A DNA stretch of 57,729 nt from a virus: the IMG/VR virus record IMGVR_UViG_3300036900_000129, positions 1 to 57,729 of that record; one strand, given 5' to 3'. A program made the translations under genes and the position numbers. Of the stretch, positions 1 through 57,729 are shown one piece after another. Below the pieces are notes generated by a model. That model was not told the origin of the DNA, made no database searches, and saw nothing but the letters and a program-made list of their open reading frames with translations. How positions within the stretch are numbered: position 1 is the stretch's first letter; each line of letters begins with the position of its first letter.

Positions 1-43
1 TAAGTGGGAGCCGCCTGTAACCTGACCTGTGGAGGTGGGGGCT

Positions 44-148
44 GTGCCGTGGCTGTACTGGGAAGCGCTGGTTGCCGCCGTCATCATGTTCCTTATCCTG
101 CTGCCGCTGGTGATAGCGGGGATGCTGCTCGGCGGCGGTAACGCTTAA
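44..148 (+). CDS. 34-residue single-helix membrane peptide
   Basis: A GTG start lies seven bases after a clear GGAGGT ribosome site (31-36) and opens a 34-codon frame ending in TAA. The peptide begins VPWLYWEAL and then runs as an almost unbroken hydrophobic stretch (about residues 9-31), so a single membrane helix is likely. The function is unknown. In phages such peptides can be holin-like or act on the host envelope, but here the lysis genes are 29 kb away. The good ribosome site and the hydrophobic composition are the only support. Confidence 0.45.
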   Translation: MPWLYWEALVAAVIMFLILLPLVIAGMLLGGGNA

Positions 149-222
149 GTCTTTTCCCGCCCCGTGTTTCCCTCATGTGCGTATGCTCTTGCGTGCGCCC
201 GCCCGACCATTGAGGGAGTCAC

Positions 223-1080
223 ATGAGGAAGCTTGGCTTTTACGGGGCTTGCGCTGTGATCGCGGCGACCTTCGCTATCGGCATGACGGTGCCGGCGAAC
301 GCTGCGGTATCAGGCAGCCCGCAGTTCACGAACAAGGCGACCGGGGCGGTGGCCGGGTACTTCTCATCCGGCATCGGCGTCAACTGGACGCACATCCAGA
401 CCCGTGAAGGCGGCAACGGCGTAGACGGGGCCATCGGCAACCTTGACCCCGGTGCAACCAACGGCGCAGGGATCGGCATGTGCGACACCGCAGGCCCGGC
501 TGTGCAGCTGGGCCTGGTCAACAACGGTGACGGCACCATGAACATCGACTACGGGTACGGCACGTTCCTCGCCCCGGCGAAGAACAACGACGACCTGTGC
601 GAAAACGGCGTCGTCAACCCGCTGAGCCCGCATGTCCTGATCGGCCCGATCAACATCACCCACACCGTGGACCTGTCCATCTTGTTCGACGGGTATCACG
701 CGCACAACGGCTGCCATGCCGGCCAGGTTCTGTTCGAGGCCGTCGATGACAGCAACCCGGCCGGGCTGCACCACTCCCCGTGCATCTGGCTGCCGCACGG
801 CACCAACTTCAATGAGATTGACGCCGGGGTAGTCGCGAACGACGCGCTGATGTCCGGGCCGGCACTCAACCCGCTGGTTACCTTCGCGCACCTGCAAGAC
901 AGCGCGAACCTGGACAGCGGTCGCGGCACCGTGCACGGCTCATTCCAGTCCAACAGCTTCAGCACCGCGTTCCCGGTGATCAGCACCAGCAACGGCCTGG
1001 CAACCGGCACGCCGCTGCTTAAGCCCGACACGTTCTTCGATGATCACTTCAAGCTGCGTGAGGGTTCCGGGGTAGCCTGA
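223..1080 (+). CDS. Secreted protein with Sec signal peptide, function unknown
   Basis: This 285-residue protein opens with a textbook signal peptide: MRKLGFYG, a hydrophobic core, then cleavage expected after ANA near residue 27. The mature part is rich in Gly, Asn and Asp and has four or more cysteines, and the region around SILFDGYHAHNGCH looks like an extracellular beta-rich fold. I do not recognise a family. A GAGGGAG ribosome site lies six bases before the ATG, and a TATGCT -10-like box sits at 182-187. It is followed by a strong terminator, so it is probably a single-gene unit. A secreted, non-structural product in a phage suggests a cargo (moron) gene or a virion-surface protein; the sequence does not decide. 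Confidence 0.7.
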   Translation: MRKLGFYGACAVIAATFAIGMTVPANAAVSGSPQFTNKATGAVAGYFSSGIGVNWTHIQTREGGNGVDGAIGNLDPGATNGAGIGMCDTAGPAVQLGLVNNGDGTMNIDYGYGTFLAPAKNNDDLCENGVVNPLSPHVLIGPINITHTVDLSILFDGYHAHNGCHAGQVLFEAVDDSNPAGLHHSPCIWLPHGTNFNEIDAGVVANDALMSGPALNPLVTFAHLQDSANLDSGRGTVHGSFQSNSFSTAFPVISTSNGLATGTPLLKPDTFFDDHFKLREGSGVA

Positions 1081-1098
1081 GCCTTATCCCCGGGTGGT

Positions 1099-1139
1099 CA
1101 CGGCCCGCCGCGCCTCTGCACCAGGTGCGGCGGGCCGTG
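1099..1139. terminator. Bidirectional hairpin terminator
   Basis: A perfect 13-bp inverted repeat (CACGGCCCGCCGC at 1099-1111, complement at 1127-1139) with a 15-base loop lies between two convergent genes. It lacks a long T-run, which is common for GC-rich actinobacterial terminators. Confidence 0.75.
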
Positions 1140-1145
1140 TCATGC

Positions 1146-1505
1146 TCAGATGGCCGCGCAGCCCAGCCCCTTGCCGACAGGCAGGTACGCCACCCAGGAA
1201 TGCCCTTTGAGGCGCGGCACGATCCCGAACGCCTTAACCGTCTGCACCCAGGCGTCCCGGCTGCTGTCGTCAGCGAACGCGTCGAACCCGTACACGGCAC
1301 CGTGGTAGACGGCGATTCCGCTGCTGGTGATGCCGCCTCCGGGTGCGGGACCGCAGTCGGTGTACCCGGTAGCGCCGATCATGGTTGCGGCCTGCCTCGC
1401 GGTGACCGGCTGCGGCACCACCTGAACACTGCCTGCGCTGCTGCACGCGATGGTGAGGAGAACGGAGACGGTGACGGTGACCGCCAGGGGGAAGATCCGG
1501 CTCAT
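1146..1505 (-). CDS. Small putative lipoprotein
   Basis: The ATG at 1505 gives 119 residues starting MSRIFPLAVTVTV followed by LLTIAC, a lipobox in which Cys20 would be lipidated after signal peptidase II cleavage. The mature domain contains two more cysteines and a C-terminal half (DAFADDSSRDAWVQTVK) resembling small secreted or lipoprotein domains of actinobacteria, but I do not know the family. A GGAGG run lies about 28 bases upstream, too far from this ATG, so an in-frame GTG at 1514 or the ATG at 1532 cannot be excluded. Phage lipoproteins often mediate superinfection exclusion; that is only a suggestion here. Confidence 0.6.
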   Translation of the reverse strand: MSRIFPLAVTVTVSVLLTIACSSAGSVQVVPQPVTARQAATMIGATGYTDCGPAPGGGITSSGIAVYHGAVYGFDAFADDSSRDAWVQTVKAFGIVPRLKGHSWVAYLPVGKGLGCAAI

Positions 1506-1611
1506 GTCCCGCACCGTAACATCTGCACGCATCCCTCCTGGCACATGTGAGGTGTGAGGTACCACGGGCGTAAGTGCTTCACCTGCTGGGTTTCACCAGG
1601 CCGTGTCATAC

Positions 1612-1655
1612 CCGACAATGGCAGGAGCGACCGGTAAGATCCCACATGTGAGAGA
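1612..1655 (+). promoter_or_regulatory. Promoter-like -35/-10 with CACATGTG palindrome
   Basis: CCGACA (1612-1617) and TAAGAT (1635-1640) are separated by 17 bases, a good fit to a primary-sigma promoter. CACATGTG, the core of the operator family in the minus-strand arm, follows at 1643-1650, overlapping the expected start of transcription, and a GAGAGAGG ribosome site comes next. Confidence 0.45.
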
Positions 1656-1668
1656 GAGGTGACACCTG

Positions 1669-2043
1669 ATGACGCCTATGCAGTGGGCCAGGGTCCTCCG
1701 GGCCGGCGCAGTCGTCGCAGGCACCCGGCCTGACCAGCCACTCACCACAAGCGTCCTCGCTGAGATCCTGGCGAGCATGAGCAGACGCGCGTTCGACCTC
1801 CACGCGGGCACCGCCGTGGACGGGCACCCGCAGCATGAGCGCCCTTACACCGGCAACTGGAACAACCCCGCCGCCGACCACGTGTGCGTCCGTCCCCTGC
1901 CTATCGTGCAAGGCGGCGACTGCGGCGCAACCATCGACGTACCCGCAGGCTGGCACCTGGTGCAGGTGCTGCCTGACCTGAAAACCCAGGACGACATGAT
2001 CATGTGCCTGGTTGAGCCGTGCGAGCCGGCGATCGCCTGCTGA
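1669..2043 (+). CDS. Orphan protein sharing an N-terminal motif with the gene at 50831-51382
   Basis: A 124-residue protein with its ATG eight bases after GAGAGAGGTG and its own promoter-like signal. Its first 14 residues, MTPMQWARVLRAGA, match MTPAQWARVLRAGA at the start of the minus-strand protein at 51382, although the remainders are unrelated. The C-terminal half carries several cysteines (VCV, GGDCGA, MCLVEPCEPAIAC) and a Trp/His/Pro-rich middle. No catalytic motif is recognised. It is bounded by a promoter and a 12-bp terminator, so it is expressed alone. Confidence 0.65.
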   Translation: MTPMQWARVLRAGAVVAGTRPDQPLTTSVLAEILASMSRRAFDLHAGTAVDGHPQHERPYTGNWNNPAADHVCVRPLPIVQGGDCGATIDVPAGWHLVQVLPDLKTQDDMIMCLVEPCEPAIAC

Positions 2044-2053
2044 CATCCCAGCT

Positions 2054-2098
2054 GCGGGCGGCTCCTGCTGTAACGCCCGCCAGCACGGAGCCGCCCGC
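2054..2098 (+). terminator. Hairpin terminator after the orphan gene
   Basis: GCGGGCGGCTCC (2054-2065) pairs perfectly with its complement at 2087-2098, a 12-bp stem with a 21-base loop starting ten bases after the stop codon. Confidence 0.65.
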
Positions 2099-2168
2099 GC
2101 AACTTGCCGTACCGTTTCGGTCAACGAAGTGCTGATGCGCCTGGGCTTCATGGCATGATGTGAGCCAA

Positions 2169-2206
2169 GTGCGGCCCCGCCTAGCGGGCGCAGGTTGGGG
2201 CCGCAC
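2169..2206 (+). other. Nested hairpin upstream of the structural operon
   Basis: GTGCGGCCCC (2169-2178) pairs with GGGGCCGCAC (2197-2206), with a small internal CCGC/GCGG stem around a CTA loop. It lies about 40 bases upstream of the first structural gene and just after a CATGAT -10-like box. It could be a leader structure or attenuator; there is no further evidence. Confidence 0.4.
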
Positions 2207-2248
2207 CCATGCGCCCGCATACCCACACCTGACGTGGAGGCGGCGCGC

Positions 2249-2905
2249 ATGGCACAAGAGCAAGGGCAGGGCAAGGACAACCTCCGCGTCATGGCCGGGG
2301 TCGGCCTGATGGAAGCGGGCGGGCACCGTACCAACTTCCAGGTTGAGAAGTGGGACCTCGACCAGATCCGGTGGACGAAGCGCAAGGACTACGATGACCT
2401 GCGGCTTATCGTGTCCGGGGCCAGCGAGCCCACCCCGGAGGACTTCCACCGGCTCGGCTGCAAGCCGTTCGAGACGTTCCTCGAAGAGGACTGCAACCTG
2501 ATCCTCGACACCGGCTGGCAGATGATGATGAACGGGGTGGCCGGGTCCGCGGTCACGAAGTTCAGCAACGGTGCAGTCGGGCGGATCGGCGGCGGCGACA
2601 CCGCCACAGCGGCGGCTTACACGCAGACGGACCTGGCGGCGGCGACCGGCGCAACGCACCGGCAGTGGGAACTGATCAACGCCGTCCCCACAGTCGGGTC
2701 CACGCACACGGCCGGGCTGATCGTCGCCGCGCAGTTCCCCACCACGGACGGAAACTTCGCCTGGGCTGAGTTCGGGTTCGACTCCGGTACCGCAGCGGGC
2801 ACAGGGGCGAGCGTCGCCCCGATGTTCTCCCGTGGCGTTTCGTCCCCCGGCACGAAGACCAGCGCCCAGACGTGGAACGCCACCATCACGTTCACCTGGA
2901 CCTGA
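2249..2905 (+). CDS. Putative tail-associated structural protein
   Basis: The start at 2249 is chosen because GTGGAGG lies eight bases upstream; an earlier in-frame ATG at 2195 lies inside the leader hairpin. The 218-residue product ends with a segment (NFAWAEFGFDSG, then GTKTSAQTWNATITFTW) of a kind often seen near the C termini of phage tail or baseplate-associated proteins, where a W-x-E-x-G-I/F core is followed by GTKTSA and a beta strand. It heads a run of tightly spaced plus-strand genes (next gene one base later). The role is inferred as a virion component. Confidence 0.6.
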   Translation: MAQEQGQGKDNLRVMAGVGLMEAGGHRTNFQVEKWDLDQIRWTKRKDYDDLRLIVSGASEPTPEDFHRLGCKPFETFLEEDCNLILDTGWQMMMNGVAGSAVTKFSNGAVGRIGGGDTATAAAYTQTDLAAATGATHRQWELINAVPTVGSTHTAGLIVAAQFPTTDGNFAWAEFGFDSGTAAGTGASVAPMFSRGVSSPGTKTSAQTWNATITFTWT

Positions 2906-2906
2906 C

Positions 2907-3185
2907 ATGGCAGTGATCAGCGGCAAGCAGGTCAAGCGGCTGTTCTACGACGGGCAGGCCGCGATGATGGCCGTCTACGTGGTGCGGAACGTCAACACAG
3001 GTGACACCCTGGACCTCGGCCCGTCCGGGCTGGGTGACTTCCTGAGCGTGAAGCAGTCAGCCATGGTGGCGTCCACCGTCGCCGGGTCCGCGACGGCCCA
3101 GGCGGCAGGCACCGTCATCACGATGCCGGCCGGCCTGACGAACGACGCCCTGTACCTGATGGCGTGGGGGGACTCCGCACTGTAA
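2907..3185 (+). CDS. Small structural protein of the left structural cluster
   Basis: A 92-residue protein beginning MAVISGKQVKRLFYDGQ. The ATG follows the previous stop by one base and has no strong ribosome site, so translation is probably coupled. The sequence alternates short beta-like segments (MMAVYVVRNVNTGDTLDLG) and ends in Ala/Gly-rich strands, consistent with a small virion or fibre-associated protein. I do not recognise the family. Confidence 0.55.
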   Translation: MAVISGKQVKRLFYDGQAAMMAVYVVRNVNTGDTLDLGPSGLGDFLSVKQSAMVASTVAGSATAQAAGTVITMPAGLTNDALYLMAWGDSAL

Positions 3186-3194
3186 GGAGCCGCC

Positions 3195-4076
3195 GTGCCT
3201 GTCTCAAAGGAAGTCTTCGCTAACGTCCCGTCCTGCGTGGCTACCAGCTCAAGCGGCACCACGACCAGTGACACCGCATGGACGATGGGAACCGGTTACA
3301 CCAGCTTCCCCGCCGCAAGTACCAGCAGCACCCCGCAAACCTACTTCTACGTAACCGACCCCGCTGACAGCACCCATGAGATCGTCATGGTCACCGTCAC
3401 GTCCGGTACCAGCTGGACGGTGACCAGGGGCGCGCTCGGTACCACGGCGGTCGCGCATGCCAGCGGCGCAACATGGGTGCAGGTCACCTCGCACGGCACC
3501 TTCCAGAACTTCAAGCAGACCCCCGCTGCGGTGTCCTCAGCTGTCACCGTCGCTAACACCAGCAGTGAACTGGTCCTTGCTTCGTACCTCCCGACCAGTG
3601 ATGAGCTGGTGGCAGGCGCAACCTGGGACGCGGTGGCGTACGGCACGTTCGGGGTGCTCGCTACCGGCACCCGGCCGACCCTTCAGTTCACCCTGTACTG
3701 GGGCGGGTCGGGCAGCGTCGGCGGCGCGTTCACCTCCACCGGGTCGGTTGCCCTCGCGCAGATCCTCACCGGCAGCAACACGGCAACGCTGCTGACCACC
3801 ATCGTGTCCGGGGCCAGCTGGGACATTCAGGCTGACGTGACATGGCTGTCGTCCACCACGGCAACCGCGAACCTCAACCTGTGGCTGATGAACGTGGGCT
3901 CGCTGACCACCGCCCCGGTCCTGTCGTCCACCGTCAACACGACCGCGAACGCGAGCAGCAGCACCCCGAAGACGATCAGCGGCAACGGCCCGCTGATCCT
4001 GACCGCCAAGTGGAGCGCCGCGAGCGCAAGCAACACCCTGACGGCGACAGCGCCGCTGATCCGCAGGGCAGCATGA
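3195..4076 (+). CDS. Thr/Ser/Ala-rich putative fibre or surface protein
   Basis: GTG start ten bases after the previous stop, with AAGGAG upstream. The 293-residue product is dominated by Ser, Thr, Ala and Gly. An N-terminal segment (FYVTDPADSTHEIVMVTVTSGTSWTVTRGALGTTAVAH) resembles modules found in phage tail-fibre and baseplate proteins, and beta-rich repeats follow (TLQFTLYWGG). A beta-structured surface or fibre protein is the best guess. Confidence 0.6.
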   Translation: MPVSKEVFANVPSCVATSSSGTTTSDTAWTMGTGYTSFPAASTSSTPQTYFYVTDPADSTHEIVMVTVTSGTSWTVTRGALGTTAVAHASGATWVQVTSHGTFQNFKQTPAAVSSAVTVANTSSELVLASYLPTSDELVAGATWDAVAYGTFGVLATGTRPTLQFTLYWGGSGSVGGAFTSTGSVALAQILTGSNTATLLTTIVSGASWDIQADVTWLSSTTATANLNLWLMNVGSLTTAPVLSSTVNTTANASSSTPKTISGNGPLILTAKWSAASASNTLTATAPLIRRAA

Positions 4077-4666
4077 TGACCCGCCTTGCCTGCTTCTACA
4101 ACCACCTTGACCCGCGCACCGAAGCGGCGCTTCAGCGGTTCGCGCCGCAAGCAGGGCTGACCGTGGAGTGGGTGGACACCAGCGGCAGCCTCCAGGTGTA
4201 CGCCGATGAACTGGCCAGGCGGTGGCAGGGCACCGAAGACCTGATCCTGGTTGAGCAGGACAAGGAAATCCACGGTTCCTGCCTGCCTGAGATGCTGGGC
4301 TGCGCTGAGCTGTGGTGCGGCTGGACGTACTGGATCCTCCCTGAACCGCACACCACCCTCGTGATCGGCGGGTTCGGTGTGGTCCGGTTCAGCGCACGGG
4401 TGCAGCAGATGATCCCGGTGGCTGAGTTCCGCGGTGAATCGCAGCTGAACATCGACCGCAGGTTCGACCTGGCGCTGCTACGCCACGGAACCCGGTGTCA
4501 CCTGCACGGTCACGTCGCTCATCATCACGTGTACGAGCCGCGTCCCGCCCGGGTGCGGGAGCATGTCGCCGGGCTGCGTGACACGGGGATGCTCGGCCCG
4601 CCGCTGTGCCCGCCTGCCCCTGGCCCTGGCCTGCTCCCCGGGAGTTACCGACTGCCGGGGAGGTAA
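4073..4666 (+). CDS. Putative glycosyltransferase-like (GT-A fold) protein
   Basis: ATGATG at 4073/4076 overlaps the previous stop, giving about 197 residues. The motif LILVEQDKEI, followed by CAELWCGWTYW and then GFGVVRFSARV, follows the pattern of a phage-encoded protein family often annotated as glycosyltransferase-like: hydrophobic strand plus acidic motif, a C-x-x-x-W-C-G-x-x-Y segment, then a G-x-x-R/K-F-S segment. A His-rich stretch (HLHGHVAHHHV) sits near residue 145, and the last 40 residues are Pro-rich. It may decorate virion or host glycans, which fits its place between fibre-like genes. No enzyme activity can be proven from the sequence. Confidence 0.5.
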   Translation: MMTRLACFYNHLDPRTEAALQRFAPQAGLTVEWVDTSGSLQVYADELARRWQGTEDLILVEQDKEIHGSCLPEMLGCAELWCGWTYWILPEPHTTLVIGGFGVVRFSARVQQMIPVAEFRGESQLNIDRRFDLALLRHGTRCHLHGHVAHHHVYEPRPARVREHVAGLRDTGMLGPPLCPPAPGPGLLPGSYRLPGR

Positions 4667-4672
4667 CCGCTC

Positions 4673-7102
4673 ATGGGCGTCACGATCGACCAGACCGCCA
4701 CAGGTCAGGCCACCGGTTCGGCTTCATCAGTCACGATCACATGGCCGGTGCTACCTACAGCCGGCGCTAAGGCGCTCATCACGTTCTTCACCGACGACGC
4801 CGCCGTCACCGTCACCTCAGCGCAGGACAACGGCGTCACCCCCACCACGTACACCGCTGACGCTGCTGTCACTACCGCAGGGCACTCCGCTAAGTACGTG
4901 CTGCGGGCTGACAACATCTCACTGCCGTCCAGCGGCTCATACAAGGTCACGATCACGCTGTCCGGCACGGCGAACTTCACGCTCGGGTCAGGCCGAACTT
5001 ACCTGGGCGTAGCCAGCGGCGCACCGACCGGCACTAACAGCAACCTGGTGACGGGGAGCAACAGCCCCAGTACCGGCAACGTCACCCCGGCTCAGGTAGG
5101 CGCGCTTCTTTTCGGCGGGTTCAACGACAGTTCCTCCGCTAACCCGGAGACAATCAACCTCACCACCAGCGGCGCATCCTCGATCTTCACCGAGACGAAC
5201 GGCGCGAGCTTCCTGTGCGGGGCTGTCGCAGACAACATCGCCACCTCCACCAGCGCCCAGGGACTGGCCTGGTCGCTGAGTGACAGCCCTAACTGCGGCG
5301 GCATCATCGCGGTTTACTCCCCCGCCGCGACCCCGTACACCGGCACGGACGGGCAGCTCAGCAGCCCTGCGGTACCAGGACTGTTGCAGCCTGGCGCTGC
5401 CATCCCCGGGCAGGTCAAGTCCACCACTGCGCTCAGCCTGGCTGAATCAGGCGCTGGCACCAGCACGCTAGGCGTTACATCTGCGGTGCCGTTCACCGAC
5501 GCCGGCTCAGGTGCCGATGCGCTGGCGGCAACCGTGCCGGCGCCGCTGACGGACGCGGGCACAGGTACCAGCACCCTCGGTGTCATGCCAGGGCTCACGG
5601 ACGCCGGCTCTGGTGACGGCACCCTGGCGGTTACCCAGCCGACTGCCCTGACGGACTCTGGGGCTGGCTCTGCCACGCTGGGGGTGATGCCGGGCCTGAC
5701 CGATGCGGGCGCAGGCACAGATGCCCTCGGCGTCAGCATCCCGGTCGCGTTCACCGACAACGGCTCTGGCGCTGATGACCTCGGGATCATGCCGGGCCTG
5801 GCGGAAGCCGGCACCGGCACCGGCACCCTGGGCGTGATGCCCGGCCTGACCGACAGCGGTTCCGGCACGGACACGCTGGGCGGTTCCGCGACCCAGCCGT
5901 TCACCGACACAGGCACGGGTACCGACACGCTCGGCGTGATGCCCGGCCTGAGTGACGCAGGCACGGGAACTGACACCCTGACCGTGAGCGTCACTGTCGC
6001 TTTCACTGATGCCGGCGCAGGCGACGGCGTTTCCGGGATCATGCCGGGGCTTGCCGAGACTGGTGCAGCCGCTGATGCGCTGACGGTTGCAGCTGCGGTC
6101 CCGCTGACCGATGCGGGCGCGGGCACCGACTCACTGGCCGTGAGTGACCTGTCCCCGTTCACCGACGCCGGCACCGGCCTGGACTTGCTCGGCATCATGC
6201 CGGGCCTGGCGGACGCTGGCGCGGGAGCAGACGTGTTTACGGTTACCGTCCCCGCCGGCTTCACCGACACTGGCGCCGGCACCAGCACCCTCGGTGTCAC
6301 GGCTGCCGTCAGCTTCACCGACGCCGGGACCGGGGACGGCACCCTCGGCATCACACCAGGGCTGACCGACGCAGGCAGCGGCGATGACACCCTGGCTGTC
6401 ACAGCCGGGATCAGCTTCACCGACAACGGGTCCGGTGACGGTACTTTCACCGTCGAGCAGCCGGCGGGGCTCACCGACGCAGGGACAGGCACCGACGCGC
6501 TGGGGGTCTTGCCTGGGCTGACGGAAACCGGGCAGGGCACCGACGCGCTTTCCGTCTCCACGGTTGAGCCTGTCACCTTCACCGACTCCGGTTCAGGGAG
6601 CGACACCCTGGACGTGCTGGTCATCAATGAGATCAGCTTGTCTGAGGTGGGTGCCGCCGCTGACACCCTCAGCATCCAGATCCTCACCAGCCTCACTGAC
6701 GCAGGCGCTGGCCTGGACACGCTGGGGCTGGAACCCGGGACGGTCACCTTCACTGACTCCGGGCGGGGCCAGGACACGCTGGGGCTGCTGGAAACCATCG
6801 AAGTTGCCTTCACCGAGACCGGGCACGGCCTGGACCTGCTCACCGTTATCCGCCCGGTCAGCCTCACTGACGCAGGCACGGGCCTTGACACGCTGGTTAC
6901 CGCTGAGCCGACGCACCAGCCTCTCACGGGTACCGTGGCCGGGGCACCGCACGGAAGGTGGAGCGCAGGCGCACCGCATGATGAAGGCTGGTCTTCCGGC
7001 GAGCCGCAAGGCCGGTGGTCGGCAGGGGCACCGCACGGGCGTTACGCTGCTGGTAGCCCGCACGGCAGGTGGTCTGCCGGCGAGCCGAAAGGACGGACGT
7101 AA
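4673..7102 (+). CDS. Large tandem-repeat structural protein
   Basis: 809 residues with GGAGGT eight bases before the ATG. Residues 1-235 form a beta-rich head (MGVTIDQTATGQATG...). From about residue 253 to 745 there are roughly two dozen copies of an 18-25-residue unit built on F/L-T-D-A/S-G-x-G-x-D-x-L-G-V, many separated by the link MPGL. The C-terminal 55 residues switch to a different, nine-residue repeat, GAPHGRWSA/GEPQGRWSA. Asp and Gly at fixed spacing could bind calcium, as in RTX-type repeats, but the exact RTX nonamer is not present. It is probably a long virion fibre or adhesin. It lies upstream of the packaging genes, an unusual place for a fibre. Confidence 0.7.
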   Translation: MGVTIDQTATGQATGSASSVTITWPVLPTAGAKALITFFTDDAAVTVTSAQDNGVTPTTYTADAAVTTAGHSAKYVLRADNISLPSSGSYKVTITLSGTANFTLGSGRTYLGVASGAPTGTNSNLVTGSNSPSTGNVTPAQVGALLFGGFNDSSSANPETINLTTSGASSIFTETNGASFLCGAVADNIATSTSAQGLAWSLSDSPNCGGIIAVYSPAATPYTGTDGQLSSPAVPGLLQPGAAIPGQVKSTTALSLAESGAGTSTLGVTSAVPFTDAGSGADALAATVPAPLTDAGTGTSTLGVMPGLTDAGSGDGTLAVTQPTALTDSGAGSATLGVMPGLTDAGAGTDALGVSIPVAFTDNGSGADDLGIMPGLAEAGTGTGTLGVMPGLTDSGSGTDTLGGSATQPFTDTGTGTDTLGVMPGLSDAGTGTDTLTVSVTVAFTDAGAGDGVSGIMPGLAETGAAADALTVAAAVPLTDAGAGTDSLAVSDLSPFTDAGTGLDLLGIMPGLADAGAGADVFTVTVPAGFTDTGAGTSTLGVTAAVSFTDAGTGDGTLGITPGLTDAGSGDDTLAVTAGISFTDNGSGDGTFTVEQPAGLTDAGTGTDALGVLPGLTETGQGTDALSVSTVEPVTFTDSGSGSDTLDVLVINEISLSEVGAAADTLSIQILTSLTDAGAGLDTLGLEPGTVTFTDSGRGQDTLGLLETIEVAFTETGHGLDLLTVIRPVSLTDAGTGLDTLVTAEPTHQPLTGTVAGAPHGRWSAGAPHDEGWSSGEPQGRWSAGAPHGRYAAGSPHGRWSAGEPKGRT
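5430..6905 (+). repeat. Tandem coding repeat, T-D-A-G-x-G-x-D-x-L unit
   Basis: About two dozen degenerate units of 54-75 bases. The consensus amino acids are kept while third codon positions vary, so the array has been maintained by selection on protein and is not a recent DNA duplication. Confidence 0.8.
6940..7100 (+). repeat. C-terminal nine-residue coding repeat (GAPHGRWSA type)
   Basis: About six copies of G-A/E/S-P-H/Q/K-G-R-W/Y-S/A-A close the repeat protein. The unit is basic and aromatic, in contrast to the acidic main repeat, suggesting a separate binding or anchoring tail. Confidence 0.75.
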
Positions 7103-7109
7103 ACCTCTG

Positions 7110-7343
7110 ATGTCTGAACGCGGCCGCACTTGCTACGAGGCGTTCCACGCGCAGGGCACCGGCAAGTTCGTCATCTGGGACTGCCTGCTGGCAGAGGAGC
7201 AGGCCCCGTGGGATGCGGCTGCTGAGGCGGTGGAACTCCGGTTCGCTGAGCAGTTCCGCCTGGTCATCGAGGCGATGTGGAATGCCGTCAAGCCGGTCGT
7301 CGTTGAGGCTGCGCGTGCTTTCAGTCAGATAACCGGGGCATAA
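7110..7343 (+). CDS. Small alpha-helical protein, unknown
   Basis: A 77-residue product (MSERGRTCYEAFHAQG...) starting eight bases after the repeat protein. It is mainly helical, with WDAAAEAVELRFAEQFRLVIEAMWNAVKPVVVEAARAF suggesting amphipathic helices. The ribosome site is weak (AAAGGACGG, distant), so coupling to the upstream gene is likely. I do not recognise the family. Confidence 0.5.
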   Translation: MSERGRTCYEAFHAQGTGKFVIWDCLLAEEQAPWDAAAEAVELRFAEQFRLVIEAMWNAVKPVVVEAARAFSQITGA

Positions 7344-7349
7344 CCCACG

Positions 7350-7538
7350 ATGGGCATGCACCGCAGCTATGTCAGCTGGCAGGAGAAGCTGGGCGGGTCG
7401 TTCAGGGCACTGGGGAACTACGCCCGGGGGTTCGCGCTGAGCCCGGTACGGCGGTGGCGCTGCTGCTACGGGGCTGTGCCGTTGCACAACACCACCTGCG
7501 TTCACTGGCGCGGGCCGGTGAGGATGGACGACGACTGA
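7350..7538 (+). CDS. Small basic protein, unknown
   Basis: 62 residues, Arg/Tyr/Trp-rich (MGMHRSYVSWQEKLGG, then SPVRRWRCCYG). It starts seven bases after the previous stop, and its TGA overlaps the next ATG, so it sits in a chain of coupled genes. The second ATG at 7356 is an alternative start. No function can be assigned. Confidence 0.45.
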   Translation: MGMHRSYVSWQEKLGGSFRALGNYARGFALSPVRRWRCCYGAVPLHNTTCVHWRGPVRMDDD

Positions 7539-7696
7539 TGAAGGTGCAGTGCGAGCCTTACGCCAACGGGCGGGGCTGGTGGCATGTGCCTGGCTGCCCG
7601 CATGTGGACTGGCAGGGTGACGAGGCGTTCTTCGGGCCGCACCTGCGCACCTGGAAGGTGGTGACTGGTGATCAGCACCCACCATTTCCGGCGTAA
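7538..7696 (+). CDS. Small Cys/His protein
   Basis: 52 residues starting at an ATG that overlaps the previous stop (TGATG). MKVQCEPYANGRGWWHVPGCPHVDW places two Cys and two His in a pattern suggestive of a small metal site. Its 3' end overlaps the next frame by 29 bases. Confidence 0.45.
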   Translation: MKVQCEPYANGRGWWHVPGCPHVDWQGDEAFFGPHLRTWKVVTGDQHPPFPA

Positions 7697-8036
7697 CGGG
7701 CTCGGGGCGCTCGATGAGAACGGCAATCTGATCTGCGGGCAGTGCGGGCAGCCGTGGGATGCACACCAGCACGCGCAGGAAGCAGACACCCCGGCTGCGC
7801 TGCGGATGACGGGCCTGCGTGACCTGATCCACCCCGATGACGCGATGGCGTACCTCTACCCGAGCGAGGAATACTTCAAGGTATCCGCGGCGGCTGACCG
7901 TGAGCTGGGCAACCTGGTGCACGGCCCGCTTGTGACGGAGATGGGGCTGCTCGGCATCGTGGACGTGCGCCCGCAGCTACAGGCGGCCGGCTGCCAGCCG
8001 ACTGACCCGGCGCTACCGGACAGGAGAGAGCCATGA
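7668..8036 (+). CDS. Small protein with N-terminal CxxC zinc-knuckle-like motif
   Basis: GTG start overlapping the previous gene by 29 bases; 122 residues. LICGQCGQPWDAHQHAQ gives CxxC followed by two His and could bind zinc. The rest is mixed helix (GLRDLIHPDDAMAYLYPSEEYF). The function is unknown; its membership of the overlapping chain supports it being real. Confidence 0.5.
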   Translation: MISTHHFRRNGLGALDENGNLICGQCGQPWDAHQHAQEADTPAALRMTGLRDLIHPDDAMAYLYPSEEYFKVSAAADRELGNLVHGPLVTEMGLLGIVDVRPQLQAAGCQPTDPALPDRREP

Positions 8037-8326
8037 TGGTCCTGGCCACGTCATCGGAGTACGTTTTCGTGCCGCTGGACGGCCCGCCTGGGCTGGACCT
8101 GACGCAGTTCGATGTGAGCCTGGCGTTCGTCCCGGATGACGGGGCCGGGACGGAGCCGGACACTGACGCGTACTCGTCGGCGTCGTGGATTGGCGGGGAG
8201 GCGGCGCTGATACCGAACCCTGGCCTGGCGGCTGGCCCGTACCTGGTGTACGCGCGGCTGGTTGCGCCTCCGGAGGACGTGCGGCTGCTGTCGGGGCGGC
8301 TCCGTGTCGGGGACACGCGCACGTGA
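8033..8326 (+). CDS. Small beta-rich protein, probable virion-associated
   Basis: 97 residues. ATGATG lies behind GGACAGGAGAG and overlaps the previous stop. The sequence (YVFVPLDGPPGLDLTQFDVSLAFVPDDG... YLVYARLVAPPEDVRLLSGRLRVG) resembles short phage proteins that describe an Ig-like or beta-sandwich strand order ending in G-x-L-R-V. The family is not identified with certainty. Confidence 0.5.
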   Translation: MMVLATSSEYVFVPLDGPPGLDLTQFDVSLAFVPDDGAGTEPDTDAYSSASWIGGEAALIPNPGLAAGPYLVYARLVAPPEDVRLLSGRLRVGDTRT

Positions 8327-8403
8327 AGGGCCGGAACGTGCTGGTGCCGGGCGGCATGATCTTCGTGTCATGCCTGGTGCTGCTGTACCGCCGCTACAGG
8401 TGA
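8323..8403 (+). CDS. 26-residue putative membrane micropeptide
   Basis: A GTG overlaps the previous stop (GTGA) and opens VKGRNVLVPGGMIFVSC, ending LVLLYRRYR: one hydrophobic segment followed by a basic tail, typical of a type II or tail-anchored micropeptide. The evidence is the overlap and the composition only. Confidence 0.4.
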   Translation: MKGRNVLVPGGMIFVSCLVLLYRRYR

Positions 8404-8428
8404 CGTCCGGTGTCCGATCGGTTACGAT
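8400..8428 (+). promoter_or_regulatory. Promoter-like GTGACG-17-TACGAT
   Basis: GTGACG (8400-8405) and TACGAT (8423-8428) are separated by exactly 17 bases and directly precede a 330-base non-coding stretch with strong secondary structure. Confidence 0.4.
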
Positions 8429-8434
8429 GGGTGC

Positions 8435-8614
8435 TGCCTCAAGTTGCCGAGGTGGACGGTGCGCAGCCCCGCTGCGGACAACGGCGTCTAGCCATGTGAC
8501 CCGGCAGCGCCACAGCCTGTGCCAGGTCACGGACACGGCCCCCGCACCCTGGCACCAGGAAGGGCTGTAGCAGAGGCAAGCGAAGCCCCCGCTGAACTAG
8601 CCAGCGGGGGCTTC
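8435..8614 (+). ncRNA. Candidate structured small RNA or leader
   Basis: No convincing frame covers 8404-8766. Downstream of the promoter-like signal are several predicted stems: CGCAG/CTGCG, GTGACC/GGTCAC with an internal GGCA/TGCC, CCTGG/CCAGG, and finally the 13-bp terminator-like stem. It does not look like a tRNA or any riboswitch I can name. A short stable transcript, or an attenuated leader for the packaging operon, is the inference. Positions 8615-8766 hold nothing recognisable except the ribosome site of the next gene. Confidence 0.4.
8582..8614 (+). terminator. 13-bp hairpin, terminator-like
   Basis: GAAGCCCCCGCTG (8582-8594) pairs perfectly with its complement at 8602-8614 around a seven-base loop, followed by ACCGTCCCGTT. 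It is very stable but lacks a long U-tract. Confidence 0.65.
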
Positions 8615-8766
8615 ACCGTCCCGTTGCACCACGTACGGGACCAGACGTGCCGGGAGCCGATCCCCGGTCCCTGGCAACCAAGCCTCCACCTGATGCCGGG
8701 CGGCAGCCCTAACCGGGCCGTCTGCAACAGCATCATAAGCCGTGACCAGGGCGCAACGGGAGCAAG

Positions 8767-9129
8767 ATGGGTGGCATGATAAACCCTTACGAGCATGTCG
8801 TCCGGAAGCTCGACTCGCTGGCCGACCAGCTGGCCGGCGTCGAGCGACGCATCAACGAAAGGCTAGACGCCATCATGACCGAACAGCAGGACATCGACGC
8901 CGCGACCCAGGTACTCACCAGCCTGGTCACCGACCTGGGGGCGCAGCAGCAGACCCTGGCTGACATCCTCTCCTCCATCCAGGCGTACATCGCCGCTCAC
9001 CCTGACGCGGACACCAGCGCGCTCGACGCTATTGTCGCGCAGGTCACCAGCGCCCAGTCGGGCCTTGACCAGGCGGTGCAGAACGTGCAGTCGGTCGTTC
9101 CCCAGCAGCCCACCCCGCCGTCCCCGTAA
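8767..9129 (+). CDS. Coiled-coil protein before the terminase
   Basis: 120 residues (MGGMINPYEHVVRKLDSLADQL...) with heptad-like spacing of Leu/Ile/Val through residue 65 and a second helix near 85-108 (LDAIVAQVTSAQSGLDQAVQNV), ending in a Pro-rich tail. GGGAGC lies just upstream. By position it could be a small terminase subunit or a virion coiled-coil protein, but it shows no DNA-binding helix-turn-helix, so I leave the role open. Confidence 0.55.
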   Translation: MGGMINPYEHVVRKLDSLADQLAGVERRINERLDAIMTEQQDIDAATQVLTSLVTDLGAQQQTLADILSSIQAYIAAHPDADTSALDAIVAQVTSAQSGLDQAVQNVQSVVPQQPTPPSP

Positions 9130-9211
9130 CCCGCCGCGCCCCGCTGCCCTGCTGCCGTCCTGCCACCGGCCGGCACGCAGGGCAGCAGCATCTTCATCCC
9201 AGGAGCGCCCT

Positions 9212-10822
9212 GTGTCGGCACCGTCTGCATTCGAATACGCCGCCCGGATGTTCGAACCCCGGCAGCGCAGGTACCGCAGTCCCATTCACCTGGCTGGGTC
9301 TGTTGACTCGCGGCACGGTTCCTCTGCCGCGCTGGAGCTGATCGACAAGGCCATCGTTGAACTGATGGACCCAGAGTCCCCCCATGATGCCCTGTTCGTG
9401 GCATTGCCACCACAGGAAGGAAAGTCCCAGGAATGCAGCCGGTACACTCCCGAATGGCTTCTCGACCATGATCCAGCTCTTCGCATCGGCGTTGTCTCCT
9501 ACGAGCAAGACATGGCGTTGCGCTGGGGCCGCGACATCAAGCAGGACATTGCCCTGCACCCGTGCACGTCAACCGAACTGCACGGCGAATGCTCGGAAGC
9601 ATGCGGCTGCCTGCACATCTCAATCCGAAAGGACAGCTCAGCGGCTGGCCGATGGGAAACCCCGGCAGGCGGTGGCGTGTACTGCGTCGGAGTCGGCGGT
9701 CCTCTCACAGGACGCCCGATTGACGTTCTGGTCATTGACGACCCGGTAAAAGACCGGGCAGCGGCTGAGTCAAGCAGGATACGGGACTCTACCTGGGACT
9801 GGTTCGAAAGCGTGGCCCTGACCCGCCTGGCACCAGGCGCGAAGGTAATTCTCATCATGACTCGCTGGCATGAAGATGACCTGGCGGGGCGGATCTTCTC
9901 CAGGCCGTCGCCGCTGCGCTGGCGGAAGATCATCATTCCTGCTGTTGCAGTGAGCGATGACCCGCTCGGCCGTGCACCAGGCGAGGAACTTACCTCTGTG
10001 CGGCAACGGAAACCTGGGTACTTTCGTCACCTCATGTCAACGATGAGCAACTACGTGTTCTCTGGCGTGTACCAGCAGACCCCGACTGCGGCTGAGGGTA
10101 ACTTCTTCCGCCGGCAGACGTTCCGGTACTGGCGGGCGCTCCCGGACTGGCAGGACGGCCGGGAACGCATCGACCTGGAAGACAGGCCGGTGACCTTGCA
10201 AGACACCTGGCGTTTCATCACCATGGACTTTGCCGCCAGCACCCGCAGCAGCGCCGACTTCACCGTTGCGTCCTGCTGGGCTGTCACCAACATGGGTGAC
10301 CTGGTGCTGCTGGACCGGGCTCGCCAGCGGGTACCGGACCACAAGCACTTTGAGCTTGCCGAGCCGCTGATCAGCAGGTGGGGCGTCACGCAGGTGTTCG
10401 TGGAATCCGGCTGGTGGTCCAAGACATTCGTGTCTGATGCCCGTGACCACGGCATACCTGTTGCACCGCTCCTCGCGGACACCGACAAGGTGACCCGTGC
10501 CATCCCCGCAGCCGGGCGGGTCCACTCCGGTAAGGTCTGGTTCCCTGCGGATACCAGCGGGTGCAAGTGCGGTGAGTGCAAGGAAGGCGTGTGGCTGGAT
10601 GAGTGGTGCGATGAGCTGGCTGTCTTCCCGCAGGGCACCCATGACGACCAGGTGGACACCCTCGCCTACGCTGCCCGGGTCGTGGTGGCTGACTGGGCGC
10701 CGGCCCCGGCACCGCCGCGTCCGGGGCTGAGCCCGTACGAGCGGGCGGTGGAAACCGCGCATACCGCCGCGACCGGCAACGGGCACGGCGGCGACCTTGA
10801 CATTATGCAGATCCCTTACTAG
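9212..10822 (+). CDS. terL: Terminase large subunit
   Basis: The GTG at 9212, six bases after AGGAG, starts a 536-residue protein; longer frames upstream are Arg/Pro-rich and implausible. The ATPase motor carries a Walker A-like PPQEGKS (residues 66-72) and Walker B VLVIDDPVKD (about 171-180), followed by a coupling motif MTRWHEDD. The C-terminal nuclease domain shows MDFAAS (Asp339), DFTVASCWAV and THDDQVDTLAYAA, the acidic RNase H-like triad. It packages phage DNA into proheads at the portal. A CxCxxC element (GCKCGECKEG) near residue 450 is an additional possible metal site. Identification is secure. Confidence 0.95.
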   Translation: MSAPSAFEYAARMFEPRQRRYRSPIHLAGSVDSRHGSSAALELIDKAIVELMDPESPHDALFVALPPQEGKSQECSRYTPEWLLDHDPALRIGVVSYEQDMALRWGRDIKQDIALHPCTSTELHGECSEACGCLHISIRKDSSAAGRWETPAGGGVYCVGVGGPLTGRPIDVLVIDDPVKDRAAAESSRIRDSTWDWFESVALTRLAPGAKVILIMTRWHEDDLAGRIFSRPSPLRWRKIIIPAVAVSDDPLGRAPGEELTSVRQRKPGYFRHLMSTMSNYVFSGVYQQTPTAAEGNFFRRQTFRYWRALPDWQDGRERIDLEDRPVTLQDTWRFITMDFAASTRSSADFTVASCWAVTNMGDLVLLDRARQRVPDHKHFELAEPLISRWGVTQVFVESGWWSKTFVSDARDHGIPVAPLLADTDKVTRAIPAAGRVHSGKVWFPADTSGCKCGECKEGVWLDEWCDELAVFPQGTHDDQVDTLAYAARVVVADWAPAPAPPRPGLSPYERAVETAHTAATGNGHGGDLDIMQIPY

Positions 10823-10869
10823 CGGAGTACCTGATGCGCTGACACGCTGCTGTGGCGTATGCTGCCCCG

Positions 10870-10891
10870 CAGGAACTAGTGGCTGTTCCTG
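10870..10891 (+). other. Hairpin in the terminase-downstream spacer
   Basis: CAGGAAC (10870-10876) pairs with GTTCCTG (10885-10891), just after a TATGCT -10-like box (10858-10863). The spacer 10823-10923 holds no gene; it may be a terminator or a processing site. Confidence 0.35.
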
Positions 10892-10923
10892 CCGTCTGAC
10901 GCCCGCCTGGCGGCCCCGGGCAC

Positions 10924-11448
10924 GTGGCTATGGCGGGCGGCAGCATGGGTGAGATGCGGCAGGTAGCGCCGTACCCTGATGTCCTCGCGCACCTGGTGCA
11001 GCATCTCCGCTACCGCCGTCACATGGGCTGGGCGGTATGGCTTGAAGACGACCTCCAGCGGGACAAGCCGGGACGGCACACGGGTGAGTCACGCGGCCTG
11101 ACGCTGGTGGTGCGGCGCTGCGGCCCGGACGCCTACCATCCGGACAAGGCCATCGCCGTCAACCACTATTTCCCCGTTCCCCCGGCGACGTACAACGAGG
11201 CGTCGTGGATGCGGTGGCTGTTCGACCGGCTCGGTGACGTTGACCTGCATGAGCGCATGGAAGACTTCGCCTTTGCCGCTGAGCTGACGATCGACGGCCC
11301 GGAAGGCGGCACGCGCGAGGTACTGACGCGCCCGCTCGCCCCGAACCACGGCCCCGGCCATGACCCGTACCGGGTAACTGAGCTGGCCACCGACGTTGAC
11401 CGGCGTACCAGCTTCCGCGGTGACGTGAAGCCGCCGGCGGTGACGTGA
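10924..11448 (+). CDS. Conserved-looking head-region protein of unknown function
   Basis: Up to 174 residues; starts at 10924 (GTG), 10930 or 10945 (ATG) are all possible and none has a strong ribosome site. The motif run PYPDVLAHLVQHLRYR, VNHYFPVPPATYNEASWMRWLFD and RPLAPNHGPGHDPYRV is of a type seen in actinophage proteins of unknown role. Its stop overlaps the portal start, implying co-translation. No enzymatic motif is apparent. Confidence 0.6.
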   Translation: MAMAGGSMGEMRQVAPYPDVLAHLVQHLRYRRHMGWAVWLEDDLQRDKPGRHTGESRGLTLVVRRCGPDAYHPDKAIAVNHYFPVPPATYNEASWMRWLFDRLGDVDLHERMEDFAFAAELTIDGPEGGTREVLTRPLAPNHGPGHDPYRVTELATDVDRRTSFRGDVKPPAVT

Positions 11449-13583
11449 TGGCCAGGACCGCCGCACCGACCACGTTCATCGGCACCCCGGACGCCCAGGC
11501 CCTCTACGGGATGGTGCTGTCCGACTGGTGGGAGACGACCGCTGACCTGATCTGGCCGCAGTCCGTCATCACCTACGGGCGGATGCGGCATGACCCGCAG
11601 CTGCACGCGGTCCTGTCGGCGTACCTGCTGCCGATCATGCGGGCAACCTGGGTGCTGGACCCGGACGGCTGCCGGGATGAGGTGGTGCAGCACTGCGCGG
11701 ATGACCTGGGTGTCGGCATCCTCGGCACCGAGATCAAGCCCGGCCCGGCCCGCCGCCGTGGCGTGGTGTGGCAGCGGCACCTGAAAGCAGCCCTCTACGA
11801 CCAGCTCGTCTACGGGTACAAGCCGTTTGAGCTGCGGTACCGCTTCGATGACGCGGGGCTCGCCCACCTGGACGCCCTCGGGCCGCGCATGCCGTGGAGC
11901 ATCAGCCACATCAACCTCAACCATGACGGCACCCTTTCCAGCGTGCTTCAGAACAGCCAGAAAACCCCCATCCCCGCCAACCGGCTGATCTGGTACGTTA
12001 ACGACCTCCAGGGGTCCAACTGGACGGGTATCAGCGCGCTGCGTACCTGCTTCGGCGCATGGCTGCTCAAGCATGAGGCATGGCGCGTCCACGCGACTTC
12101 CATCCGCAGGTTCGGGATGGGCGTCCCCACGGTAGAAGCGCCGGCCGGGGCCACGCAGACGCAGGTGCAGCAGGCGCAGCAGCTAGCCGCCCAGATGCGA
12201 ACCGGCGACCAGGCCGGCATGGGCCTGCCGCAGGGCTTCAAGCCGTACCTGCTCGGCATGACCGGCAGCGTCCCGGACGCGCTGGCGTTCATCGAGTATC
12301 TGGACCGGGTGATGGCCAAGCAGGCGCTCGCCAGCCTGATCGAGCTCGGGCAGACCGAGACAGGCTCCCGTGCGCTGGGTGAGACGTTCATGGACCTGTT
12401 CACCCTGTCGCTTCAGGCGGTCGCGGATGAGGCTGCGGTGGTGGCCACCAGCGGGCAGGACGGCATGCCCGGCATCATCACTGACCTGGTGAACCAGAAC
12501 TGGGGTGAGGACGAGCCGGCCCCGCGCATGGTGTGCACCGACGTGGGCACCCAGTACCAGCTGACCGCTGACGCGGTTCAGAAGCTCACTGAGTTCGGGG
12601 CGCTCCAGCCGGATGAGAGCCTTGACGCGCACATCCGTGAGCAGTGGCACCTTCCCGCGCGGACAGCCCCGTGGGAGCCGCCGCCGTCATCGACGCCTGC
12701 CGCGCCCCGCCATGAGTCCCCTGAGTTGATCACCCCGGCTGCACCCGCCGCACTGCCGGCTGCTGCGGCCAGCCGCAGCACCAGGACCCGCGCGTCCGCG
12801 CCCGGGGTGCTGCGCAGGAAGCTGACCAAGATCGAGGCGGCAGCCGGGTACGACCCGCAGCAGCGGCAGAGCCAGTGGACCGACATCCTGGAAGCGCTCC
12901 TCACCGTTTACGCCGGCATTACCCGCGTGCAGCGCGATGAGATCACCGGGACGGTGGAGTCAATCATCGCGTCAGGTAAGACCTCCGGGCTGGCGTCGAT
13001 CAGCGTGGACGCCACAGCGGGAAGCACCGCACTGGCTGAGGCGATGGCCAAGGCGTACGAGCAGGCATCGGACGCGATGCTGCTGGAAGCCGCCCATCAG
13101 GGTGTCACCATCGACGTGACCCGGATCCAGCCGGCGTCGATGGCGGACATCGCAGCCGGGCGGGCGACGATGGCCGCGTCCTACCTCGCGCAGCAGGCAG
13201 GGTCCCGGGCGATGCGGGCGGTGCAGCCGGGGTTGCCCGCTGCGCAGCAGGCCAGCACCGTGTCAGGTAACGTCGCTGAGTTCCTTGACGGACTGTCTGA
13301 CCGGTACCTGCGTGATCAGCTCGGCGGGGCGCTGACCGCCGCGCAGAACGCCGGGCGGGTCGGGGTGTTCGAAGCGGCCCCGGACGGCGTGGACAGCGCC
13401 GTGTACGTGGGATCGGAAGTGCTCGACAACAACGTGTGCGGCCCGTGCCGCGATGAGGACGGGCAGCAGTTCGAGTCCTTCGAGGCGGCTGTCGGCGCGT
13501 ACCCCACAGGAGGGTTCATTGACTGCCAGGGCGGCGACCGCTGCCGGGGGACCCTGGTTGCGCTGTGGGGTGACCTGCCGTGA
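11445..13583 (+). CDS. Portal protein fused to a MuF-like minor head domain
   Basis: 712 residues, starting GTG ATG across the previous stop. Residues 1-400 match the Mu gp29-type (DUF935) portal pattern: an early RMRHDPQLHAVL helix, LVYGYKPFELRY, IPANRLIWYVND and a long clip/crown region. After a Pro/Ala-rich linker (about 405-450) the C-terminal domain is helical and ends with EVLDNNVCGPCRDEDGQ and the distal CQGGDRCRG motif typical of MuF/SPP1 gp7-like proteins. It forms the dodecameric DNA gate; the MuF part probably enters the head or binds DNA. Fusion of the two is less common than separate genes. Confidence 0.88.
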   Translation: MMARTAAPTTFIGTPDAQALYGMVLSDWWETTADLIWPQSVITYGRMRHDPQLHAVLSAYLLPIMRATWVLDPDGCRDEVVQHCADDLGVGILGTEIKPGPARRRGVVWQRHLKAALYDQLVYGYKPFELRYRFDDAGLAHLDALGPRMPWSISHINLNHDGTLSSVLQNSQKTPIPANRLIWYVNDLQGSNWTGISALRTCFGAWLLKHEAWRVHATSIRRFGMGVPTVEAPAGATQTQVQQAQQLAAQMRTGDQAGMGLPQGFKPYLLGMTGSVPDALAFIEYLDRVMAKQALASLIELGQTETGSRALGETFMDLFTLSLQAVADEAAVVATSGQDGMPGIITDLVNQNWGEDEPAPRMVCTDVGTQYQLTADAVQKLTEFGALQPDESLDAHIREQWHLPARTAPWEPPPSSTPAAPRHESPELITPAAPAALPAAAASRSTRTRASAPGVLRRKLTKIEAAAGYDPQQRQSQWTDILEALLTVYAGITRVQRDEITGTVESIIASGKTSGLASISVDATAGSTALAEAMAKAYEQASDAMLLEAAHQGVTIDVTRIQPASMADIAAGRATMAASYLAQQAGSRAMRAVQPGLPAAQQASTVSGNVAEFLDGLSDRYLRDQLGGALTAAQNAGRVGVFEAAPDGVDSAVYVGSEVLDNNVCGPCRDEDGQQFESFEAAVGAYPTGGFIDCQGGDRCRGTLVALWGDLP

Positions 13584-15436
13584 CTAACGCAACGGTTACC
13601 CTCCCGGCGCTGATCACCGTCCCCGGCGTGGACATTCTGGCCACCGGTCAGTGGGACCTGTCCACCGGGCAGGCCACGTTCACCCCTGAAGACCTGGCCA
13701 ACGGGGTTGACGCGGCCCAGTGCCCGGCTATCGGCGCGCCCGTCATCAAGCTCGGGCACACCGACCCGAGATTCGACGGTGAGCCTGCGGTCGGCCGGAT
13801 CATCAACATGGCGCTGGCTGCCGGGAGCAACAAGGTGACCGGTGACCTGGCTGGGATGCCGGGGTGGCTCGGCGCGGTCATGGAGTCCGCTTACCCGAAC
13901 CGCAGCATCGAGGCGTGCCGTGACGTGCGCTGCCAGATCGGGCACCTGCACCCGTTCGTCATCACCGGCCTGGCTCTCCTCGGCGTCACCCCGCCAGGCG
14001 TCGGCGTGCTCGGCACCGTGAAGGACGTGGCCGCACTGTACGGGGTGAACGCCAGCGCACAGGAAGGAACACGGGTGAATGACCTGACCATGGCAGCCGG
14101 GGTGACCACGGAAGACGTTCGCCGGCAGTATTACGCTGACCCGGCCACCGGCTACAGCATGTGGATCACGGAGATGCAGCTTGACCCGCCGCAGCTGATC
14201 GTGTGCGACGAGGCCACCGACAAGGTGTACCGCGTCCCGGTGACCATCAAGAACAGCACTATCACATTCGGTGACGCTGTTGAGGTGGAGGTGACGTACC
14301 AGGACATCGCCGCCGCCCGGGGAACCGGCACGGCGCTGGTGTTCGCGTCGGCGGCTGACTCCCGGGCAGGCATCGTCATCGCCGGGGCGATCGGCTCGCA
14401 CAGCACCGGCACGTCAACCGCGTCGTGGAGCGGCCCGACCGCGAAGAAGAACCTGGGTACCAGTGCCAGCACGGCCACGCTCCGCAAGGCGTTCGCCTGG
14501 GTGGACTCCTCCACAGACGGCCGCAGCAAGAGCGACTACAGCTTCATCCACCACTTCGTGTCCGCTGACGGCACGGTCGGTGACGCTTCCACGGTCGCGT
14601 GCAGCAGCGGCATCGGCATCCTGAACGGCGGCCGGGGCGGCACCAGCATCCCGGACGGTGACAAGCAGGGTGTTTACGATCACCTGGCTGCGCACCTGCG
14701 CGCCGCAGGGCTGGAACCACCGGACCTGAACGCCTCCGCATCCGCCGCAGCATCCGCAGACCCCGGCGATGAGGAACCTGCTGAGGCGGCAGCCGGGCAC
14801 GGGCCGATGACCGGTGAGCATTCCCACGCCCACCCCGCGTACGCCTCACAGGGCGGCGACCAGACGCATACCCACATGCACAGTCATGCGGGTGACGCGA
14901 ACCACAGCCACGACCACGCAGCAGCGGCGTCGGGCACCACCATCACATGGGAAGGAGACTCGAAGGTGGACTTCACCGACGAGCAGATGGACCAGCTGCG
15001 GGCAAGCCTCGGGCTGGGCGAAGGAGCTGACCTGAACCCCGCCCTGGTGGTGGAGGCGGCAGGCAAGCTCAAGGAGCGCGCGGACGCCAAGGTGGCCGCC
15101 TCAACCCGGCAGATGCCACCAGGTGTCATCGCCGTGGACCAGGAACGCTGGGACACCCTCCAGCAGCAGGTCACCGCCGCTGAGGACTTCCGCCGCCGGC
15201 AGGAAGTCAAGGAGCGTGACTCGGTGATCTCAGCTGCTGTCCGCGACGGCAAGTTTTCCCGCGCCCGGATCGACCACTGGGTGCGGCTGTGGGACGCCGA
15301 CCCGGACGGCACCCGGCAGGTGCTCGCCGGCCTTCAGAGGAACGTCGTCCCTGTCAGCAACATCGGCATTCCCGGCGGTGACCCCGACGACGTGGACGAC
15401 GAGTACCGGGCGCTGTTCGGCAGCCCGGCTGAGTAG
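13580..15436 (+). CDS. Mu gpI-like prohead protease with C-terminal scaffold
   Basis: GTG start overlapping the portal stop; 618 residues. The N-terminal part (PVIKLGHTDPRFDGEPAVGRIINM, later GHLHPFVITGLALLGVTPPGV) follows the Mu I-protein protease family. A middle domain (LRKAFAWVDSSTDGRSKSDYSFIHH, then SGIGILNGGRGG and VYDHLAAHL) resembles an insert found in phage protease and structural proteins. Residues 410-450 are extraordinarily His-rich (HSHAHP, HTHMHSHAGD, HSHDH), then comes a charged helical scaffold-like tail. It processes or shapes the prohead before DNA packaging. Confidence 0.8.
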   Translation: MTNATVTLPALITVPGVDILATGQWDLSTGQATFTPEDLANGVDAAQCPAIGAPVIKLGHTDPRFDGEPAVGRIINMALAAGSNKVTGDLAGMPGWLGAVMESAYPNRSIEACRDVRCQIGHLHPFVITGLALLGVTPPGVGVLGTVKDVAALYGVNASAQEGTRVNDLTMAAGVTTEDVRRQYYADPATGYSMWITEMQLDPPQLIVCDEATDKVYRVPVTIKNSTITFGDAVEVEVTYQDIAAARGTGTALVFASAADSRAGIVIAGAIGSHSTGTSTASWSGPTAKKNLGTSASTATLRKAFAWVDSSTDGRSKSDYSFIHHFVSADGTVGDASTVACSSGIGILNGGRGGTSIPDGDKQGVYDHLAAHLRAAGLEPPDLNASASAAASADPGDEEPAEAAAGHGPMTGEHSHAHPAYASQGGDQTHTHMHSHAGDANHSHDHAAAASGTTITWEGDSKVDFTDEQMDQLRASLGLGEGADLNPALVVEAAGKLKERADAKVAASTRQMPPGVIAVDQERWDTLQQQVTAAEDFRRRQEVKERDSVISAAVRDGKFSRARIDHWVRLWDADPDGTRQVLAGLQRNVVPVSNIGIPGGDPDDVDDEYRALFGSPAE

Positions 15437-15452
15437 AAGGGAGAGATAACCG

Positions 15453-15815
15453 ATGGGCGACTACACCCCGGTCAACGAGTCCGACCGCATCCCGCTCACC
15501 GCTTCCGCGACCATCACGGAAGGCCAGCTTCTCGCAGTGTCCGGTGTCAACACGGTGGCCCCCGCCGGCGCGGCTGCGGTCGTGGTCGGCGTGGCGGCGT
15601 TCAACGTTGCCAGCGGTGCCCGCATCACGGTTCTTGAGAAGGACATGGAGCACGAGACCACGAGCACCAACGGCGTGACTGCCGGCGACGTGCTCATCAG
15701 CGGTACCGGAGGAACCGTCGAGACGGCCGGCACCAGCCCCGCAGCAGCGACCGTTGTCGGGGTCGCGCTCACCACAGCCGCCGCGCTCGGCAAGGCGCGC
15801 TGGAAGGGCCTGTAG
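15453..15815 (+). CDS. Capsid decoration-like protein (DUF2190-like)
   Basis: 120 residues behind GGGAGAG. The all-beta, Ala/Val/Gly-rich sequence (RIPLTASATITEGQLLAVSG, VVGVAAFNVASGARITVLE) and its place directly before the major capsid gene match small head-decoration proteins of phages with Mu-like heads. Confidence 0.65.
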   Translation: MGDYTPVNESDRIPLTASATITEGQLLAVSGVNTVAPAGAAAVVVGVAAFNVASGARITVLEKDMEHETTSTNGVTAGDVLISGTGGTVETAGTSPAAATVVGVALTTAAALGKARWKGL

Positions 15816-15882
15816 GCCGTAACCGTAGTTACCCGCCCCTGGCGCCCGAGGGGAATTCGTCTAGGAAGGGACGAGCAGAGAC

Positions 15883-16806
15883 ATGCCAAATGTCTACCCC
15901 CCGGCACCGCCAACGCTGTCCGGTGACACCCTCAGCATCAGCCGGTTCCTCAACAGCCCCACGGCGATCCGCCGCCGGCTAAGGGACTACCTTGACCTCC
16001 GCTTCATCTCCGACCAGGTGCTCACCCAGCGGTTCAACTCCTCCGGTGGCGCGGTCCTGTACGAGATGAGCGAGCCGTTCGTCACCGACCGGCCCGTTGA
16101 GTCGGTCTCACCTGGTGCGACGTACCCGCGCGCTAACCTACCGACCGGCACCGCAGCTGTGGCGTCGGTGCAGAAGTGGGGCCAGGCGGTCGAGGTCACC
16201 GATGAGGACATCGACCGGAACACCTACGGCGGGCAGCTGATCGACCGGAACCTGAAGAAGGTTGTCAACTCCGTTATCGCGCAGGTGGACGGCGTCACCA
16301 TGTCGGCTATCGCGTCGGCGGTCACCGCCACGCAGGCGGCCACGGCAGGTCACTGGAGCGTGTCGGGCACGGCGGCGATCCTGCGGGACATCCTGCTGGC
16401 CAAGAAAGTCATCACGGACCTGAAGCTGGGTTACAACCCGGACACGCTGCTGCTTGACGACCTCATGTGGGCGTACCTCATGAGCGATGACAAGATCACG
16501 AACGCGATCCGCCGTGAGAACCCGGACAACCCCGTCTACAGCGGCATGATCGACCGGCTCGCCGGCCTGGTCATCCTCAACAGCCCGAACGCCCCGGCTG
16601 ACCCGATGGTGCTGGACAGCACCCAGCTCGGCGGCATGGCCGACGAGGTGGGCTCGTCCCCCGGCTACGCGATCAGCGACCTCGCGGTGCAGGTCAAGAG
16701 CATCCGCGTGGACGAGGCCGACAAGTGGGACCTTCAGGGCCGCCGGCTCACCGTCCCCGTCGTGCAGGAACCCGGCGCGGCCTGCACCATCACCGGCACC
16801 CACTAG
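15883..16806 (+). CDS. Major capsid protein
   Basis: 307 residues, with an AGGAAGGGA site about 15 bases upstream. Its position after the protease and decoration genes, its length, and segments such as NSSGGAVLYEMSEPF, VQKWGQAVEVTDEDIDRN and the long spine-like helix DRNLKKVVNSVIAQVDGVTMSAI indicate an HK97-fold capsid subunit. The C-terminal part (DRLAGLVILNSPNAP... PGYAISDLAVQVKSIRVDEAD) matches the A-domain pattern of such proteins. No cross-linking residue assignment is attempted. Confidence 0.85.
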   Translation: MPNVYPPAPPTLSGDTLSISRFLNSPTAIRRRLRDYLDLRFISDQVLTQRFNSSGGAVLYEMSEPFVTDRPVESVSPGATYPRANLPTGTAAVASVQKWGQAVEVTDEDIDRNTYGGQLIDRNLKKVVNSVIAQVDGVTMSAIASAVTATQAATAGHWSVSGTAAILRDILLAKKVITDLKLGYNPDTLLLDDLMWAYLMSDDKITNAIRRENPDNPVYSGMIDRLAGLVILNSPNAPADPMVLDSTQLGGMADEVGSSPGYAISDLAVQVKSIRVDEADKWDLQGRRLTVPVVQEPGAACTITGTH

Positions 16807-16824
16807 GAAGGAGGCACGGCTGTT

Positions 16825-17217
16825 ATGGCAGGAAACGCCAAGCGGTACAGGGTCACCGGCGCTTACGCGACCTTCAAGACCATGACCGTGAACGGTCCCG
16901 CTGTGCTCGGCTTCTACCGGGGCTCACCAGTCCCGGCTGACGTCGAGCAGGAATCCATCGACCATCACCTGCGCCTCGGCCTGATCGAGGAAGTGCCCGA
17001 GGACGCCGCCCCTGCGGCTGCCCCTATCCCGGGTGACAAGCCAGGCGACACCGGCCAGGGGCAGGCCACCCAGCCGGGCGGCGACGGCAAGGATGACGGC
17101 AAGGGCAGCGCCGGCAAGGACGGTGACAAGGGAAACGGCCCGGCCGCCGCCACCCCGTCTGCAACCACCCCGTCAGCGACCAAGCCGGCGGCCCCGTCTA
17201 AGGGAAGGACGACCTAA
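16825..17217 (+). CDS. Head-associated protein with disordered Gly/Lys/Asp tail
   Basis: 130 residues after a GGAAGGAGG site. The first 55 residues are folded (KRYRVTGAYATFKTMTVNG, LRLGLIEEVPED), followed by a low-complexity tail rich in Asp, Gly, Lys, Pro and Thr. Small proteins of this kind between capsid and connector genes are common in actinophages; the function is unknown. Confidence 0.55.
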   Translation: MAGNAKRYRVTGAYATFKTMTVNGPAVLGFYRGSPVPADVEQESIDHHLRLGLIEEVPEDAAPAAAPIPGDKPGDTGQGQATQPGGDGKDDGKGSAGKDGDKGNGPAAATPSATTPSATKPAAPSKGRTT

Positions 17218-17221
17218 CCCG

Positions 17222-17743
17222 GTGGCGGGCGAACCGTGGGCACCGACCTTGCCTGACGTAGCCCGGCACATCCCCCGCAGGACCCGTGACACCAAGACGC
17301 CGGGCAGCGACCAGCTGCTCGGCACGTTCACTGCCTCAACCACGCCGACATCCGACCAGGCGCAGGCGGTGATCGACGCGGTTGTCGGCACCCTGCTCGC
17401 GGATGTCGGGCCGCTGCCGTCGTCGGGTGCCCTCGTGCAGGACATCCAGACGGCGGCACGGGCGGCAGCGGAATGGCGGGCGGCAGCAGACATCGAGGTT
17501 GCCTACCCGCTGCGTGACGCCGACCTGGTGGTTTACGACCAGCTGAACGCGCGTGCCGCTGACGCGCTGGCCACCCTCAAGCGGGTGGTCGCGCAGGCCG
17601 GCGGCGGTCAGGCGGACGTGGCAACCCCGTACTGGGGTTTCCCGCCGCCGCCGCCGTGGGGCGACCTGTCTCCCGGCTCAGGCATCGAGGCGCTCCCTGC
17701 GGGCCGCGGGGAAACGTGGGAGGAGCCGGTATGGCCAGTGTGA
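17222..17743 (+). CDS. Head-tail connector (adaptor-like)
   Basis: The GTG at 17222 follows the previous stop by four bases. The 173-residue product has a helical core (SDQAQAVIDAVVGTLLADVG, QDIQTAARAAAEWRAAADIEVAY, DQLNARAADALATLKRVV), the usual pattern of gp6/gp15-type adaptor proteins that bind the portal. The C terminus has the unusual run FPPPPPWGD. Confidence 0.6.
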   Translation: MAGEPWAPTLPDVARHIPRRTRDTKTPGSDQLLGTFTASTTPTSDQAQAVIDAVVGTLLADVGPLPSSGALVQDIQTAARAAAEWRAAADIEVAYPLRDADLVVYDQLNARAADALATLKRVVAQAGGGQADVATPYWGFPPPPPWGDLSPGSGIEALPAGRGETWEEPVWPV

Positions 17744-18150
17744 CGGTGAGCATCCAGTGGAACAGCGCGGCGGTGCGGGCGCTGGGCCAGGACGCGACGG
17801 TGCGCGCTCTGATGGACCGGCTGACGGCGTTCGCGGTGCAGGACATGAAGAAGAACATCCCCGTCTCCCCGGTCGGGCCGCTTCACCGTTCCGGCACCCT
17901 GCGTTCTTCCGTCCGGTCGTTCCGGCAGGCGGACGGGTCGGTGCTGGTCGGCCCGACCGCCTCCTACGGCGGGTACGTCAACGACGGCACCCCGCCGCAC
18001 GTCATCCGCTCAACCGGCCCGTGGCCGCTGCGGAACCCCGAAACCGGGCAGGTGTTCGGTCCTGTCGTGCACCATCCCGGCACCAAGGCAGTCCACTTCA
18101 TCGAGCGCACAGCAGCGGACATCGCGGCGATGAAGGTGGTGAACCTTTGA
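17731..18150 (+). CDS. HK97 gp10-like head-tail/neck protein
   Basis: ATG at 17731 behind GGAGGAG, overlapping the previous gene by 13 bases; 139 residues. VQDMKKNIPVSPVGPLHRSGTLRSSV and VLVGPTASYGGYVNDGTPPHVI are diagnostic of the HK97 gp10 family (neck/tail-completion). It helps join tail to head. Confidence 0.75.
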   Translation: MASVTVSIQWNSAAVRALGQDATVRALMDRLTAFAVQDMKKNIPVSPVGPLHRSGTLRSSVRSFRQADGSVLVGPTASYGGYVNDGTPPHVIRSTGPWPLRNPETGQVFGPVVHHPGTKAVHFIERTAADIAAMKVVNL

Positions 18151-18569
18151 GCACGGCAGCTGAGAGAGCCATCCGCGACTGGGTGAACGCCCGCCCGATC
18201 ATCGGTGACGGCAAGCCGCTGGCCCGGGGCGCGTACCTGCTTGAGCAGGCATCCCCGGCTGACGGCGCGTACGCGGTGATCTCCCGTAACCCCGAAGGTG
18301 ACGATCCTGTAGGGCCGCCACCTGAGGACGGGCAGGTGTCGGTCGCGCGCATCCAGGCGCAGGTATTCGCCGGCGCGCAGGACGCCGCCGAGAACGCCGC
18401 TGCTGCGCTGCGCGGTGAGTTCGAGACGCTGACCGGCCGGCCGCAGTCATGCGGCGCGACGGGCGTGCAGATCCTCGTGGCCGATCACATCAACGGGCCG
18501 TTCTACGTGCCCGGCACTAGAGAGCCCTACTGCTTCCAGGTGGGGGCGGACTTCCTGCTCACCGGATGA
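18147..18569 (+). CDS. Tail terminator-like protein
   Basis: Translation appears to start at TTG 18147, which overlaps the previous TGA, behind AAGGTGGTG; 140 residues beginning MSTAAERAIRDWVNAR. By order (after gp10-like, before the tail tube) and by the pattern ARGAYLLEQ..., then QVSVARIQAQVFAGAQDAAENAAAALRGEFETL, it fits tail-terminator/minor capsid proteins that cap the tail tube. No ATG or GTG start fits this gene as well. Confidence 0.55.
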   Translation: MSTAAERAIRDWVNARPIIGDGKPLARGAYLLEQASPADGAYAVISRNPEGDDPVGPPPEDGQVSVARIQAQVFAGAQDAAENAAAALRGEFETLTGRPQSCGATGVQILVADHINGPFYVPGTREPYCFQVGADFLLTG

Positions 18570-18579
18570 GGAGACATCC

Positions 18580-18945
18580 ATGTCAACCCTGAACGTCCTT
18601 GACAACGCCGACCGTGCGGCGGGGCTCGACCTGACCATCGCGCTGTCGGCTGCCTCAGCAGGCGGCGACGCGCTGCCCGCCGGCAACGACGTGTACCTGC
18701 GGGTGAAGAACGGCAACGCGGCTGTGTGCACGGTGACGGTGATGGCAGCCGGCGCTAACTCAGGCCCGAACGGCACGTTCCTCGCGCCGCTGGCGCTGGG
18801 CTCGGTGCCGGCATCCACAGGCGACCGGGTGTTCGGGCCGTTCCCGGCCAGCACCTTCGCTGACCCCAGCGACGGGCTGGTGCACATCACCTACAGCGTC
18901 ACCACCACGGTGACGGTGGGCGTGTACCGGCTGACGAACGCATAG
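18580..18945 (+). CDS. Small beta-rich virion protein
   Basis: 121 residues with ATGAGGAG nine bases before the ATG. The sequence is beta-rich (YLRVKNGNAAVCTVTVMAAG, HITYSVTTTVTVGVYRLTN) and matches the pattern of small structural proteins that sit beside the tail-tube gene in actinophages. The exact role is unknown. Confidence 0.55.
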   Translation: MSTLNVLDNADRAAGLDLTIALSAASAGGDALPAGNDVYLRVKNGNAAVCTVTVMAAGANSGPNGTFLAPLALGSVPASTGDRVFGPFPASTFADPSDGLVHITYSVTTTVTVGVYRLTNA

Positions 18946-18955
18946 GAGGTGACAG

Positions 18956-19321
18956 GTGCCCGCACGTAAGCAGGCCGCCCCGGAACCGGAAGACGGCGAT
19001 CCCGGAAACGGACCTGAAAACAGCGCTGAAGCGACGGAAACCGGCGCTGGCAGTAACATGCCGGGCTCGGTCCCCGCGCAGCCCCCTGAGCCGCCGCGCC
19101 CCGTCCCGCCCTACTACATCGCCCGTGAGCCGCTGTTCGTCGGCGGCCAGGCGGGCACCATGCCTGTCCGTGCCTTCGTCCCCGGCGACCACGTGCCGGC
19201 TGACCTGGTGGAGCCGAACGGATGGACGGAACTGGTCGATAACCCGGATGCGCCCGCACCCCAGAAGATAAGCGCCGCGAGCGCGGCGGGCAAGGAGCAG
19301 ACGGATGACAACGCGCGGTAA
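18956..19321 (+). CDS. Small protein of tail cluster, Pro/Glu-rich N terminus
   Basis: GTG behind AGGAGG; 121 residues. The first 50 are disordered and Pro/Glu-rich, and the folded part is PYYIAREPLFVGGQAGTMPVRAFVPGDHVPADLVEPNGW. It overlaps the tail-tube start by 17 bases, so the two are translated together. Confidence 0.5.
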   Translation: MPARKQAAPEPEDGDPGNGPENSAEATETGAGSNMPGSVPAQPPEPPRPVPPYYIAREPLFVGGQAGTMPVRAFVPGDHVPADLVEPNGWTELVDNPDAPAPQKISAASAAGKEQTDDNAR

Positions 19322-19865
19322 CCCGGCAGCCCTCGCCCTGGGGCCGGGGATGCTTTTCCTCGGCCCGCTCGGCACCACCGAGCCGAGTGACCTGACCACG
19401 GACTGGACAGTGGTGTCGGCAGCCTGGGTGATGCTCGGCTACACCGACGCCGGGTCTGAGTTCAAGTACAGCACCAGCACCGACGCGGTTGAGGTCGCGG
19501 AGGAACTGGACCCGATCAGCAACGAGGCCACCAGCAGGACCGGCATGGTGTCGTTCGCGCTGGCTGAGATGACCGCCTCCAACCTGAAGCGGGCCATGAA
19601 CGGCGGCACGATCACCAGCGGCACCGGCATCGTCACGTTCGAGCCGCCTGACCTGGGTGACGTGGTGCGCTGCATGCTCGGCTTCGAGTCTGAGGACGGC
19701 ACCGAGCGGTGGGTGTGGCGGCAGTGCTTCCAGAACGGCGACACCACCATCACCCGCGCCAAGGGCGCGTCGAAGGCGACGATCTCCTGCCAGTTCGCAC
19801 TGGAGAAGCCCGCGACCGGCGCGAAGCTCTACAAGGCCATCATGGCTGCGCCGCTGCGCGCATAA
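19305..19865 (+). CDS. Major tail tube protein
   Basis: 186 residues (MTTRGNPAALALGPGMLFLGPLG...). Short beta strands, the pattern GYTDAGSEFKYSTSTDAVEVAEELDPI, and its location two genes before the tape measure and directly before the chaperone pair identify a siphovirus tail-tube subunit. Confidence 0.75.
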   Translation: MTTRGNPAALALGPGMLFLGPLGTTEPSDLTTDWTVVSAAWVMLGYTDAGSEFKYSTSTDAVEVAEELDPISNEATSRTGMVSFALAEMTASNLKRAMNGGTITSGTGIVTFEPPDLGDVVRCMLGFESEDGTERWVWRQCFQNGDTTITRAKGASKATISCQFALEKPATGAKLYKAIMAAPLRA

Positions 19866-19884
19866 GGGAAGGAAAGCCCGTCAC

Positions 19885-20430
19885 ATGAGGGAATTCACGT
19901 CATCTGCGCCCGCCGACTCCGAGGACGAGGAAGCGCAGGAAGAACCGCTCGCCTGGTCGTTCAGCTTCAAGCTGGACGACGAGACGTTCACCTGCTCTCT
20001 CCAGACCGAGGACGAGAGTGACGCGATGCTCGAATGGTCGGAGTTCGCGTCCGCCGCCCTGGACGGCGAGGACAGCGAGTCCCCGGCAGGGGCGGCGCTC
20101 CTGTCCAAGCTGCTGCGGCTCGCGATGCGCGGCGGGGAGTACCAGCGGTTCCGCCGGCACCTGCGGCTGCACCACACACACCCGAGTGTCCTGCTCGACA
20201 TCATCCGCGTCATCAACGAGGAGATGGAAGCAGAGGTAGCCAGGCGCACCGCGCACCCTACAAAGCGGCCGTCACCCTCATCCGCTGGGGACACGGCCCG
20301 GGGCGGGCGCACGTCGAGAGTTATCTCCTTGTCCAAGGGCGAAGGGGACGTGCAGGTGGTGCGGGAGGTGCGGGCACCGCAGGACCGCCGCCAGAAGCAG
20401 CCGAGGAGGAAAGCCGCTTCCGGGGGCTGA
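19885..20430 (+). CDS. Tail assembly chaperone, upstream frame
   Basis: ATG 19885 after AAGGGAAGG; 181 residues. The acidic N-terminal half (DETFTCSLQTEDESDAMLEWSEF) and helical middle (LLSKLLRLAMRGGEYQRFRRHL) with a basic tail (ISLSKGEGDVQVVREV, ending RRKAASGG) fit the lambda gpG-like chaperone that binds the tape measure protein. Ribosomes probably shift frame near its stop to make a longer gpG-T-like fusion. Confidence 0.75.
   Translation: MREFTSSAPADSEDEEAQEEPLAWSFSFKLDDETFTCSLQTEDESDAMLEWSEFASAALDGEDSESPAGAALLSKLLRLAMRGGEYQRFRRHLRLHHTHPSVLLDIIRVINEEMEAEVARRTAHPTKRPSPSSAGDTARGGRTSRVISLSKGEGDVQVVREVRAPQDRRQKQPRRKAASGG
20404..20430 (+). promoter_or_regulatory. Candidate -1 frameshift site with internal Shine-Dalgarno
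   Basis: AGGAGG (20404-20409) lies 11-13 bases before CGGGGGC (20421-20427), which is followed immediately by the zero-frame TGA. Slippage of two glycine tRNAs by one base would join the upstream frame to the downstream one. SD-stimulated -1 shifting next to a stop resembles the dnaX arrangement. The slip site is inferred, not certain. Confidence 0.45.
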
Positions 20431-20663
20431 GCCTGCGGGAGCGGTGCGACGTAGCGGAGAAGGTGTGGGGTGACCTGGCTGACCGCCAGGACATGCTGCA
20501 CCTGCTCGCCGCTATAGCCAGGGGACTGCGGATGACAGGCCTGGACGGGTACGAGGCCCCGTCTGAGCAGATAGCGGACCTGTTCACCGACGAGACCGAT
20601 GACCCGGTAGCCAAGGCTGAGGAGCGCAGGTTGCACGTGATGAAAGCGACAGGAGCCCTGTAG
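20427..20663 (+). CDS. Tail assembly chaperone, frameshift extension
   Basis: The downstream frame (LSLRERCDVAEKVWGDLADRQ, LLAAIARGLRMTGLDG, EEPSEQ-like acidic end) is open from 20034 to the TAG at 20661-20663 but has no good start after 20430, so it is expected only as a -1 frameshift fusion. Its stop overlaps the tape-measure GTG. This two-frame arrangement before the tape measure is near-universal in siphoviruses. Confidence 0.65.
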   Translation: MSLRERCDVAEKVWGDLADRQDMLHLLAAIARGLRMTGLDGYEAPSEQIADLFTDETDDPVAKAEERRLHVMKATGAL

Positions 20664-23600
20664 TGGCCGCGCTCGCTGACACGTTCCTGCGGCTGCGCGT
20701 CGATTCCACGCAGGTGCAGAAAGACGTCAGCGCCGGGGTGAAGAAAGCCGCGGAAAGCTCTGATGCCACCAGCGCCGGGCAGAAAGTCGGGAACCTGTTC
20801 GCCAGCGGCTTCAAGCAGGTCATGTCGGTTGCGCTGGCAGCCGGGCTGACAGTCGGGATCACCGCAGCGTTCGCCACCGCCATCAAGGGGGCCAGCGAGT
20901 TCGGCGCCAGCATGGAGATGGTGCACACCCAGGCGGGGGCATCGCAGGCGTCGGTTGAGTCGTTGTCGAAGTCGATCCTGGCGCTCGGCGGGAAGGTGCA
21001 GCAGACCCCGGTTGAGCTGGCCAACGCCATGTTCCACCTCAAGTCGGTGGGCCTGGACGACGCCGACGCGATGAAGGCGCTGCAAACCGCGAGCAACCTC
21101 GCGGCGGTCGGCGGGGCCAACCTGGAAGACACGACTAACGCGCTGGCCGGGGCGTGGCGGTCCGGTATCAACGGGGCACAGAGCTTCTCCCAGGCAGCCG
21201 GTACCGTCAACGCGATCATCGGTGCCGGCAACATGCGGATGCAGGACTTCGTGTCCGCGATCGGCACCGGCATCCTGCCGGCCGCCAAGTCATTCGGCCT
21301 GTCGCTGTCTCAGGTAGGCGCGGCGCTGGCCCTGATGACGGACGAGGGCATCCCCGCCGTTGACGCCGCTACCCGGCTGCGGATGTCGTTCTCGCTGCTG
21401 GCCGCGCCGTCCGGGGCGGCCGACAAGCAACTGGCGAAGATCGGGCTGTCCGGGCTTGACCTGGCCAACGCGATGCGCAGCCCGTCCGGGCTCATCGGCG
21501 CGATCTCACTGCTCAAGCAGCACCTTGACGCCTCGGGGCTGAGCGCCGCCAAGCAGTCCATCCTCCTGTCGCAGGCATTCGGCGGCGGCCGGTCCAGCTC
21601 CGCGATCCTGACGCTGCTGAACAACCTGACGGTGCTGAAGCAGAAGCAGGACCAGGTAAACAGCTCAACCGGCAAGTACGGGCCTGCGGTGGCCGCGCAG
21701 CAGAAGACAGCCGCCGCCCAGTTCGCCATGCTGCGGTCACTGGCTGAGACAGTCGGGATCGAGCTGGCTAATTACCTGGTGCCGCCGCTGTCGGTGTTCG
21801 CGGGGCTGCTGGCCCGCAACATCGTGCCCGCCTTCCATGAGGTCGGGCAGCTCATGTCCGCGACAGTCGGTTACATCAAGCCGGTTTACGCGCTGCTGCG
21901 CGGCAACGCGACGGCGCTGCTGGCGGTCGCTGCGGCTGCCACGGCGGCGTTCACCGCGTTCCGGCTGTTCTCCCTGGCGCAGGTCGCGTACGCGGCGGTC
22001 TCCGGTGGCATCGTGGCGGCGATCAACGCCGTCAAGTTCGCCATGTTCGCCCTCCAGTACGCCTTCGTCACCAACCCGGTCGGCATCCTGATCCTGGCGC
22101 TCGTGGCACTGGGTGCCGCGCTCGTGGTGCTGTGGGAACGGAGCAGCACTTTCCGCAACATCGTGGAAGGGGCCTGGCGGGCAGTTGAGGCCGCTGCCCT
22201 GTCAGCGTGGAACAACGGCATCAAGCCGGCCGTCAACGGGCTGATCACCGCCTACCACGCGATACTTGCCGCCTGGGGGACCGTCGCGTCGTTCTTCACC
22301 GGGGTTGCCGATGCCGTGATCGGGGCGTTCGACCGGATCAAGAACTTCGTGACCAGCAGCTTCGACAACTGGTGGAAGATCAACGGCGATGCCATCAAGG
22401 AACTGTGGCAAGGGCTGTGGCAAGACGTCGAGGCCATCTTCACCCCGGTATGGGACTTCATCACCATCGTGCTGCGGACCGGGTGGGCGCTCATCGTCGG
22501 CATGTTCCAGACTGACTGGCTCATCATCTCCACCATATGGAACACCGGCTGGGCGGTTATCTCAGCCGTGGCGCGCACCACGTGGAACCTGATCGTCATC
22601 GACGCGCGCACCGCCTGGGGCATGATCACCGCCATCTTCTCCACCGCCTGGGCGGTCATCCAGGCGGCCTGGTCAGCCGGGTGGACCACCCTCAAGGCGA
22701 TCTTCGATGTCTTCTGGTCCGCCGTCGAAACTGTCGTCAAGGTGGCCTGGGACGTGATCGTCGGCCTGTTCGGCATCGCGATCAACCTGCTGACCGGGCA
22801 CTGGCATGACGCCTGGCTGGACCTCCAGAACATGGTCATCCAGGTGTGGAACGCCATCAACGCGTTCCTCCGCACCGCCCTGGGGGCGGCTGAGTCCATC
22901 ATGCAGGCCGGGTGGAACGCCATCGACACCAGCGCACGCGCTGTGTGGAACGGCATCCAGTCGTTCTTCGGTGCCTGGTGGAACGGCGTCCGGGCCACGT
23001 TCTCAACCGCTGTCAGCGGCATCGGGGCGGTCCTGTCGGCAGCGTGGAACGGCATCTCGCGGGTCGCCCAGGATGCCTTCAACGGGCTCAAGTCGGCGCT
23101 GGCCACCGTCTGGGGCGGCATCAAGGCGGTGCTGGAATCACCGATCGTCGCCGTGGTCAACGCGGTTATCAACCCGTTCATCAGCGGGATCGACACGGTG
23201 CTGTCCTGGGTCGGGCTTCCAGGCATTCCGAAGATCCCGGGCCTTGCAGCAGGCGGCATGGTGCACGCGATGATCGGCGGCGGGCGGCTGCCCGGGTACG
23301 GCGGCGGTGACCGCCGGCTGATCATGGCTGAGGACGGCGAGACGGTGGTGTCCAAGAGCACCAGCCGGGCGATGGCACCCTTGTTCAGCATCTTCGGGGT
23401 GCCCGGGTACGCAGGCGGCGGCATCATCGGGGACATCATCGGGGCGATCCCCGGCGCGTCTGCGGTGGTGGACGCAGCGAAGTTCGTCAGCGGTGACGTG
23501 CTCAGCGCCCTGAACTTCATCAGTAACGCTGCAAGCTCGATCGGTGCGGCGGTCGGTTCCGGGCACTGGGCGTCCGTGGTCGGCCAGGTTGCCGAGAAGG

Positions 23601-24334
23601 TGGTCACCGCGCCTGTCTCGAAGATCGAGGGGCTGGTCAAGAGCAAGATCGTCGGGCCGATCACGTCGTTCCTCAAGAGCCTGGTCACGACCGCGCCTGG
23701 CACCACCAGGGCTGGCGTGTCCAACGCGTCGGCGCTGGCTGCGCTCCAGTCCGCAGCTGCCAAGCTGGGGTGGACAGGTGCTGAGTGGGCGGCGCTGAAC
23801 AACGTGGAGATGGCCGAGGCCGGCTATAACCTCACCGCCACCAACCCGCAGTCGGGTGCGTACGGCATGGCCCAGTTCATCCAGGGTGCAGCGGAGTACG
23901 CGCAGTACGGCGGGGACAGCACTACGCCGGCCGGGCAGGCGACCGCGATGGTCAACTACATAGCCCAGCGGTACGGCGACCCTATCGCGGCGTGGGCTCA
24001 TGAGCAGCAATTCCACTGGTACCGGAAGGGCGGGGCGATTGGCCGGCCGTGGCGCAGGTACGCCAACGGCGGCGGCATCCCTGAGCCGGTCATCGGGCTG
24101 GGTGCGCGCAGCGGCGCAGGATACGAGTTCCATCAGGGTGAGGAAGTGGCCAGCACCGCGAGCCTGGCCCGCACCAGCGACCAGTTGGAACGGCTGATCA
24201 ACGCGGTTAACCAGCTGAACGGCACGACCGCAGGGGTGGCACGCGGGGTTGGCCGCAGCGTCGGCGGCGCACTGAACCAGACGGCAGGAGACGCGTCGTT
24301 CGCGTCCCGTTACCCACGAGGGGCTAGCTGGTAA
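20663..24334 (+). CDS. Tail tape measure protein with lysozyme-like C-terminal domain
   Basis: 1223 residues, GTG start overlapping the previous TAG. It is the longest gene of the window, as tape measures usually are. The N-terminal region (EFGASMEMVHTQAGASQASVESL, later GIPAVDAATRLRMSFSLLAAP) matches the TP901-type core. Hydrophobic segments around 400-470 could insert into the membrane. Residues 590-800 contain a Trp-periodic series (W-x-x-G-W-x-x-I; TWNLIVID, AWGMITAIF, AWSAGWTTLK). Near 1030-1110, EMAEAGYNLTATNPQSGAYGMAQFI and GDPIAAWAHEQQ resemble a soluble lytic transglycosylase fold, probably for cell-wall opening. Confidence 0.93.
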   Translation: MAALADTFLRLRVDSTQVQKDVSAGVKKAAESSDATSAGQKVGNLFASGFKQVMSVALAAGLTVGITAAFATAIKGASEFGASMEMVHTQAGASQASVESLSKSILALGGKVQQTPVELANAMFHLKSVGLDDADAMKALQTASNLAAVGGANLEDTTNALAGAWRSGINGAQSFSQAAGTVNAIIGAGNMRMQDFVSAIGTGILPAAKSFGLSLSQVGAALALMTDEGIPAVDAATRLRMSFSLLAAPSGAADKQLAKIGLSGLDLANAMRSPSGLIGAISLLKQHLDASGLSAAKQSILLSQAFGGGRSSSAILTLLNNLTVLKQKQDQVNSSTGKYGPAVAAQQKTAAAQFAMLRSLAETVGIELANYLVPPLSVFAGLLARNIVPAFHEVGQLMSATVGYIKPVYALLRGNATALLAVAAAATAAFTAFRLFSLAQVAYAAVSGGIVAAINAVKFAMFALQYAFVTNPVGILILALVALGAALVVLWERSSTFRNIVEGAWRAVEAAALSAWNNGIKPAVNGLITAYHAILAAWGTVASFFTGVADAVIGAFDRIKNFVTSSFDNWWKINGDAIKELWQGLWQDVEAIFTPVWDFITIVLRTGWALIVGMFQTDWLIISTIWNTGWAVISAVARTTWNLIVIDARTAWGMITAIFSTAWAVIQAAWSAGWTTLKAIFDVFWSAVETVVKVAWDVIVGLFGIAINLLTGHWHDAWLDLQNMVIQVWNAINAFLRTALGAAESIMQAGWNAIDTSARAVWNGIQSFFGAWWNGVRATFSTAVSGIGAVLSAAWNGISRVAQDAFNGLKSALATVWGGIKAVLESPIVAVVNAVINPFISGIDTVLSWVGLPGIPKIPGLAAGGMVHAMIGGGRLPGYGGGDRRLIMAEDGETVVSKSTSRAMAPLFSIFGVPGYAGGGIIGDIIGAIPGASAVVDAAKFVSGDVLSALNFISNAASSIGAAVGSGHWASVVGQVAEKVVTAPVSKIEGLVKSKIVGPITSFLKSLVTTAPGTTRAGVSNASALAALQSAAAKLGWTGAEWAALNNVEMAEAGYNLTATNPQSGAYGMAQFIQGAAEYAQYGGDSTTPAGQATAMVNYIAQRYGDPIAAWAHEQQFHWYRKGGAIGRPWRRYANGGGIPEPVIGLGARSGAGYEFHQGEEVASTASLARTSDQLERLINAVNQLNGTTAGVARGVGRSVGGALNQTAGDASFASRYPRGASW

Positions 24335-27300
24335 TGGAAAGCCTGGTCCTGAGTGACATCGAGCTGCTGGCCGGCGGCGTGCCGTCCACCAACCCGATGT
24401 GCACGGGCGCGATCTTCCGGTTGCTGCCCGGTTTTGACCCGGGGGCACCGCAACCGGACACCGACATGGTGGCGAGCCTGCTGCTTGACGGCGAGCTGAA
24501 CACGGGGGACCGGGCCAGCAACCGCACCGTTGAGCTGCCGGTGTGGATCACCGCACCTGACCGTGACACCCTCGCTGGCGCGCAGGAGCACCTACAGCAG
24601 GTTATCGACCAGGCGATGTGGACGCTGACGTGGGCACGGGAACGTGACACCACGGGCGTGCTGCCGCCGTTGCCGCTGGTGTTCGACTGCCAGCGGGCAG
24701 GCGCAACGTCAGTGGACGCGAACCTGATACGGGAAAAGCAGTTCAGCCGGCGCCTCACCATCAAGTTCCCTGCTCTCCCGTACGGCAGGAGCGACGTTCA
24801 GCAGGCACTGCGGTTCGCCAGCCCGGTGCCGTCCGGGCCGCCTGCCCCCCCGTCGCCTGTGGTGATCGACAACTATGGCACTATCAGCAGCCCCGCGTGC
24901 TCCCAGTCGAGCCTGCACGTGGTCGGCCCGAACAGCTGCGCGTACGACCCGGACGGTGTGCTGGTCAACGACCCTGGCGGGCAGACCACCATGTTCACCT
25001 ACACCGCCGTGCTGGGCAGCCAGCTGGACCTGACGGGGATGGCCAGCGTCCAGGTGTTCCTGGGGCTCGGTTCCCGCTGGTACCAGAACCTCCGCTACCA
25101 CGGCCAGGACGTGTTCCGGGTCACCCTGACGCTGACGGACGCCAACGAGAAGACGGTCAGCCTGACCAGGAACGACCTGATCCTGCCCGTCTCGCCGCTG
25201 CCGAACAGCCCCGTGTTCAGTCCCGTGACGCTCCGCATCCCGCCTGCAAGCACCACGTTCTCCTACACCAACGTGGCCAAGTACACCCTGACGGTCACTA
25301 ACCATCACCGTTACTCCGATCATCACCTGCGCTGGGTGACGCTGTACGTGGACGCCCTGACCGCTTACCCGGACACCCAGACGGTAGCCCCGGTGACACG
25401 GGGCAACGTCATCACGATGTACAACCTGCGGGGTACAGCCAGGGCGGCAATGTCAGCGTCCTTCACGCAGCCGCCGTCCCCGGGCACGCCGACGACGGTC
25501 ACCGCAGCCGGGCTGGGAAGCTACACAAGCCCTGTTGGCGCAGCCTGGATCAAGGTGGAGGTTGTCGGCGGCGGCGCCCCGGGCGGCAGCCGCACCACAG
25601 CGGGGATGGGCGGCGGCGGCGGCGGCGCCGAGTACGCGCGTGAGGACGTTTTCCCCGTTAACAGCGCCGGGGAGGTCATCAACTACTCAGTCGGCACAGG
25701 CGGGACCGCCGGCGCGACGCCAACAGACGGGCAGCAGACCAGTTTCGGGCCGGGGTCGCAGTCAACGATGACGGTGACAGCGAACGGCGGGCGGGCAGCG
25801 CAGCAGAACAGCACAGCCGGGGGGCTCGGAGGGACCGGTTCCACTAACAGCGTGCATCATGACGGCGGCAAGGGCCGGGATGCGACAGGCTCGTTCGGCG
25901 GCGGCGGCGGCGGGTCAGGCGGTTCCAGCAGCCCCGGTAACACGCCCCTGGGGTCAGCGAGCACTTCCTATACCACGGCTGGCACCACGTCGTTTACCGC
26001 CCCGGCTGGCGTCACGCAGGTGTACGCGGAAGCATGGGCCGGGGCCGGGTCGGCGGGTACCGGGTGGAACGGCGGCGGCAACGGGCAGGGCGGCGGCGGC
26101 GGCGAGTACGCAGCCGCGTACATCCCCGTCACCCCCGGTAACAGTTACACCGTCGTCGTCGGTGCCGGCGGTGCAGCGGTAACCGGGTCGCAGCTCAACG
26201 GCAACAGCGGCGGGAACAGCTCATTCACCGGTGACGGCGGGCAGGCGGTGACCGCGCACGGCGGCGGCCGGGGCCTGGCAGCTAACAACACCAGCAGCCC
26301 GAACAACGGCGGTACCGGTTCCAGCAACACGGTCCACTACAACGGCGGGTCAGGCGGCCCGTCTAACCCGTACGGCGGCGGCGGCGGCTCGTCAGCTTCA
26401 CCGTCCGGTCCCGGTAACCCTGGTGACGGGTACAGCAACGCGGGCGCTGGCCCTACAGACGGCGGCGCTGGCGGGCGCGGGTCCGGTGCGACAAGCAACA
26501 ACGGGTCGAACGGAACCCAGCCGGGCGGCGGCGGCGGCGGCACGTACCTCCCGGCCACCTCTGGCGCCGGCGCACCCGGGAAGGTCCGGCTTACCTTCCC
26601 GGGCGGCAGCCCGGACCAGTTCGGTGCCCCGGCTGTGACCGGTGGCGGTGCGGGCGGGAACGGCGGGGCGACGGCTAACTCAGCCGGCTCAGCTGGTGCG
26701 CAGCCGGGCGGCGGCGGCGGCGGCGCGAACAGCACGGGCACCGCGGAAAGCGGCGCAGCCGGCGGGAACGGGAAGATCACCATAACCCCGTACACGCCTG
26801 CGGCCTTCAAGTCGCTGCTGGTGCACCGGCCGCCGCGCGGGGCCAGCAAGTACTTCCAGCCGCTCGTATCGGTCGGGGCTGGCGCGGACGTGCCGAACGG
26901 GAGCACCTGGTACACCTTCCCGCAGCCGGTAAGCGGCGTGAACGCGCGGCTGAGCGGCACGTTCACCTGCTACCTGATCAACAGCAGCTTCAACGGGTCA
27001 GGCAGCCGCACGGTGACGGTGACGTTCCGGCAGACGGAGTACACAGGCGGCCCTACCTACACCACGCCCACCGTCCCGGTGTCGTTCACGCCGGCGTCGA
27101 TCGTCAACGGTGTCCTCATGGCCGGGACGGTGACGCTGCCGGTGAAGAAGATCCCACCGGACAACACCCAGGCCAGCTTCGCGGTGAGCGTCACTGACAC
27201 CAACACGAGCGACAGGTGGCTCGACCTGATCCTGGTTGACAGCCTCGGGCAGCTCGTGTTCATCAACGAGCCCACCACCGGCTACCCCATCTACTACCTG

Positions 27301-27531
27301 GACGCCCCGAACCCGGACCGCAGGCTGGGGGACATCCTGGGCTCCCAGAGCGACCGCAGCGCAGCGGTGAGCGTGATGGACCAGATGACCGCCTGGTCAG
27401 GCGGGCCGCTGTCGGTTGAGCCGGCGGACGGGCAGAACATGCTGTTCGTCTACTGTCCCGGGGCGCTGGCACCCAACGTCGGGGTCACTTACTTTGACAC
27501 CTACTACTTTGACCGGACGAAGGAGAGCTAG
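24334..27531 (+). CDS. Distal tail protein with tandem glycine-rich modules
   Basis: 1065 residues; the ATG overlaps the tape-measure stop. Residues 1-165 look like a distal-tail (Dit) domain, with RTVELPVWITAPDRDTL and FSRRLTIKFPALPYG. Two glycine-rich modules follow (about 390-540 and 545-760), each with poly-Gly runs, GSASTSYTTAG/SYTSPVGAAWIKVEVVGGG starts and YTVVVGAGGAAV-type turns. The C-terminal part is a beta-rich domain. Glycine-rich modules of this type can pack as polyglycine-II sandwiches and serve as exposed adhesion surfaces, so a host-binding role at the tail tip is likely. Confidence 0.8.
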   Translation: MESLVLSDIELLAGGVPSTNPMCTGAIFRLLPGFDPGAPQPDTDMVASLLLDGELNTGDRASNRTVELPVWITAPDRDTLAGAQEHLQQVIDQAMWTLTWARERDTTGVLPPLPLVFDCQRAGATSVDANLIREKQFSRRLTIKFPALPYGRSDVQQALRFASPVPSGPPAPPSPVVIDNYGTISSPACSQSSLHVVGPNSCAYDPDGVLVNDPGGQTTMFTYTAVLGSQLDLTGMASVQVFLGLGSRWYQNLRYHGQDVFRVTLTLTDANEKTVSLTRNDLILPVSPLPNSPVFSPVTLRIPPASTTFSYTNVAKYTLTVTNHHRYSDHHLRWVTLYVDALTAYPDTQTVAPVTRGNVITMYNLRGTARAAMSASFTQPPSPGTPTTVTAAGLGSYTSPVGAAWIKVEVVGGGAPGGSRTTAGMGGGGGGAEYAREDVFPVNSAGEVINYSVGTGGTAGATPTDGQQTSFGPGSQSTMTVTANGGRAAQQNSTAGGLGGTGSTNSVHHDGGKGRDATGSFGGGGGGSGGSSSPGNTPLGSASTSYTTAGTTSFTAPAGVTQVYAEAWAGAGSAGTGWNGGGNGQGGGGGEYAAAYIPVTPGNSYTVVVGAGGAAVTGSQLNGNSGGNSSFTGDGGQAVTAHGGGRGLAANNTSSPNNGGTGSSNTVHYNGGSGGPSNPYGGGGGSSASPSGPGNPGDGYSNAGAGPTDGGAGGRGSGATSNNGSNGTQPGGGGGGTYLPATSGAGAPGKVRLTFPGGSPDQFGAPAVTGGGAGGNGGATANSAGSAGAQPGGGGGGANSTGTAESGAAGGNGKITITPYTPAAFKSLLVHRPPRGASKYFQPLVSVGAGADVPNGSTWYTFPQPVSGVNARLSGTFTCYLINSSFNGSGSRTVTVTFRQTEYTGGPTYTTPTVPVSFTPASIVNGVLMAGTVTLPVKKIPPDNTQASFAVSVTDTNTSDRWLDLILVDSLGQLVFINEPTTGYPIYYLDAPNPDRRLGDILGSQSDRSAAVSVMDQMTAWSGGPLSVEPADGQNMLFVYCPGALAPNVGVTYFDTYYFDRTKES

Positions 27532-28083
27532 ATGCGCCGGCAGCTGTTCAGCCTGCTCATATCCCGCGTGCGGCTGCTGCTGCTGTGCGGTTTCATCGAG
27601 GAGATCGGTCACTGGCTGGGAGTCAGCTGGGCGGTTACCCTGGCGGCGTTCCTCGTCGGGGTCACCGGTCTCCGCATGTCCAGCGCGACAGCGCAGGTCA
27701 AGGCGGCGCACCAGCGGATCGATGCGCTGGTGCCCGCTGTGGGTACCGCCCAGTCCACGGCGAACAGCGCGTCGTCGGCTGCCAGCACGGCGCAGAGCAC
27801 GGCGAACAGCGCCCAGTCCACGGCGAACAACTGCCTGCCGCTGAGCGGCGGCACGCTTACCGGGGCGCTCACCGTCAACGGCAACATCAAGTCGCACTCG
27901 GACCTGCTGGCTGACGGCACCGTGTACGTCAACAGTTCCAGCCTTCCCCTTAACATCCCGCAGGCCCGCGCCACCGGCCTGACGGCGGCACCGAGCAGCT
28001 ATAACCAGACGTGGGGCGGCACGGTGGTCAGCGCGATCACGCAGCTCAACACGAACATACAGGCTGCGAACGTGCTGACCTGA
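27532..28083 (+). CDS. Tail fibre-like protein with hydrophobic N terminus
   Basis: 183 residues starting one base after the previous stop. Residues 5-47 are strongly hydrophobic (two candidate membrane helices), followed by a Ser/Ala coiled-coil repeat (TAQSTANSASSAASTAQSTANSAQ split over residues 68-98), the fibre signature LPLSGGTLTGALTVNGNI, and a short beta tail. The second half is clearly fibre-like; the hydrophobic start is unusual for a virion fibre. Confidence 0.65.
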   Translation: MRRQLFSLLISRVRLLLLCGFIEEIGHWLGVSWAVTLAAFLVGVTGLRMSSATAQVKAAHQRIDALVPAVGTAQSTANSASSAASTAQSTANSAQSTANNCLPLSGGTLTGALTVNGNIKSHSDLLADGTVYVNSSSLPLNIPQARATGLTAAPSSYNQTWGGTVVSAITQLNTNIQAANVLT

Positions 28084-29210
28084 TGACTAGTTACCCGCGT
28101 GCCGGCACCACGCAGATGCTGCTGACCCCGCCGAACGGCGGCCAGTCGTACTGGCTCGGCGCGCAGGGCCTCACCACCGGTATCAAGTACAGCACCGTCT
28201 ACTCAGGGGGACCGGAGAAAGCCAGCGTCACCCTTTTCAAGCCGGCCCGGTTCCGTGCTGAGTGGATGGTGACGGACAGCCGCGTGCAGCTGTACCGGGG
28301 CGGGGCGCGGATCTGGGACGGGAACCTTGACCTGCCGCAGCCGGGAGTGGGCCAGTGGACGCTGACGGCGGCGGGCGTCGGGGTGCAGGGCGCGGACTTC
28401 GCCGCTGTCTACACCGACCCGTGGCCGACCAGCGAACCGGATGAGGTGGTGAACAACGCGATCGGCAGGGGGTTGCCGTGGGTTAACCCCGGCATCGGGT
28501 CTCCCTCGGGGATCTGGCTGGGGCAGGCCCCGGACAGCGGGTCCAGTTACGTCAACGACGTGCTGAACAGCGCCTGCACCCGTGGGGGGCTCGGCTGGTA
28601 CGTCAACAGCTTCAACGGCGGGGCGATCGGGAACGTCCTGTCGGTGGCGGCGCTGCCGGCGACGCCGACGCGGCTGCTGGTCGCGGTGAACCCGGTGCCG
28701 CGTACCAACGGCGGCGACGTGTCGCTGATCTGGATCCGCTACCAGTCGTCAGCGGACAGCACCAGCACGAGCACCCCGGCTGTCTACTCGCTGACCAGCG
28801 TGACGAACACGGGGCACAGCGGCGGCCGGGAGCAGTACCTTGACCTGAGCAACGCCGGGACGATGACGCAGGCGGCAGCGCAGGCGGTCGGGAACCAGAT
28901 CCTTAAGATTTACCAGTCCAGCAGCTTCACCAGCCCGTTCACGTTCCAGTACGGGTCGCTGCTCACCATGTCCGGTGTGCCGGTTGACCCGGGGATGGAG
29001 CAGGCCGGGTTCGTGTGCCAGCTGGTGCTGGCGGACTTCGCGTACGGCGGGGGACTGCTGCCACCCGGGCCGATCCAGTTCATCGCCGGCGTGTACGAGT
29101 GGGATGATGACGCGCTTCAGGGGTCGATCACCCCGTACCAGATGGTTGACCAGTCCATCTCGGGGCTGTTGTCGCAGACTGCGCAGTCGATGAGCGTGAC
29201 AAGCTCGTAA
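28083..29210 (+). CDS. Minor tail protein
   Basis: The ATG at 28083 overlaps the previous TGA; 375 residues. The beta-rich sequence (KASVTLFKPARFRAEWMVTDSRVQLYRGGARIWDGNL) and the motif order resemble tail-tip/baseplate hub proteins found between Dit-like and lysis genes in actinophages. It ends the tail cluster; a 155-base spacer with no clear terminator follows. Confidence 0.65.
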   Translation: MTSYPRAGTTQMLLTPPNGGQSYWLGAQGLTTGIKYSTVYSGGPEKASVTLFKPARFRAEWMVTDSRVQLYRGGARIWDGNLDLPQPGVGQWTLTAAGVGVQGADFAAVYTDPWPTSEPDEVVNNAIGRGLPWVNPGIGSPSGIWLGQAPDSGSSYVNDVLNSACTRGGLGWYVNSFNGGAIGNVLSVAALPATPTRLLVAVNPVPRTNGGDVSLIWIRYQSSADSTSTSTPAVYSLTSVTNTGHSGGREQYLDLSNAGTMTQAAAQAVGNQILKIYQSSSFTSPFTFQYGSLLTMSGVPVDPGMEQAGFVCQLVLADFAYGGGLLPPGPIQFIAGVYEWDDDALQGSITPYQMVDQSISGLLSQTAQSMSVTSS

Positions 29211-29365
29211 CGGCACGCCACGGTTTCACCGGAAGCGCCGCAAGTCGTTAGAAACCCGTGTCTCAAGAGGTCGTTAACAGCAGGACCGCGCTCCTGAACC
29301 TGGAGTAGGTTTTAGCCTGGCGCGAGCCGCCATCCCCTTACCCCGCTAGCACCCAGGAGACGGCT

Positions 29366-30412
29366 GTGACCCTCTTCATTCCCGACATGGGTTCCTTCCA
29401 GGCTGACATCAAGCTGACGGGTGCGCTGGCCGCGATCGTCAAGGTCACCGAGGGTGACTCCTACGTCAACCCGTTCTACCCGGCGCAGGCCAGCGAGGCA
29501 CGCCGGGTGGGGGCGTTCCAGCCTGCCTACCACTTCCTGCACCAGGGGTCAGCGGCCGCTCAGGCCAGCTGGGCGCACGTGCACGCCGGGGCGGTGCCGA
29601 TGATGATCGACGCTGAGCCGACGACGGGACTGGCCGGGAACATCAACCGCAGGTCGGTAGCCGCCCAGCCGCTCATGCGAACGACGGCCCTGCTGGCGTC
29701 CAGGCCGGGCATCAGTGACATCTGCGGTTTCACCGACGCCTACCGGAAACTCGGCGGGACCGTCTTCTGGGTGTACCTGCCGCACTGGTACTGGGTGGAG
29801 CTCGGCTCCCCGTCCCTCAAGCCGCTGGCTGACCGTGGGCTGCTGCTGTGGTCCAGCGCTTACACCACCTACACCGACGTGGACAGCGGCGCCGGGTGGC
29901 AGCGGTACGACAAGTACCTGGCCCCGCAGATGTGGCAGTACAGCTCGTCTGTCAGCTTCGGCGGTATCCATGACGTGGACTTTTCCGCGTTCCGCGGTAC
30001 GTTCCCCGGCAAGGAGGACCCGTTGTCGGTGGCGGAATGCCTGGCTGAGTTCGCGTCGCTGACGCTTACCGGCGCGCTTCCCCTGCCACCCGCAGCGGTG
30101 CTGCCGCCTGTGCGGGACTTCAAGGTCACAGCGGTGGGTGACAGCACCGTGCGGCTGCGATGGGATTCCCCGGCTGGCCCGTCACCGTTCACGGTCGGCT
30201 GGTACCAGGTCACCGTCCGCAGGCACGGGCAAGACCTGCCGTCCTACCCGCGCAAGGTCGACAAGGGCAGCAACCCGGAGAACCACCAGTTCGGGTCGCT
30301 GCCGCTGCATGAGCTTGAGCCGGGGGAGAAGCTGACAGCCTGGTGCCGTGCCGTTGACACCCCGCAGGAAACCCATGCTTCCCCCTGGAAGACCGCCCAG
30401 TTCCCAAACTAA
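29366..30412 (+). CDS. Endolysin: GH25 muramidase with C-terminal FN3-like domain
   Basis: GTG behind AGGAG; 348 residues. Residues 1-210 follow the GH25 (Chalaropsis lysozyme) barrel: the early IPDMGSF (Asp7), QPAYHFLH, the catalytic pair in MIDAEP (Asp82, Glu84), then WQYSS and a final DVDFSAF strand. Residues 250-348 form a fibronectin type III-like domain (VRDFKVTAVGDSTVRLRWDSP, ending LTAWCRAVDTP). It cleaves peptidoglycan glycan chains. There is no signal peptide, so export depends on the holin. Confidence 0.9.
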   Translation: MTLFIPDMGSFQADIKLTGALAAIVKVTEGDSYVNPFYPAQASEARRVGAFQPAYHFLHQGSAAAQASWAHVHAGAVPMMIDAEPTTGLAGNINRRSVAAQPLMRTTALLASRPGISDICGFTDAYRKLGGTVFWVYLPHWYWVELGSPSLKPLADRGLLLWSSAYTTYTDVDSGAGWQRYDKYLAPQMWQYSSSVSFGGIHDVDFSAFRGTFPGKEDPLSVAECLAEFASLTLTGALPLPPAAVLPPVRDFKVTAVGDSTVRLRWDSPAGPSPFTVGWYQVTVRRHGQDLPSYPRKVDKGSNPENHQFGSLPLHELEPGEKLTAWCRAVDTPQETHASPWKTAQFPN

Positions 30413-30420
30413 GGAGCGCC

Positions 30421-30594
30421 TTGGCGCACGCAGACGCGCCCGCCCCTGCACTCAACACGTGGCTTCTCACCCTGTTCTGCGGGCATATCAGCGGCCTGCG
30501 GGACGGGCCGGTTCCCCTCCTGGTACATTGCGCCACATGCGGACAGGACAGTCACGTGGTACTGGCCGTCCGCCTGTCAGGAGGACCGCAATGA
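30421..30594 (+). CDS. 57-residue Cys/His peptide between endolysin and holin
   Basis: A TTG start lies four bases after AAGGAG and the frame ends in a TGA overlapping the holin ATG (ATGA), typical of coupled genes. The peptide contains FCGHISG and HCATCGQDSHVV, i.e. C-x-H and H-C-x-x-C-x(4)-H, suggestive of one zinc site. The role is unknown; a lysis accessory is a guess from position. Confidence 0.5.
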   Translation: MAHADAPAPALNTWLLTLFCGHISGLRDGPVPLLVHCATCGQDSHVVLAVRLSGGPQ

Positions 30595-30887
30595 CTAACC
30601 TCGTCGTGTCATGGATCCGCACCTTCACCCCGGTTCTCGTGGGCGGCCTGATCGCCTGGCTGGTACGGCAGGGCGTCAAGGTGGACGCCAGCGTGGCCCA
30701 GCCGCTCACGGAAGCGCTGACGGTGATCTTCACCGCCGCCTACTACTTCCTGGCGCGCACCCTGGAAACGTGGTGGCCGGGGTTCGGGTGGCTGCTCGGC
30801 GTCCCGAAGCGGCCGTCGTACCCGCCTGCTGAAGTCACCGCTGTGAACCGTCCAGGCGGGACGCACAGCAGCCCCGGGCGGATGTAA
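30591..30887 (+). CDS. Holin, two transmembrane helices
   Basis: 98 residues with AGGAGG seven bases before the ATG. FTPVLVGGLIAWLVRQG and EALTVIFTAAYYFLARTLE are the two membrane helices, followed by a basic C-terminal tail (GWLLGVPKRPSYPP). Length, topology and place after the endolysin match small actinophage holins, which permeabilise the membrane and time lysis. Confidence 0.8.
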   Translation: MTNLVVSWIRTFTPVLVGGLIAWLVRQGVKVDASVAQPLTEALTVIFTAAYYFLARTLETWWPGFGWLLGVPKRPSYPPAEVTAVNRPGGTHSSPGRM

Positions 30888-30919
30888 GATGACGGTGGGG
30901 TAAAAGGTTGCACGCCTTG

Positions 30920-30965
30920 GAACGCCCGCCTGCTGTGCCCTTCAGGGAGCCGCAGGCGGGCGTTC
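30920..30965. terminator. Bidirectional terminator between the two genome arms
   Basis: GAACGCCCGCCTG (30920-30932) and its exact complement (30953-30965) form a 13-bp stem with a 20-base loop, between the holin stop and the convergent minus-strand arm. A TAAGAT box at 30885-30890 lies just upstream. Confidence 0.8.
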
Positions 30966-30973
30966 TGCTTGCG

Positions 30974-31177
30974 CTAGCGGAAGCCGGTTGCGTCCACGGT
31001 GCCGAGCGGTGTCATCTGCCGCTCCAGTTCCTCCATCGTGACGGTGAAGTCGCATCCTTCCCCGTCGAACCCCTTGCACCGCCAGGTGTCCATGGCGAAG
31101 TCCAGGTGCATCTGCCCGTGGACGGGGCAGCGCGGCTGCGGGGCGGTATACACCATCCCGTTAACGAGGTCCGCCAT
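30974..31177 (-). CDS. Small zinc-finger-like protein
   Basis: 67 residues from ATG 31177 (a GTG at 31183 is possible). CPVHGQMHLDFAMDTWRCKG followed by GEGCDF gives C-x2-H...C-x(5-6)-C, a zinc-ribbon-like layout. It is the last gene of the minus-strand arm and overlaps the previous gene end by 17 bases. Confidence 0.55.
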   Translation of the reverse strand: MADLVNGMVYTAPQPRCPVHGQMHLDFAMDTWRCKGFDGEGCDFTVTMEELERQMTPLGTVDATGFR

Positions 31178-31466
31178 GAGCACCGCCTTCCACCGGCCCG
31201 GTTGCGCCGCCGCCGCCCTGACCTGTGTAGCGGTACGTTATGCCCGGATTGACCGGCGTGCCCAGCGGCCCAGCCGGGTCGTGGTCACCCCCGCCACCCC
31301 CCCCGCCGTAGAACTCGACGCCGCCGCCGGCACCGCCGCCAGCGAACCGCACGGCTGGCACGTGCAGGACAACCTCACCAGCACTGAGCCCTAGCTGCGG
31401 GTGCCTGCGCAGCGCAGCGCGCAGCAGCTTCCACCGGCTGCACGTGATGGTGTAAAGACGGTCCAT
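31161..31466 (-). CDS. Gly-rich small protein
   Basis: 101 residues with AGGAGGGG just before the ATG. The N terminus (MDRLYTITCSRWKLLRAALRRHPQLG) looks like a folded helical unit; the rest holds two poly-Gly runs. No family is recognised. Confidence 0.45.
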   Translation of the reverse strand: MDRLYTITCSRWKLLRAALRRHPQLGLSAGEVVLHVPAVRFAGGGAGGGVEFYGGGGGGGDHDPAGPLGTPVNPGITYRYTGQGGGGATGPVEGGAHGGPR

Positions 31467-31650
31467 CTTCCCCTCCTGTGCCCTTCCGCCAGAAATGCAC
31501 GCAGGACAGCGAGCACTGCTTAAACCCTGGCAGGAACAGTCTCGTACAGCGCGGGCAGACCGGGGAGAACTGGGACAGGAACGGGAACCGCTGCTGGTGC
31601 TTACGGGTAAGGTTCAGCAGCCACAGCTCAACCCGTGCCCGCAGCATCAT
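31375..31650 (-). CDS. Basic Cys-containing small protein
   Basis: 91 residues; the ATG overlaps the endonuclease stop (ATGA), supporting translation. FSPVCPRCTRLFLPGFKQCSLSCVHF provides two CxxC/CxxxC pairs, a likely zinc site. Its 3' part overlaps the next gene by 92 bases in another frame, so the true C terminus is less certain. Confidence 0.45.
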   Translation of the reverse strand: MMLRARVELWLLNLTRKHQQRFPFLSQFSPVCPRCTRLFLPGFKQCSLSCVHFWRKGTGGEDGPSLHHHVQPVEAAARCAAQAPAARAQCW

Positions 31651-32168
31651 GCGGCTTCACCGAGGTAATCGATTGCGGCGGTTAGCCAGGATGCTGACTC
31701 GACAAAGCCGAGCGCCACGTTGCAGCCCTGGCAGACCAGCGCTCTCACCTTGCCGGTGATGTGGTTATGGTCAATCGACTTGGCTTCGCGGGTGCACGTG
31801 GCGATGGCGCACTTGCCGTCCTGCTCGAAGTACATCGCTTCCCACATCGGCTTATCAACGCCGTACCTGCGAATCAGTGCTCGCCACCGTTCAGTGGGCG
31901 CACATACCTTGCATAGCCGGTTAGACCGCCTGCCGCCGCGAGCAGTCATCTCAGTCCAGCACTGCGTGCAGCGGGCCGGTCGGACGGCTGCGCGTCGCCT
32001 GGCTGTTGTCTGTCCAGACTTGCAGCTTCGGCACCATGAGTGGAGCTTGTCGCGTGTCTCGGCGTGGCTGTTGAACTCGGTGACCGGCTTGGGTTTCCTG
32101 CATTTTGTGCAGGTTTTCAGCGGGACTGCGCTTGGTTCTCCTGCCACTTCGCCCCTGTCCACTTCCAT
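31647..32168 (-). CDS. Recombination endonuclease VII-like nuclease
   Basis: About 173 residues from ATG 32168 (a GTG at 32180 is an alternative). An N-terminal CTKCRKPKPVTEF...WCRSCKSG zinc site and a second CTQCW...CKVC pair are followed by the nuclease core CAIATCTREAKSIDHNHITGKVRALVCQGCN, the Endo VII pattern in which DHxH and the terminal N coordinate metal. Such enzymes cut branched DNA and are needed for packaging or homing-like activity. It lies far from the terminase, in the minus-strand arm. Confidence 0.88.
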   Translation of the reverse strand: MEVDRGEVAGEPSAVPLKTCTKCRKPKPVTEFNSHAETRDKLHSWCRSCKSGQTTARRRAAVRPARCTQCWTEMTARGGRRSNRLCKVCAPTERWRALIRRYGVDKPMWEAMYFEQDGKCAIATCTREAKSIDHNHITGKVRALVCQGCNVALGFVESASWLTAAIDYLGEAA

Positions 32169-32713
32169 GCCCCTGTCCACTGGCCGGCCGGGAGAAGTGC
32201 ACCGATGTCATCAGGTGCGACGTATCCTGCCCAGCGGTTGTCTTCGAACAAGTGCACGTTACCGGCTTGTTTGCAGGCGTCCGCTAGCTGGGAGCACATC
32301 ATGTGGCCGGTTGCCTTGATGAAGCCGCGCAGCCCGGGGACGGGTACATGCCAGCGGCGGGCGGCGATCGCTGCGTAGTCCAGCCAGGAATACGGCACCC
32401 CGTGCGGTCCCCATGGTCCCGGCTGGGTGTAGCGCGCCGCAGCAGCAGCAACCGCCGCATTAGTCGGCAGCACGCCGGTTGACCACTGGTGCGGCACGTC
32501 CTCGTAATGCCACGGGACCAGCACAGCACCGCTGGCTTCAGCTTCCGCGATGGTGATCTCCCCGTGCAGCGACACGCTCGTGCACACGCACACGTGATTC
32601 CACTGGGAGAACTTCCGGGTGGACAGCCACTGCAACAGCTGCACCGCCGCGCTGGCCTGGTTCAGCGTGTTGACCACGCACAGGTCACCAGGCTCAGGCA
32701 ACACATCAGTCAT
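32117..32713 (-). CDS. YiiX/NlpC-like permuted papain-fold peptidase or amidase
   Basis: About 198 residues (ATG 32713 with GGTGGTG upstream; ATG 32725 possible). The motif order EPGDLCVVN, QWNHVCVCTSV, VPYSWLDYAAI and MMCSQLADACKQAG follows the permuted NlpC/P60 (YiiX-like) family, in which His in the NH motif precedes the catalytic Cys. The substrate is unknown; phage members may trim peptidoglycan or lipids. It overlaps the endonuclease gene by about 50 bases. Confidence 0.65.
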   Translation of the reverse strand: MTDVLPEPGDLCVVNTLNQASAAVQLLQWLSTRKFSQWNHVCVCTSVSLHGEITIAEAEASGAVLVPWHYEDVPHQWSTGVLPTNAAVAAAAARYTQPGPWGPHGVPYSWLDYAAIAARRWHVPVPGLRGFIKATGHMMCSQLADACKQAGNVHLFEDNRWAGYVAPDDIGALLPAGQWTGAWKWTGAKWQENQAQSR

Positions 32714-32784
32714 GGGCACCACCATGACACAAAGCAGCGCCGCCAGGGGACTACCTTCCCTTGACGGCGCTGCGACCTGCTGCT

Positions 32785-32973
32785 CTACTTGCCGGCCCGT
32801 CGTTGCGTGCCGCTGACGGTGGCAGCGGCCTGTGCACGGCGTGCGACCACTTCCCTGCGGCGTGTTTCCGTGCCGCTGTTCTCGTTGGCCAGAGCCCGCA
32901 TCTCCCGCTCATCCAGGTTGCCGTCCCGGGCATCACGACCCGGCCGCATCCACCCTCGCGCATCCCGTGGCAT
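32785..32973 (-). CDS. Small basic protein, ENSG-motif family member 1
   Basis: 62 residues: MPRDARGWMRPGRDARDG..., then LANENSGTETRRREVVARRAQ. GGGGAGG lies upstream, and its ATG starts four bases after the preceding stop. The segment NENSGT-x-x-x-R-R is shared with neighbouring small genes. No known function. Confidence 0.55.
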   Translation of the reverse strand: MPRDARGWMRPGRDARDGNLDEREMRALANENSGTETRRREVVARRAQAAATVSGTQRRAGK

Positions 32974-32976
32974 GGG

Positions 32977-33150
32977 TTACTGCCTCCCCTTAGCGCGCAG
33001 TTGAGCCTCAGCAGCGCGTTCCCTGATCGCAGCCGCACGGTCAGCTTGCGATCCCTCGTTCTCCGCTTCCTGCGCCTCACCTTCCCGGCGAGGCCAGAAG
33101 TCGTAGCGGCGGGCGTACCCGTCGCTGTCCAGGTCGCTTCTCTTCGGCAT
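32977..33150 (-). CDS. Small charged protein, ENSG-motif family member 2
   Basis: 57 residues: MPKRSDLDSDGYARRYDFWP, then AENEGSQADRAAAIRERAAE. The frame sits exactly between the flanking small genes. The AENEGS-x-x-x-R-A-A-A-I-x-x-R-A motif is the same as in the neighbours. Function unknown. Confidence 0.6.
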   Translation of the reverse strand: MPKRSDLDSDGYARRYDFWPRREGEAQEAENEGSQADRAAAIRERAAEAQLRAKGRQ

Positions 33151-33159
33151 CCGGGGTAC

Positions 33160-33222
33160 CTACTTTCCTGTCTTCTTGCCCTGCTTAGCAGACTGCCGGC
33201 CAGGGAACTCGTTCTCAGCCGC
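33160..33222 (-). other. Coding-like continuation after an in-frame amber stop
   Basis: In the same frame as the gene ending TAG at 33223-33225, the next twenty codons read AAENEFPGRQSAKQGKKTGK before a second TAG. The peptide is Lys/Gly-rich and carries the AENE motif of its neighbours. It exactly fills the gap to the next gene. Either a CAG-to-TAG nonsense mutation or readthrough would explain it. Confidence 0.5.
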
Positions 33223-33471
33223 CTAGTGCCTGCGGTCGTACTCGCTGCCGTTCACCCGGCCGCGGATCGTCTGAGCGGTCATGTTCAGCCCGAACGGCCT
33301 GCCGTTCTCCCGGTTCAGCGCGATCTCCTCACGCCGGCTGAGCCCGGCGTTCGACGCGTCGACAGCCGGGGACTTGTCATCCCCCGCCTTGTCCTTGCCC
33401 CAGAGCGCTGACTTGAGCCGCTGCGCTTCCTGGCCCCGCTTGCCTTCCCTGGGATGTCCGGCGCGTGTCAT
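33223..33471 (-). CDS. Small basic protein, ENSG-motif family member 3, ending in amber
   Basis: 82 residues from ATG 33471, which overlaps the previous stop (ATGA). MTRAGHPREGKRGQEAQRLK is followed by LSRREEIALNRENGRPFG and ends EYDRRH. Compared with its neighbours it appears truncated at TAG, since coding-like sequence continues beyond (33160-33222). Confidence 0.6.
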   Translation of the reverse strand: MTRAGHPREGKRGQEAQRLKSALWGKDKAGDDKSPAVDASNAGLSRREEIALNRENGRPFGLNMTAQTIRGRVNGSEYDRRH

Positions 33472-33770
33472 GGCTTGGCCGGCGGGGTAAGGACGGGGTT
33501 GCCGCCCCATTCCTCGTCGTCACGGGCCAGGTCCGCGATGACGCCTTCCGGGTCTACCCGCTCCAGGGTGAGCCCGACCTTGGCGCGGATGTCAAGCAGC
33601 TTGCTGGTGTGCCCGGCGTACAGGTGCACGCCGAGGCTGGCCAGTTCCGCGCGGGCGCTGATCACCGCGATGCGCTCAGCGGTGCTGCCGCTGTTCTCGT
33701 TCCCGAGCGCGACTTCCCGCAGCTCGGCCAGCGCCGTCAGGTCCCTGTCCAGTTCAATGGTTCCGGGCAT
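33468..33770 (-). CDS. 100-residue helical protein, ENSG-motif family member 4
   Basis: ATG 33770 with GGGAGGTG upstream. LTALAELREVALGNENSGSTAERIAVISARAELASLGV is followed by HLYAGHTSKLLDIRAKVGL and an acidic end. It is the first gene of this small operon and the longest carrier of the shared motif. No known function. Confidence 0.6.
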   Translation of the reverse strand: MPGTIELDRDLTALAELREVALGNENSGSTAERIAVISARAELASLGVHLYAGHTSKLLDIRAKVGLTLERVDPEGVIADLARDDEEWGGNPVLTPPAKP

Positions 33771-33789
33771 CGGGCACCTCCCTCTCTTG

Positions 33790-33825
33790 TTAGGTACCTG
33801 GCATCATACACGTGCGTACTGGCGA
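33790..33825 (-). promoter_or_regulatory. Promoter-like TATGAT with CACGTG palindrome
   Basis: Read on the minus strand, TATGAT (33808-33803) lies 33 bases before the start at 33770 and is preceded by TACGCACGTGTA, a near-palindrome related to but distinct from the ACATGT operator family. Confidence 0.35.
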
Positions 33826-33855
33826 TCTGGCGTATGGCAAGGTCAGGGTATGCGA

Positions 33856-33886
33856 CAGGCCCCGGCCTGCTGGGGTCCGGGGCCTG
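33856..33886 (-). terminator. Hairpin terminator
   Basis: CAGGCCCCGG (33856-33865) pairs with CCGGGGCCTG (33877-33886) around an 11-base loop, after the stop of the gene ending at 33936. Confidence 0.6.
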
Positions 33887-33935
33887 CTGGAATTGCATGA
33901 CCTACGTTACGGCACGGTGAGCGTGAACGCCAGCG

Positions 33936-34190
33936 TCACGGCTGGGCTGCCCGCAGCGGAACAAGCTCCCCCGCTACCTCGGTGACAGCTTCGATGGTGA
34001 CCAGGTGACAGCGGCCTTCCAGTGCGCGCAGCAGCGGCGTGTCCAGGCACGCGTACCGGCCTGCTGTCACCTCAATCCACGTGTACCCGTCATGGTCACG
34101 GTAGACGGGCAGGTACAGGGGGCTCGCGGTCAGCAGGTCATCTGGGACTGCTTCACCTGTGATCACGGCACCGTCAAGTTGACGTGTCAT
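33936..34190 (-). CDS. Small protein, unknown
   Basis: 84 residues from ATG 34190; an ATG two codons earlier is too close to the GAGAGAGGA site. SPLYLPVYRDHDGYTWIEVTAGRYACLD and CHLVTIEAVTEVAGELVPL suggest a compact beta-rich fold. Last gene of its operon, before a terminator. Confidence 0.55.
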   Translation of the reverse strand: MTRQLDGAVITGEAVPDDLLTASPLYLPVYRDHDGYTWIEVTAGRYACLDTPLLRALEGRCHLVTIEAVTEVAGELVPLRAAQP

Positions 34191-34413
34191 CTGCATGTTC
34201 CTCTCTCGGTAGGATCTTCTGCTGCACGTACCTGGTGACCGCTTCATAGGCATCCGGTGGGACGCTGGGGAGCCGTTGCCCGTGGAAGCGTTCCGCACGC
34301 AGCGTCCCGTCGAGGAACCGCATGACGTAAACGATGCCGAACTCGTCCACGTTGATCACCCTGAACAGGATGCCGTCCGGGAGCCGCTGGTATTCAGCAA
34401 CATCTGCGGTCAT
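34174..34413 (-). CDS. Small protein, unknown
   Basis: 79 residues; ATG 34413 overlaps the previous stop (TGATG). MTADVAEYQRLPDGILFRVINVDEFGIVYVMRFLDGTLRAERFHG is beta-rich, followed by an amphipathic helix (YEAVTRYVQQKIL). No family recognised. Confidence 0.55.
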   Translation of the reverse strand: MTADVAEYQRLPDGILFRVINVDEFGIVYVMRFLDGTLRAERFHGQRLPSVPPDAYEAVTRYVQQKILPREEHADDTST

Positions 34414-34763
34414 CACAGCAGTCCTCTCTCAGCATGCCATGCGGCCCACACGATGCGGGCCTGGCTGTCAGCCCATACGGTGCGGGTCTCGATGCTGGCC
34501 TGGCAGGTGCAGGTGAGTTCCAGGTCCCGTTCCCTGGTCGGTTTCAACCGCAACTGGTGTTCCGCCTGGTCGTCTTCCATGGGCGGCCAGTGCGGCAGTG
34601 CCAGCCCGCCCTGAACCGGCCCCGGGCGGCGGGCGTGCGCCTGGAGTATGGCGGGGTCTGGTAGCGGTGAGGTATGCCCCATCCGCCCGGTGGCCAGGCC
34701 AAGCAGGAACGTGACCTGCTTACGCCACAGCGCAGCAGGATCGACGGCTGACCAGGTGTTCAC
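34413..34763 (-). CDS. Small protein, unknown
   Basis: 116 residues; GTG 34763 behind GAGGAGGTG, overlapping the previous stop (GTGA). It starts MNTWSAVDPAALWRKQVTFLLGL and has a CTCQ motif near residue 85 and a Trp-rich helical end. Function unknown. Confidence 0.5.
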   Translation of the reverse strand: MNTWSAVDPAALWRKQVTFLLGLATGRMGHTSPLPDPAILQAHARRPGPVQGGLALPHWPPMEDDQAEHQLRLKPTRERDLELTCTCQASIETRTVWADSQARIVWAAWHAERGLL

Positions 34764-35398
34764 CCTGGCACCTCCTCATCCGCTGCCGGGAGGACGTTGC
34801 GCACGTGCTCGATGGTGTAACCGCCCGGTGGCTGGAGGCTCAGGCCGAGCACGTCGATGCGTATCTCCTGGCTGGTAAGCCCTAGGCCCTGCTGCTGCCT
34901 GACCCAGATGCCGGCCAGCATCCGCATCTCCCTGGCTGTCTTGGCCGGCAGGTGATGCAGCGGCCGGTGGAAACGGCCTGCGCTGTCAGCCATCCGCAGG
35001 TACACCGCTACCAGCTGCCCACGGTCGCTGGCGATGACTGACAGGCCGCCGGCGTCGCAGCACCAGTTGCGGTCAAGGACCATCATGCGGGCGGCGCTGC
35101 GCAGGTAGTCAGCGGCGGCGTCCACCGTCGTGATACCTGGTGCGGGCCTGGGCTCACGGCGTGGCAGCGGCAGGTTCTCGCTGATCTCACGGGCCAGTTC
35201 CCGCAGGTCGCTTTCCTCTATCCACAGGCCGGTGACCGGGTTGCCGTTGGCATCGCGGATCACGCAGGCCCACGGGCCTCCGTGCTGCGGGATGGTCAGG
35301 CGCATCATCTGCGGTTCCCGGTTTGCTGCATGCCCGGGTGACTGCCCTTCGGTGATGACCAGGATGGTGTTCCCGTGCTGGTCACTGGTGATTTCCAT
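34760..35398 (-). CDS. UPF0102/YraN-like protein with degenerate nuclease site
   Basis: 212 residues. Residues 90-205 align by eye with the YraN restriction-endonuclease-like family: VLDRNWCCDAGGLSVIASDRGQLVAVYLRM, then AKTAREMRMLAGIWV and IRIDVLGL ending YTIEHVRNVL. In the family these read RNWR..GE-x-D-L-I-A and V-E-V-K. Here GE-x-D is GG-x-S and VEVK is VYLR, so the metal-binding acid and lysine are lost. An 85-residue N-terminal domain is added. It heads an operon with a TACACT promoter and operator (35423-35450). It is probably a DNA-binding or interaction protein rather than a nuclease. Confidence 0.65.
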   Translation of the reverse strand: MEITSDQHGNTILVITEGQSPGHAANREPQMMRLTIPQHGGPWACVIRDANGNPVTGLWIEESDLRELAREISENLPLPRREPRPAPGITTVDAAADYLRSAARMMVLDRNWCCDAGGLSVIASDRGQLVAVYLRMADSAGRFHRPLHHLPAKTAREMRMLAGIWVRQQQGLGLTSQEIRIDVLGLSLQPPGGYTIEHVRNVLPAADEEVPG

Positions 35399-35422
35399 CG
35401 GTGTTTCTCCTCTCTCAGCACC

Positions 35423-35450
35423 AGTGTACCGCCCACATGTGAGGCGTTAC
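35423..35450 (-). promoter_or_regulatory. Promoter plus ACATGT operator (divergent arms)
   Basis: Read on the minus strand, ACATGT (35440-35435) is followed after six bases by TACACT (35428-35423), then GAGAGAGGAG and the start at 35398. The spacing is the same as at 41137, 42227 and 47935; the distal arm is poorly conserved. Confidence 0.5.
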
Positions 35451-35485
35451 CTGGCTACTTTTCCACGACACAAAGGGCTAGCCAC

Positions 35486-35794
35486 TCAGCCCATTACCTC
35501 CAAGGAGTCCACGGTGCGGCCCTTGACGTTGGCCATTACCACGCTGATGCAGTCAGCTCGCCTGCCGTGCGCCTGCATCCACCGGCTCAGTGCCCGCCGC
35601 AGCAGCCGCACACGGGAATCGCTGAGCTTCGTCAGCGCGGATGCCGGGCGGATCATCACGACGATGATCACGCCGTTCTGCTCCGCTACCAGGTCCAGGT
35701 GATGGGCTTCCTGCGGGTCCTGCCAGTCACGGTCAAGGACCGTGATGCCGTGCCCGGCCAGGTGCTCCGCGACCATCTCCGTCAGATCGTTCAT
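35486..35794 (-). CDS. Second UPF0102/YraN-like protein, degenerate
   Basis: 102 residues: MVAEHLAGHGITVLDRDWQD, HHLDLVAEQNGVIIVVMIRP, then LRRALSRWMQ. The order helix, VLDR-x-W, L-D-L-V-A, strand is that of YraN, with the first acid and the E-x-K pair replaced (HHLD, VVMIR). It is shorter than the neighbour and lacks its N-terminal domain. Its start overlaps the stop of the gene upstream. Two adjacent paralogues of a normally single-copy bacterial protein are unusual. Confidence 0.55.
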   Translation of the reverse strand: MNDLTEMVAEHLAGHGITVLDRDWQDPQEAHHLDLVAEQNGVIIVVMIRPASALTKLSDSRVRLLRRALSRWMQAHGRRADCISVVMANVKGRTVDSLEVMG

Positions 35795-36729
35795 GTGATG
35801 TCCTGCACCCTGCTCCTGGCGGCCTCCCGCAGCCGGTTAGCGACCACCTCCCGCACCGTGTCGTCGCCGGCGTCAACACCCAGGTCAGCAAGCATGCGCT
35901 GTAGCGCCGCCGCCAGGGTCTCGGCCCGCTGCTCCAGTTGCTCAGGTGCCGGGTCACCGGCCCGCTCGATCACGTACCGGTCCCCCGGCTCGATCACGTG
36001 CGGGGCCTGCACCATGCCGACCAGCGCACGGGCCAGGCCCCGCTGGTCGGTGGTCTGCACGTACCGGCCGCCGTCCGCCGTGCACAGCGTGAACAAGAAC
36101 TGGTTGTCATCGTCAGGTGGTTCGGTGATGCTGTCGATAAACGCAGCTACCCCCGCCAGGAACGCCGTCTGTGCCTGTTCCGCCATCATGACCTGCTCCT
36201 GCTGCTGCACCCGCATGGTGTGCGTGTCGGCAACCTGGGCGATGCTCGGTGCCATGCGCAGGGCGATGAACTCAGCCAAGGCAGCCGGCTCAGCCTCCTG
36301 CCATGGTGTTCCCTCGGTCTTCGTCCACTTCGCCAGGCAGATCCGTACGCCGCCAGCGATGGCCTCACGCAGGTCTGTGCTCCGCACCATGACGGACGGT
36401 GCTGCCTCTGGCTGCGGCAGCGGGTACCTGTGCGCCCACTGCTCGAACGCCACCTGCGGATTCCACGTGACCGCCCCCTGCGGGTGCGGCGTGTAGAACA
36501 CCAGCGTGTACGGGTCACCCTGCCTGATCAGCAGGTGCACCCCCGCCAGGCGTGTCCCGTGCGGTACCTCCGGTAGGGCACTCAGCGGAATTTCGCCGGG
36601 CTCCCGTTCAGCGAACACGACGCTTGCCTCAGCGGGCCGGCCGGTCTCGAACCGGATCACCTGCCCGTCCGCGAGCACAGCGGTAAACCGCACCTGTAGC
36701 GCCTCAGCCAGGACACCCTGATCATTCAT
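35791..36729 (-). CDS. 312-residue protein, unknown
   Basis: ATG 36729 behind GAGGAGAG, overlapping the previous stop. The N-terminal half is beta-rich (VRFTAVLADGQVIRFETG, TLVFYTPHPQGAVTWNP), the middle is helical with MRVQQQEQVMMAEQAQ (possible coiled coil), and the C-terminal 60 residues are helical and acidic. Its neighbours are the YraN-like gene and an acidic protein. No family recognised. Confidence 0.6.
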   Translation of the reverse strand: MNDQGVLAEALQVRFTAVLADGQVIRFETGRPAEASVVFAEREPGEIPLSALPEVPHGTRLAGVHLLIRQGDPYTLVFYTPHPQGAVTWNPQVAFEQWAHRYPLPQPEAAPSVMVRSTDLREAIAGGVRICLAKWTKTEGTPWQEAEPAALAEFIALRMAPSIAQVADTHTMRVQQQEQVMMAEQAQTAFLAGVAAFIDSITEPPDDDNQFLFTLCTADGGRYVQTTDQRGLARALVGMVQAPHVIEPGDRYVIERAGDPAPEQLEQRAETLAAALQRMLADLGVDAGDDTVREVVANRLREAARSRVQDIT

Positions 36730-37267
36730 CGCTGCTCTCCTCACCGGCCAGGTGCTCCCTGGCTAGCCGTTCCACCTCAGCCCAGAATGCGTCGGTGGCG
36801 TTCTGCTCCCAGGCGCCGATCATGTCGGGAAGCGGCAGATCATAGCTCCATTCGACATTGAGGTCAGCCAGGAGTTCGTCTTCACTGCTGGCCGGTTCCT
36901 GGTCGGCCAGCTCGTCCTTGGCTGGGTCGCCGTCCTCAATCCACTTCAGGACCGTCCGGTAGGTGCGCTCGGTGGTCTTACCGTCGAACACCCACGACGC
37001 GGCGTCCTTCCCCGCGTCCACGCCGAGCGCGGCGGCCCTGGCGATCAGGTCTTCCTCCCGGGCGGCAGCAGCCAGGGTGAACAGGTCAGCGGTCTTGAGG
37101 CGGAATGCCACGGTGCGTCCTCCTGCGGTAACCCAGGCGCATGCGGACTCACCCAGCCCGTCCCACTCCACGCAGAGCAGGGTCGGTAGCCCCTCAGCCC
37201 GGCCTGGTTCCTCGGTGACGGTGATCAGCCGGTGCCCTTCGGGGGTGTGGTCGTCTGTGGTGCTCAT
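36722..37267 (-). CDS. 181-residue acidic protein, unknown
   Basis: ATG 37267 overlaps the previous stop (ATGA). It begins MSTTDDHTPEGHRLITVTEE, has a central helical part (LFTLAAAAREEDLIARAAALGVDAG), and ends very acidic (LAGEESSDE). The charge suggests a DNA-mimic or scaffold-like protein is possible, but nothing more is seen. Confidence 0.55.
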   Translation of the reverse strand: MSTTDDHTPEGHRLITVTEEPGRAEGLPTLLCVEWDGLGESACAWVTAGGRTVAFRLKTADLFTLAAAAREEDLIARAAALGVDAGKDAASWVFDGKTTERTYRTVLKWIEDGDPAKDELADQEPASSEDELLADLNVEWSYDLPLPDMIGAWEQNATDAFWAEVERLAREHLAGEESSDE

Positions 37268-37695
37268 GACGTGATCCCCTGCCGTTCCCGCTCAGCGGCT
37301 TGCGCTGCTTCACCGTGGGTGCCGGCGAGGCGTTCCGCAGCGCACCAGGGGCAGCCAGGTGCGAAACCGGAATGCTCGTCGCAGTGCACCGCGTACCGGA
37401 CGCCGTCGCGCCAGCCGGCCCGGTACTGCGGGAAGCCGGGATCAGACCATGCGGGCTTACCGCCGTTGAGCCTGCGGAAGTAAGCTGCGCACTCACGTTC
37501 GGTGCCGGTGTCTCGGCCTTGGAGCCACTGGCGGGCGAAGGCGTGCATGTTCCGGATGGCTACCTGGTGATACCAGGCGTCCAGGAGCGCTGACCGTTCG
37601 TCGGCGGCAGCAACATGATCGAGCTTCCCGTAACTGGGGTCCAGGTCAAGCAGTGCAGTGAACGCCAGGCTCGGGTCCAGGTCAGTCGGTTGCAT
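37264..37695 (-). CDS. 143-residue protein with CxxC
   Basis: Begins MQPTDLDPSLAFTALLDLDP. Its C-terminal half has GWRDGVRYAVHCDEHSGFAPGCPWCAAERL, a C-x2-H...C-x2-C zinc-ribbon pattern. Overlaps both neighbours by a few bases. Function unknown. Confidence 0.55.
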   Translation of the reverse strand: MQPTDLDPSLAFTALLDLDPSYGKLDHVAAADERSALLDAWYHQVAIRNMHAFARQWLQGRDTGTERECAAYFRRLNGGKPAWSDPGFPQYRAGWRDGVRYAVHCDEHSGFAPGCPWCAAERLAGTHGEAAQAAERERQGITS

Positions 37696-38011
37696 CGGGT
37701 TCTCCTAGTCGGCGCAGGCGCGGGACGTCATCGAAGGGCTGAGATGATGGTGCTTCCGGGGTATCCCCTGGTACCGGGGTCAGGATGATCTCGTCCACGG
37801 GCAGGTCAGTGACCTTGGACCCCCAAAAGGTCGCCACGGTTGCCTGCTCGGTGTCCAGCGGCCAGCATGCGCCGTTGACCAGGACGGTGGCGCTGACAAG
37901 CTTCATCAGGCCGCTTGGCTCACGCCGGTAGGTGACGTTGATGCCTTCCAGGTGCAGCAGCCGCACAGCTAGCGGCTGCTCGTTGAACAACGGGGTGATC
38001 GGGTCTTGCAC
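37682..38011 (-). CDS. 109-residue protein, unknown
   Basis: GTG 38011 is chosen since GAGAGAGGAACACC lies immediately before it; the earlier ATG (38050) would read through a direct DNA repeat. Beta-rich (VRLLHLEGINVTYRREPSGLMKLVSATVLVNG). First gene after the tandem repeat at 38027-38048. Confidence 0.55.
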   Translation of the reverse strand: MQDPITPLFNEQPLAVRLLHLEGINVTYRREPSGLMKLVSATVLVNGACWPLDTEQATVATFWGSKVTDLPVDEIILTPVPGDTPEAPSSQPFDDVPRLRRLGEPDATD

Positions 38012-38026
38012 TGGTGTTCCTCTCTC

Positions 38027-38048
38027 GGTTTGCGCGCGGTTTGCGCGC
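38027..38048. repeat. Tandem 11-bp direct repeat
   Basis: GGTTTGCGCGC occurs twice in succession, without a gap, directly upstream of a GAGAGAGG ribosome site in an otherwise gene-dense arm. A regulatory site is possible. Confidence 0.55.
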
Positions 38049-38052
38049 ATTG

Positions 38053-38313
38053 CTATTCCCTGATGGCCTGGTCTACGGGAACCAGCCCGGCCAGTTGCAC
38101 GATCTCGTCGTTCACACGGCCACCGGTCAGCGCGTAGTACGCCTCCACGAACGAACTGAACGCGGCCGGGTCAAGCGGCTGCGCGTCACGGAACCGCTGC
38201 GGCAGCTCACCCCCGGCCGCTGCTACCAGCCGGTCGTAGGCGTCCTGTAGCTGCGCCTGCCACTGGCTGGCCAGCCTGACCACGACCATGTGCTGCTCTG
38301 GGTCAACGTGCAC
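38053..38313 (-). CDS. Small helical protein, unknown
   Basis: 86 residues, GTG behind GAGGAGG. MHVDPEQHMVVVRLASQWQAQLQDAYDRLVAAAGG is followed by a helical acidic end. Overlaps the next upstream gene by 11 bases. No family recognised. Confidence 0.5.
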   Translation of the reverse strand: MHVDPEQHMVVVRLASQWQAQLQDAYDRLVAAAGGELPQRFRDAQPLDPAAFSSFVEAYYALTGGRVNDEIVQLAGLVPVDQAIRE

Positions 38314-38572
38314 GGTGCTTTCCTCCTCTTTGCCTGGCCGGCTTCCCGGTCAGCCGTGCGCGTGCACGCCTGCACAGGTTGCCGGCGATCATGGCGATCT
38401 CGGCGTACTCCTCCCAGATCGTCCAGCGGGCCGCCTCTGCCTCCTCAGCACGCCAGGCGGCTTCCTGGTCCAGCACCTCCCGCATCGCGTCCTCACGGCT
38501 CATGCCGCCCGCAACGCGGTCCTCGATAGCCTGCTGCACCAGCACGCGGTCCCGGTAGCTTCGCGTGCTCAC
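38303..38572 (-). CDS. Small helical protein, unknown
   Basis: 89 residues; the GTG overlaps the previous stop (GTGA). MSTRSYRDRVLVQQAIEDRVAGGMSREDAMREVLD is helical and acidic, then a basic tail (KPARQRGGKHRAR). A helical DNA- or protein-binding adaptor is possible. Confidence 0.5.
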   Translation of the reverse strand: MSTRSYRDRVLVQQAIEDRVAGGMSREDAMREVLDQEAAWRAEEAEAARWTIWEEYAEIAMIAGNLCRRARARLTGKPARQRGGKHRAR

Positions 38573-38781
38573 GGTGCTAGCGCTTCATCGATGGACTCCT
38601 GCCGATACGGCTGAATCTGGGCGGCGCAGGTCGGGCAGATGCCGTACCTGTGCTCGCGCCCGTCCTCGGGCATCGATGTGACCGCGTAGCCGGCTTCATG
38701 CCAGCGGCGCATCTCAGCTTGCGCGGCTTCAACGAACCGCCCGTTGGCTGACCCGTTGTCCACGTGCACGACTGTTTTCAT
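38569..38781 (-). CDS. Small CxxC protein
   Basis: 70 residues, ATG overlapping the previous stop. MKTVVHVDNGSANGRFVEAA and GICPTCAAQIQPYRQE; the single CxxC with a nearby His could bind zinc. Function unknown. Confidence 0.5.
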   Translation of the reverse strand: MKTVVHVDNGSANGRFVEAAQAEMRRWHEAGYAVTSMPEDGREHRYGICPTCAAQIQPYRQESIDEALAP

Positions 38782-38966
38782 CCTGCTGCCTCGGCTTCCT
38801 CAAGAACCGCCTCAACCTTGGCGGCGTCGTAACCCAGCCAGCCTGAGTCATGGTCACGGTGCTCATGCTGGTGCTGGTCTACGTTCTCGCTGTGCGGCCG
38901 GGCGATCGCCATCGGGTCGCAGTGAACACCGACCAGGTGCAGCGCTAGCTCCTCCGCTTCGGTCAT
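38778..38966 (-). CDS. Small His/Glu-rich protein
   Basis: 62 residues; ATG overlaps the stop of the DUF2637 gene region boundary. HLVGVHCDPMAIARPHSEN and DQHQHEHRDHD form a His-rich stretch that may bind metal; the ends are acidic helices. Confidence 0.45.
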   Translation of the reverse strand: MTEAEELALHLVGVHCDPMAIARPHSENVDQHQHEHRDHDSGWLGYDAAKVEAVLEEAEAAG

Positions 38967-39991
38967 CCTGCTGCCTCCTCCTGCCCGACCACCTTGAAGC
39001 GGTCACGGCGCATCACGTCGTTAACCCGTCCGATCGGCACGACCCGGCCGTTGCGAGCGAGGTACGCCACCACGTCCGCCGCCGCCGGCTCGCAACCCTG
39101 CTCGCTTCGCAGTGTTGCGAGTGCGAGCCTGATGGCCGCGGACTGTGAGCCGTGCCCGCCGCCGTTCGCAACAGGTGCGAGGGGCCGGCTCGCATTCGCG
39201 GTCGCACCCGCGCTCGCAGCGCTCGCAAGCGGGCTCGCGCTCGCACTGGCGGTGAGAGCAGGCCGTTCGCTGCTGCTCGCAACCGCTCTCGCAACGTCAC
39301 TCGCAGCAGGCACCGGCCGCTTGCGAGCACCCGCATTCGCTGTGCTCTTTGCGAGCCGCTTGCGAACAACCGCTCGCAGTTCCTTGATCGCAGTCCACGG
39401 TGCGCCGATACCCGGCACCCATACCAGCAGCCCGAACGGCGGCAGGGGTTCCACCCTGGCCTTGGCGTCATACCCGTGCTGCGCGCGTCCCACGTCGCGC
39501 CTGGCGGCCCCCAGGATGGCATGGGCCATCCAGTACACCATCACGCTCATCACGGGGAAGAACAGCTCCTCAGCCACGTTCCCGGACCCCAGCGCGCCAC
39601 GCCAGTTGATGAACGCTGACAAGCCCACCAGGACAAGCGCCATCAGGCGGAACTGGGCACCGCTCTCACCCTTCTCAATGCGGTCGAGTGCGAACCCGTA
39701 CACGACGATCGCTGCGATGTCGAGTGAGAGCGGGCCGAGAAGCGAGTGCAGCTGCGACCAGCGCAGGTCACCCTTGAAGAATGCGAGCAGCCCTGAGAAC
39801 GACATCGCTGCGACTGCGAACACCACCGTTGCGAGCAGTGCGAGCGTTGCGACTCGCCGTGCGCGGGTGAGAGTGCCTGCGGGCAGTGCGAGCGGTGCGA
39901 CTGGCTCGCTCGCGCTGCTCGCAACATCCGGCTCGCTCGCATTCTCATTCGCACTCGCAGGTACCAGCCGGCGCGAGAACCTGATCTTCAC
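38963..39991 (-). CDS. DUF2637-type multi-helix membrane protein
   Basis: GTG 39991 behind AAAGGGGAAC is chosen over an upstream ATG in Arg-rich sequence; 342 residues. Residues 40-170 hold four hydrophobic helices (ATLALLATVVFAVAAMSF, LLGPLSLDIAAIVVYGFAL, FRLMALVLVGLSAF, EELFFPVMSVMVYWMAHA), the DUF2637 pattern also found in SpdB-like spread proteins of Streptomyces plasmids. The C-terminal half is a disordered Ala/Ser-rich segment followed by a short helical domain (VVAYLARNGRVVPIGRVNDVMRRD). The gene is saturated with the hexamer TGCGAG in both orientations. Confidence 0.75.
   Translation of the reverse strand: MKIRFSRRLVPASANENASEPDVASSASEPVAPLALPAGTLTRARRVATLALLATVVFAVAAMSFSGLLAFFKGDLRWSQLHSLLGPLSLDIAAIVVYGFALDRIEKGESGAQFRLMALVLVGLSAFINWRGALGSGNVAEELFFPVMSVMVYWMAHAILGAARRDVGRAQHGYDAKARVEPLPPFGLLVWVPGIGAPWTAIKELRAVVRKRLAKSTANAGARKRPVPAASDVARAVASSSERPALTASASASPLASAASAGATANASRPLAPVANGGGHGSQSAAIRLALATLRSEQGCEPAAADVVAYLARNGRVVPIGRVNDVMRRDRFKVVGQEEAAG
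39050..39960. repeat. Dense TGCGAG/CTCGCA hexamer cluster
   Basis: By eye about 22 copies of TGCGAG or its complement in two blocks (39052-39375 and 39782-39955), plus many near matches (TGCGAA, TTCGCA). Copies occur in both orientations and in more than one reading frame of the overlapping gene, so the bias is unlikely to come from amino-acid choice alone. Confidence 0.65.
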
Positions 39992-40013
39992 TGGTGCGTT
40001 CCCCTTTCTTTGG

Positions 40014-40154
40014 TTAGTGGTCCCAGTCGCGTTCGCGGCCGCTCTTGTCCGCCTGCGCGTCCCAGGCATCTCGGATGCGCGGGTCTTCCGCAGGCGGGTT
40101 CTGCTCAGGGTCGGTGTTGCTGGCCGGGTCAGCCCAGCCGGGCAGCTTCGGCAT
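40014..40154 (-). CDS. 46-residue acidic peptide
   Basis: ATG 40154 behind GAGGAG; MPKLPGWADPASNTDPEQNP, then EDPRIRDAWDAQADKSGRERDWDH. Fills the space between the DUF2637 gene and the next gene precisely and uses a good ribosome site. Function unknown. Confidence 0.55.
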   Translation of the reverse strand: MPKLPGWADPASNTDPEQNPPAEDPRIRDAWDAQADKSGRERDWDH

Positions 40155-40162
40155 GATGCTCC

Positions 40163-40423
40163 TCAGTGGGTCTCGTTCAGGCGTGCGATGAACTGGCGTG
40201 TGGTGCCGTTGTCCTGGGTGACGGTGACCATGATGACTGAGCCGCTGGCCGGCTCCCCGGACACCGACGTGATGCAGGCTGGCCTGACCGGCTCAGGTGG
40301 CCTGTCAGGGCTGGTGACGAACGCATGGTGCAGGGTGGCGGCAACCCAGCGGCGCACGGGGTCCATGCTCTCCAGTTGCTTCAGGCCCTCCCGGCTTGGC
40401 TTCCGGTTGATGTCAGCCTTCAC
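40163..40423 (-). CDS. 86-residue protein, unknown
   Basis: GTG overlapping the previous gene by 11 bases. MKADINRKPSREGLKQLESMDPVRRWVAATLHHAF is helical, followed by a beta hairpin (GSVIMVTVTQDNGTTRQFIARLN). No family recognised. Confidence 0.5.
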   Translation of the reverse strand: MKADINRKPSREGLKQLESMDPVRRWVAATLHHAFVTSPDRPPEPVRPACITSVSGEPASGSVIMVTVTQDNGTTRQFIARLNETH

Positions 40424-40688
40424 CGGCTGGCACCTCCTCAGCCTGCGGGGGCTCAGGGTGCAGCGTGATCAGCTCATCACGCATCCGGCTGGTCAGCTCG
40501 TGGTAGCCCTGCTGGTCGCTCTCAGGCATCGCTTCGAGTGCTGTGCGCCATGCGATGCGGGCGGCGTCGGTGGCCTGTTCCAGTTCCAGGATGGTGCGGT
40601 AAGCCTCAGCGGCTTCCTTGCCCCTGGCGGACAGGCGTGAGGCGTGGCGGGCGGGCCGGGTCTTGGCGGTGCCCTTCGGGTCGGTCAT
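40413..40688 (-). CDS. 91-residue helical protein, unknown
   Basis: MTDPKGTAKTRPARHASRLSARGKEAAEAYRTILELEQATDAARIAWRTALEAM is basic then helical, with coiled-coil-like spacing, and an acidic tail. Function unknown. Confidence 0.5.
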   Translation of the reverse strand: MTDPKGTAKTRPARHASRLSARGKEAAEAYRTILELEQATDAARIAWRTALEAMPESDQQGYHELTSRMRDELITLHPEPPQAEEVPAGEG

Positions 40689-40703
40689 CTGGTGCTCCGT
40701 TTC

Positions 40704-41108
40704 TTAGTAGAGCCGCTTGAGCTGCAACTGGTACGCCTTCACCACGGCGTCCACGGTCTCAGCGGTTGTCCCGTACTGCACGGCGACCCGTGCAGGACTG
40801 TGCCCGTGCATGAGCACGCCCTCTGCGACGGCTTGCTTCCAGGTGGCGGTGTGGTTTTCCCAGCCGGGCTCGATCCGGGCGGCGACCGCGCGCAGCGCAC
40901 AGCGGCGCACCCAGTCGCGGACCTTGTTGAACTCGTATCCGGTGGCACCGTCGCCGTTGATGACGGCGTTCACGGTGTCAAGCATCCGGTCGGTGCTGGG
41001 TGCGGTGCCGCGCTCAGGTAGCTGGCGTGTCAGCACGAGCGCGGCCAGCAGGTCCGCGTCGGCCTGGCCGGTGCTGCGGCTGGCACTGTAGTGGCGTGTC
41101 GTCGGCAT
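40704..41108 (-). CDS. 134-residue protein with C-terminal helix-turn-helix-like segment
   Basis: ATG 41108 behind GAGAGAGGG, downstream of an operator-promoter. The C-terminal part (WKQAVAEGVLMHGHSPARVAVQYGTTAETVDAVVKAYQLQLKRLY) has the spacing of a helix-turn-helix (ARVAVQYGTTAETVDAVV), so DNA binding is plausible. First gene of its operon, a typical place for an autoregulator. Confidence 0.5.
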   Translation of the reverse strand: MPTTRHYSASRSTGQADADLLAALVLTRQLPERGTAPSTDRMLDTVNAVINGDGATGYEFNKVRDWVRRCALRAVAARIEPGWENHTATWKQAVAEGVLMHGHSPARVAVQYGTTAETVDAVVKAYQLQLKRLY

Positions 41109-41134
41109 TTTCGGTTTCCCTCTCTCAAGCGCTA

Positions 41135-41162
41135 ACGCTACCACGTACACGTTGGTATTAGC
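41135..41162 (-). promoter_or_regulatory. Operator-promoter of the dispersed family
   Basis: Read on the minus strand: GGTATTAGC arm (7 of 9 to the consensus), core ACGTGT, then TAGCGT as -10 at the family spacing (six bases), and the gene starting at 41108. Confidence 0.5.
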
Positions 41163-41703
41163 GGGCTGCTGCGATGTCGGCCTGCTCGTCCACCAGCGTG
41201 CACCCGCAGGACAGGGTGGCGTAGGAGCAGCGCCCGCCGGCGTACCCGCTGTAGGTGCCCCACGTCATCACGTTGGCCTGCACCGCGTGGGTGCCGCACC
41301 ATTCAGCGGCGGGGCTCATGTCGCAGCATCCGGGGCAGAATTCGTGGACGATCTCCATGCAGGACTCGTGGATGCATCCGCCTGGGTCTTCGGGGTGATT
41401 GCTGGTGGTGTGCCAGTACGCGCACAGAGGGCCGGTGTGGCAAGTGTGGTTCTCCGTAATGTCGGTGGTCCAGTCTTCCCAGCCGCCGTCCACGGTGATG
41501 CCCAGGGCTGCGGGGCTGATGACCCAGTAGCCGCCGCAGCCGACCGCTACAGCGCCGTTGACGAACACGTGACCGAGCGGGTCGGTGCCCTCGCGCACTA
41601 GGGTTTCGCATTCCGGGCAAGTGCTGGTACGCCAGCGGGCGATCGACGGCGCGTCTGCTGCGCGCGCCGCGTCCAGGTACTCGGCTTCGGTGTAGGTGCT
41701 CAT
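41158..41703 (-). CDS. Cys/His-rich zinc protein
   Basis: 181 residues with at least a dozen Cys: STCPECETLV, HTCHTGPLC, GGCIHESCMEIVHEFCPGCCDM, WCGTH, RCSYATLSCGCTL. Several zinc sites must be present. The sequence is rich in Gly, Thr and Trp. It overlaps the operator region at its stop. Function unknown; a nucleic-acid or protein adaptor is possible. Confidence 0.6.
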   Translation of the reverse strand: MSTYTEAEYLDAARAADAPSIARWRTSTCPECETLVREGTDPLGHVFVNGAVAVGCGGYWVISPAALGITVDGGWEDWTTDITENHTCHTGPLCAYWHTTSNHPEDPGGCIHESCMEIVHEFCPGCCDMSPAAEWCGTHAVQANVMTWGTYSGYAGGRCSYATLSCGCTLVDEQADIAAAR

Positions 41704-41891
41704 CGCGGGTTCCTCTCATACCGGCCGCTGATCGTGGCGGCAACACGGGCGTTAACGGTGTTGATGCGCGCCTGGCAGGGGTCGCATATGGCGACTTCGC
41801 CTACCTGCTTGCGCGCTGCGGTGTCGGGGTTGGCGTCGAAGACGGGCTTCGGGTCTGCTGCGTTGGTGCAACCGCGCATCTGGCAGGTCAT
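41700..41891 (-). CDS. Small zinc-binding protein
   Basis: 63 residues: MTCQMRGCTNAADPKPVF and VAICDPCQARINTVNARV form a C-x4-C...C-x2-C site, typical of short phage zinc proteins. Its stop overlaps the next start. Confidence 0.55.
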   Translation of the reverse strand: MTCQMRGCTNAADPKPVFDANPDTAARKQVGEVAICDPCQARINTVNARVAATISGRYERNPR

Positions 41892-41903
41892 CGTCGCTGT
41901 CCC

Positions 41904-42188
41904 TTACACCAGGCTCAGCGCTGCGTGCTGCGCGTCGGACTTGAGCGCGTGGTGGTCAACGACCTCGCCGTACACCAGCACGTCCCAACCCTTACCGTTG
42001 CAGGTACCGTTGGTGACCTGGATGCCGTCCACCACGTCGCGGTAATGCTTGCTGTCCTGCGCACCTACGATTTCGTAGGTCATCAGGTACAGGTTGCCCT
42101 TGGCGTTCCGGGGGCCGTTGAACCCGTTGTAAAAGTGGCTGGTCCAGCGCACGTCCCCGTACCCGTTCAGCTTCGGTGTGGCGCTCAT
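41904..42188 (-). CDS. 94-residue protein, unknown
   Basis: First gene of its operon, starting 37 bases after the promoter (AAGGAG upstream). MSATPKLNGYGDVRWTSHFYNGFNGPRNAKG... then VLVYGEVVDHHALKSD. Beta-rich with an HH pair. Function unknown. Confidence 0.55.
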   Translation of the reverse strand: MSATPKLNGYGDVRWTSHFYNGFNGPRNAKGNLYLMTYEIVGAQDSKHYRDVVDGIQVTNGTCNGKGWDVLVYGEVVDHHALKSDAQHAALSLV

Positions 42189-42224
42189 CTGGTGCTCCTT
42201 GCTCCGCTTCGTCCTTACACCTTA

Positions 42225-42252
42225 AGTGTACCACTAACATGTGGGTAGTAGG
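42225..42252 (-). promoter_or_regulatory. Operator-promoter of the dispersed family
   Basis: Minus strand: perfect CCTACTACC arm (42252-42244), one base, ACATGT core (42242-42237), then TACACT (42230-42225). One of the best matches to the consensus. Confidence 0.65.
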
Positions 42253-42297
42253 GTGCTGGCCGGGAACTGATTACGGCAACTTACGTGTGCGCGGTGC

Positions 42298-42303
42298 TAT
42301 GAT
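42298..42303 (+). promoter_or_regulatory. Plus-strand TATGAT -10 box of the secreted-protein gene
   Basis: TATGAT lies 69 bases before the plus-strand start at 42372, in the divergent intergenic region. No canonical -35 hexamer is seen. Confidence 0.35.
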
Positions 42304-42371
42304 CTGGCCTACCGCGCACACGACAGGACAATCACCCTGGTTGCGCAGCGGAAACACGAGAGGAGCACACG

Positions 42372-43136
42372 ATGCCAGCACGCCGGGCCGTGCTAGGGGC
42401 CGCATCCGCAGCAGCGCTCACCCTAGTCCTGCCGCTGACACTCGCCGGCAGCACCGCGCAAGCCGTCACCAACCAGTGCCTCAACACGCCCCGCCCCGTC
42501 AGCGGGCTCGTCGGCTGCGGCACCCTTTACACCCCCTACCTAGGCGGCGGGCCGCACAACCTCGCCCTTACCCTCACCGCCAGCAGCAACAGCTTCCTGG
42601 CACCCGTGCAGGTGGAAGTGTTCAGCGGCAGCAGCGCCCGCCAGGACTGGACGTTCTACCAGCTGTGCACCCGGATGAGCCTGTACCGCAGCGCCGCCAA
42701 GCCGTGCGGTGACGGCGGCAAGATCGACAAGAACCGCTTCGTCATCCAGTACACCCCGTTCGGCCACCAGCCCCCGGGCGGGGTCAACAGCCAGCAGAGC
42801 CTGTGCCTGGACGACGACAGCAGGCATGTGGTGCTGGCAAACTGCCAGTCGCACCGTGCGTACCTCCAGCCGGGATTCCCCAACCCGCCGTACAGTGACG
42901 GCACGCCTCCTGCGGTGCTGTCCGCTAACCCCGCTGAAGCGTGGATCTTCACCCCCGTCCACGGGGGTGTCACCATCCGCAACGCCGCCACCGGCCGGTA
43001 CCTGGACGACAACGCCAACGGCCCCGCCGGCACGAAGGTGATCACCTGGGAACGTAACGGGAGCGCCGACCAGGTGTGGGCGGTCCTCGGGTGCACCAGC
43101 CCGCTGACCGGCATGCCCGGGTACGGCGGCTGCTGA
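42372..43136 (+). CDS. Secreted beta-trefoil (ricin-B-like) protein
   Basis: 254 residues with a signal peptide (MPARRAVLGAASAAALTLVL... ending STAQA). The mature part shows trefoil-type repeats: SLCLDDDSRHVVLANCQ, VTIRNAATGRYLDDN, and WERNGSADQVWAVLGC, where the Q-x-W motif of ricin-B lectins is present as QVWAV. Six or more cysteines may form disulphides. It could bind glycans outside the cell. It is a plus-strand gene inserted in the minus-strand arm, with its own promoter-like signal: a moron. Confidence 0.65.
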   Translation: MPARRAVLGAASAAALTLVLPLTLAGSTAQAVTNQCLNTPRPVSGLVGCGTLYTPYLGGGPHNLALTLTASSNSFLAPVQVEVFSGSSARQDWTFYQLCTRMSLYRSAAKPCGDGGKIDKNRFVIQYTPFGHQPPGGVNSQQSLCLDDDSRHVVLANCQSHRAYLQPGFPNPPYSDGTPPAVLSANPAEAWIFTPVHGGVTIRNAATGRYLDDNANGPAGTKVITWERNGSADQVWAVLGCTSPLTGMPGYGGC

Positions 43137-43141
43137 CCCCC

Positions 43142-43324
43142 GTGAAAACAGCTGTCCGCTGGCTGTGCCTGGCGGTAACCTACATGGCAGCATTCACTGT
43201 CCTGGCGGCGGTCGCGGGACCGTGGGCGTGGACGCTGATGATAGTGGTCACGCTAGCCGGGATGATCGTGCTGGTGCTCTGCCTGCGCCAGCCGGCGAAC
43301 GTGCGCGGTTCACGGGAACGCTAG
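43142..43324 (+). CDS. 60-residue two-helix membrane protein
   Basis: GTG 43142 starts five bases after the previous stop. VRWLCLAVTYMAAFTVLAAVAG and WTLMIVVTLAGMIVLVLCL are two membrane helices with a basic C terminus. It is the partner of the secreted protein in the same island; the ribosome site is weak. Confidence 0.55.
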   Translation: MKTAVRWLCLAVTYMAAFTVLAAVAGPWAWTLMIVVTLAGMIVLVLCLRQPANVRGSRER

Positions 43325-43577
43325 TACTGGCACCCGTGGGAGTACCAGCAGTGCAGCCAGGCTCAGCCTGGTGCGGAGAAGGTGGCCACCAGACCCGCGC
43401 CTAGCCTGGGGTTGTAAAGGCCCGCAAGTCCCGGCCGACGCGCCGGTCCCTTACGAGGGGGGCAACCGGGACAGATGAACGGGCTGAGTGGCGAGGAAGG
43501 GTAACGGGCACGGGCCTGGCTGCACCTGGTGCTGAATGGCGAGACGCCCCCGGCAGGTATGCACGGGGGCGTCTCGC
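43325..43577 (+). ncRNA. Structured non-coding region, candidate RNA
   Basis: No frame is supported in 43325-43636. Stems visible by eye: CCAGGC/GCCTGG with a three-base loop (43357-43371), the palindrome GGTGGCCACC (43381-43390), an extended structure with GCCCG (43420-43424) and GTCCCGG (43428-43434) pairing to CCGGGAC (43466-43472) and CGGGC (43480-43484), then the terminator. TGTAAA at 43413-43418 could be a -10 box. It does not match a known RNA family to my eye. Confidence 0.4.
43539..43577. terminator. 14-bp hairpin terminator
   Basis: GCGAGACGCCCCCG (43539-43552) pairs perfectly with its complement (43564-43577), loop 11 bases. It separates the plus-strand island from convergent minus-strand genes. 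Confidence 0.8.
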
Positions 43578-43645
43578 TGTCATAAGGCGGCTTAACGGTG
43601 CTCCTGATCGGGGAGCTTGGCTTCAAGCCTGCCGGGCTAGCGGTG

Positions 43646-43933
43646 TCACAGGTACTTCGGGGACGGGCTGATGCTGTCCAGCGCCGGGGCGGCCTCCTGG
43701 GTGGGGTCGGTAGCGCTTGTCCGCCACCATGCGCGGGGCAGCGCATGACCGGTGCTCATCCAGTCGTCCAGATGGTCTGCCGCCTGCACCAGGTCGGCGG
43801 TCTGCTCATCGGTGAGCTTTCCGTCTTTAACCCAGGTGCGGACCAGGCCGCGGATGATGTCGAGCAGGTTGTCAGGCTCAGGCAGTTCCTCGCCGTCTTC
43901 ATAGTCGAACAGCGGCTCAACGTCATCGGTCAT
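43646..43933 (-). CDS. 95-residue acidic helical protein
   Basis: ATG 43933 overlaps the upstream stop (ATGA). MTDDVEPLFDYEDGEELPEPDN, then ADHLDDWMSTGHALPRAWW. Function unknown. Confidence 0.5.
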   Translation of the reverse strand: MTDDVEPLFDYEDGEELPEPDNLLDIIRGLVRTWVKDGKLTDEQTADLVQAADHLDDWMSTGHALPRAWWRTSATDPTQEAAPALDSISPSPKYL

Positions 43934-44250
43934 GGCCGCTTGTCCCGCCAGTTGTAAAACAGGGTGTCGCCTTCCAGGCGCGGTAGCGGCCCGGCATCCT
44001 GCTGCGGGATCTCGTGCAGCGGTACGCTCCTGGCCCCTGGCGGGCTGGCCGGCCGGTAGTCCCTGCCGCCGGCGTTCAGCCACACCTGGTAGGCGTCACG
44101 GTCAGCGCAGTACGGGCATTCACCGTCCGGGTCGCTCACCGGATGCTGCTCGCAGAACGCATGCGCTGACAGCTGGATGGCTAGTTGCTGTGCTACCTGC
44201 CGCCAGTGCGGCTGGCGTTTCCCGGGCGGGACGCGCACGTTACCCTCCAT
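43930..44250 (-). CDS. 106-residue protein with zinc-like site
   Basis: MEGNVRVPPGKRQPHWRQVAQQLA; HAFCEQHPVSDPDGECPYCADRD gives C-x2-H...C-x2-C. Pro-rich C-terminal half. Function unknown. Confidence 0.5.
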   Translation of the reverse strand: MEGNVRVPPGKRQPHWRQVAQQLAIQLSAHAFCEQHPVSDPDGECPYCADRDAYQVWLNAGGRDYRPASPPGARSVPLHEIPQQDAGPLPRLEGDTLFYNWRDKRP

Positions 44251-44582
44251 CAGTCCACCTCCAGGATTACCGGGACACCGAGCGGGGCGGTCTCACGCAG
44301 GTACCGCATCACCCCGTAGCCGTTTGAGACTTCCTCACCGTCATGGGTGATGATCAGGGTGCCGCCCTCAGCACGGAACCGGACGTGCACCGGGTCGGGA
44401 CCGAACGGCTCCCACAAGCTCACGCCCCGGTCTGGTGCGCAGCGGAGGAACGCCACGAACACCTCAAGGTGGTCCGGGCCGTCCTCCGGGACACGGACAT
44501 GCGCCATGCCGGTCACGATCGACTTGCGGAGACGACGGGATGATGAGACACCCAGCCAGTCTTTGATCTCCTGCTCAGTCAC
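44250..44582 (-). CDS. 110-residue protein, unknown
   Basis: GTG overlapping the previous stop. MTEQEIKDWLGVSSSRRLRKSIVTGMAHVRV may be a helix-turn-helix-like opening; the rest is beta-rich (HVRFRAEGGTLIITHDG). Function unknown. Confidence 0.5.
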   Translation of the reverse strand: MTEQEIKDWLGVSSSRRLRKSIVTGMAHVRVPEDGPDHLEVFVAFLRCAPDRGVSLWEPFGPDPVHVRFRAEGGTLIITHDGEEVSNGYGVMRYLRETAPLGVPVILEVD

Positions 44583-45469
44583 GGCGTGATCCCCCCGTCC
44601 CAGTCCCGGCCGCTGGTGAACGCGGCGTACTCAGGTGACTCACCCTCAGCGGTGCAGCCGGTCAGGGCACGCACCATCTGGTCGATAAGCCACTGCTTGT
44701 GATGAGCGCCGTCAGTGCCGCCGTAGCTGCTGGCCAGCATGAGCGCCGCCAGGATTCGCTGATCAGACTCGGTGTCCTGTGATCGCCTTTCCAGCGGGAT
44801 GGCAGTGCACTGCCCGTCGCAACTGCAATCACGGTGATCGGCGTCAAAGTCACCGTTCTTGTCCGGGCCGACCCGGCAGCCGCACCCGGACGGGCACAGC
44901 GACCGCTCAGGCTGGGGTAGCAGGGCCAGGATCTCATCGGCCATGCCCAGCAGATTGCGCTGGAGCGGAACATCATCAGGGTGCAGGGTGGCCGGATCAT
45001 CGCCAAGCCAGTTCGTAAGGACCGCCCGGTCCGCTGGGTCGGTGTAGCCCTGCTGGTAGCAGTACATGAGCCAGGCCAGTTGCTCCCGCTGGGTAAAGCC
45101 CTGGGCCGCATTCAGCTCTTGCGCGACCAGGGCTCGTTCGTCCTCGCGGATGATGGGCTCAACTACGGCCACTATCGCCCTGGTGATGGCTTCGCGCTCG
45201 CTCAGCGGCACGAACTGCACGGGTGCCAGCATCGCCGTGAGAGTGTTGAACGCGTGAGCGTGGACGCGGTAAGCGGTGCTGCGCGGGTCAATGCCGGCCT
45301 GTCCCGCGTTCCCGCTGCCCGGACCCGGGCCACCTTCGGCCTCAAGCTGGTCGGCAGCCTGGTTGATTACGTCCGTGACCTTGTGGGCGCTCTCCCCAAA
45401 GTGGAATTCCCGGTCGTAGAACGGCGTGGCGCCGTCCGTGTACTTGTAAACGGTGATCCGGTATCGCAT
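44579..45469 (-). CDS. 296-residue protein with Cys cluster
   Basis: ATG behind GAGAGGAG. MRYRITVYKYTDGATPFYDREFHFGE is beta-rich, a helical middle follows, and the Cys-rich CPSGCGCRVGPDKNGDFDADHRDCSCDGQC lies near residue 200. The in-frame region upstream of the ATG encodes a helix-turn-helix-like remnant with no start. No family recognised. Confidence 0.55.
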   Translation of the reverse strand: MRYRITVYKYTDGATPFYDREFHFGESAHKVTDVINQAADQLEAEGGPGPGSGNAGQAGIDPRSTAYRVHAHAFNTLTAMLAPVQFVPLSEREAITRAIVAVVEPIIREDERALVAQELNAAQGFTQREQLAWLMYCYQQGYTDPADRAVLTNWLGDDPATLHPDDVPLQRNLLGMADEILALLPQPERSLCPSGCGCRVGPDKNGDFDADHRDCSCDGQCTAIPLERRSQDTESDQRILAALMLASSYGGTDGAHHKQWLIDQMVRALTGCTAEGESPEYAAFTSGRDWDGGITP

Positions 45470-45600
45470 GGCGCGCTTCTCCTCTCGAGTATTTTTCAGC
45501 GGCGGGCTGCTGCCGGCGGCGTAGCACAGCGCCCGGACCAGGGTTGCCTGGTCGGGTACCCGGCCGTCTTCGTAGCGGCTCAGGGTGACCGCCGTGTCTG
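45470..45600 (-). pseudogene. Possible XRE-type helix-turn-helix remnant
   Basis: In frame with the downstream gene, the non-coding stretch reads TAVTLSRYEDGRVPDQATLV then RALCYAAG, closely resembling the end of an XRE helix-turn-helix domain (SRxExGRxxPD...L..LA..A). There is no start codon. The upstream gene ends by a frame change just before it. A decayed fusion or a frameshift is possible. Confidence 0.35.
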
Positions 45601-45972
45601 CCGCAGCCGCGCGTAAGCATCGGAGGCTTCCCGGCTTCCCGGCCGGGCGTCGGTCAGCGGCTGGTCTTCAAGCAGCACCGACAGCAGCGCCAGGTACGCC
45701 TTGAACGCGGTCAGGGTGGTGAGTTCCGGTTGCCCGCCGAACGCCTTTCCGATCTTGTCGCTGTGGTGGACACGGTGGATCGCGGTGGCCCACTGCCATG
45801 CGTCGGTAAGGGCTGGCCGGCGGAAGTACACCTCAACCGGGGCGGCGGTCGTGGTAGCGCGCAGCACGTAATGGCTGCTGGTGCTTTTCTCACCGACCAG
45901 CGGCCCGACTGTGAAACCGAGCTTTTCCGCGTACACCTTGACCTGGTTGGGTGTCGCCATCGGGTGCCTCAT
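45580..45972 (-). CDS. 130-residue protein, unknown
   Basis: ATG 45972 overlaps the previous stop; alternative ATG 45960. MATPNQVKVYAEKLGFTVGPL, then HYVLRATTTAAPVEVYFRRPALTDAWQWAT. Ends SREASDAYARLRQTRRSP at a stop that may be frameshift-derived (see the helix-turn-helix remnant). Function unknown. Confidence 0.5.
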   Translation of the reverse strand: MRHPMATPNQVKVYAEKLGFTVGPLVGEKSTSSHYVLRATTTAAPVEVYFRRPALTDAWQWATAIHRVHHSDKIGKAFGGQPELTTLTAFKAYLALLSVLLEDQPLTDARPGSREASDAYARLRQTRRSP

Positions 45973-46400
45973 GGTGCTGTCACCTGCCGTGTCTTCTCAG
46001 TGACGGGCTTACCAGGCAGGATGGCCTGTTGCCAGGCCCGCTTAACCTGCTCTGCGGTTGCTCCCGGCATGTGGTGCGTCATGAACTCCCACGGCCATGA
46101 GAACACGGCGGCGCTGGCCTTCACGGCACGCACAGCTACTTCAAGATGCCGGCGGCGTGGCACCTTAAGGCTGTTCCGGTAGTGGATCAGCATCCCGGCG
46201 CACAAGTCCGCGGAAGGCAGTTGCGTTACCTCCCAGGCAGGATCGCTGTAGTCGATCTGCTCATGGCATGGCATGTCACCCTCGGTGGTGACAGACGCCC
46301 AGTAGAAGTGAACCGGATCGTCGTCACCCAGGTAACCGGGAAGGCTGGTGACCCGCCACGGGCACCCTTGGCATGGTGTGGTGCGGCCTAGCTTCGGCAT
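45969..46400 (-). CDS. DUF6283-like CxxCPW protein
   Basis: 143 residues: TPCQGCPWRVTSLPGYLG, MPCHEQIDY and ADLCAGMLIHYRNSLKVPR. The C-x2-C-P-W, C-H and C-A-G motifs fall in the order of the DUF6283 family, often phage or plasmid encoded. Possibly an iron-sulphur or zinc protein. A second member lies at 46808-47245. Confidence 0.6.
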   Translation of the reverse strand: MPKLGRTTPCQGCPWRVTSLPGYLGDDDPVHFYWASVTTEGDMPCHEQIDYSDPAWEVTQLPSADLCAGMLIHYRNSLKVPRRRHLEVAVRAVKASAAVFSWPWEFMTHHMPGATAEQVKRAWQQAILPGKPVTEKTRQVTAP

Positions 46401-46811
46401 TTACCCTTCCTCCTGATCTTCCTGGTCGGTGTGCCAGCCGACCCCGTGCGGGTGCCCGGGGGTTCCGCAGGTGCACAGCTTGACGCGGTTGAAAGCATGA
46501 TGTGAGTACACGCCGAACAGCTGGCGCAGCTCGTAACGGCCGATCAGCACACGGCCCCGGTCACCCTCATGCACCCCGGACCAGTTGGACCCGAAAACGT
46601 CAACCATGATGGCGCGGGCCTCAGCCTCACTGGGTGCGCCGATCAGGACGAAGTACCCGCCGAGTGACATGCCGCCCAGTTCCGGGTCCGCATGGTGGAT
46701 GCGCCCGTTGCGGAGCACGTGATCGGGACCGAAGGTGAAGTAGTAGCTGCGGCTGCGCGGCAGCGGGTTAGCGCGCGCCTGGGCGCTACGGGGCGGCGGC
46801 TGGTTCATCAT
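46401..46811 (-). CDS. 136-residue protein with CxC and His-rich end
   Basis: MMNQPPPRSAQARANPLPR; SYYFTFGPDHVLRNGRIHH and GMSLGGYFVLIGAPSEAEARAIMVDVFG; ends KLCTCGTPGHPHGVGWHTD. The middle, GGYFVLIGAPSEAEARAIMVDVFG, is a beta-alpha-beta unit. Function unknown. Confidence 0.5.
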   Translation of the reverse strand: MMNQPPPRSAQARANPLPRSRSYYFTFGPDHVLRNGRIHHADPELGGMSLGGYFVLIGAPSEAEARAIMVDVFGSNWSGVHEGDRGRVLIGRYELRQLFGVYSHHAFNRVKLCTCGTPGHPHGVGWHTDQEDQEEG

Positions 46812-47245
46812 CGGTGCTGTCCTCTCCTGGTGGCGTGCCTGCGTAGTTCCGGTGGCAGGTGATCGTCGGGTTCGCCTGGCTGGAGTGTCTGACCGGCCAC
46901 CATGTCATCCCAGGTCTCGTACAGTTCCGGCCACTGCGCTCCGCGATCGAGCACGTCGGCGGGAAGACGGCCTGTTGCGATGGCAACCCTGAGTTCCACG
47001 CTGTCGCGGCCGAACGCTGCCGCCCAGCCTGCGCAGAGCATGTCGGCTCCGGTGCCGGGCGCACCCTCGTGACATCCGAACAGGGGTGCACCTAGCAGCG
47101 CGTGATCGCCGGGCCGGTCCTCGACCGTGGCGCGCAGCATCTCCCAGCGTTCGGCAGGGAACTTGGAGCGCGGGTTGTCGTCGTTGTCCTTGACGACGGG
47201 GCATTCTCCGCAGGGGAAGCGCCGGTGAGGCATGCAGATGGTCAT
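46808..47245 (-). CDS. DUF6283-like CxxCP protein
   Basis: 145 residues: MPHRRFPCGECPVVKDND, FPAERWEMLRATVE, LFGCHEG and MLCAGWAAAFG follow the DUF6283 layout (CxxCP, FPxxR, CH, CAG) even more clearly than the neighbour. It likely shares an unknown metal-dependent function. Confidence 0.65.
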   Translation of the reverse strand: MTICMPHRRFPCGECPVVKDNDDNPRSKFPAERWEMLRATVEDRPGDHALLGAPLFGCHEGAPGTGADMLCAGWAAAFGRDSVELRVAIATGRLPADVLDRGAQWPELYETWDDMVAGQTLQPGEPDDHLPPELRRHATRRGQHR

Positions 47246-47270
47246 GCCGGCTTCTCAGATCTGCTCATCG

Positions 47271-47513
47271 TCATTCTCCCGGCTCATGGAACGGGTCAAG
47301 GCTGCTGCCTGTTGACATGGGGTTCAGCTCTGGCGGGCAGGTTGCCCGGCCGGACTGGTCAGCCCAGTAGCCGTTGTTGCGGGCTATCGTCTGACCGCAG
47401 CCCGCGCACTCGCGCACCTCTTCTGTGCGCTCGCCGGGGTCGCTGGCTAGCCCCTGGCAGGTGCCGTGCAGGGTGTGCGCCTTTAGGCGGTTGCACTGGT
47501 TAAGGCCGCTCAT
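47271..47513 (-). CDS. 80-residue Cys-rich protein
   Basis: MSGLNQCNRLKAHTLHGTCQG; ECAGCGQTIARNNGYWAD; ATCPPE. C-x2-C-G with other Cys suggests zinc binding. GAGAGAGGG lies upstream. Confidence 0.5.
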   Translation of the reverse strand: MSGLNQCNRLKAHTLHGTCQGLASDPGERTEEVRECAGCGQTIARNNGYWADQSGRATCPPELNPMSTGSSLDPFHEPGE

Positions 47514-47540
47514 CGGGGTTTCCCTCTCTCGGTGGGTCGG

Positions 47541-47894
47541 TTAGCGCTGGTACAGCGCGCAGGTAACCATGCCGCGCAGCACGCACGTGTCGTCGCGCTC
47601 GGTGTCGTGCACGGTCCATCCGGCTGCGTCCAGCACCGCGTTGAGCACGGGCAGGGTCAGCGTGCCGGCCAGCGTGCTTGCCTGGCGGTAGTCCATGGAG
47701 GGGCTGTCCAGCAGCCGGCGGGCGATCTGCTCGCGTACTAGGGTGAGCCGGCCGGCGTAGAAGCGGGCGGCTGACGGGTCCATGGCCACGGTCTCGGCGT
47801 CGGTCACGCACTGGGCCAGGTTGGCGGCGGTGCGCTCCAGGCGGTACATCGGGTACTGCTCCGGGTCCTGTATGCGGGTCTCAAAGGTCTGCAT
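47541..47894 (-). CDS. 117-residue helical protein, first of operon
   Basis: MQTFETRIQDPEQYPMYRLERTAANLAQCVTDAE, then RLTLVREQIARRLLDSPSMDYRQASTLAG. Lies immediately after the operator-promoter (47933-47960) and a GAGAGGGAG ribosome site. Function unknown. Confidence 0.55.
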   Translation of the reverse strand: MQTFETRIQDPEQYPMYRLERTAANLAQCVTDAETVAMDPSAARFYAGRLTLVREQIARRLLDSPSMDYRQASTLAGTLTLPVLNAVLDAAGWTVHDTERDDTCVLRGMVTCALYQR

Positions 47895-47932
47895 TTCGGT
47901 GGCTCCCTCTCAGCGGTGCTTACAACACTCCC

Positions 47933-47960
47933 AGTGTACCACCTACATGTTGGTAGTAGG
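47933..47960 (-). promoter_or_regulatory. Operator-promoter of the dispersed family
   Basis: Minus strand: CCTACTACC arm (47960-47952), A, ACATGT core (47950-47945), then TACACT (47938-47933). The flanking GGCCAT is also shared with the site at 57465. Confidence 0.7.
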
Positions 47961-48009
47961 ATGGCCAGGACGGTATTCATTTGCCCTGGCCACCACTATT
48001 TTTCCCGGT

Positions 48010-49797
48010 TCAACCACCATGCTCAGCCATGAAGAACACACCTGAAGCGCACACCTGGTCACCCGTCACCTCAGCCAGGCCGTTGCTGCGCAGCGTCGAC
48101 AGGTAAGACCCGAACGTGCCGCCGCCCTGCTCGATCCCGGCCGCCTCGGCAAGCTCAGCGCGGCTGACGCTCGCCGGGTACACGGCCAGCAGGTGGTCAA
48201 GCATGGCCCGTGCGCCGGCCTTGAGCGCGGACCGCCACTGCTCACGGATCTCTGCGGCAGTCATCGGCTCGCCAGGCTCAACCCCGGCAGCGGCAAGCCC
48301 TGCCGGGGTGATCAGTACCAGGCCGTTTTCCTCGGTGATCAGGCCGTTAGTGCGGAGCGCGGAGAAGTAGCTGCCGAACGTGCCGCCTGACTTCTTGACG
48401 CTGCCAAGGGTTGCAAGTTGACCCCGGGTGACCTTAACCGGGTGCTGGCGGGCCAGCGCGGTGAGCATCCGCATTGCCCCGGCCTTGAGGTGCGGCACGT
48501 TACCAGATGCAGGTTCCTGCCGCGCCGCTCCCGGCGCAGCACGCGGACGCACAACTGGCGGGCGGGTCATGGTTGCAGCAGCAGGCCGGCTGACCTGGGC
48601 GAGCGCCAGTTCGATACCCCCGGTGATGTCCCGAAGGCCCGTGACGGCTTGCTCAAGCGCTGCCATGTCACCAGGGGACAGGACGGGTACCTCAATGCGC
48701 TCAGGCGGCCGGGCACGTTCGGCATTCAGCTGATCCGTCAAGGCGGCGACCTGCGCCCGCAGCTCAGCGGCCTCTGCCGGCTGGCGGGTGGCCAGTTGCC
48801 GCTCAAGCTCACCGATACGCCGCCGCAACACTACCGGGTCGTTGACTTCCGCTGCCTTGATAAGCGCGTCCATCCGCTTCAGGAGAGCACCCAGGTTGAT
48901 GTCCGCCAGTGTTGCGGGACGCTGCGCCCGCCTGGTCATGGTCGGGGTGGCACCGGAATCGAAGGTGCTGCGCTGCCTGAACTTGACGCGCTGAACCGCC
49001 GGCTGCCCGTGCCGCACCAGCCATTGCGGGGAGATCACCCAGCCTTCACCGTCAGCAAGAGACGGCAGCGACTCGACTATCTCCCGGCTCTGCGCATGGT
49101 AGTCAACCCATGCCTTGATGGCGGCCCTGTCCTGCGGGCTGGTAGTACGCATGGCGATCAGCGTTTCCGCTTGCGTCAGCACGTCCTTGTTGACGACTGC
49201 GCTGCGCTGGCTGAGCAGCGTCACCCCGAGACCGAACGAGCCGCCTTGCTTGACCAGCCGGGACCAGACGCCGACACACCGCGTCTGGTCCTGCATCACC
49301 CGCTGGGGCAGGTACTCGTCGGCTTCCTCAAGGAACAGGTGCCGTGGCTGCGGGTCCTTACGGTGCAGCCTGAACAGGTGCTCACCGAAATCCGCGAGGA
49401 ACCGCATCTGCGCGGCCTTGGACGGGAAGTCAGACACGTCCAAGATGCACGTCAGGTTCTCCGCGACGATGATCTCCGCGATGAGGTGACCGGACTCGGG
49501 TGTAAGCGGCAGGTCACCATGCAGGCCGCCGAATACCGGGACAGCCAGCCCGGGGCCCTGCCCGTCACCGGATGCCCGCAGCCCCCACCAGTCGCCTTTC
49601 GGGTCGATGGCCGCCCACGGCAGCCGTGCGTAGTACATCTCCTCAGCGAGTACCGCCCCGGTGTTCGACTTCCCGGCCCGCCTGACAGCAAGGATCGCCG
49701 CTGACTGCGTAACCATGTCAGCTGGGAGAGTCAGGGTCAGCCCCATGTTCAGGCTGCTGCGCGCCTGCACCGTTACAGCCTTGGCTTTAGCGGGCAT
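48010..49797 (-). CDS. HerA/FtsK-type DNA-pumping ATPase-like protein
   Basis: 595 residues. P-loop AILAVRRAGKSNTG (residues 35-47; first Gly of GxxxxGKS is Ala), then AAIDPKGDWWGL, CILDVSDFP, Walker B-like HLFLEEADEYLPQ (153-165) and LGVTLLSQRSAVVNKDVLTQAE, the DUF87/HerA pattern. Residues 330-360 are a coiled coil. Two winged-helix-like repeats (GGTFGSYFSALRTNGLI and GGTFGSYLSTLRSNGLA) close the protein and could bind a DNA motif. Such ATPases work as hexameric translocases in conjugation, recombination or defence. It overlaps a ribbon-helix-helix gene. Confidence 0.75.
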   Translation of the reverse strand: MPAKAKAVTVQARSSLNMGLTLTLPADMVTQSAAILAVRRAGKSNTGAVLAEEMYYARLPWAAIDPKGDWWGLRASGDGQGPGLAVPVFGGLHGDLPLTPESGHLIAEIIVAENLTCILDVSDFPSKAAQMRFLADFGEHLFRLHRKDPQPRHLFLEEADEYLPQRVMQDQTRCVGVWSRLVKQGGSFGLGVTLLSQRSAVVNKDVLTQAETLIAMRTTSPQDRAAIKAWVDYHAQSREIVESLPSLADGEGWVISPQWLVRHGQPAVQRVKFRQRSTFDSGATPTMTRRAQRPATLADINLGALLKRMDALIKAAEVNDPVVLRRRIGELERQLATRQPAEAAELRAQVAALTDQLNAERARPPERIEVPVLSPGDMAALEQAVTGLRDITGGIELALAQVSRPAAATMTRPPVVRPRAAPGAARQEPASGNVPHLKAGAMRMLTALARQHPVKVTRGQLATLGSVKKSGGTFGSYFSALRTNGLITEENGLVLITPAGLAAAGVEPGEPMTAAEIREQWRSALKAGARAMLDHLLAVYPASVSRAELAEAAGIEQGGGTFGSYLSTLRSNGLAEVTGDQVCASGVFFMAEHGG

Positions 49798-49972
49798 CGG
49801 CTGTTCCTCTCTCGGTTTGCTGTTCCTGCTGCTGTGTCCACTCGTCGGCCAGCATCACGAGCACCTGGCTCATGGTCATGCGGCGCAGCGCGCACGCGGC
49901 CTTGAAACGGGCGCGCAGGTCATCAGGGAAGCTGCTGACTTCGAGCTTCTGGTTTCTGTCCCTGGTGTCCAT
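49787..49972 (-). CDS. Ribbon-helix-helix DNA-binding protein
   Basis: 61 residues: KLEVSSFPDDLRARFKAACA (ribbon plus helix) and MTMSQVLVMLADEWTQQ (second helix), the Arc/MetJ/CopG layout. The Gln-rich tail may mediate dimers. It sits directly upstream of the HerA-like ATPase (11-base overlap), a pairing like partition or transfer auxiliaries. Confidence 0.65.
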   Translation of the reverse strand: MDTRDRNQKLEVSSFPDDLRARFKAACALRRMTMSQVLVMLADEWTQQQEQQTERGTADAR

Positions 49973-50332
49973 TCAGGCCACTTCCTTGATCTGGTAGTCC
50001 GCCGTGAGCAGCACGAGCCCGCGCCTGTGGTGGAGGACGGGTATCAGCTCTGGCGGCTGGGTGGCGTGCCGACTGATGATCCAGCCGTTCGCCCTGGCTT
50101 CGGCGCTGTGATGATGCACCCATCCATGGCAAAGCTCCACGCCGTCAGCGTCGGACAGGTTGTTGCCGAACCCGCACAGCGTGATCCGGTTCTGCGGGCC
50201 GTCGATCACCACCCCGCCGCTCTTGAGCAACCGGTGATGACAGTTCGACAGCCGCCCGCCCGGGGCCAGCGCCATCCCGCAGCGGAAGCACTGGTACCCG
50301 TCCCGGGCCATCACGTCCAAGGCGATGCTCAC
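49973..50332 (-). CDS. HNH endonuclease-like protein
   Basis: 119 residues from GTG 50332 overlapping the previous stop. YQCFRCGMALAPGGRLSNCHHRLLKSG, then NRITLCGFGNN, LCHGWVHHHSAEARANGWIISR follow the HNH layout (CxxC, HHR, N, H-x-x-V-H). Possibly a DNA endonuclease used in recombination or packaging, or a homing-type enzyme. Confidence 0.7.
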   Translation of the reverse strand: MSIALDVMARDGYQCFRCGMALAPGGRLSNCHHRLLKSGGVVIDGPQNRITLCGFGNNLSDADGVELCHGWVHHHSAEARANGWIISRHATQPPELIPVLHHRRGLVLLTADYQIKEVA

Positions 50333-50550
50333 CGGCCTCGCCTCCGCATGTTCCGCACCCGTCCGAGCACGGCCATCGCTGTCATGACCGGGCCCAGCAG
50401 GATGGTTGACACCACGTCCACCAGCCAGGGGAGAGGCAGCAGCGCCAGCAGCACGCAGATGAACGCGACCAGGCACCAAACCACCGCCAGTGCCTCAGCG
50501 CTCTCTGACAGCGCCTTGCGTACCGTGTACCGTTCCGCATGGTCGTTCAC
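50329..50550 (-). CDS. 73-residue membrane protein
   Basis: ALAVVWCLVAFICVLLALLPLPWLVDVV and TILLGPVMTAMAVLGRV are two membrane helices with a basic C terminus (RNMRRRGR). GTG overlaps the previous stop. Function unknown. Confidence 0.6.
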   Translation of the reverse strand: MNDHAERYTVRKALSESAEALAVVWCLVAFICVLLALLPLPWLVDVVSTILLGPVMTAMAVLGRVRNMRRRGR

Positions 50551-50834
50551 CGCTGGCCTGCTTTCCGCTCATGCCGGGCGAGCGCAGCCTTACCGTTGCG
50601 GGTGAGTTTCCACTGCCACGGCTTGCCCATGTGCTCCCGGCTGCGTTCCACCAGGCCGAGCCGCCGGCATTCCGTCAACTGCTCGAAGATGAACATCCAG
50701 TCGGTTTCACCGATGTTGCCCAGGTCAGCGATCTCACCGGCCGTTGCCTGCTGCGGCGTACCGGGGTCAGCAACGAGGTAACGCATGATCCGCCATGCGT
50801 AGTCGCTGAGCATGTCCAGGTTTGCGCTGGTCAC
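50547..50834 (-). CDS. Winged-helix DNA-binding-like protein
   Basis: 95 residues from GTG 50834 (GGGGAGG upstream). AWRIMRYLVADPGTPQQATAGEIADLGNIGETDWMFIFEQLTECRRLGLVERS, then PWQWKLTRNGKAALA, the order of a winged helix (H1-H2-recognition helix-wing) as in MarR/ArsR-like regulators. May be a regulator; its target is unknown. Confidence 0.6.
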   Translation of the reverse strand: MTSANLDMLSDYAWRIMRYLVADPGTPQQATAGEIADLGNIGETDWMFIFEQLTECRRLGLVERSREHMGKPWQWKLTRNGKAALARHERKAGQR

Positions 50835-51382
50835 GTCTGTACCTCCCCGGCTGGGAGCGGCCAAGCGCCCAGGCAGCCAGCGCCGCCGCCACCGGAGTTA
50901 GGACCACCCGGGGCACCGTCGATCCCCGTAGAACCGTTCGGGCACAGGCCGCCGTGCCCGCCTTCCTCGGTTGCCCCGCAGTACGCGCAGGGCGGGGCGT
51001 CCGGGTCACGGCCATGCCCGCCGCCACCTAGGGCGATGCCGTAATGGTTCAGCATCTCTTTCTGCCGGGCCACGCTGATCCCGTGCTCGGTGGCCTGCGC
51101 GCACCATGCGCGGATGATCCGCTGCAACTGCACCGCGCGCTCGTCGCCGCCCTCGGCCTGCCAGGCGCGGAGGAACGCGGCGATCTTCTGGCTGTCCTCG
51201 GTCTCGGTCAATTGGGTCTCCTCACTGATCTTGTCGGCCTCGCCAGCCATCGCATACAGCGCCCACCTGGTCGCCGCAATCGGGTACAGGTCCGGCGTAA
51301 GGCCGTCAGTGGAACGGAACTTGCTGACAGGGATCGCGTCAGCGCCTGCGCGGAGTACCCGCGCCCACTGGGCCGGCGTCAT
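50831..51382 (-). CDS. 183-residue zinc-ribbon protein sharing the MTPxQW N terminus
   Basis: Begins MTPAQWARVLRAGADAI, nearly identical to the first 14 residues of the orphan at 1669. The middle is helical; CAYCGATEEGGHGGLCPNGS gives a zinc knuckle. The Gly-rich end has no further motif. Function unknown. Confidence 0.6.
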   Translation of the reverse strand: MTPAQWARVLRAGADAIPVSKFRSTDGLTPDLYPIAATRWALYAMAGEADKISEETQLTETEDSQKIAAFLRAWQAEGGDERAVQLQRIIRAWCAQATEHGISVARQKEMLNHYGIALGGGGHGRDPDAPPCAYCGATEEGGHGGLCPNGSTGIDGAPGGPNSGGGGAGCLGAWPLPAGEVQT

Positions 51383-51606
51383 AGCGGCTCGTCCAGTTCG
51401 CGGACTACCTCGCCGTAACCCTGGTTAGTGATCGCGAACTTGATGAAGCCGGGGTCACCGAAGACCCGGACGACGTAGCAGCCGTCCACCTTCGTGTAGT
51501 CGGGTGCCCCGACGACGGCGGCGCGGCCTAGCTGCTGAACGGTCTGGTCCAGCATGGCGGGGTCCTCGGTGCGGACGAGGATGTCGGTTGCACGCGGCAC
51601 GGTCAT
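51379..51606 (-). CDS. 75-residue protein, unknown
   Basis: MTVPRATDILVRTEDPAMLDQTV, then GCYVVRVFGDPGFIKFAITNQGYGEVV: a small alpha-beta fold. Coupled to both neighbours. No family recognised. Confidence 0.5.
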   Translation of the reverse strand: MTVPRATDILVRTEDPAMLDQTVQQLGRAAVVGAPDYTKVDGCYVVRVFGDPGFIKFAITNQGYGEVVRELDEPL

Positions 51607-51869
51607 GGGGCATCCTCGAATGTCACGGTGTACGCGGTGAGCGGCCGGTTCGGGCGGTCGTCGTCCCGCAGCGGGACGGTCACCGACTGGGCCCGCCACG
51701 CCTCGAACGCGGTCATCATCGACGCGAACACCAGCGCTTCACACCGGTCCCGTGTCCAGATGGCATCCCCGCGTCCCTCGCGGGCTTCCAGGTCGTACGC
51801 CTTGAGGTACTTGCCTTCCAGGCCGGGCAGCGGACCGCCTGCGCAGCGGATGACAACTGGTTTAGTCAT
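51603..51869 (-). CDS. 88-residue protein, unknown
   Basis: ATG 51869 inside the RecT stop region. MTKPVVIRCAGGPLPGLEGKYLKAYD, then EALVFASMMTAFEAWR. Alpha-beta fold. Translation is coupled to RecT. Confidence 0.5.
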   Translation of the reverse strand: MTKPVVIRCAGGPLPGLEGKYLKAYDLEAREGRGDAIWTRDRCEALVFASMMTAFEAWRAQSVTVPLRDDDRPNRPLTAYTVTFEDAP

Positions 51870-52812
51870 GCTGCTCACCGGTATCTGCGGCCGGCGGAAG
51901 AACAGCGGTCGGCGTGAGCACGCCTTCCTCGTCGTCTTCGGCTGAGCCGATCATCGCGGGGTTGCTGCCGGGCAGCGGGTCAGACTGGGCGGCAGCCAGC
52001 GCCGCCGCCATCTGGTACTGGTACTCCGTGGAATGCGGCACCTGCCCGTACAGGCGGCGGATGCTGGTCTTCCGCCACATCATGTGGGTGTCCTTGCCCT
52101 CGGCGGGCCAGGCCGGTCCCCAGAACCCGTCACCGCCCTGGCGGGCTGCCGCTGACCTTGACCGGTATGACAGCACCTCCTCCACGCCCAGCACCACCGG
52201 CTGCGAGTGCCCGCCGGCGGTCATCGCCGCGCACGCCCACACGCCGGTCAGGAACCCGCGCTTGGACTGCGAACCGAGACCGCGCTGGTTGTACTCGTTG
52301 GCGGGGATCTCATGGAACGGCACGTCCAGGCCCGGCTGCCAGTCGAACTTGTCATGCTGCCGCACCACGTGACAGTGGACAGCGGTGACCGCGCCCGTGC
52401 GGTACACCATTTCCAGCATCCCCTTGTAACCCACGATCGGGCTGATGCTGTAAGTGCCCTTGTCCGGGTTCGGCTGGTTCCCCACCTTGTCCCGGTTGTC
52501 CCGGTAAGGGACCATGTAGAACTGGTCGGTACCCGGCACCAGGCCCAGGCGGGCGCACTCAGCCAGGGCGGTGAAGAACGTGTCGGGGTGCTGCCACAGC
52601 GCCATGTGCAGCTGGGGGCTGCCACGGCGGATCGCGGCGATGCCGAGCTCCACGAACTGCACCGCGTCCACGTGCTGCGGTGCTACCTTGTCGAACCAGC
52701 CGCGATGCTGCCGCACCTTCTCCACGGCCAGGTCAACAGCCTTGGCCATTGCGCCTTCACGGGGGGTCTGCCGCTGGGTGGCGACGGCACCGCGGATTGT
52801 GTTGTCAGGCAT
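51862..52812 (-). CDS. recT: RecT-family single-strand annealing protein
   Basis: 316 residues behind GAGAGGACACC. The RecT core is clear: FVELGIAAIRRGSPQL, FFTALAECARLGLVPGTDQFYMVPYR, then SPIVGYKGMLEMVYRTGAV and HMMWRKTSIRRLYGQVPHS. It anneals complementary single strands exposed by the partner exonuclease and is the main recombination protein. An acidic disordered tail follows. Confidence 0.93.
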   Translation of the reverse strand: MPDNTIRGAVATQRQTPREGAMAKAVDLAVEKVRQHRGWFDKVAPQHVDAVQFVELGIAAIRRGSPQLHMALWQHPDTFFTALAECARLGLVPGTDQFYMVPYRDNRDKVGNQPNPDKGTYSISPIVGYKGMLEMVYRTGAVTAVHCHVVRQHDKFDWQPGLDVPFHEIPANEYNQRGLGSQSKRGFLTGVWACAAMTAGGHSQPVVLGVEEVLSYRSRSAAARQGGDGFWGPAWPAEGKDTHMMWRKTSIRRLYGQVPHSTEYQYQMAAALAAAQSDPLPGSNPAMIGSAEDDEEGVLTPTAVLPPAADTGEQHD

Positions 52813-52850
52813 TGGTGTCCTCTCGTTGCGGCCGCCTGCTTGCGGCCTGG

Positions 52851-53033
52851 TTACATTGGCTCTGCCTTCGCCTGGTATTTGGCGAAGTTCCTGCGGAGCA
52901 CGACTTCCATCCCGTGGGCTTGCGGGAAGCCGAGGATGCGTATCCTCACGGCGTCACGCAGGTCGATGCCGAGTGCTTCGGCTATCTCCTCGCGGGTGAA
53001 GGTGAGCCGGTGCGGGGCAGGCTGGTACTTCAC
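52851..53033 (-). CDS. 60-residue protein
   Basis: MKYQPAPHRLTFTREEIAEALGIDL; REEIAEALGIDLRDAVRIRILG might be a helix-turn-helix. GTG overlaps the previous stop. Function unknown. Confidence 0.45.
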   Translation of the reverse strand: MKYQPAPHRLTFTREEIAEALGIDLRDAVRIRILGFPQAHGMEVVLRRNFAKYQAKAEPM

Positions 53034-53254
53034 AGCGCCGGCGTCCCGTCTTCCACGGGCACCAGCACCATGCCGCCTGTGATCTTGACGGGGCTGCTGG
53101 CCAGGTGCGAAGCCAGCATTGACCCTTCGGCGGCGCTGGCCATGGCCAACCCGAGGAACACCTCGCGTAGCGCCAGATCCAGGGCTGCTATGCGCTGCTC
53201 AGCGGTCAGGTCGTGGTCCTGGTCCAGTTCACCGAGCCGCACCATGCGGATCAT
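53030..53254 (-). CDS. Duplicated small protein, copy A
   Basis: 74 residues: MIRMVRLGELDQDHDLTAEQRIAALDLALREV, then VKITGGMVLVPVED. Shares start, opening motif and DNA around the start codon with copy B at 53254-53499. Function unknown. Confidence 0.55.
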   Translation of the reverse strand: MIRMVRLGELDQDHDLTAEQRIAALDLALREVFLGLAMASAAEGSMLASHLASSPVKITGGMVLVPVEDGTPAL

Positions 53255-53499
53255 CAGCTGTTCCTTTCTCGTCGCAACTGGGCCGGCACCTCAGCCGGTG
53301 CCGGCTTGTTGTCGTACGGGCAGGGCTGGCCGTAATCAACCGGGACCACCACCGTGCCGTCTGCGGCGATCAGCCCATCGGGGAAGCGGTCACCCAGCAC
53401 CTCAGCCATGATCTGCAAAGCTGCGGCCAGCGCGTCGATCTTCTGCTCGGTGGTCAGGCCCGCGTCGTTCAGCTGGTCGAGCCGCACCATGCGGATCAT
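53254..53499 (-). CDS. Duplicated small protein, copy B
   Basis: 81 residues: MIRMVRLDQLNDAGLTTEQKIDALAAALQIM, then DGTVVVPVDYGQPCPYD. A 21-bp stretch spanning the start is identical to that of copy A. Tandem duplication with later divergence. Confidence 0.55.
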   Translation of the reverse strand: MIRMVRLDQLNDAGLTTEQKIDALAAALQIMAEVLGDRFPDGLIAADGTVVVPVDYGQPCPYDNKPAPAEVPAQLRRERNS

Positions 53500-53894
53500 G
53501 CGCGGATCGCCTTCGGCTCATGTGAGTGGCCCTGGCTTGCCGGCCAGCGGCGGTGCTGGTCTTCGTGGGCGTGCTCAAGTTGCCAGGTGGGGAAGCCGTC
53601 CGGGTACATGCCGGTTGGCCCCGTGCGCAGCCCGATGCCGGGATGGCATTCGGTCAGGTGCCGTCGCAGGCCGTCCAGCGGCTCAGGCACCTGGTAAGCG
53701 ACGCCGGCCAGCAGTTCCTCAGTGCCACGGAACACCTGCACCGCATGGCCGGTGTTACGGATGTGAGCGGCGGCGGTCTCACGGAACTGCTCGTGCTCCT
53801 GCTGCGGCCGGCGCATCCGCGCGGCATCGCAGTTGATGCACGCCCAGTAGGCGGACTGGGAGACACCCAGGCTGGTCACCAGGTAGTCAGCCAT
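53496..53894 (-). CDS. 132-residue protein with zinc-like site
   Basis: WACINCDAARMRRPQQEHEQFRETAAAHIRNTGH (C-x2-C...H...H) is zinc-finger-like; the C-terminal half is His-rich. Function unknown. Confidence 0.5.
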   Translation of the reverse strand: MADYLVTSLGVSQSAYWACINCDAARMRRPQQEHEQFRETAAAHIRNTGHAVQVFRGTEELLAGVAYQVPEPLDGLRRHLTECHPGIGLRTGPTGMYPDGFPTWQLEHAHEDQHRRWPASQGHSHEPKAIRA

Positions 53895-54033
53895 GGTTGC
53901 CGTCCCAGGGGCAGTTCTTGCAGCAGCAGCCGGGACCGTGCTCGAATACCTCTGCGCCGACCTCGCCCAGCAGGTCCGTTAGCGCGGCGGCGGCCTCGTC
54001 GGTCGGGAGCGTTACCAGCAGGTACCTCAACAC
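53887..54033 (-). CDS. 48-residue Cys-rich peptide
   Basis: GTG overlapping the previous stop, GGGAGG upstream; MLRYLLVTLPTDEAAAALTD, then GPGCCCKNCPWDGNHG. CCC-x2-CPW could bind zinc. Stop overlaps the next start. Confidence 0.5.
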   Translation of the reverse strand: MLRYLLVTLPTDEAAAALTDLLGEVGAEVFEHGPGCCCKNCPWDGNHG

Positions 54034-54344
54034 GGCCTCCCGTACATGTCGTAGCCGCGTGCCCGCTCAACCGGGCCGGGCTCGTGCGCGGCCATGGTGT
54101 CGGACAGCCGCAGGTACGCTGACCAGGTGACAGGCGCTATGCCGTCCGGGCAGGCACGCGGGTCGTAGGCGTCGTACAGCCCCGCCGTGACCCGCTGCTC
54201 GTCGGTCATGTCGTCGTACGGCGGCAGGAGTTCCTGATTGTCACCCCACAGGTCCCGCTGCAACTGCCGGTAGGCGTCCCGGCCAGCCTGATCACGGCGT
54301 GCGCTGCGGAGCCGGTCAAGGTCACCGAACGTCGGGTCATCCAT
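54027..54344 (-). CDS. 105-residue protein
   Basis: MDDPTFGDLDRLRSARRDQAGRDAYRQLQRDLWGDNQ..., then MTDEQRVTAGLYDAYDPRAC. Helical; lies one base after the YqaJ stop. Function unknown. Confidence 0.5.
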   Translation of the reverse strand: MDDPTFGDLDRLRSARRDQAGRDAYRQLQRDLWGDNQELLPPYDDMTDEQRVTAGLYDAYDPRACPDGIAPVTWSAYLRLSDTMAAHEPGPVERARGYDMYGRPC

Positions 54345-54345
54345 C

Positions 54346-55446
54346 TCAGCGGCCCAGCTTCATCCACCGCTGGCCGGGTGCCCACTTGTCCACGGGCGTC
54401 TTCCTGGTGTACCTGGCGGCGGTCGCGGGCTCATGAGCGCGCAGTTCGCCAACGTCGATGGTCTCCATCTCGTAGGTGCTGCGGTTCAGCACGTTCACGT
54501 CCTTGCCGGGCCGCTCAGGGTCGGGGACCACGATGTGCTGCGCGCCGCCTGCCTTTTGAGCCAGCTGGTTCTGAAGGAGCCCGTACTTCCGCTCGGCCCG
54601 CTTCATGGCCAGGTACGCGCTCTTGAGCCGGCGGGCGTCCCGCAGCGTGGCCCGGTAGCTGGTATCCGGCTGCATCGGCGTCAGGGTGCGCAGCGCACGG
54701 GCCGACTCGGGGCTCCAGTCGAGATCCGGGGCGTCGCCCCTGGTGAGCCGGTCAAGGAACGCTGCGGCCTCCTTGACCATCAGCTCCATGTCCTCGGCGG
54801 CGTCAGCGGTGCGCTGCACCACGTACAGCTCCGTCTTCCACGACCCCATGAACTGGACCGGCACGTACACCGTGTCGGAACCCCAGATCATCATCTGCCA
54901 GTACGCCTGGGCCTTGTAGTGGACGGGGATCTGGTCGGAGTACGGCTCACCCCACAGCAGGGTTCCGTCGATGTCGTGGCGGCTGATCGCGGTCTTGGCC
55001 TCGACCGGGACCATCATCGCTCGCAGCTCGTCACGCAGGGCAGGGTTCGTGTCGTCGTCGGGCACGCTGGTGCCGAACAGCGGCAGGCGGGCACCTGCGG
55101 TGTCACGGCTGACGGCGAAGCGGTCGTAGCTCGCGCTCATCCACGGGCAGTCGGCGTCACGGTACAGGCCGCCCGGCAGCACCATCAGGTCCGGGCGCAT
55201 GTTGGCGAACTGGGCGGTGACGTAGGATTCCAGTACCCGGCCGCGTTCCATGTCGTCGTTCTCGTCGTTGACGCGCTCACCGGTTGTCTTCTCCACGTAC
55301 AGGCTGAACGGGTTGCCGTGGGTGCGCGGCGCGATGCCGAGCAGGACGGCGACCTCCGATGACCCGATGCTGGCTTCCCGGTAGTCCTCCCACTCGTCCG
55401 GGTGCCTGGCGATCTCGTCGGCGGTCATGAGCAGCTTCGCTGCCAT
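54346..55446 (-). CDS. YqaJ-like 5'-3' exonuclease
   Basis: 366 residues from ATG 55446 (GAGAGGGG upstream). YREASIGSSEVAVLLG and GRVLESYVTAQFANM begin the family; PVEAKTAISRHDIDG is the PD-(D/E)xK catalytic E-x-K strand, and IPVHYKAQAYWQMMIWG the following helix. It resects ends to load RecT. C-terminal 130 residues are helical (KSAYLAMKRAERKYGLLQNQLAQKAGG). Confidence 0.9.
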   Translation of the reverse strand: MAAKLLMTADEIARHPDEWEDYREASIGSSEVAVLLGIAPRTHGNPFSLYVEKTTGERVNDENDDMERGRVLESYVTAQFANMRPDLMVLPGGLYRDADCPWMSASYDRFAVSRDTAGARLPLFGTSVPDDDTNPALRDELRAMMVPVEAKTAISRHDIDGTLLWGEPYSDQIPVHYKAQAYWQMMIWGSDTVYVPVQFMGSWKTELYVVQRTADAAEDMELMVKEAAAFLDRLTRGDAPDLDWSPESARALRTLTPMQPDTSYRATLRDARRLKSAYLAMKRAERKYGLLQNQLAQKAGGAQHIVVPDPERPGKDVNVLNRSTYEMETIDVGELRAHEPATAARYTRKTPVDKWAPGQRWMKLGR

Positions 55447-55468
55447 TGGTGGCCCCTCTCTGGTTGCC

Positions 55469-55489
55469 AGTGGTTTCCATGTAACCACT
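55469..55489 (-). promoter_or_regulatory. Inverted-repeat operator upstream of the exonuclease operon
   Basis: AGTGGTT and AACCACT flank ACATGGA on the minus strand, with perfect seven-base arms; TACAGT at 55490-55495 could be the -10 box. Different from the ACATGT family. Confidence 0.5.
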
Positions 55490-55567
55490 ACTGTACGGGA
55501 TACCCATGACATTCGGGGTGACTGGGGTACTGGCGTGTTGCCGCTGGCAGCATCCCCGTACTGGGGT

Positions 55568-55672
55568 TATCATGGGCAGCGGAAGTTCGGTGGTCCGCGA
55601 ACCAGGCTCGCGTCATCGGTGCTCCCCTCTCAAGCGGAAGCCCCCCCGGTTCTCACACGTCGGGGGGGCTTC
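55568..55672 (+). ncRNA. Candidate plus-strand small RNA antisense to the arm direction
   Basis: CTGGCA (55544-55549), 18 bases, TATCAT (55568-55573), then about 60 bases and a 12-bp terminator stem (55637-55672). Stem GCGGA/TCCGC lies in between. The tail CAAGCGGAAGCCCCC resembles CAAGCGAAGCCCCC of the locus at 8435-8614. Confidence 0.4.
55637..55672. terminator. 12-bp hairpin terminator
   Basis: GAAGCCCCCCCG (55637-55648) and its complement (55661-55672), loop 12. It also ends the minus-strand operon whose last gene stops at 55685. Confidence 0.75.
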
Positions 55673-55684
55673 GGCCGTTACCGC

Positions 55685-55996
55685 CTAGGTGGGTATGCCC
55701 AGGTAACCGACGTCGATGACGCACGCCCCGTAGACCTCGATGTGCCTGGTCTGGAACGCGAACTGAACGTCCCCGCCGTCAAAGCTGGTGCCGTCAGGCA
55801 AGGTCACCTCACTGAAGTCCGTCAGCTTCCGGGTGCCGTCCTGCCACTGCACCGCCAGCAGCCCGTACGGGGCCTTGCCCAGCAGTGCCGTGCCCGGCGC
55901 CCCGTCCAGTCCGCGGACTTCAAGGGTGTCGTCGTCGTTGCCCGACATGTCGATAACCAGGTACTCCTTGACCTTCCGCATCACGGTTTCTGACAT
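55685..55996 (-). CDS. 103-residue protein, unknown
   Basis: ATG 55996 behind GGGAGAGGAG. MSETVMRKVKEYLVIDMSGNDDD, then LLAVQWQDGTRKLTDFSEV and a long beta C terminus. Function unknown. Confidence 0.55.
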   Translation of the reverse strand: MSETVMRKVKEYLVIDMSGNDDDTLEVRGLDGAPGTALLGKAPYGLLAVQWQDGTRKLTDFSEVTLPDGTSFDGGDVQFAFQTRHIEVYGACVIDVGYLGIPT

Positions 55997-56046
55997 GGTG
56001 CCGTCTCCTCTCCCTTGCACGCGCGCTCGGATGGCGCGTGAAGATC

Positions 56047-56490
56047 TCAGTTGCCCAGTGTTCGCAGCAGGTCGTGCAGCGGCGAGTCTTCCCCGGGGAA
56101 CAGCAGCCGTGTCTCCCGGCTCTCAGCCCAGTCGGTGAGCTGAAGCCTCAGCGCTTCCTGTTCCACGCGAGTCAGGATGCGCTTACCTGTGTAGTGCAGG
56201 CGGTGCTGGGCGAACCGGCCGGCGTTCCATCCGCGCTGGAAGCAGTTGCCCGGCTGCGGGTACATGGTGGTTGCCGTAAGGTCGCAGGCCGCGCCCTGGT
56301 CGAAGCCGGTCTCGTAGTTAGGGCAGTCCACGTGCTCAGGGGTGCCTGTGGCCATGCGGTGCAGTTCCACGCGGCGCTGTGCTCCCTCCTCGTCAGGCTG
56401 ACGGGCGCTGGTACCCAGGCGGCAGCCGTCTGAGCAGGTGACCAGGTACCCGCCGCCGTCTGCGGGCGCGTAGGTGACGATGTGTGTCAT
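56047..56490 (-). CDS. 147-residue protein with Cys-rich N terminus
   Basis: MTHIVTYAPADGGGYLVTCSDGCRLG, HVDCPNYETGFDQGAACDLTATT, then helical LTRVEQEALRLQLTDWA. GAGAGGAAC upstream. Possible zinc site; function unknown. Confidence 0.55.
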   Translation of the reverse strand: MTHIVTYAPADGGGYLVTCSDGCRLGTSARQPDEEGAQRRVELHRMATGTPEHVDCPNYETGFDQGAACDLTATTMYPQPGNCFQRGWNAGRFAQHRLHYTGKRILTRVEQEALRLQLTDWAESRETRLLFPGEDSPLHDLLRTLGN

Positions 56491-56503
56491 GGCGTGTTCC
56501 TCT

Positions 56504-56659
56504 CTACTTGCACCAGGTAACGGTGACGTCGGGTTGGACCGGCTCACCGTGCAGCAGGATTTCCCGCGCCATCAGCGCAGGGTTCATGTACGACGGTGCG
56601 GTGATCCGCATCAGCGGCGTCCCGTTCAGCTTTATTAGCCAGGTGCTCTGGTGTGTCAT
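56504..56659 (-). CDS. 51-residue protein
   Basis: MTHQSTWLIKLNGTPLMRITAPSYMN; beta hairpin followed by helix (PALMAREILLHG). GAGAGAGGG upstream. Function unknown. Confidence 0.5.
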   Translation of the reverse strand: MTHQSTWLIKLNGTPLMRITAPSYMNPALMAREILLHGEPVQPDVTVTWCK

Positions 56660-56673
56660 GGTGCATCCCTCTC

Positions 56674-56868
56674 TCACGCTGCGTCGCGCGCAGCGTTGAT
56701 CTCGTCCACGGTCCATCCGTGGTTAAGCAGCCACATCCGCGCTGACAGGCGAATCTTCATCGCGCGGGGTGACGTTCCTGGTTCCCGCAGCAGCGCCACC
56801 GCGTTGATCTCCAGCGCGTGCAGCAGCCCGTTCGGGCGCGGCTTGCCGTCCCGGCCGTAGCCGGTCAC
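56674..56868 (-). CDS. 64-residue helical protein
   Basis: GTG overlapping the previous stop. MTGYGRDGKPRPNGLLHALE, then IRLSARMWLLNHGWTVDEIN. Basic helical; perhaps DNA-binding. Confidence 0.45.
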   Translation of the reverse strand: MTGYGRDGKPRPNGLLHALEINAVALLREPGTSPRAMKIRLSARMWLLNHGWTVDEINAARDAA

Positions 56869-57083
56869 TGCGCGGTCCCCACGCACATGCCGTCGATGGT
56901 GACAAAGCCGCAGGTGCACTTGAAGCCGACGCGGACCTTGACGGGCTCGCCGTCGCGGGCGCAGGTGCGTACGCGGTAGGAGGTCACCTCAGCCTCAACT
57001 CCGCAGCCGGCGCACTCAGGCGCGAGCGGCAGGGTGGTGAGCACGCCGTCGCTGTCGCGTCGCACGTTCAGGGTGGTGGCCAT
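56865..57083 (-). CDS. 72-residue zinc protein
   Basis: MATTLNVRRDSDGVLTTLPL; ECAGCGVEAEVTSYRVRTCARDG and FKCTCGFVTIDGMCVG form C-x2-C/C-x-C sites. AGAGAGG upstream. Confidence 0.55.
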   Translation of the reverse strand: MATTLNVRRDSDGVLTTLPLAPECAGCGVEAEVTSYRVRTCARDGEPVKVRVGFKCTCGFVTIDGMCVGTAQ

Positions 57084-57094
57084 CGTTACCTCTC

Positions 57095-57415
57095 TTACTT
57101 CTCGTTGATCTCGGCCACGCGCGCCGCGTACCGCTTGATAAGGGTCTGTCCGGTGACCCGCTGGCTCGCGGGCTTGTCCGCGCTCATGCTCAGCGCGATG
57201 TCGTTCCACTTGTAGTCCTTGGCGCGCAGGGCGGCCATGACGCGCACGGCTGCGCGTTCCATCTCGGCGGCCAGTTCGAACATCTCGGCCATCACCCAGG
57301 GGTCTTCGCCGGCTGCGCGGGCTTCGAGGCTGCGGGTCTGCCGGGCGATTCCCTTGAGCATGTCCTGGGTGACCTGCTCGTCGGTCTTGGGGGTCCGGTT
57401 CCGGTTCTGCGCCAT
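57095..57415 (-). CDS. 106-residue helical protein at the head of the arm
   Basis: MAQNRNRTPKTDEQVTQDMLK, long helices EMFELAAEMERAAVRVMAALRA, then KWNDIALSMSADKPASQRVTGQTLIKRYAARVAEI, which resembles a helix-turn-helix. First gene of the long minus-strand arm, behind the best operator copy. A regulator is plausible. Confidence 0.55.
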   Translation of the reverse strand: MAQNRNRTPKTDEQVTQDMLKGIARQTRSLEARAAGEDPWVMAEMFELAAEMERAAVRVMAALRAKDYKWNDIALSMSADKPASQRVTGQTLIKRYAARVAEINEK

Positions 57416-57455
57416 GGTCCGCTCCTTAGCTGCACTACCAACTTGTTACAGCTAC

Positions 57456-57490
57456 AACATACCACCTACTACCTACATGTTGGTAGTAGG
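57456..57490 (-). promoter_or_regulatory. Best copy of the dispersed palindromic operator with promoter
   Basis: Plus-strand CCTACTACC (57465-57473), one base, ACATGT (57475-57480), one base, GGTAGTAGG (57482-57490): 24 of 26 positions symmetric. On the minus strand TATGTT (57461-57456) follows as the -10 box. Confidence 0.75.
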
Positions 57491-57729
57491 ATGGCCTTTT
57501 CCGGGACAATAAAACCGCAGGGCGCACTCCCCGGACGGGAGCTGGGAAACGCCGCAGGCCGCCTCAGAACAGCAACCGGACCAACGACCCCGGAACGGCA
57601 CCCGGAACCGCCTGAAACGGCCCCTGCGCGCACCACGCCGGCCGCCGCGAATACTGGGTCAAACCACGGTGGCAGCGGTAGGGTTACCCCACAAAGTCGT
57701 AAGGGCCGCGCCCGCGCCCGAAGGCGTGT
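57491..57729. other. Non-coding right end
   Basis: No gene or clear hairpin is supported in these 239 bases, apart from short GC-rich stretches. It may contain the genome end (cos/pac region) or, if the molecule is circular, the promoter for position 44. Nothing more can be said from the sequence. Confidence 0.4.

Follow-up and report, generated by a model that had tools for sequence, protein, structure and literature searches.

A DUF2637-type membrane protein gene of a tailed phage is packed with the hexamer TGCGAG, and genes of the same type in other phages, phage satellites and plasmids, nearly all from Streptomyces where the host is known, carry comparable arrays of a hexamer of their own. 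We consider it somewhat probable (roughly 55%) that such a gene is the DNA address of its own element, and that the array is read by the C-terminal HTH domain of the encoded protein, which would tether the genome to the membrane.

The TGCGAG array in the window

The window, that is the whole stretch of DNA analysed, comprises the whole of a virus record (57,729 bases). Its plus strand carries genes for terminase, portal, protease, tail and lysin proteins, and the early region on the minus strand encodes a RecE-like exonuclease, RecT, a HerA-like ATPase, an RHH protein and the DUF2637-type protein (Table 1). On the plus strand inside this early region, an ORF (42372-43136) combines a signal-peptide-like start with a ricin-type beta-trefoil lectin domain. 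The RHH protein (61 amino acids, 49787-49972, minus strand) is ParG-like at Pfam's cut-off and its gene overlaps the HerA-like gene; no RHH gene was found beside the HerA-like gene of G001, the contig with the nearest relative found. When viral_contigs was scanned with either the window protein or that relative (L009), nothing but L009 and the query itself was returned, thus close relatives of the window phage are rare there.

Table 1. Coordinates of the DUF2637-type gene, the parts of its protein and the array blocks
Feature	Position	Strand	Basis or content
DUF2637-type membrane protein gene, 368 aa, holds the array	38963..40069	-	Pfam PF10935 and AF2 model
Four transmembrane helices, residues 66-197	39479..39874	-	AF2 H66-100, H106-132, H138-160, H165-197
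Disordered linker, residues 249-304	39158..39325	-	pLDDT <50 at 249-254 and 265-304; among the densest array parts in the motif map
C-terminal three-helix HTH-like domain, residues 306-355, proposed array reader	39005..39154	-	pLDDT about 90; second model (domain alone); alignment
Array block 1	39052..39378	both orientations	15 TGCGAG over linker and HTH DNA
Array block 2	39782..39959	both orientations	7 TGCGAG over DNA for the disordered N-terminus and transmembrane helix 1

The window has 30 copies of TGCGAG, of which 22 are inside the DUF2637 gene (39052-39959), 12 on the coding strand and 10 on the template strand; the other eight are dispersed across 56 kb. This agrees with the first-pass annotation, which described the gene as saturated with the hexamer in both orientations and saw few copies in neighbouring genes. 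Dinucleotide shuffles of the whole window give 52 expected copies in all, against the 30 observed. Of the core TGCGA, 35 copies are in the gene and 64 in the other 56.6 kb, and TTGCGAGC has eight copies in the gene and none elsewhere in the window.

A genome-wide count of TGCGAG and a comparison with a codon-shuffle null model had been proposed together with these claims. Synonymous codon shuffles of the gene contain 2.9 copies on average and eight at most, shuffles of the codon order contain 1.45 on average, and none of 3000 shuffles of either kind reaches 22. If the highest-scoring of all hexamers is compared in each sequence, the gene has a z of 13.8 and 300 shuffles reach 6.6 at most. TGCGAG in the DUF2637 gene is also the strongest cluster of the genome when every hexamer is scored in every 1-kb window. 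The shuffle tests and the rank within the genome therefore show that the cluster is real and acts at the DNA level. Selection on DNA, as argued in the first-pass annotation, is strongly supported by the synonymous shuffles, the best-of-all-hexamer shuffles and the comparison of site positions between relatives given below.

The arrangement of the copies differs in part from what had been described. The two blocks lie largely in DNA coding for disordered parts of the protein as claimed, but block 2 also covers transmembrane helix 1 and block 1 extends into the C-terminal HTH. The copies are found in mixed frames and both orientations, but with a bias, since 10 of the 12 coding-strand copies read xxT-GCG-AGx and 8 of the 10 template-strand copies read CTC-GCA. 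Gaps within the blocks range from 6 to 54 bases, orientation is mixed and the Rayleigh R at 10.5 bp is 0.08. Irregular spacing is general among the arrays, mixed orientation is seen in most of them, and no convincing helical phasing of the sites was found. In the rest of the window the word is mildly avoided (4 copies compared with 10.9 expected). Avoidance outside the gene was rejected as a general feature, because it is not significant in the satellites Mulchroom and MiniFlayer and is reversed in the phage Kromp.

Arrays with other words in phages, satellites and plasmids

The words found across the lineages include TGCGAC, TGTCCG, TGTCAC, TGTCGT, TGCGAA, TGTGCC and GGAACG, with about 10-30 copies per gene. 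The nearest relative found, L009 in the 128-kb contig G001, is 52% identical to the window protein over the membrane domain. A conserved protein without the hexamer had been named in the first-pass annotation as a finding that would speak against selection on DNA. By the letter this is what L009 displays, with no TGCGAG, but the array is kept as 19 copies of TGCGAC, in which the last base is changed. In the temperate Streptomyces phage Kromp and in phages and prophages akin to it, the gene mostly contains 17-26 TGTCCG, and more distant members of this type have 10-12 TGTCCG or TGTCCT. In the BE-cluster phages, which are presumed to be virulent, 10-21 TGTCAC are found in a DUF2637-type gene with a GC content near 50%. 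Both known satellites of BE phages carry an array gene, Mulchroom with 17 TGTCGT and MiniFlayer with 16 TGCGAA. The array-bearing plasmids include circular and linear Streptomyces plasmids: the gene of the S. noursei plasmid has 12 TGTGCC, and among four large linear plasmids three have clear words of their own (25 GGAACG, 16 CGAACC and 28 CCGGACC) and one has a weak array. No Pfam match was found for MiniFlayer and three of the linear-plasmid genes, which were assigned to the family via tblastn or record annotation.

A matrix of word counts by gene is nearly diagonal, and this computation shows that the words are lineage-specific. Eight array-bearing records were scanned in full (the window, G001, G002, Kromp, Mulchroom, Jay2Jay, the S. 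noursei plasmid and MiniFlayer), and in each of them the top-ranked hexamer cluster is this gene. In nine array genes, the window gene and eight others, none of 300 best-of-all-hexamer shuffles reaches the observed value, with a narrow passage for Jay2Jay (z 5.5, shuffle maximum 5.3) and Mulchroom (6.4 and 6.2).

The helper phages and their satellites use different words. MindFlayer has 19 TGTCAC and its satellite MiniFlayer 16 TGCGAA; MulchMansion has 15 TGTCAC and its satellite Mulchroom 17 TGTCGT. Each of these genes contains 0-1 copies of the word of its partner, so that the words of co-infecting helper and satellite are mutually exclusive.

The copy number is maintained in the relatives and the positions are not. 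The genes of 14 BE phages have 10-21 sites each, distributed on 63 aligned positions, and some pairs with about 65% identity have no site position in common. Of 52 site positions in the window and G001, 2 are common to both; the first-pass annotation had proposed to look for conserved motif positions across relatives. Because the positions turn over almost completely while the counts stay high, the number must be selected; the computation shows that selection acts on the number of sites and not on their position. In Jay2Jay and the S. noursei plasmid the array runs past the end of the gene into the next gene. In an array-poor relative of the Kromp type (L136, 2500-2896), eight TGTCCG are found just upstream and four inside the gene; the array looks as though it had been displaced from it.

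Second clusters of the same word occur in two of the phages. In Kromp, copies of TGTCCG, some of them forming palindromes (TGTCCGCGAACGCGGACA), surround gp38, the gene of the immunity repressor (L054:30228-30738), and are possibly operators sharing the half-site. A minor cluster of about ten TGTCAC in 1.3 kb covers the genes for a DUF3307 protein and a PhoD-like hydrolase in the BE phage Jay2Jay (78781-80051, L072:1782-3052).

Other genes and chromosomal paralogues were used for comparison. The best z has a median of 4.1 and a maximum of 7.0 in 63 further genes, each 600 bases or longer, of the same records. The maximum belongs to a DUF927 gene in the Planobispora plasmid pPR2 (L070:1807-5154), where CCGGAG is found 25 times compared with 9.4 by codon shuffle. 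A DUF2637 relative is present in 146 of 150 sampled Streptomyces genomes, and no array was found in 27 chromosomal Streptomyces paralogues (best z median 3.6, maximum 5.5). The three paralogues examined in full end in a charged tail and have no C-terminal HTH. The observed value is reached by 76 of 300 best-of-all shuffles for the chromosomal gene L039 and by 70 of 300 for Circinus.

All strong arrays are found in genes for proteins with a C-terminal HTH-like domain, and the association of arrays with this domain is shown by computation. No clear array is seen in the subclade L129/L131/L134 (and L133), which is nested in the Kromp/TGTCCG clade and has lost the second HTH helix from its C-terminus. 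Within this subclade, a DUF2637 gene with an altered C-terminus (L131:2820-3450) contains eight CGCCTG, with one more copy elsewhere in 6.4 kb, and this may be a weak array with a new word. The membrane domain and the HTH are both present in Circinus, and DUF2637 proteins with HTH-like C-termini are found in pNBC00691 and pPR2, with no array in the gene in any of the three. A search for gapped or dyad motifs in the array-less relatives gave nothing strong. The record of the linear plasmid pNBC00691 also ends in about 440 bases of (CA)n and a poly-A/T run (33491-34026, L118/L119), which is probably a sequencing or assembly artefact.

The proposed reader and competing explanations

The window protein belongs to DUF2637 by the Pfam gathering score as a 6-frame match (25.4 bits); the called protein reaches 22.6 bits with a cut-off of 22.8. 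Scores over the cut-off are also found for L009, Kromp and the BE phages. According to the AF2 model the protein has a disordered N-terminus (before residue 62), four transmembrane helices, a linker that is disordered around residues 249-304 and a C-terminal HTH-like domain. Structural searches with the whole model and with the C-terminal domain gave no significant match. For the domain, the top matches (E about 0.4-3) are HTH domains interspersed with proteins that do not bind DNA; the HTHs of sigma factors, Fur/Zur, LexA and ArgR are among these weak matches, and so is calmodulin. A sequence search of solved structures with the domain gave nothing useful. The helix pattern and the weak structural matches make an HTH a lead for this domain.

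What the array-bearing elements share is a DUF2637-type protein that carries its own HTH at the C-terminus. The residue preceding the Val/Leu/Ile of the presumed recognition helix is Thr in the TGTC lineages and Arg or Lys in the TGCGA lineages; in the window the Arg of GRVND aligns with the Thr of TGTC-type relatives. MiniFlayer, with TGCGAA, groups with Mulchroom and the BE phages, with TGTC words, in a tree of the membrane domain, far from the window. Judging from this tree, there were probably two origins of the TGCGA word, both accompanied by a basic residue. That the change from Thr to Arg or Lys tracks the word is suggestive, with two apparently independent switches and with the S. noursei and linear-plasmid types outside the pattern.

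From these observations we infer a tether. The DUF2637-type protein would be anchored in the membrane by its four helices and would carry the HTH on a long flexible linker. The HTH would bind the element's own hexamer, in the window TGCGAG, of which about 20 copies are present in the DNA of the same gene, and the encoding genome might thereby be held to the membrane at this gene, probably by many bound protein copies at once. If each element evolves its own word, co-resident elements such as helper and satellite or phage and plasmid could avoid capturing each other. The tether would most likely serve positioning, segregation or spreading along the hypha, and a coupling to membrane-associated replication is possible. 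The plasmid members, the parA gene located one small gene upstream of the array gene in the S. noursei plasmid, and the SpdA2/sps system of pIJ101 favour segregation or positioning. No parA is named beside the gene in Kromp, the BE phages or the satellites, and there was no match among the window neighbours tested. Since the BE phages are presumed to be virulent, stable inheritance is not the whole story, and a role within one infection, in membrane-associated replication or spread along the mycelium, is suggested as well. The array-less genes of Circinus, pNBC00691 and pPR2 and the non-significant structural matches of the HTH speak against the array as an address read by this protein.

The array might instead be a by-product of a low-complexity protein with linker repeats of Ala-Ser, Asp-Thr and Val-Thr, as most copies belong to a small number of codon contexts, such as GCG-AGC and CTC-GCA, and the DNA codes largely for disordered protein. 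This is refuted by the shuffle tests, in which the protein is preserved and the excess abolished, and the copies lie in several frames and both orientations, in DNA for transmembrane and HTH segments and in neighbouring genes; an origin of this kind is extremely improbable. Autoregulation, in which the protein or a repressor would shut the gene down from sites within it, is very unlikely. The palindromes flanking the Kromp repressor gene would fit such silencing, but about 20 sites over 0.4-0.9 kb with turnover of positions are not promoter-like, a membrane protein would be an unusual repressor, and no comparable second cluster is seen in the position list of G002, which is unannotated.

Reading by another protein, such as the HerA-like ATPase with its winged-helix repeats, the RHH protein or an FtsK-like translocase, would make the array a loading or orienting site of the clt or KOPS type. 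The HerA-like protein is common to the window and G001 (63% identical), a gene in Jay2Jay is annotated as an FtsK-like translocase, and the FtsK-like TraB reads 8-bp repeats at clt in Streptomyces conjugation (PMC4170104). However, G001 is the one other array-bearing record with a relative of the HerA-like ATPase, and FtsK or HerA matches are absent from Kromp, G002-G006, Mulchroom and the S. noursei plasmid, all of which carry arrays. The RHH gene was found neither in G001 nor in any other compared genome. The two candidate readers put forward in the first-pass annotation are therefore not upheld, as arrays are present in phages, satellites and a plasmid where neither is found, and the array instead tracks the DUF2637 gene and its HTH. 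With FtsK_SpoIIIE, the matches in all records are sub-threshold, in pNBC00691, pPR2 and LukeCage, and there is none in the window. A TraB/clt transfer locus is not supported, as no match to an FtsK-like translocase was found in the window or in most array-bearing records, and a separate reader is distinctly unlikely in general, although single elements may have a helicase-type reader. An iteron-like replication origin, in which the DUF2637 protein would anchor the replisome to the membrane, is also unlikely in general but may apply to single elements. It would account for many short repeats within one gene of the early region, but the spacing is irregular, orientation is mixed and there is no helical phase. 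The regular spacing and single orientation of an iteron origin are not seen in the window array. Satellites use the replication of the helper (PMC10690885) and yet have a word different from that of the helper, and the DUF2637-type protein has no initiator-like domain. Among the four site classes suggested at first (transfer, partition, orienting and iteron sites), partition or positioning is the best functional class, and a regular iteron origin is disfavoured.

Membrane tethering through the array would give the mobile DUF2637 members a candidate function, sequence-specific attachment of DNA to the membrane, and predicted binding words are now given for many elements at once. The odds are about even that these genes form a previously undescribed self-addressing class, in which the coding sequence is the cis-acting address and a fast-evolving, lineage-specific hexamer code keeps co-resident elements, helper and satellite among them, orthogonal. 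If true, this is a new way of marking self DNA and provides a natural set of HTH-word pairs for reading the specificity code. It would also explain the retention of the DUF2637-type membrane gene in both of the nearly gene-stripped satellites, which have 20-26 genes, lack primase homologues and depend on helper replication (PMC10690885).

Comparison with known systems

In the literature searched, one unrelated mention was all that was found on DUF2637, and SpdA2/sps was the sole close precedent found for arrays embedded in a gene. Plasmid centromere (parS) arrays have many short copies in both orientations at one place and are bound by RHH proteins. The DUF2637 arrays are similar in copy density and orientation, and the S. 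noursei plasmid has parA nearby. They differ in being located inside a membrane protein gene, and the comparison revealed neither a partner ATPase nor an RHH gene conserved with the array.

The phi29 membrane proteins p16.7 and p1 tether phage replication to the bacterial membrane, but their reported partners are the terminal protein and single-stranded DNA and not a sequence array (PMC4974454). The clt repeats are likewise short, belong to a mobile element of Streptomyces and are recognised by a plasmid protein with sequence specificity (PMC4170104); the reader TraB is an FtsK-like ATPase, unlike the situation in most array-bearing elements, which have none. SpdB2 of pSVH1 and SLP2 is an integral membrane protein that is reported to bind DNA non-specifically and that stabilises SLP2 (PMC4170104). 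The likeness is that of a membrane protein of Streptomyces plasmids with DNA binding, in the case of SpdB2, and a stabilising effect on SLP2. Membership of the DUF2637-type proteins in the SpdB2 family is not supported, because the SpdB2-like protein of SLP2 has no DUF2637 match, no match to the alignment A4 profile and no array in its gene.

SpdA2 of the Streptomyces plasmid pIJ101 is a DNA-binding protein that recognises the sps site inside its own coding region, and removal of sps by base changes that preserve the protein lowers segregational stability as much as deletion of the gene (PMC4170104). SpdA2 is reported to recognise 1-3 copies of a conserved 12-bp palindrome, CGTCACGTGACG, common to many plasmids (PMC4170104), whereas the DUF2637 type is a four-helix membrane protein with 10-30 non-palindromic hexamers and a word for each lineage. 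The window array consists of single non-palindromic hexamers and not of this palindrome. The likeness, for which no homology is claimed, is that both have candidate sites inside the coding region of the protein itself, beyond what codon choice gives, with binding predicted in the DUF2637-type genes.
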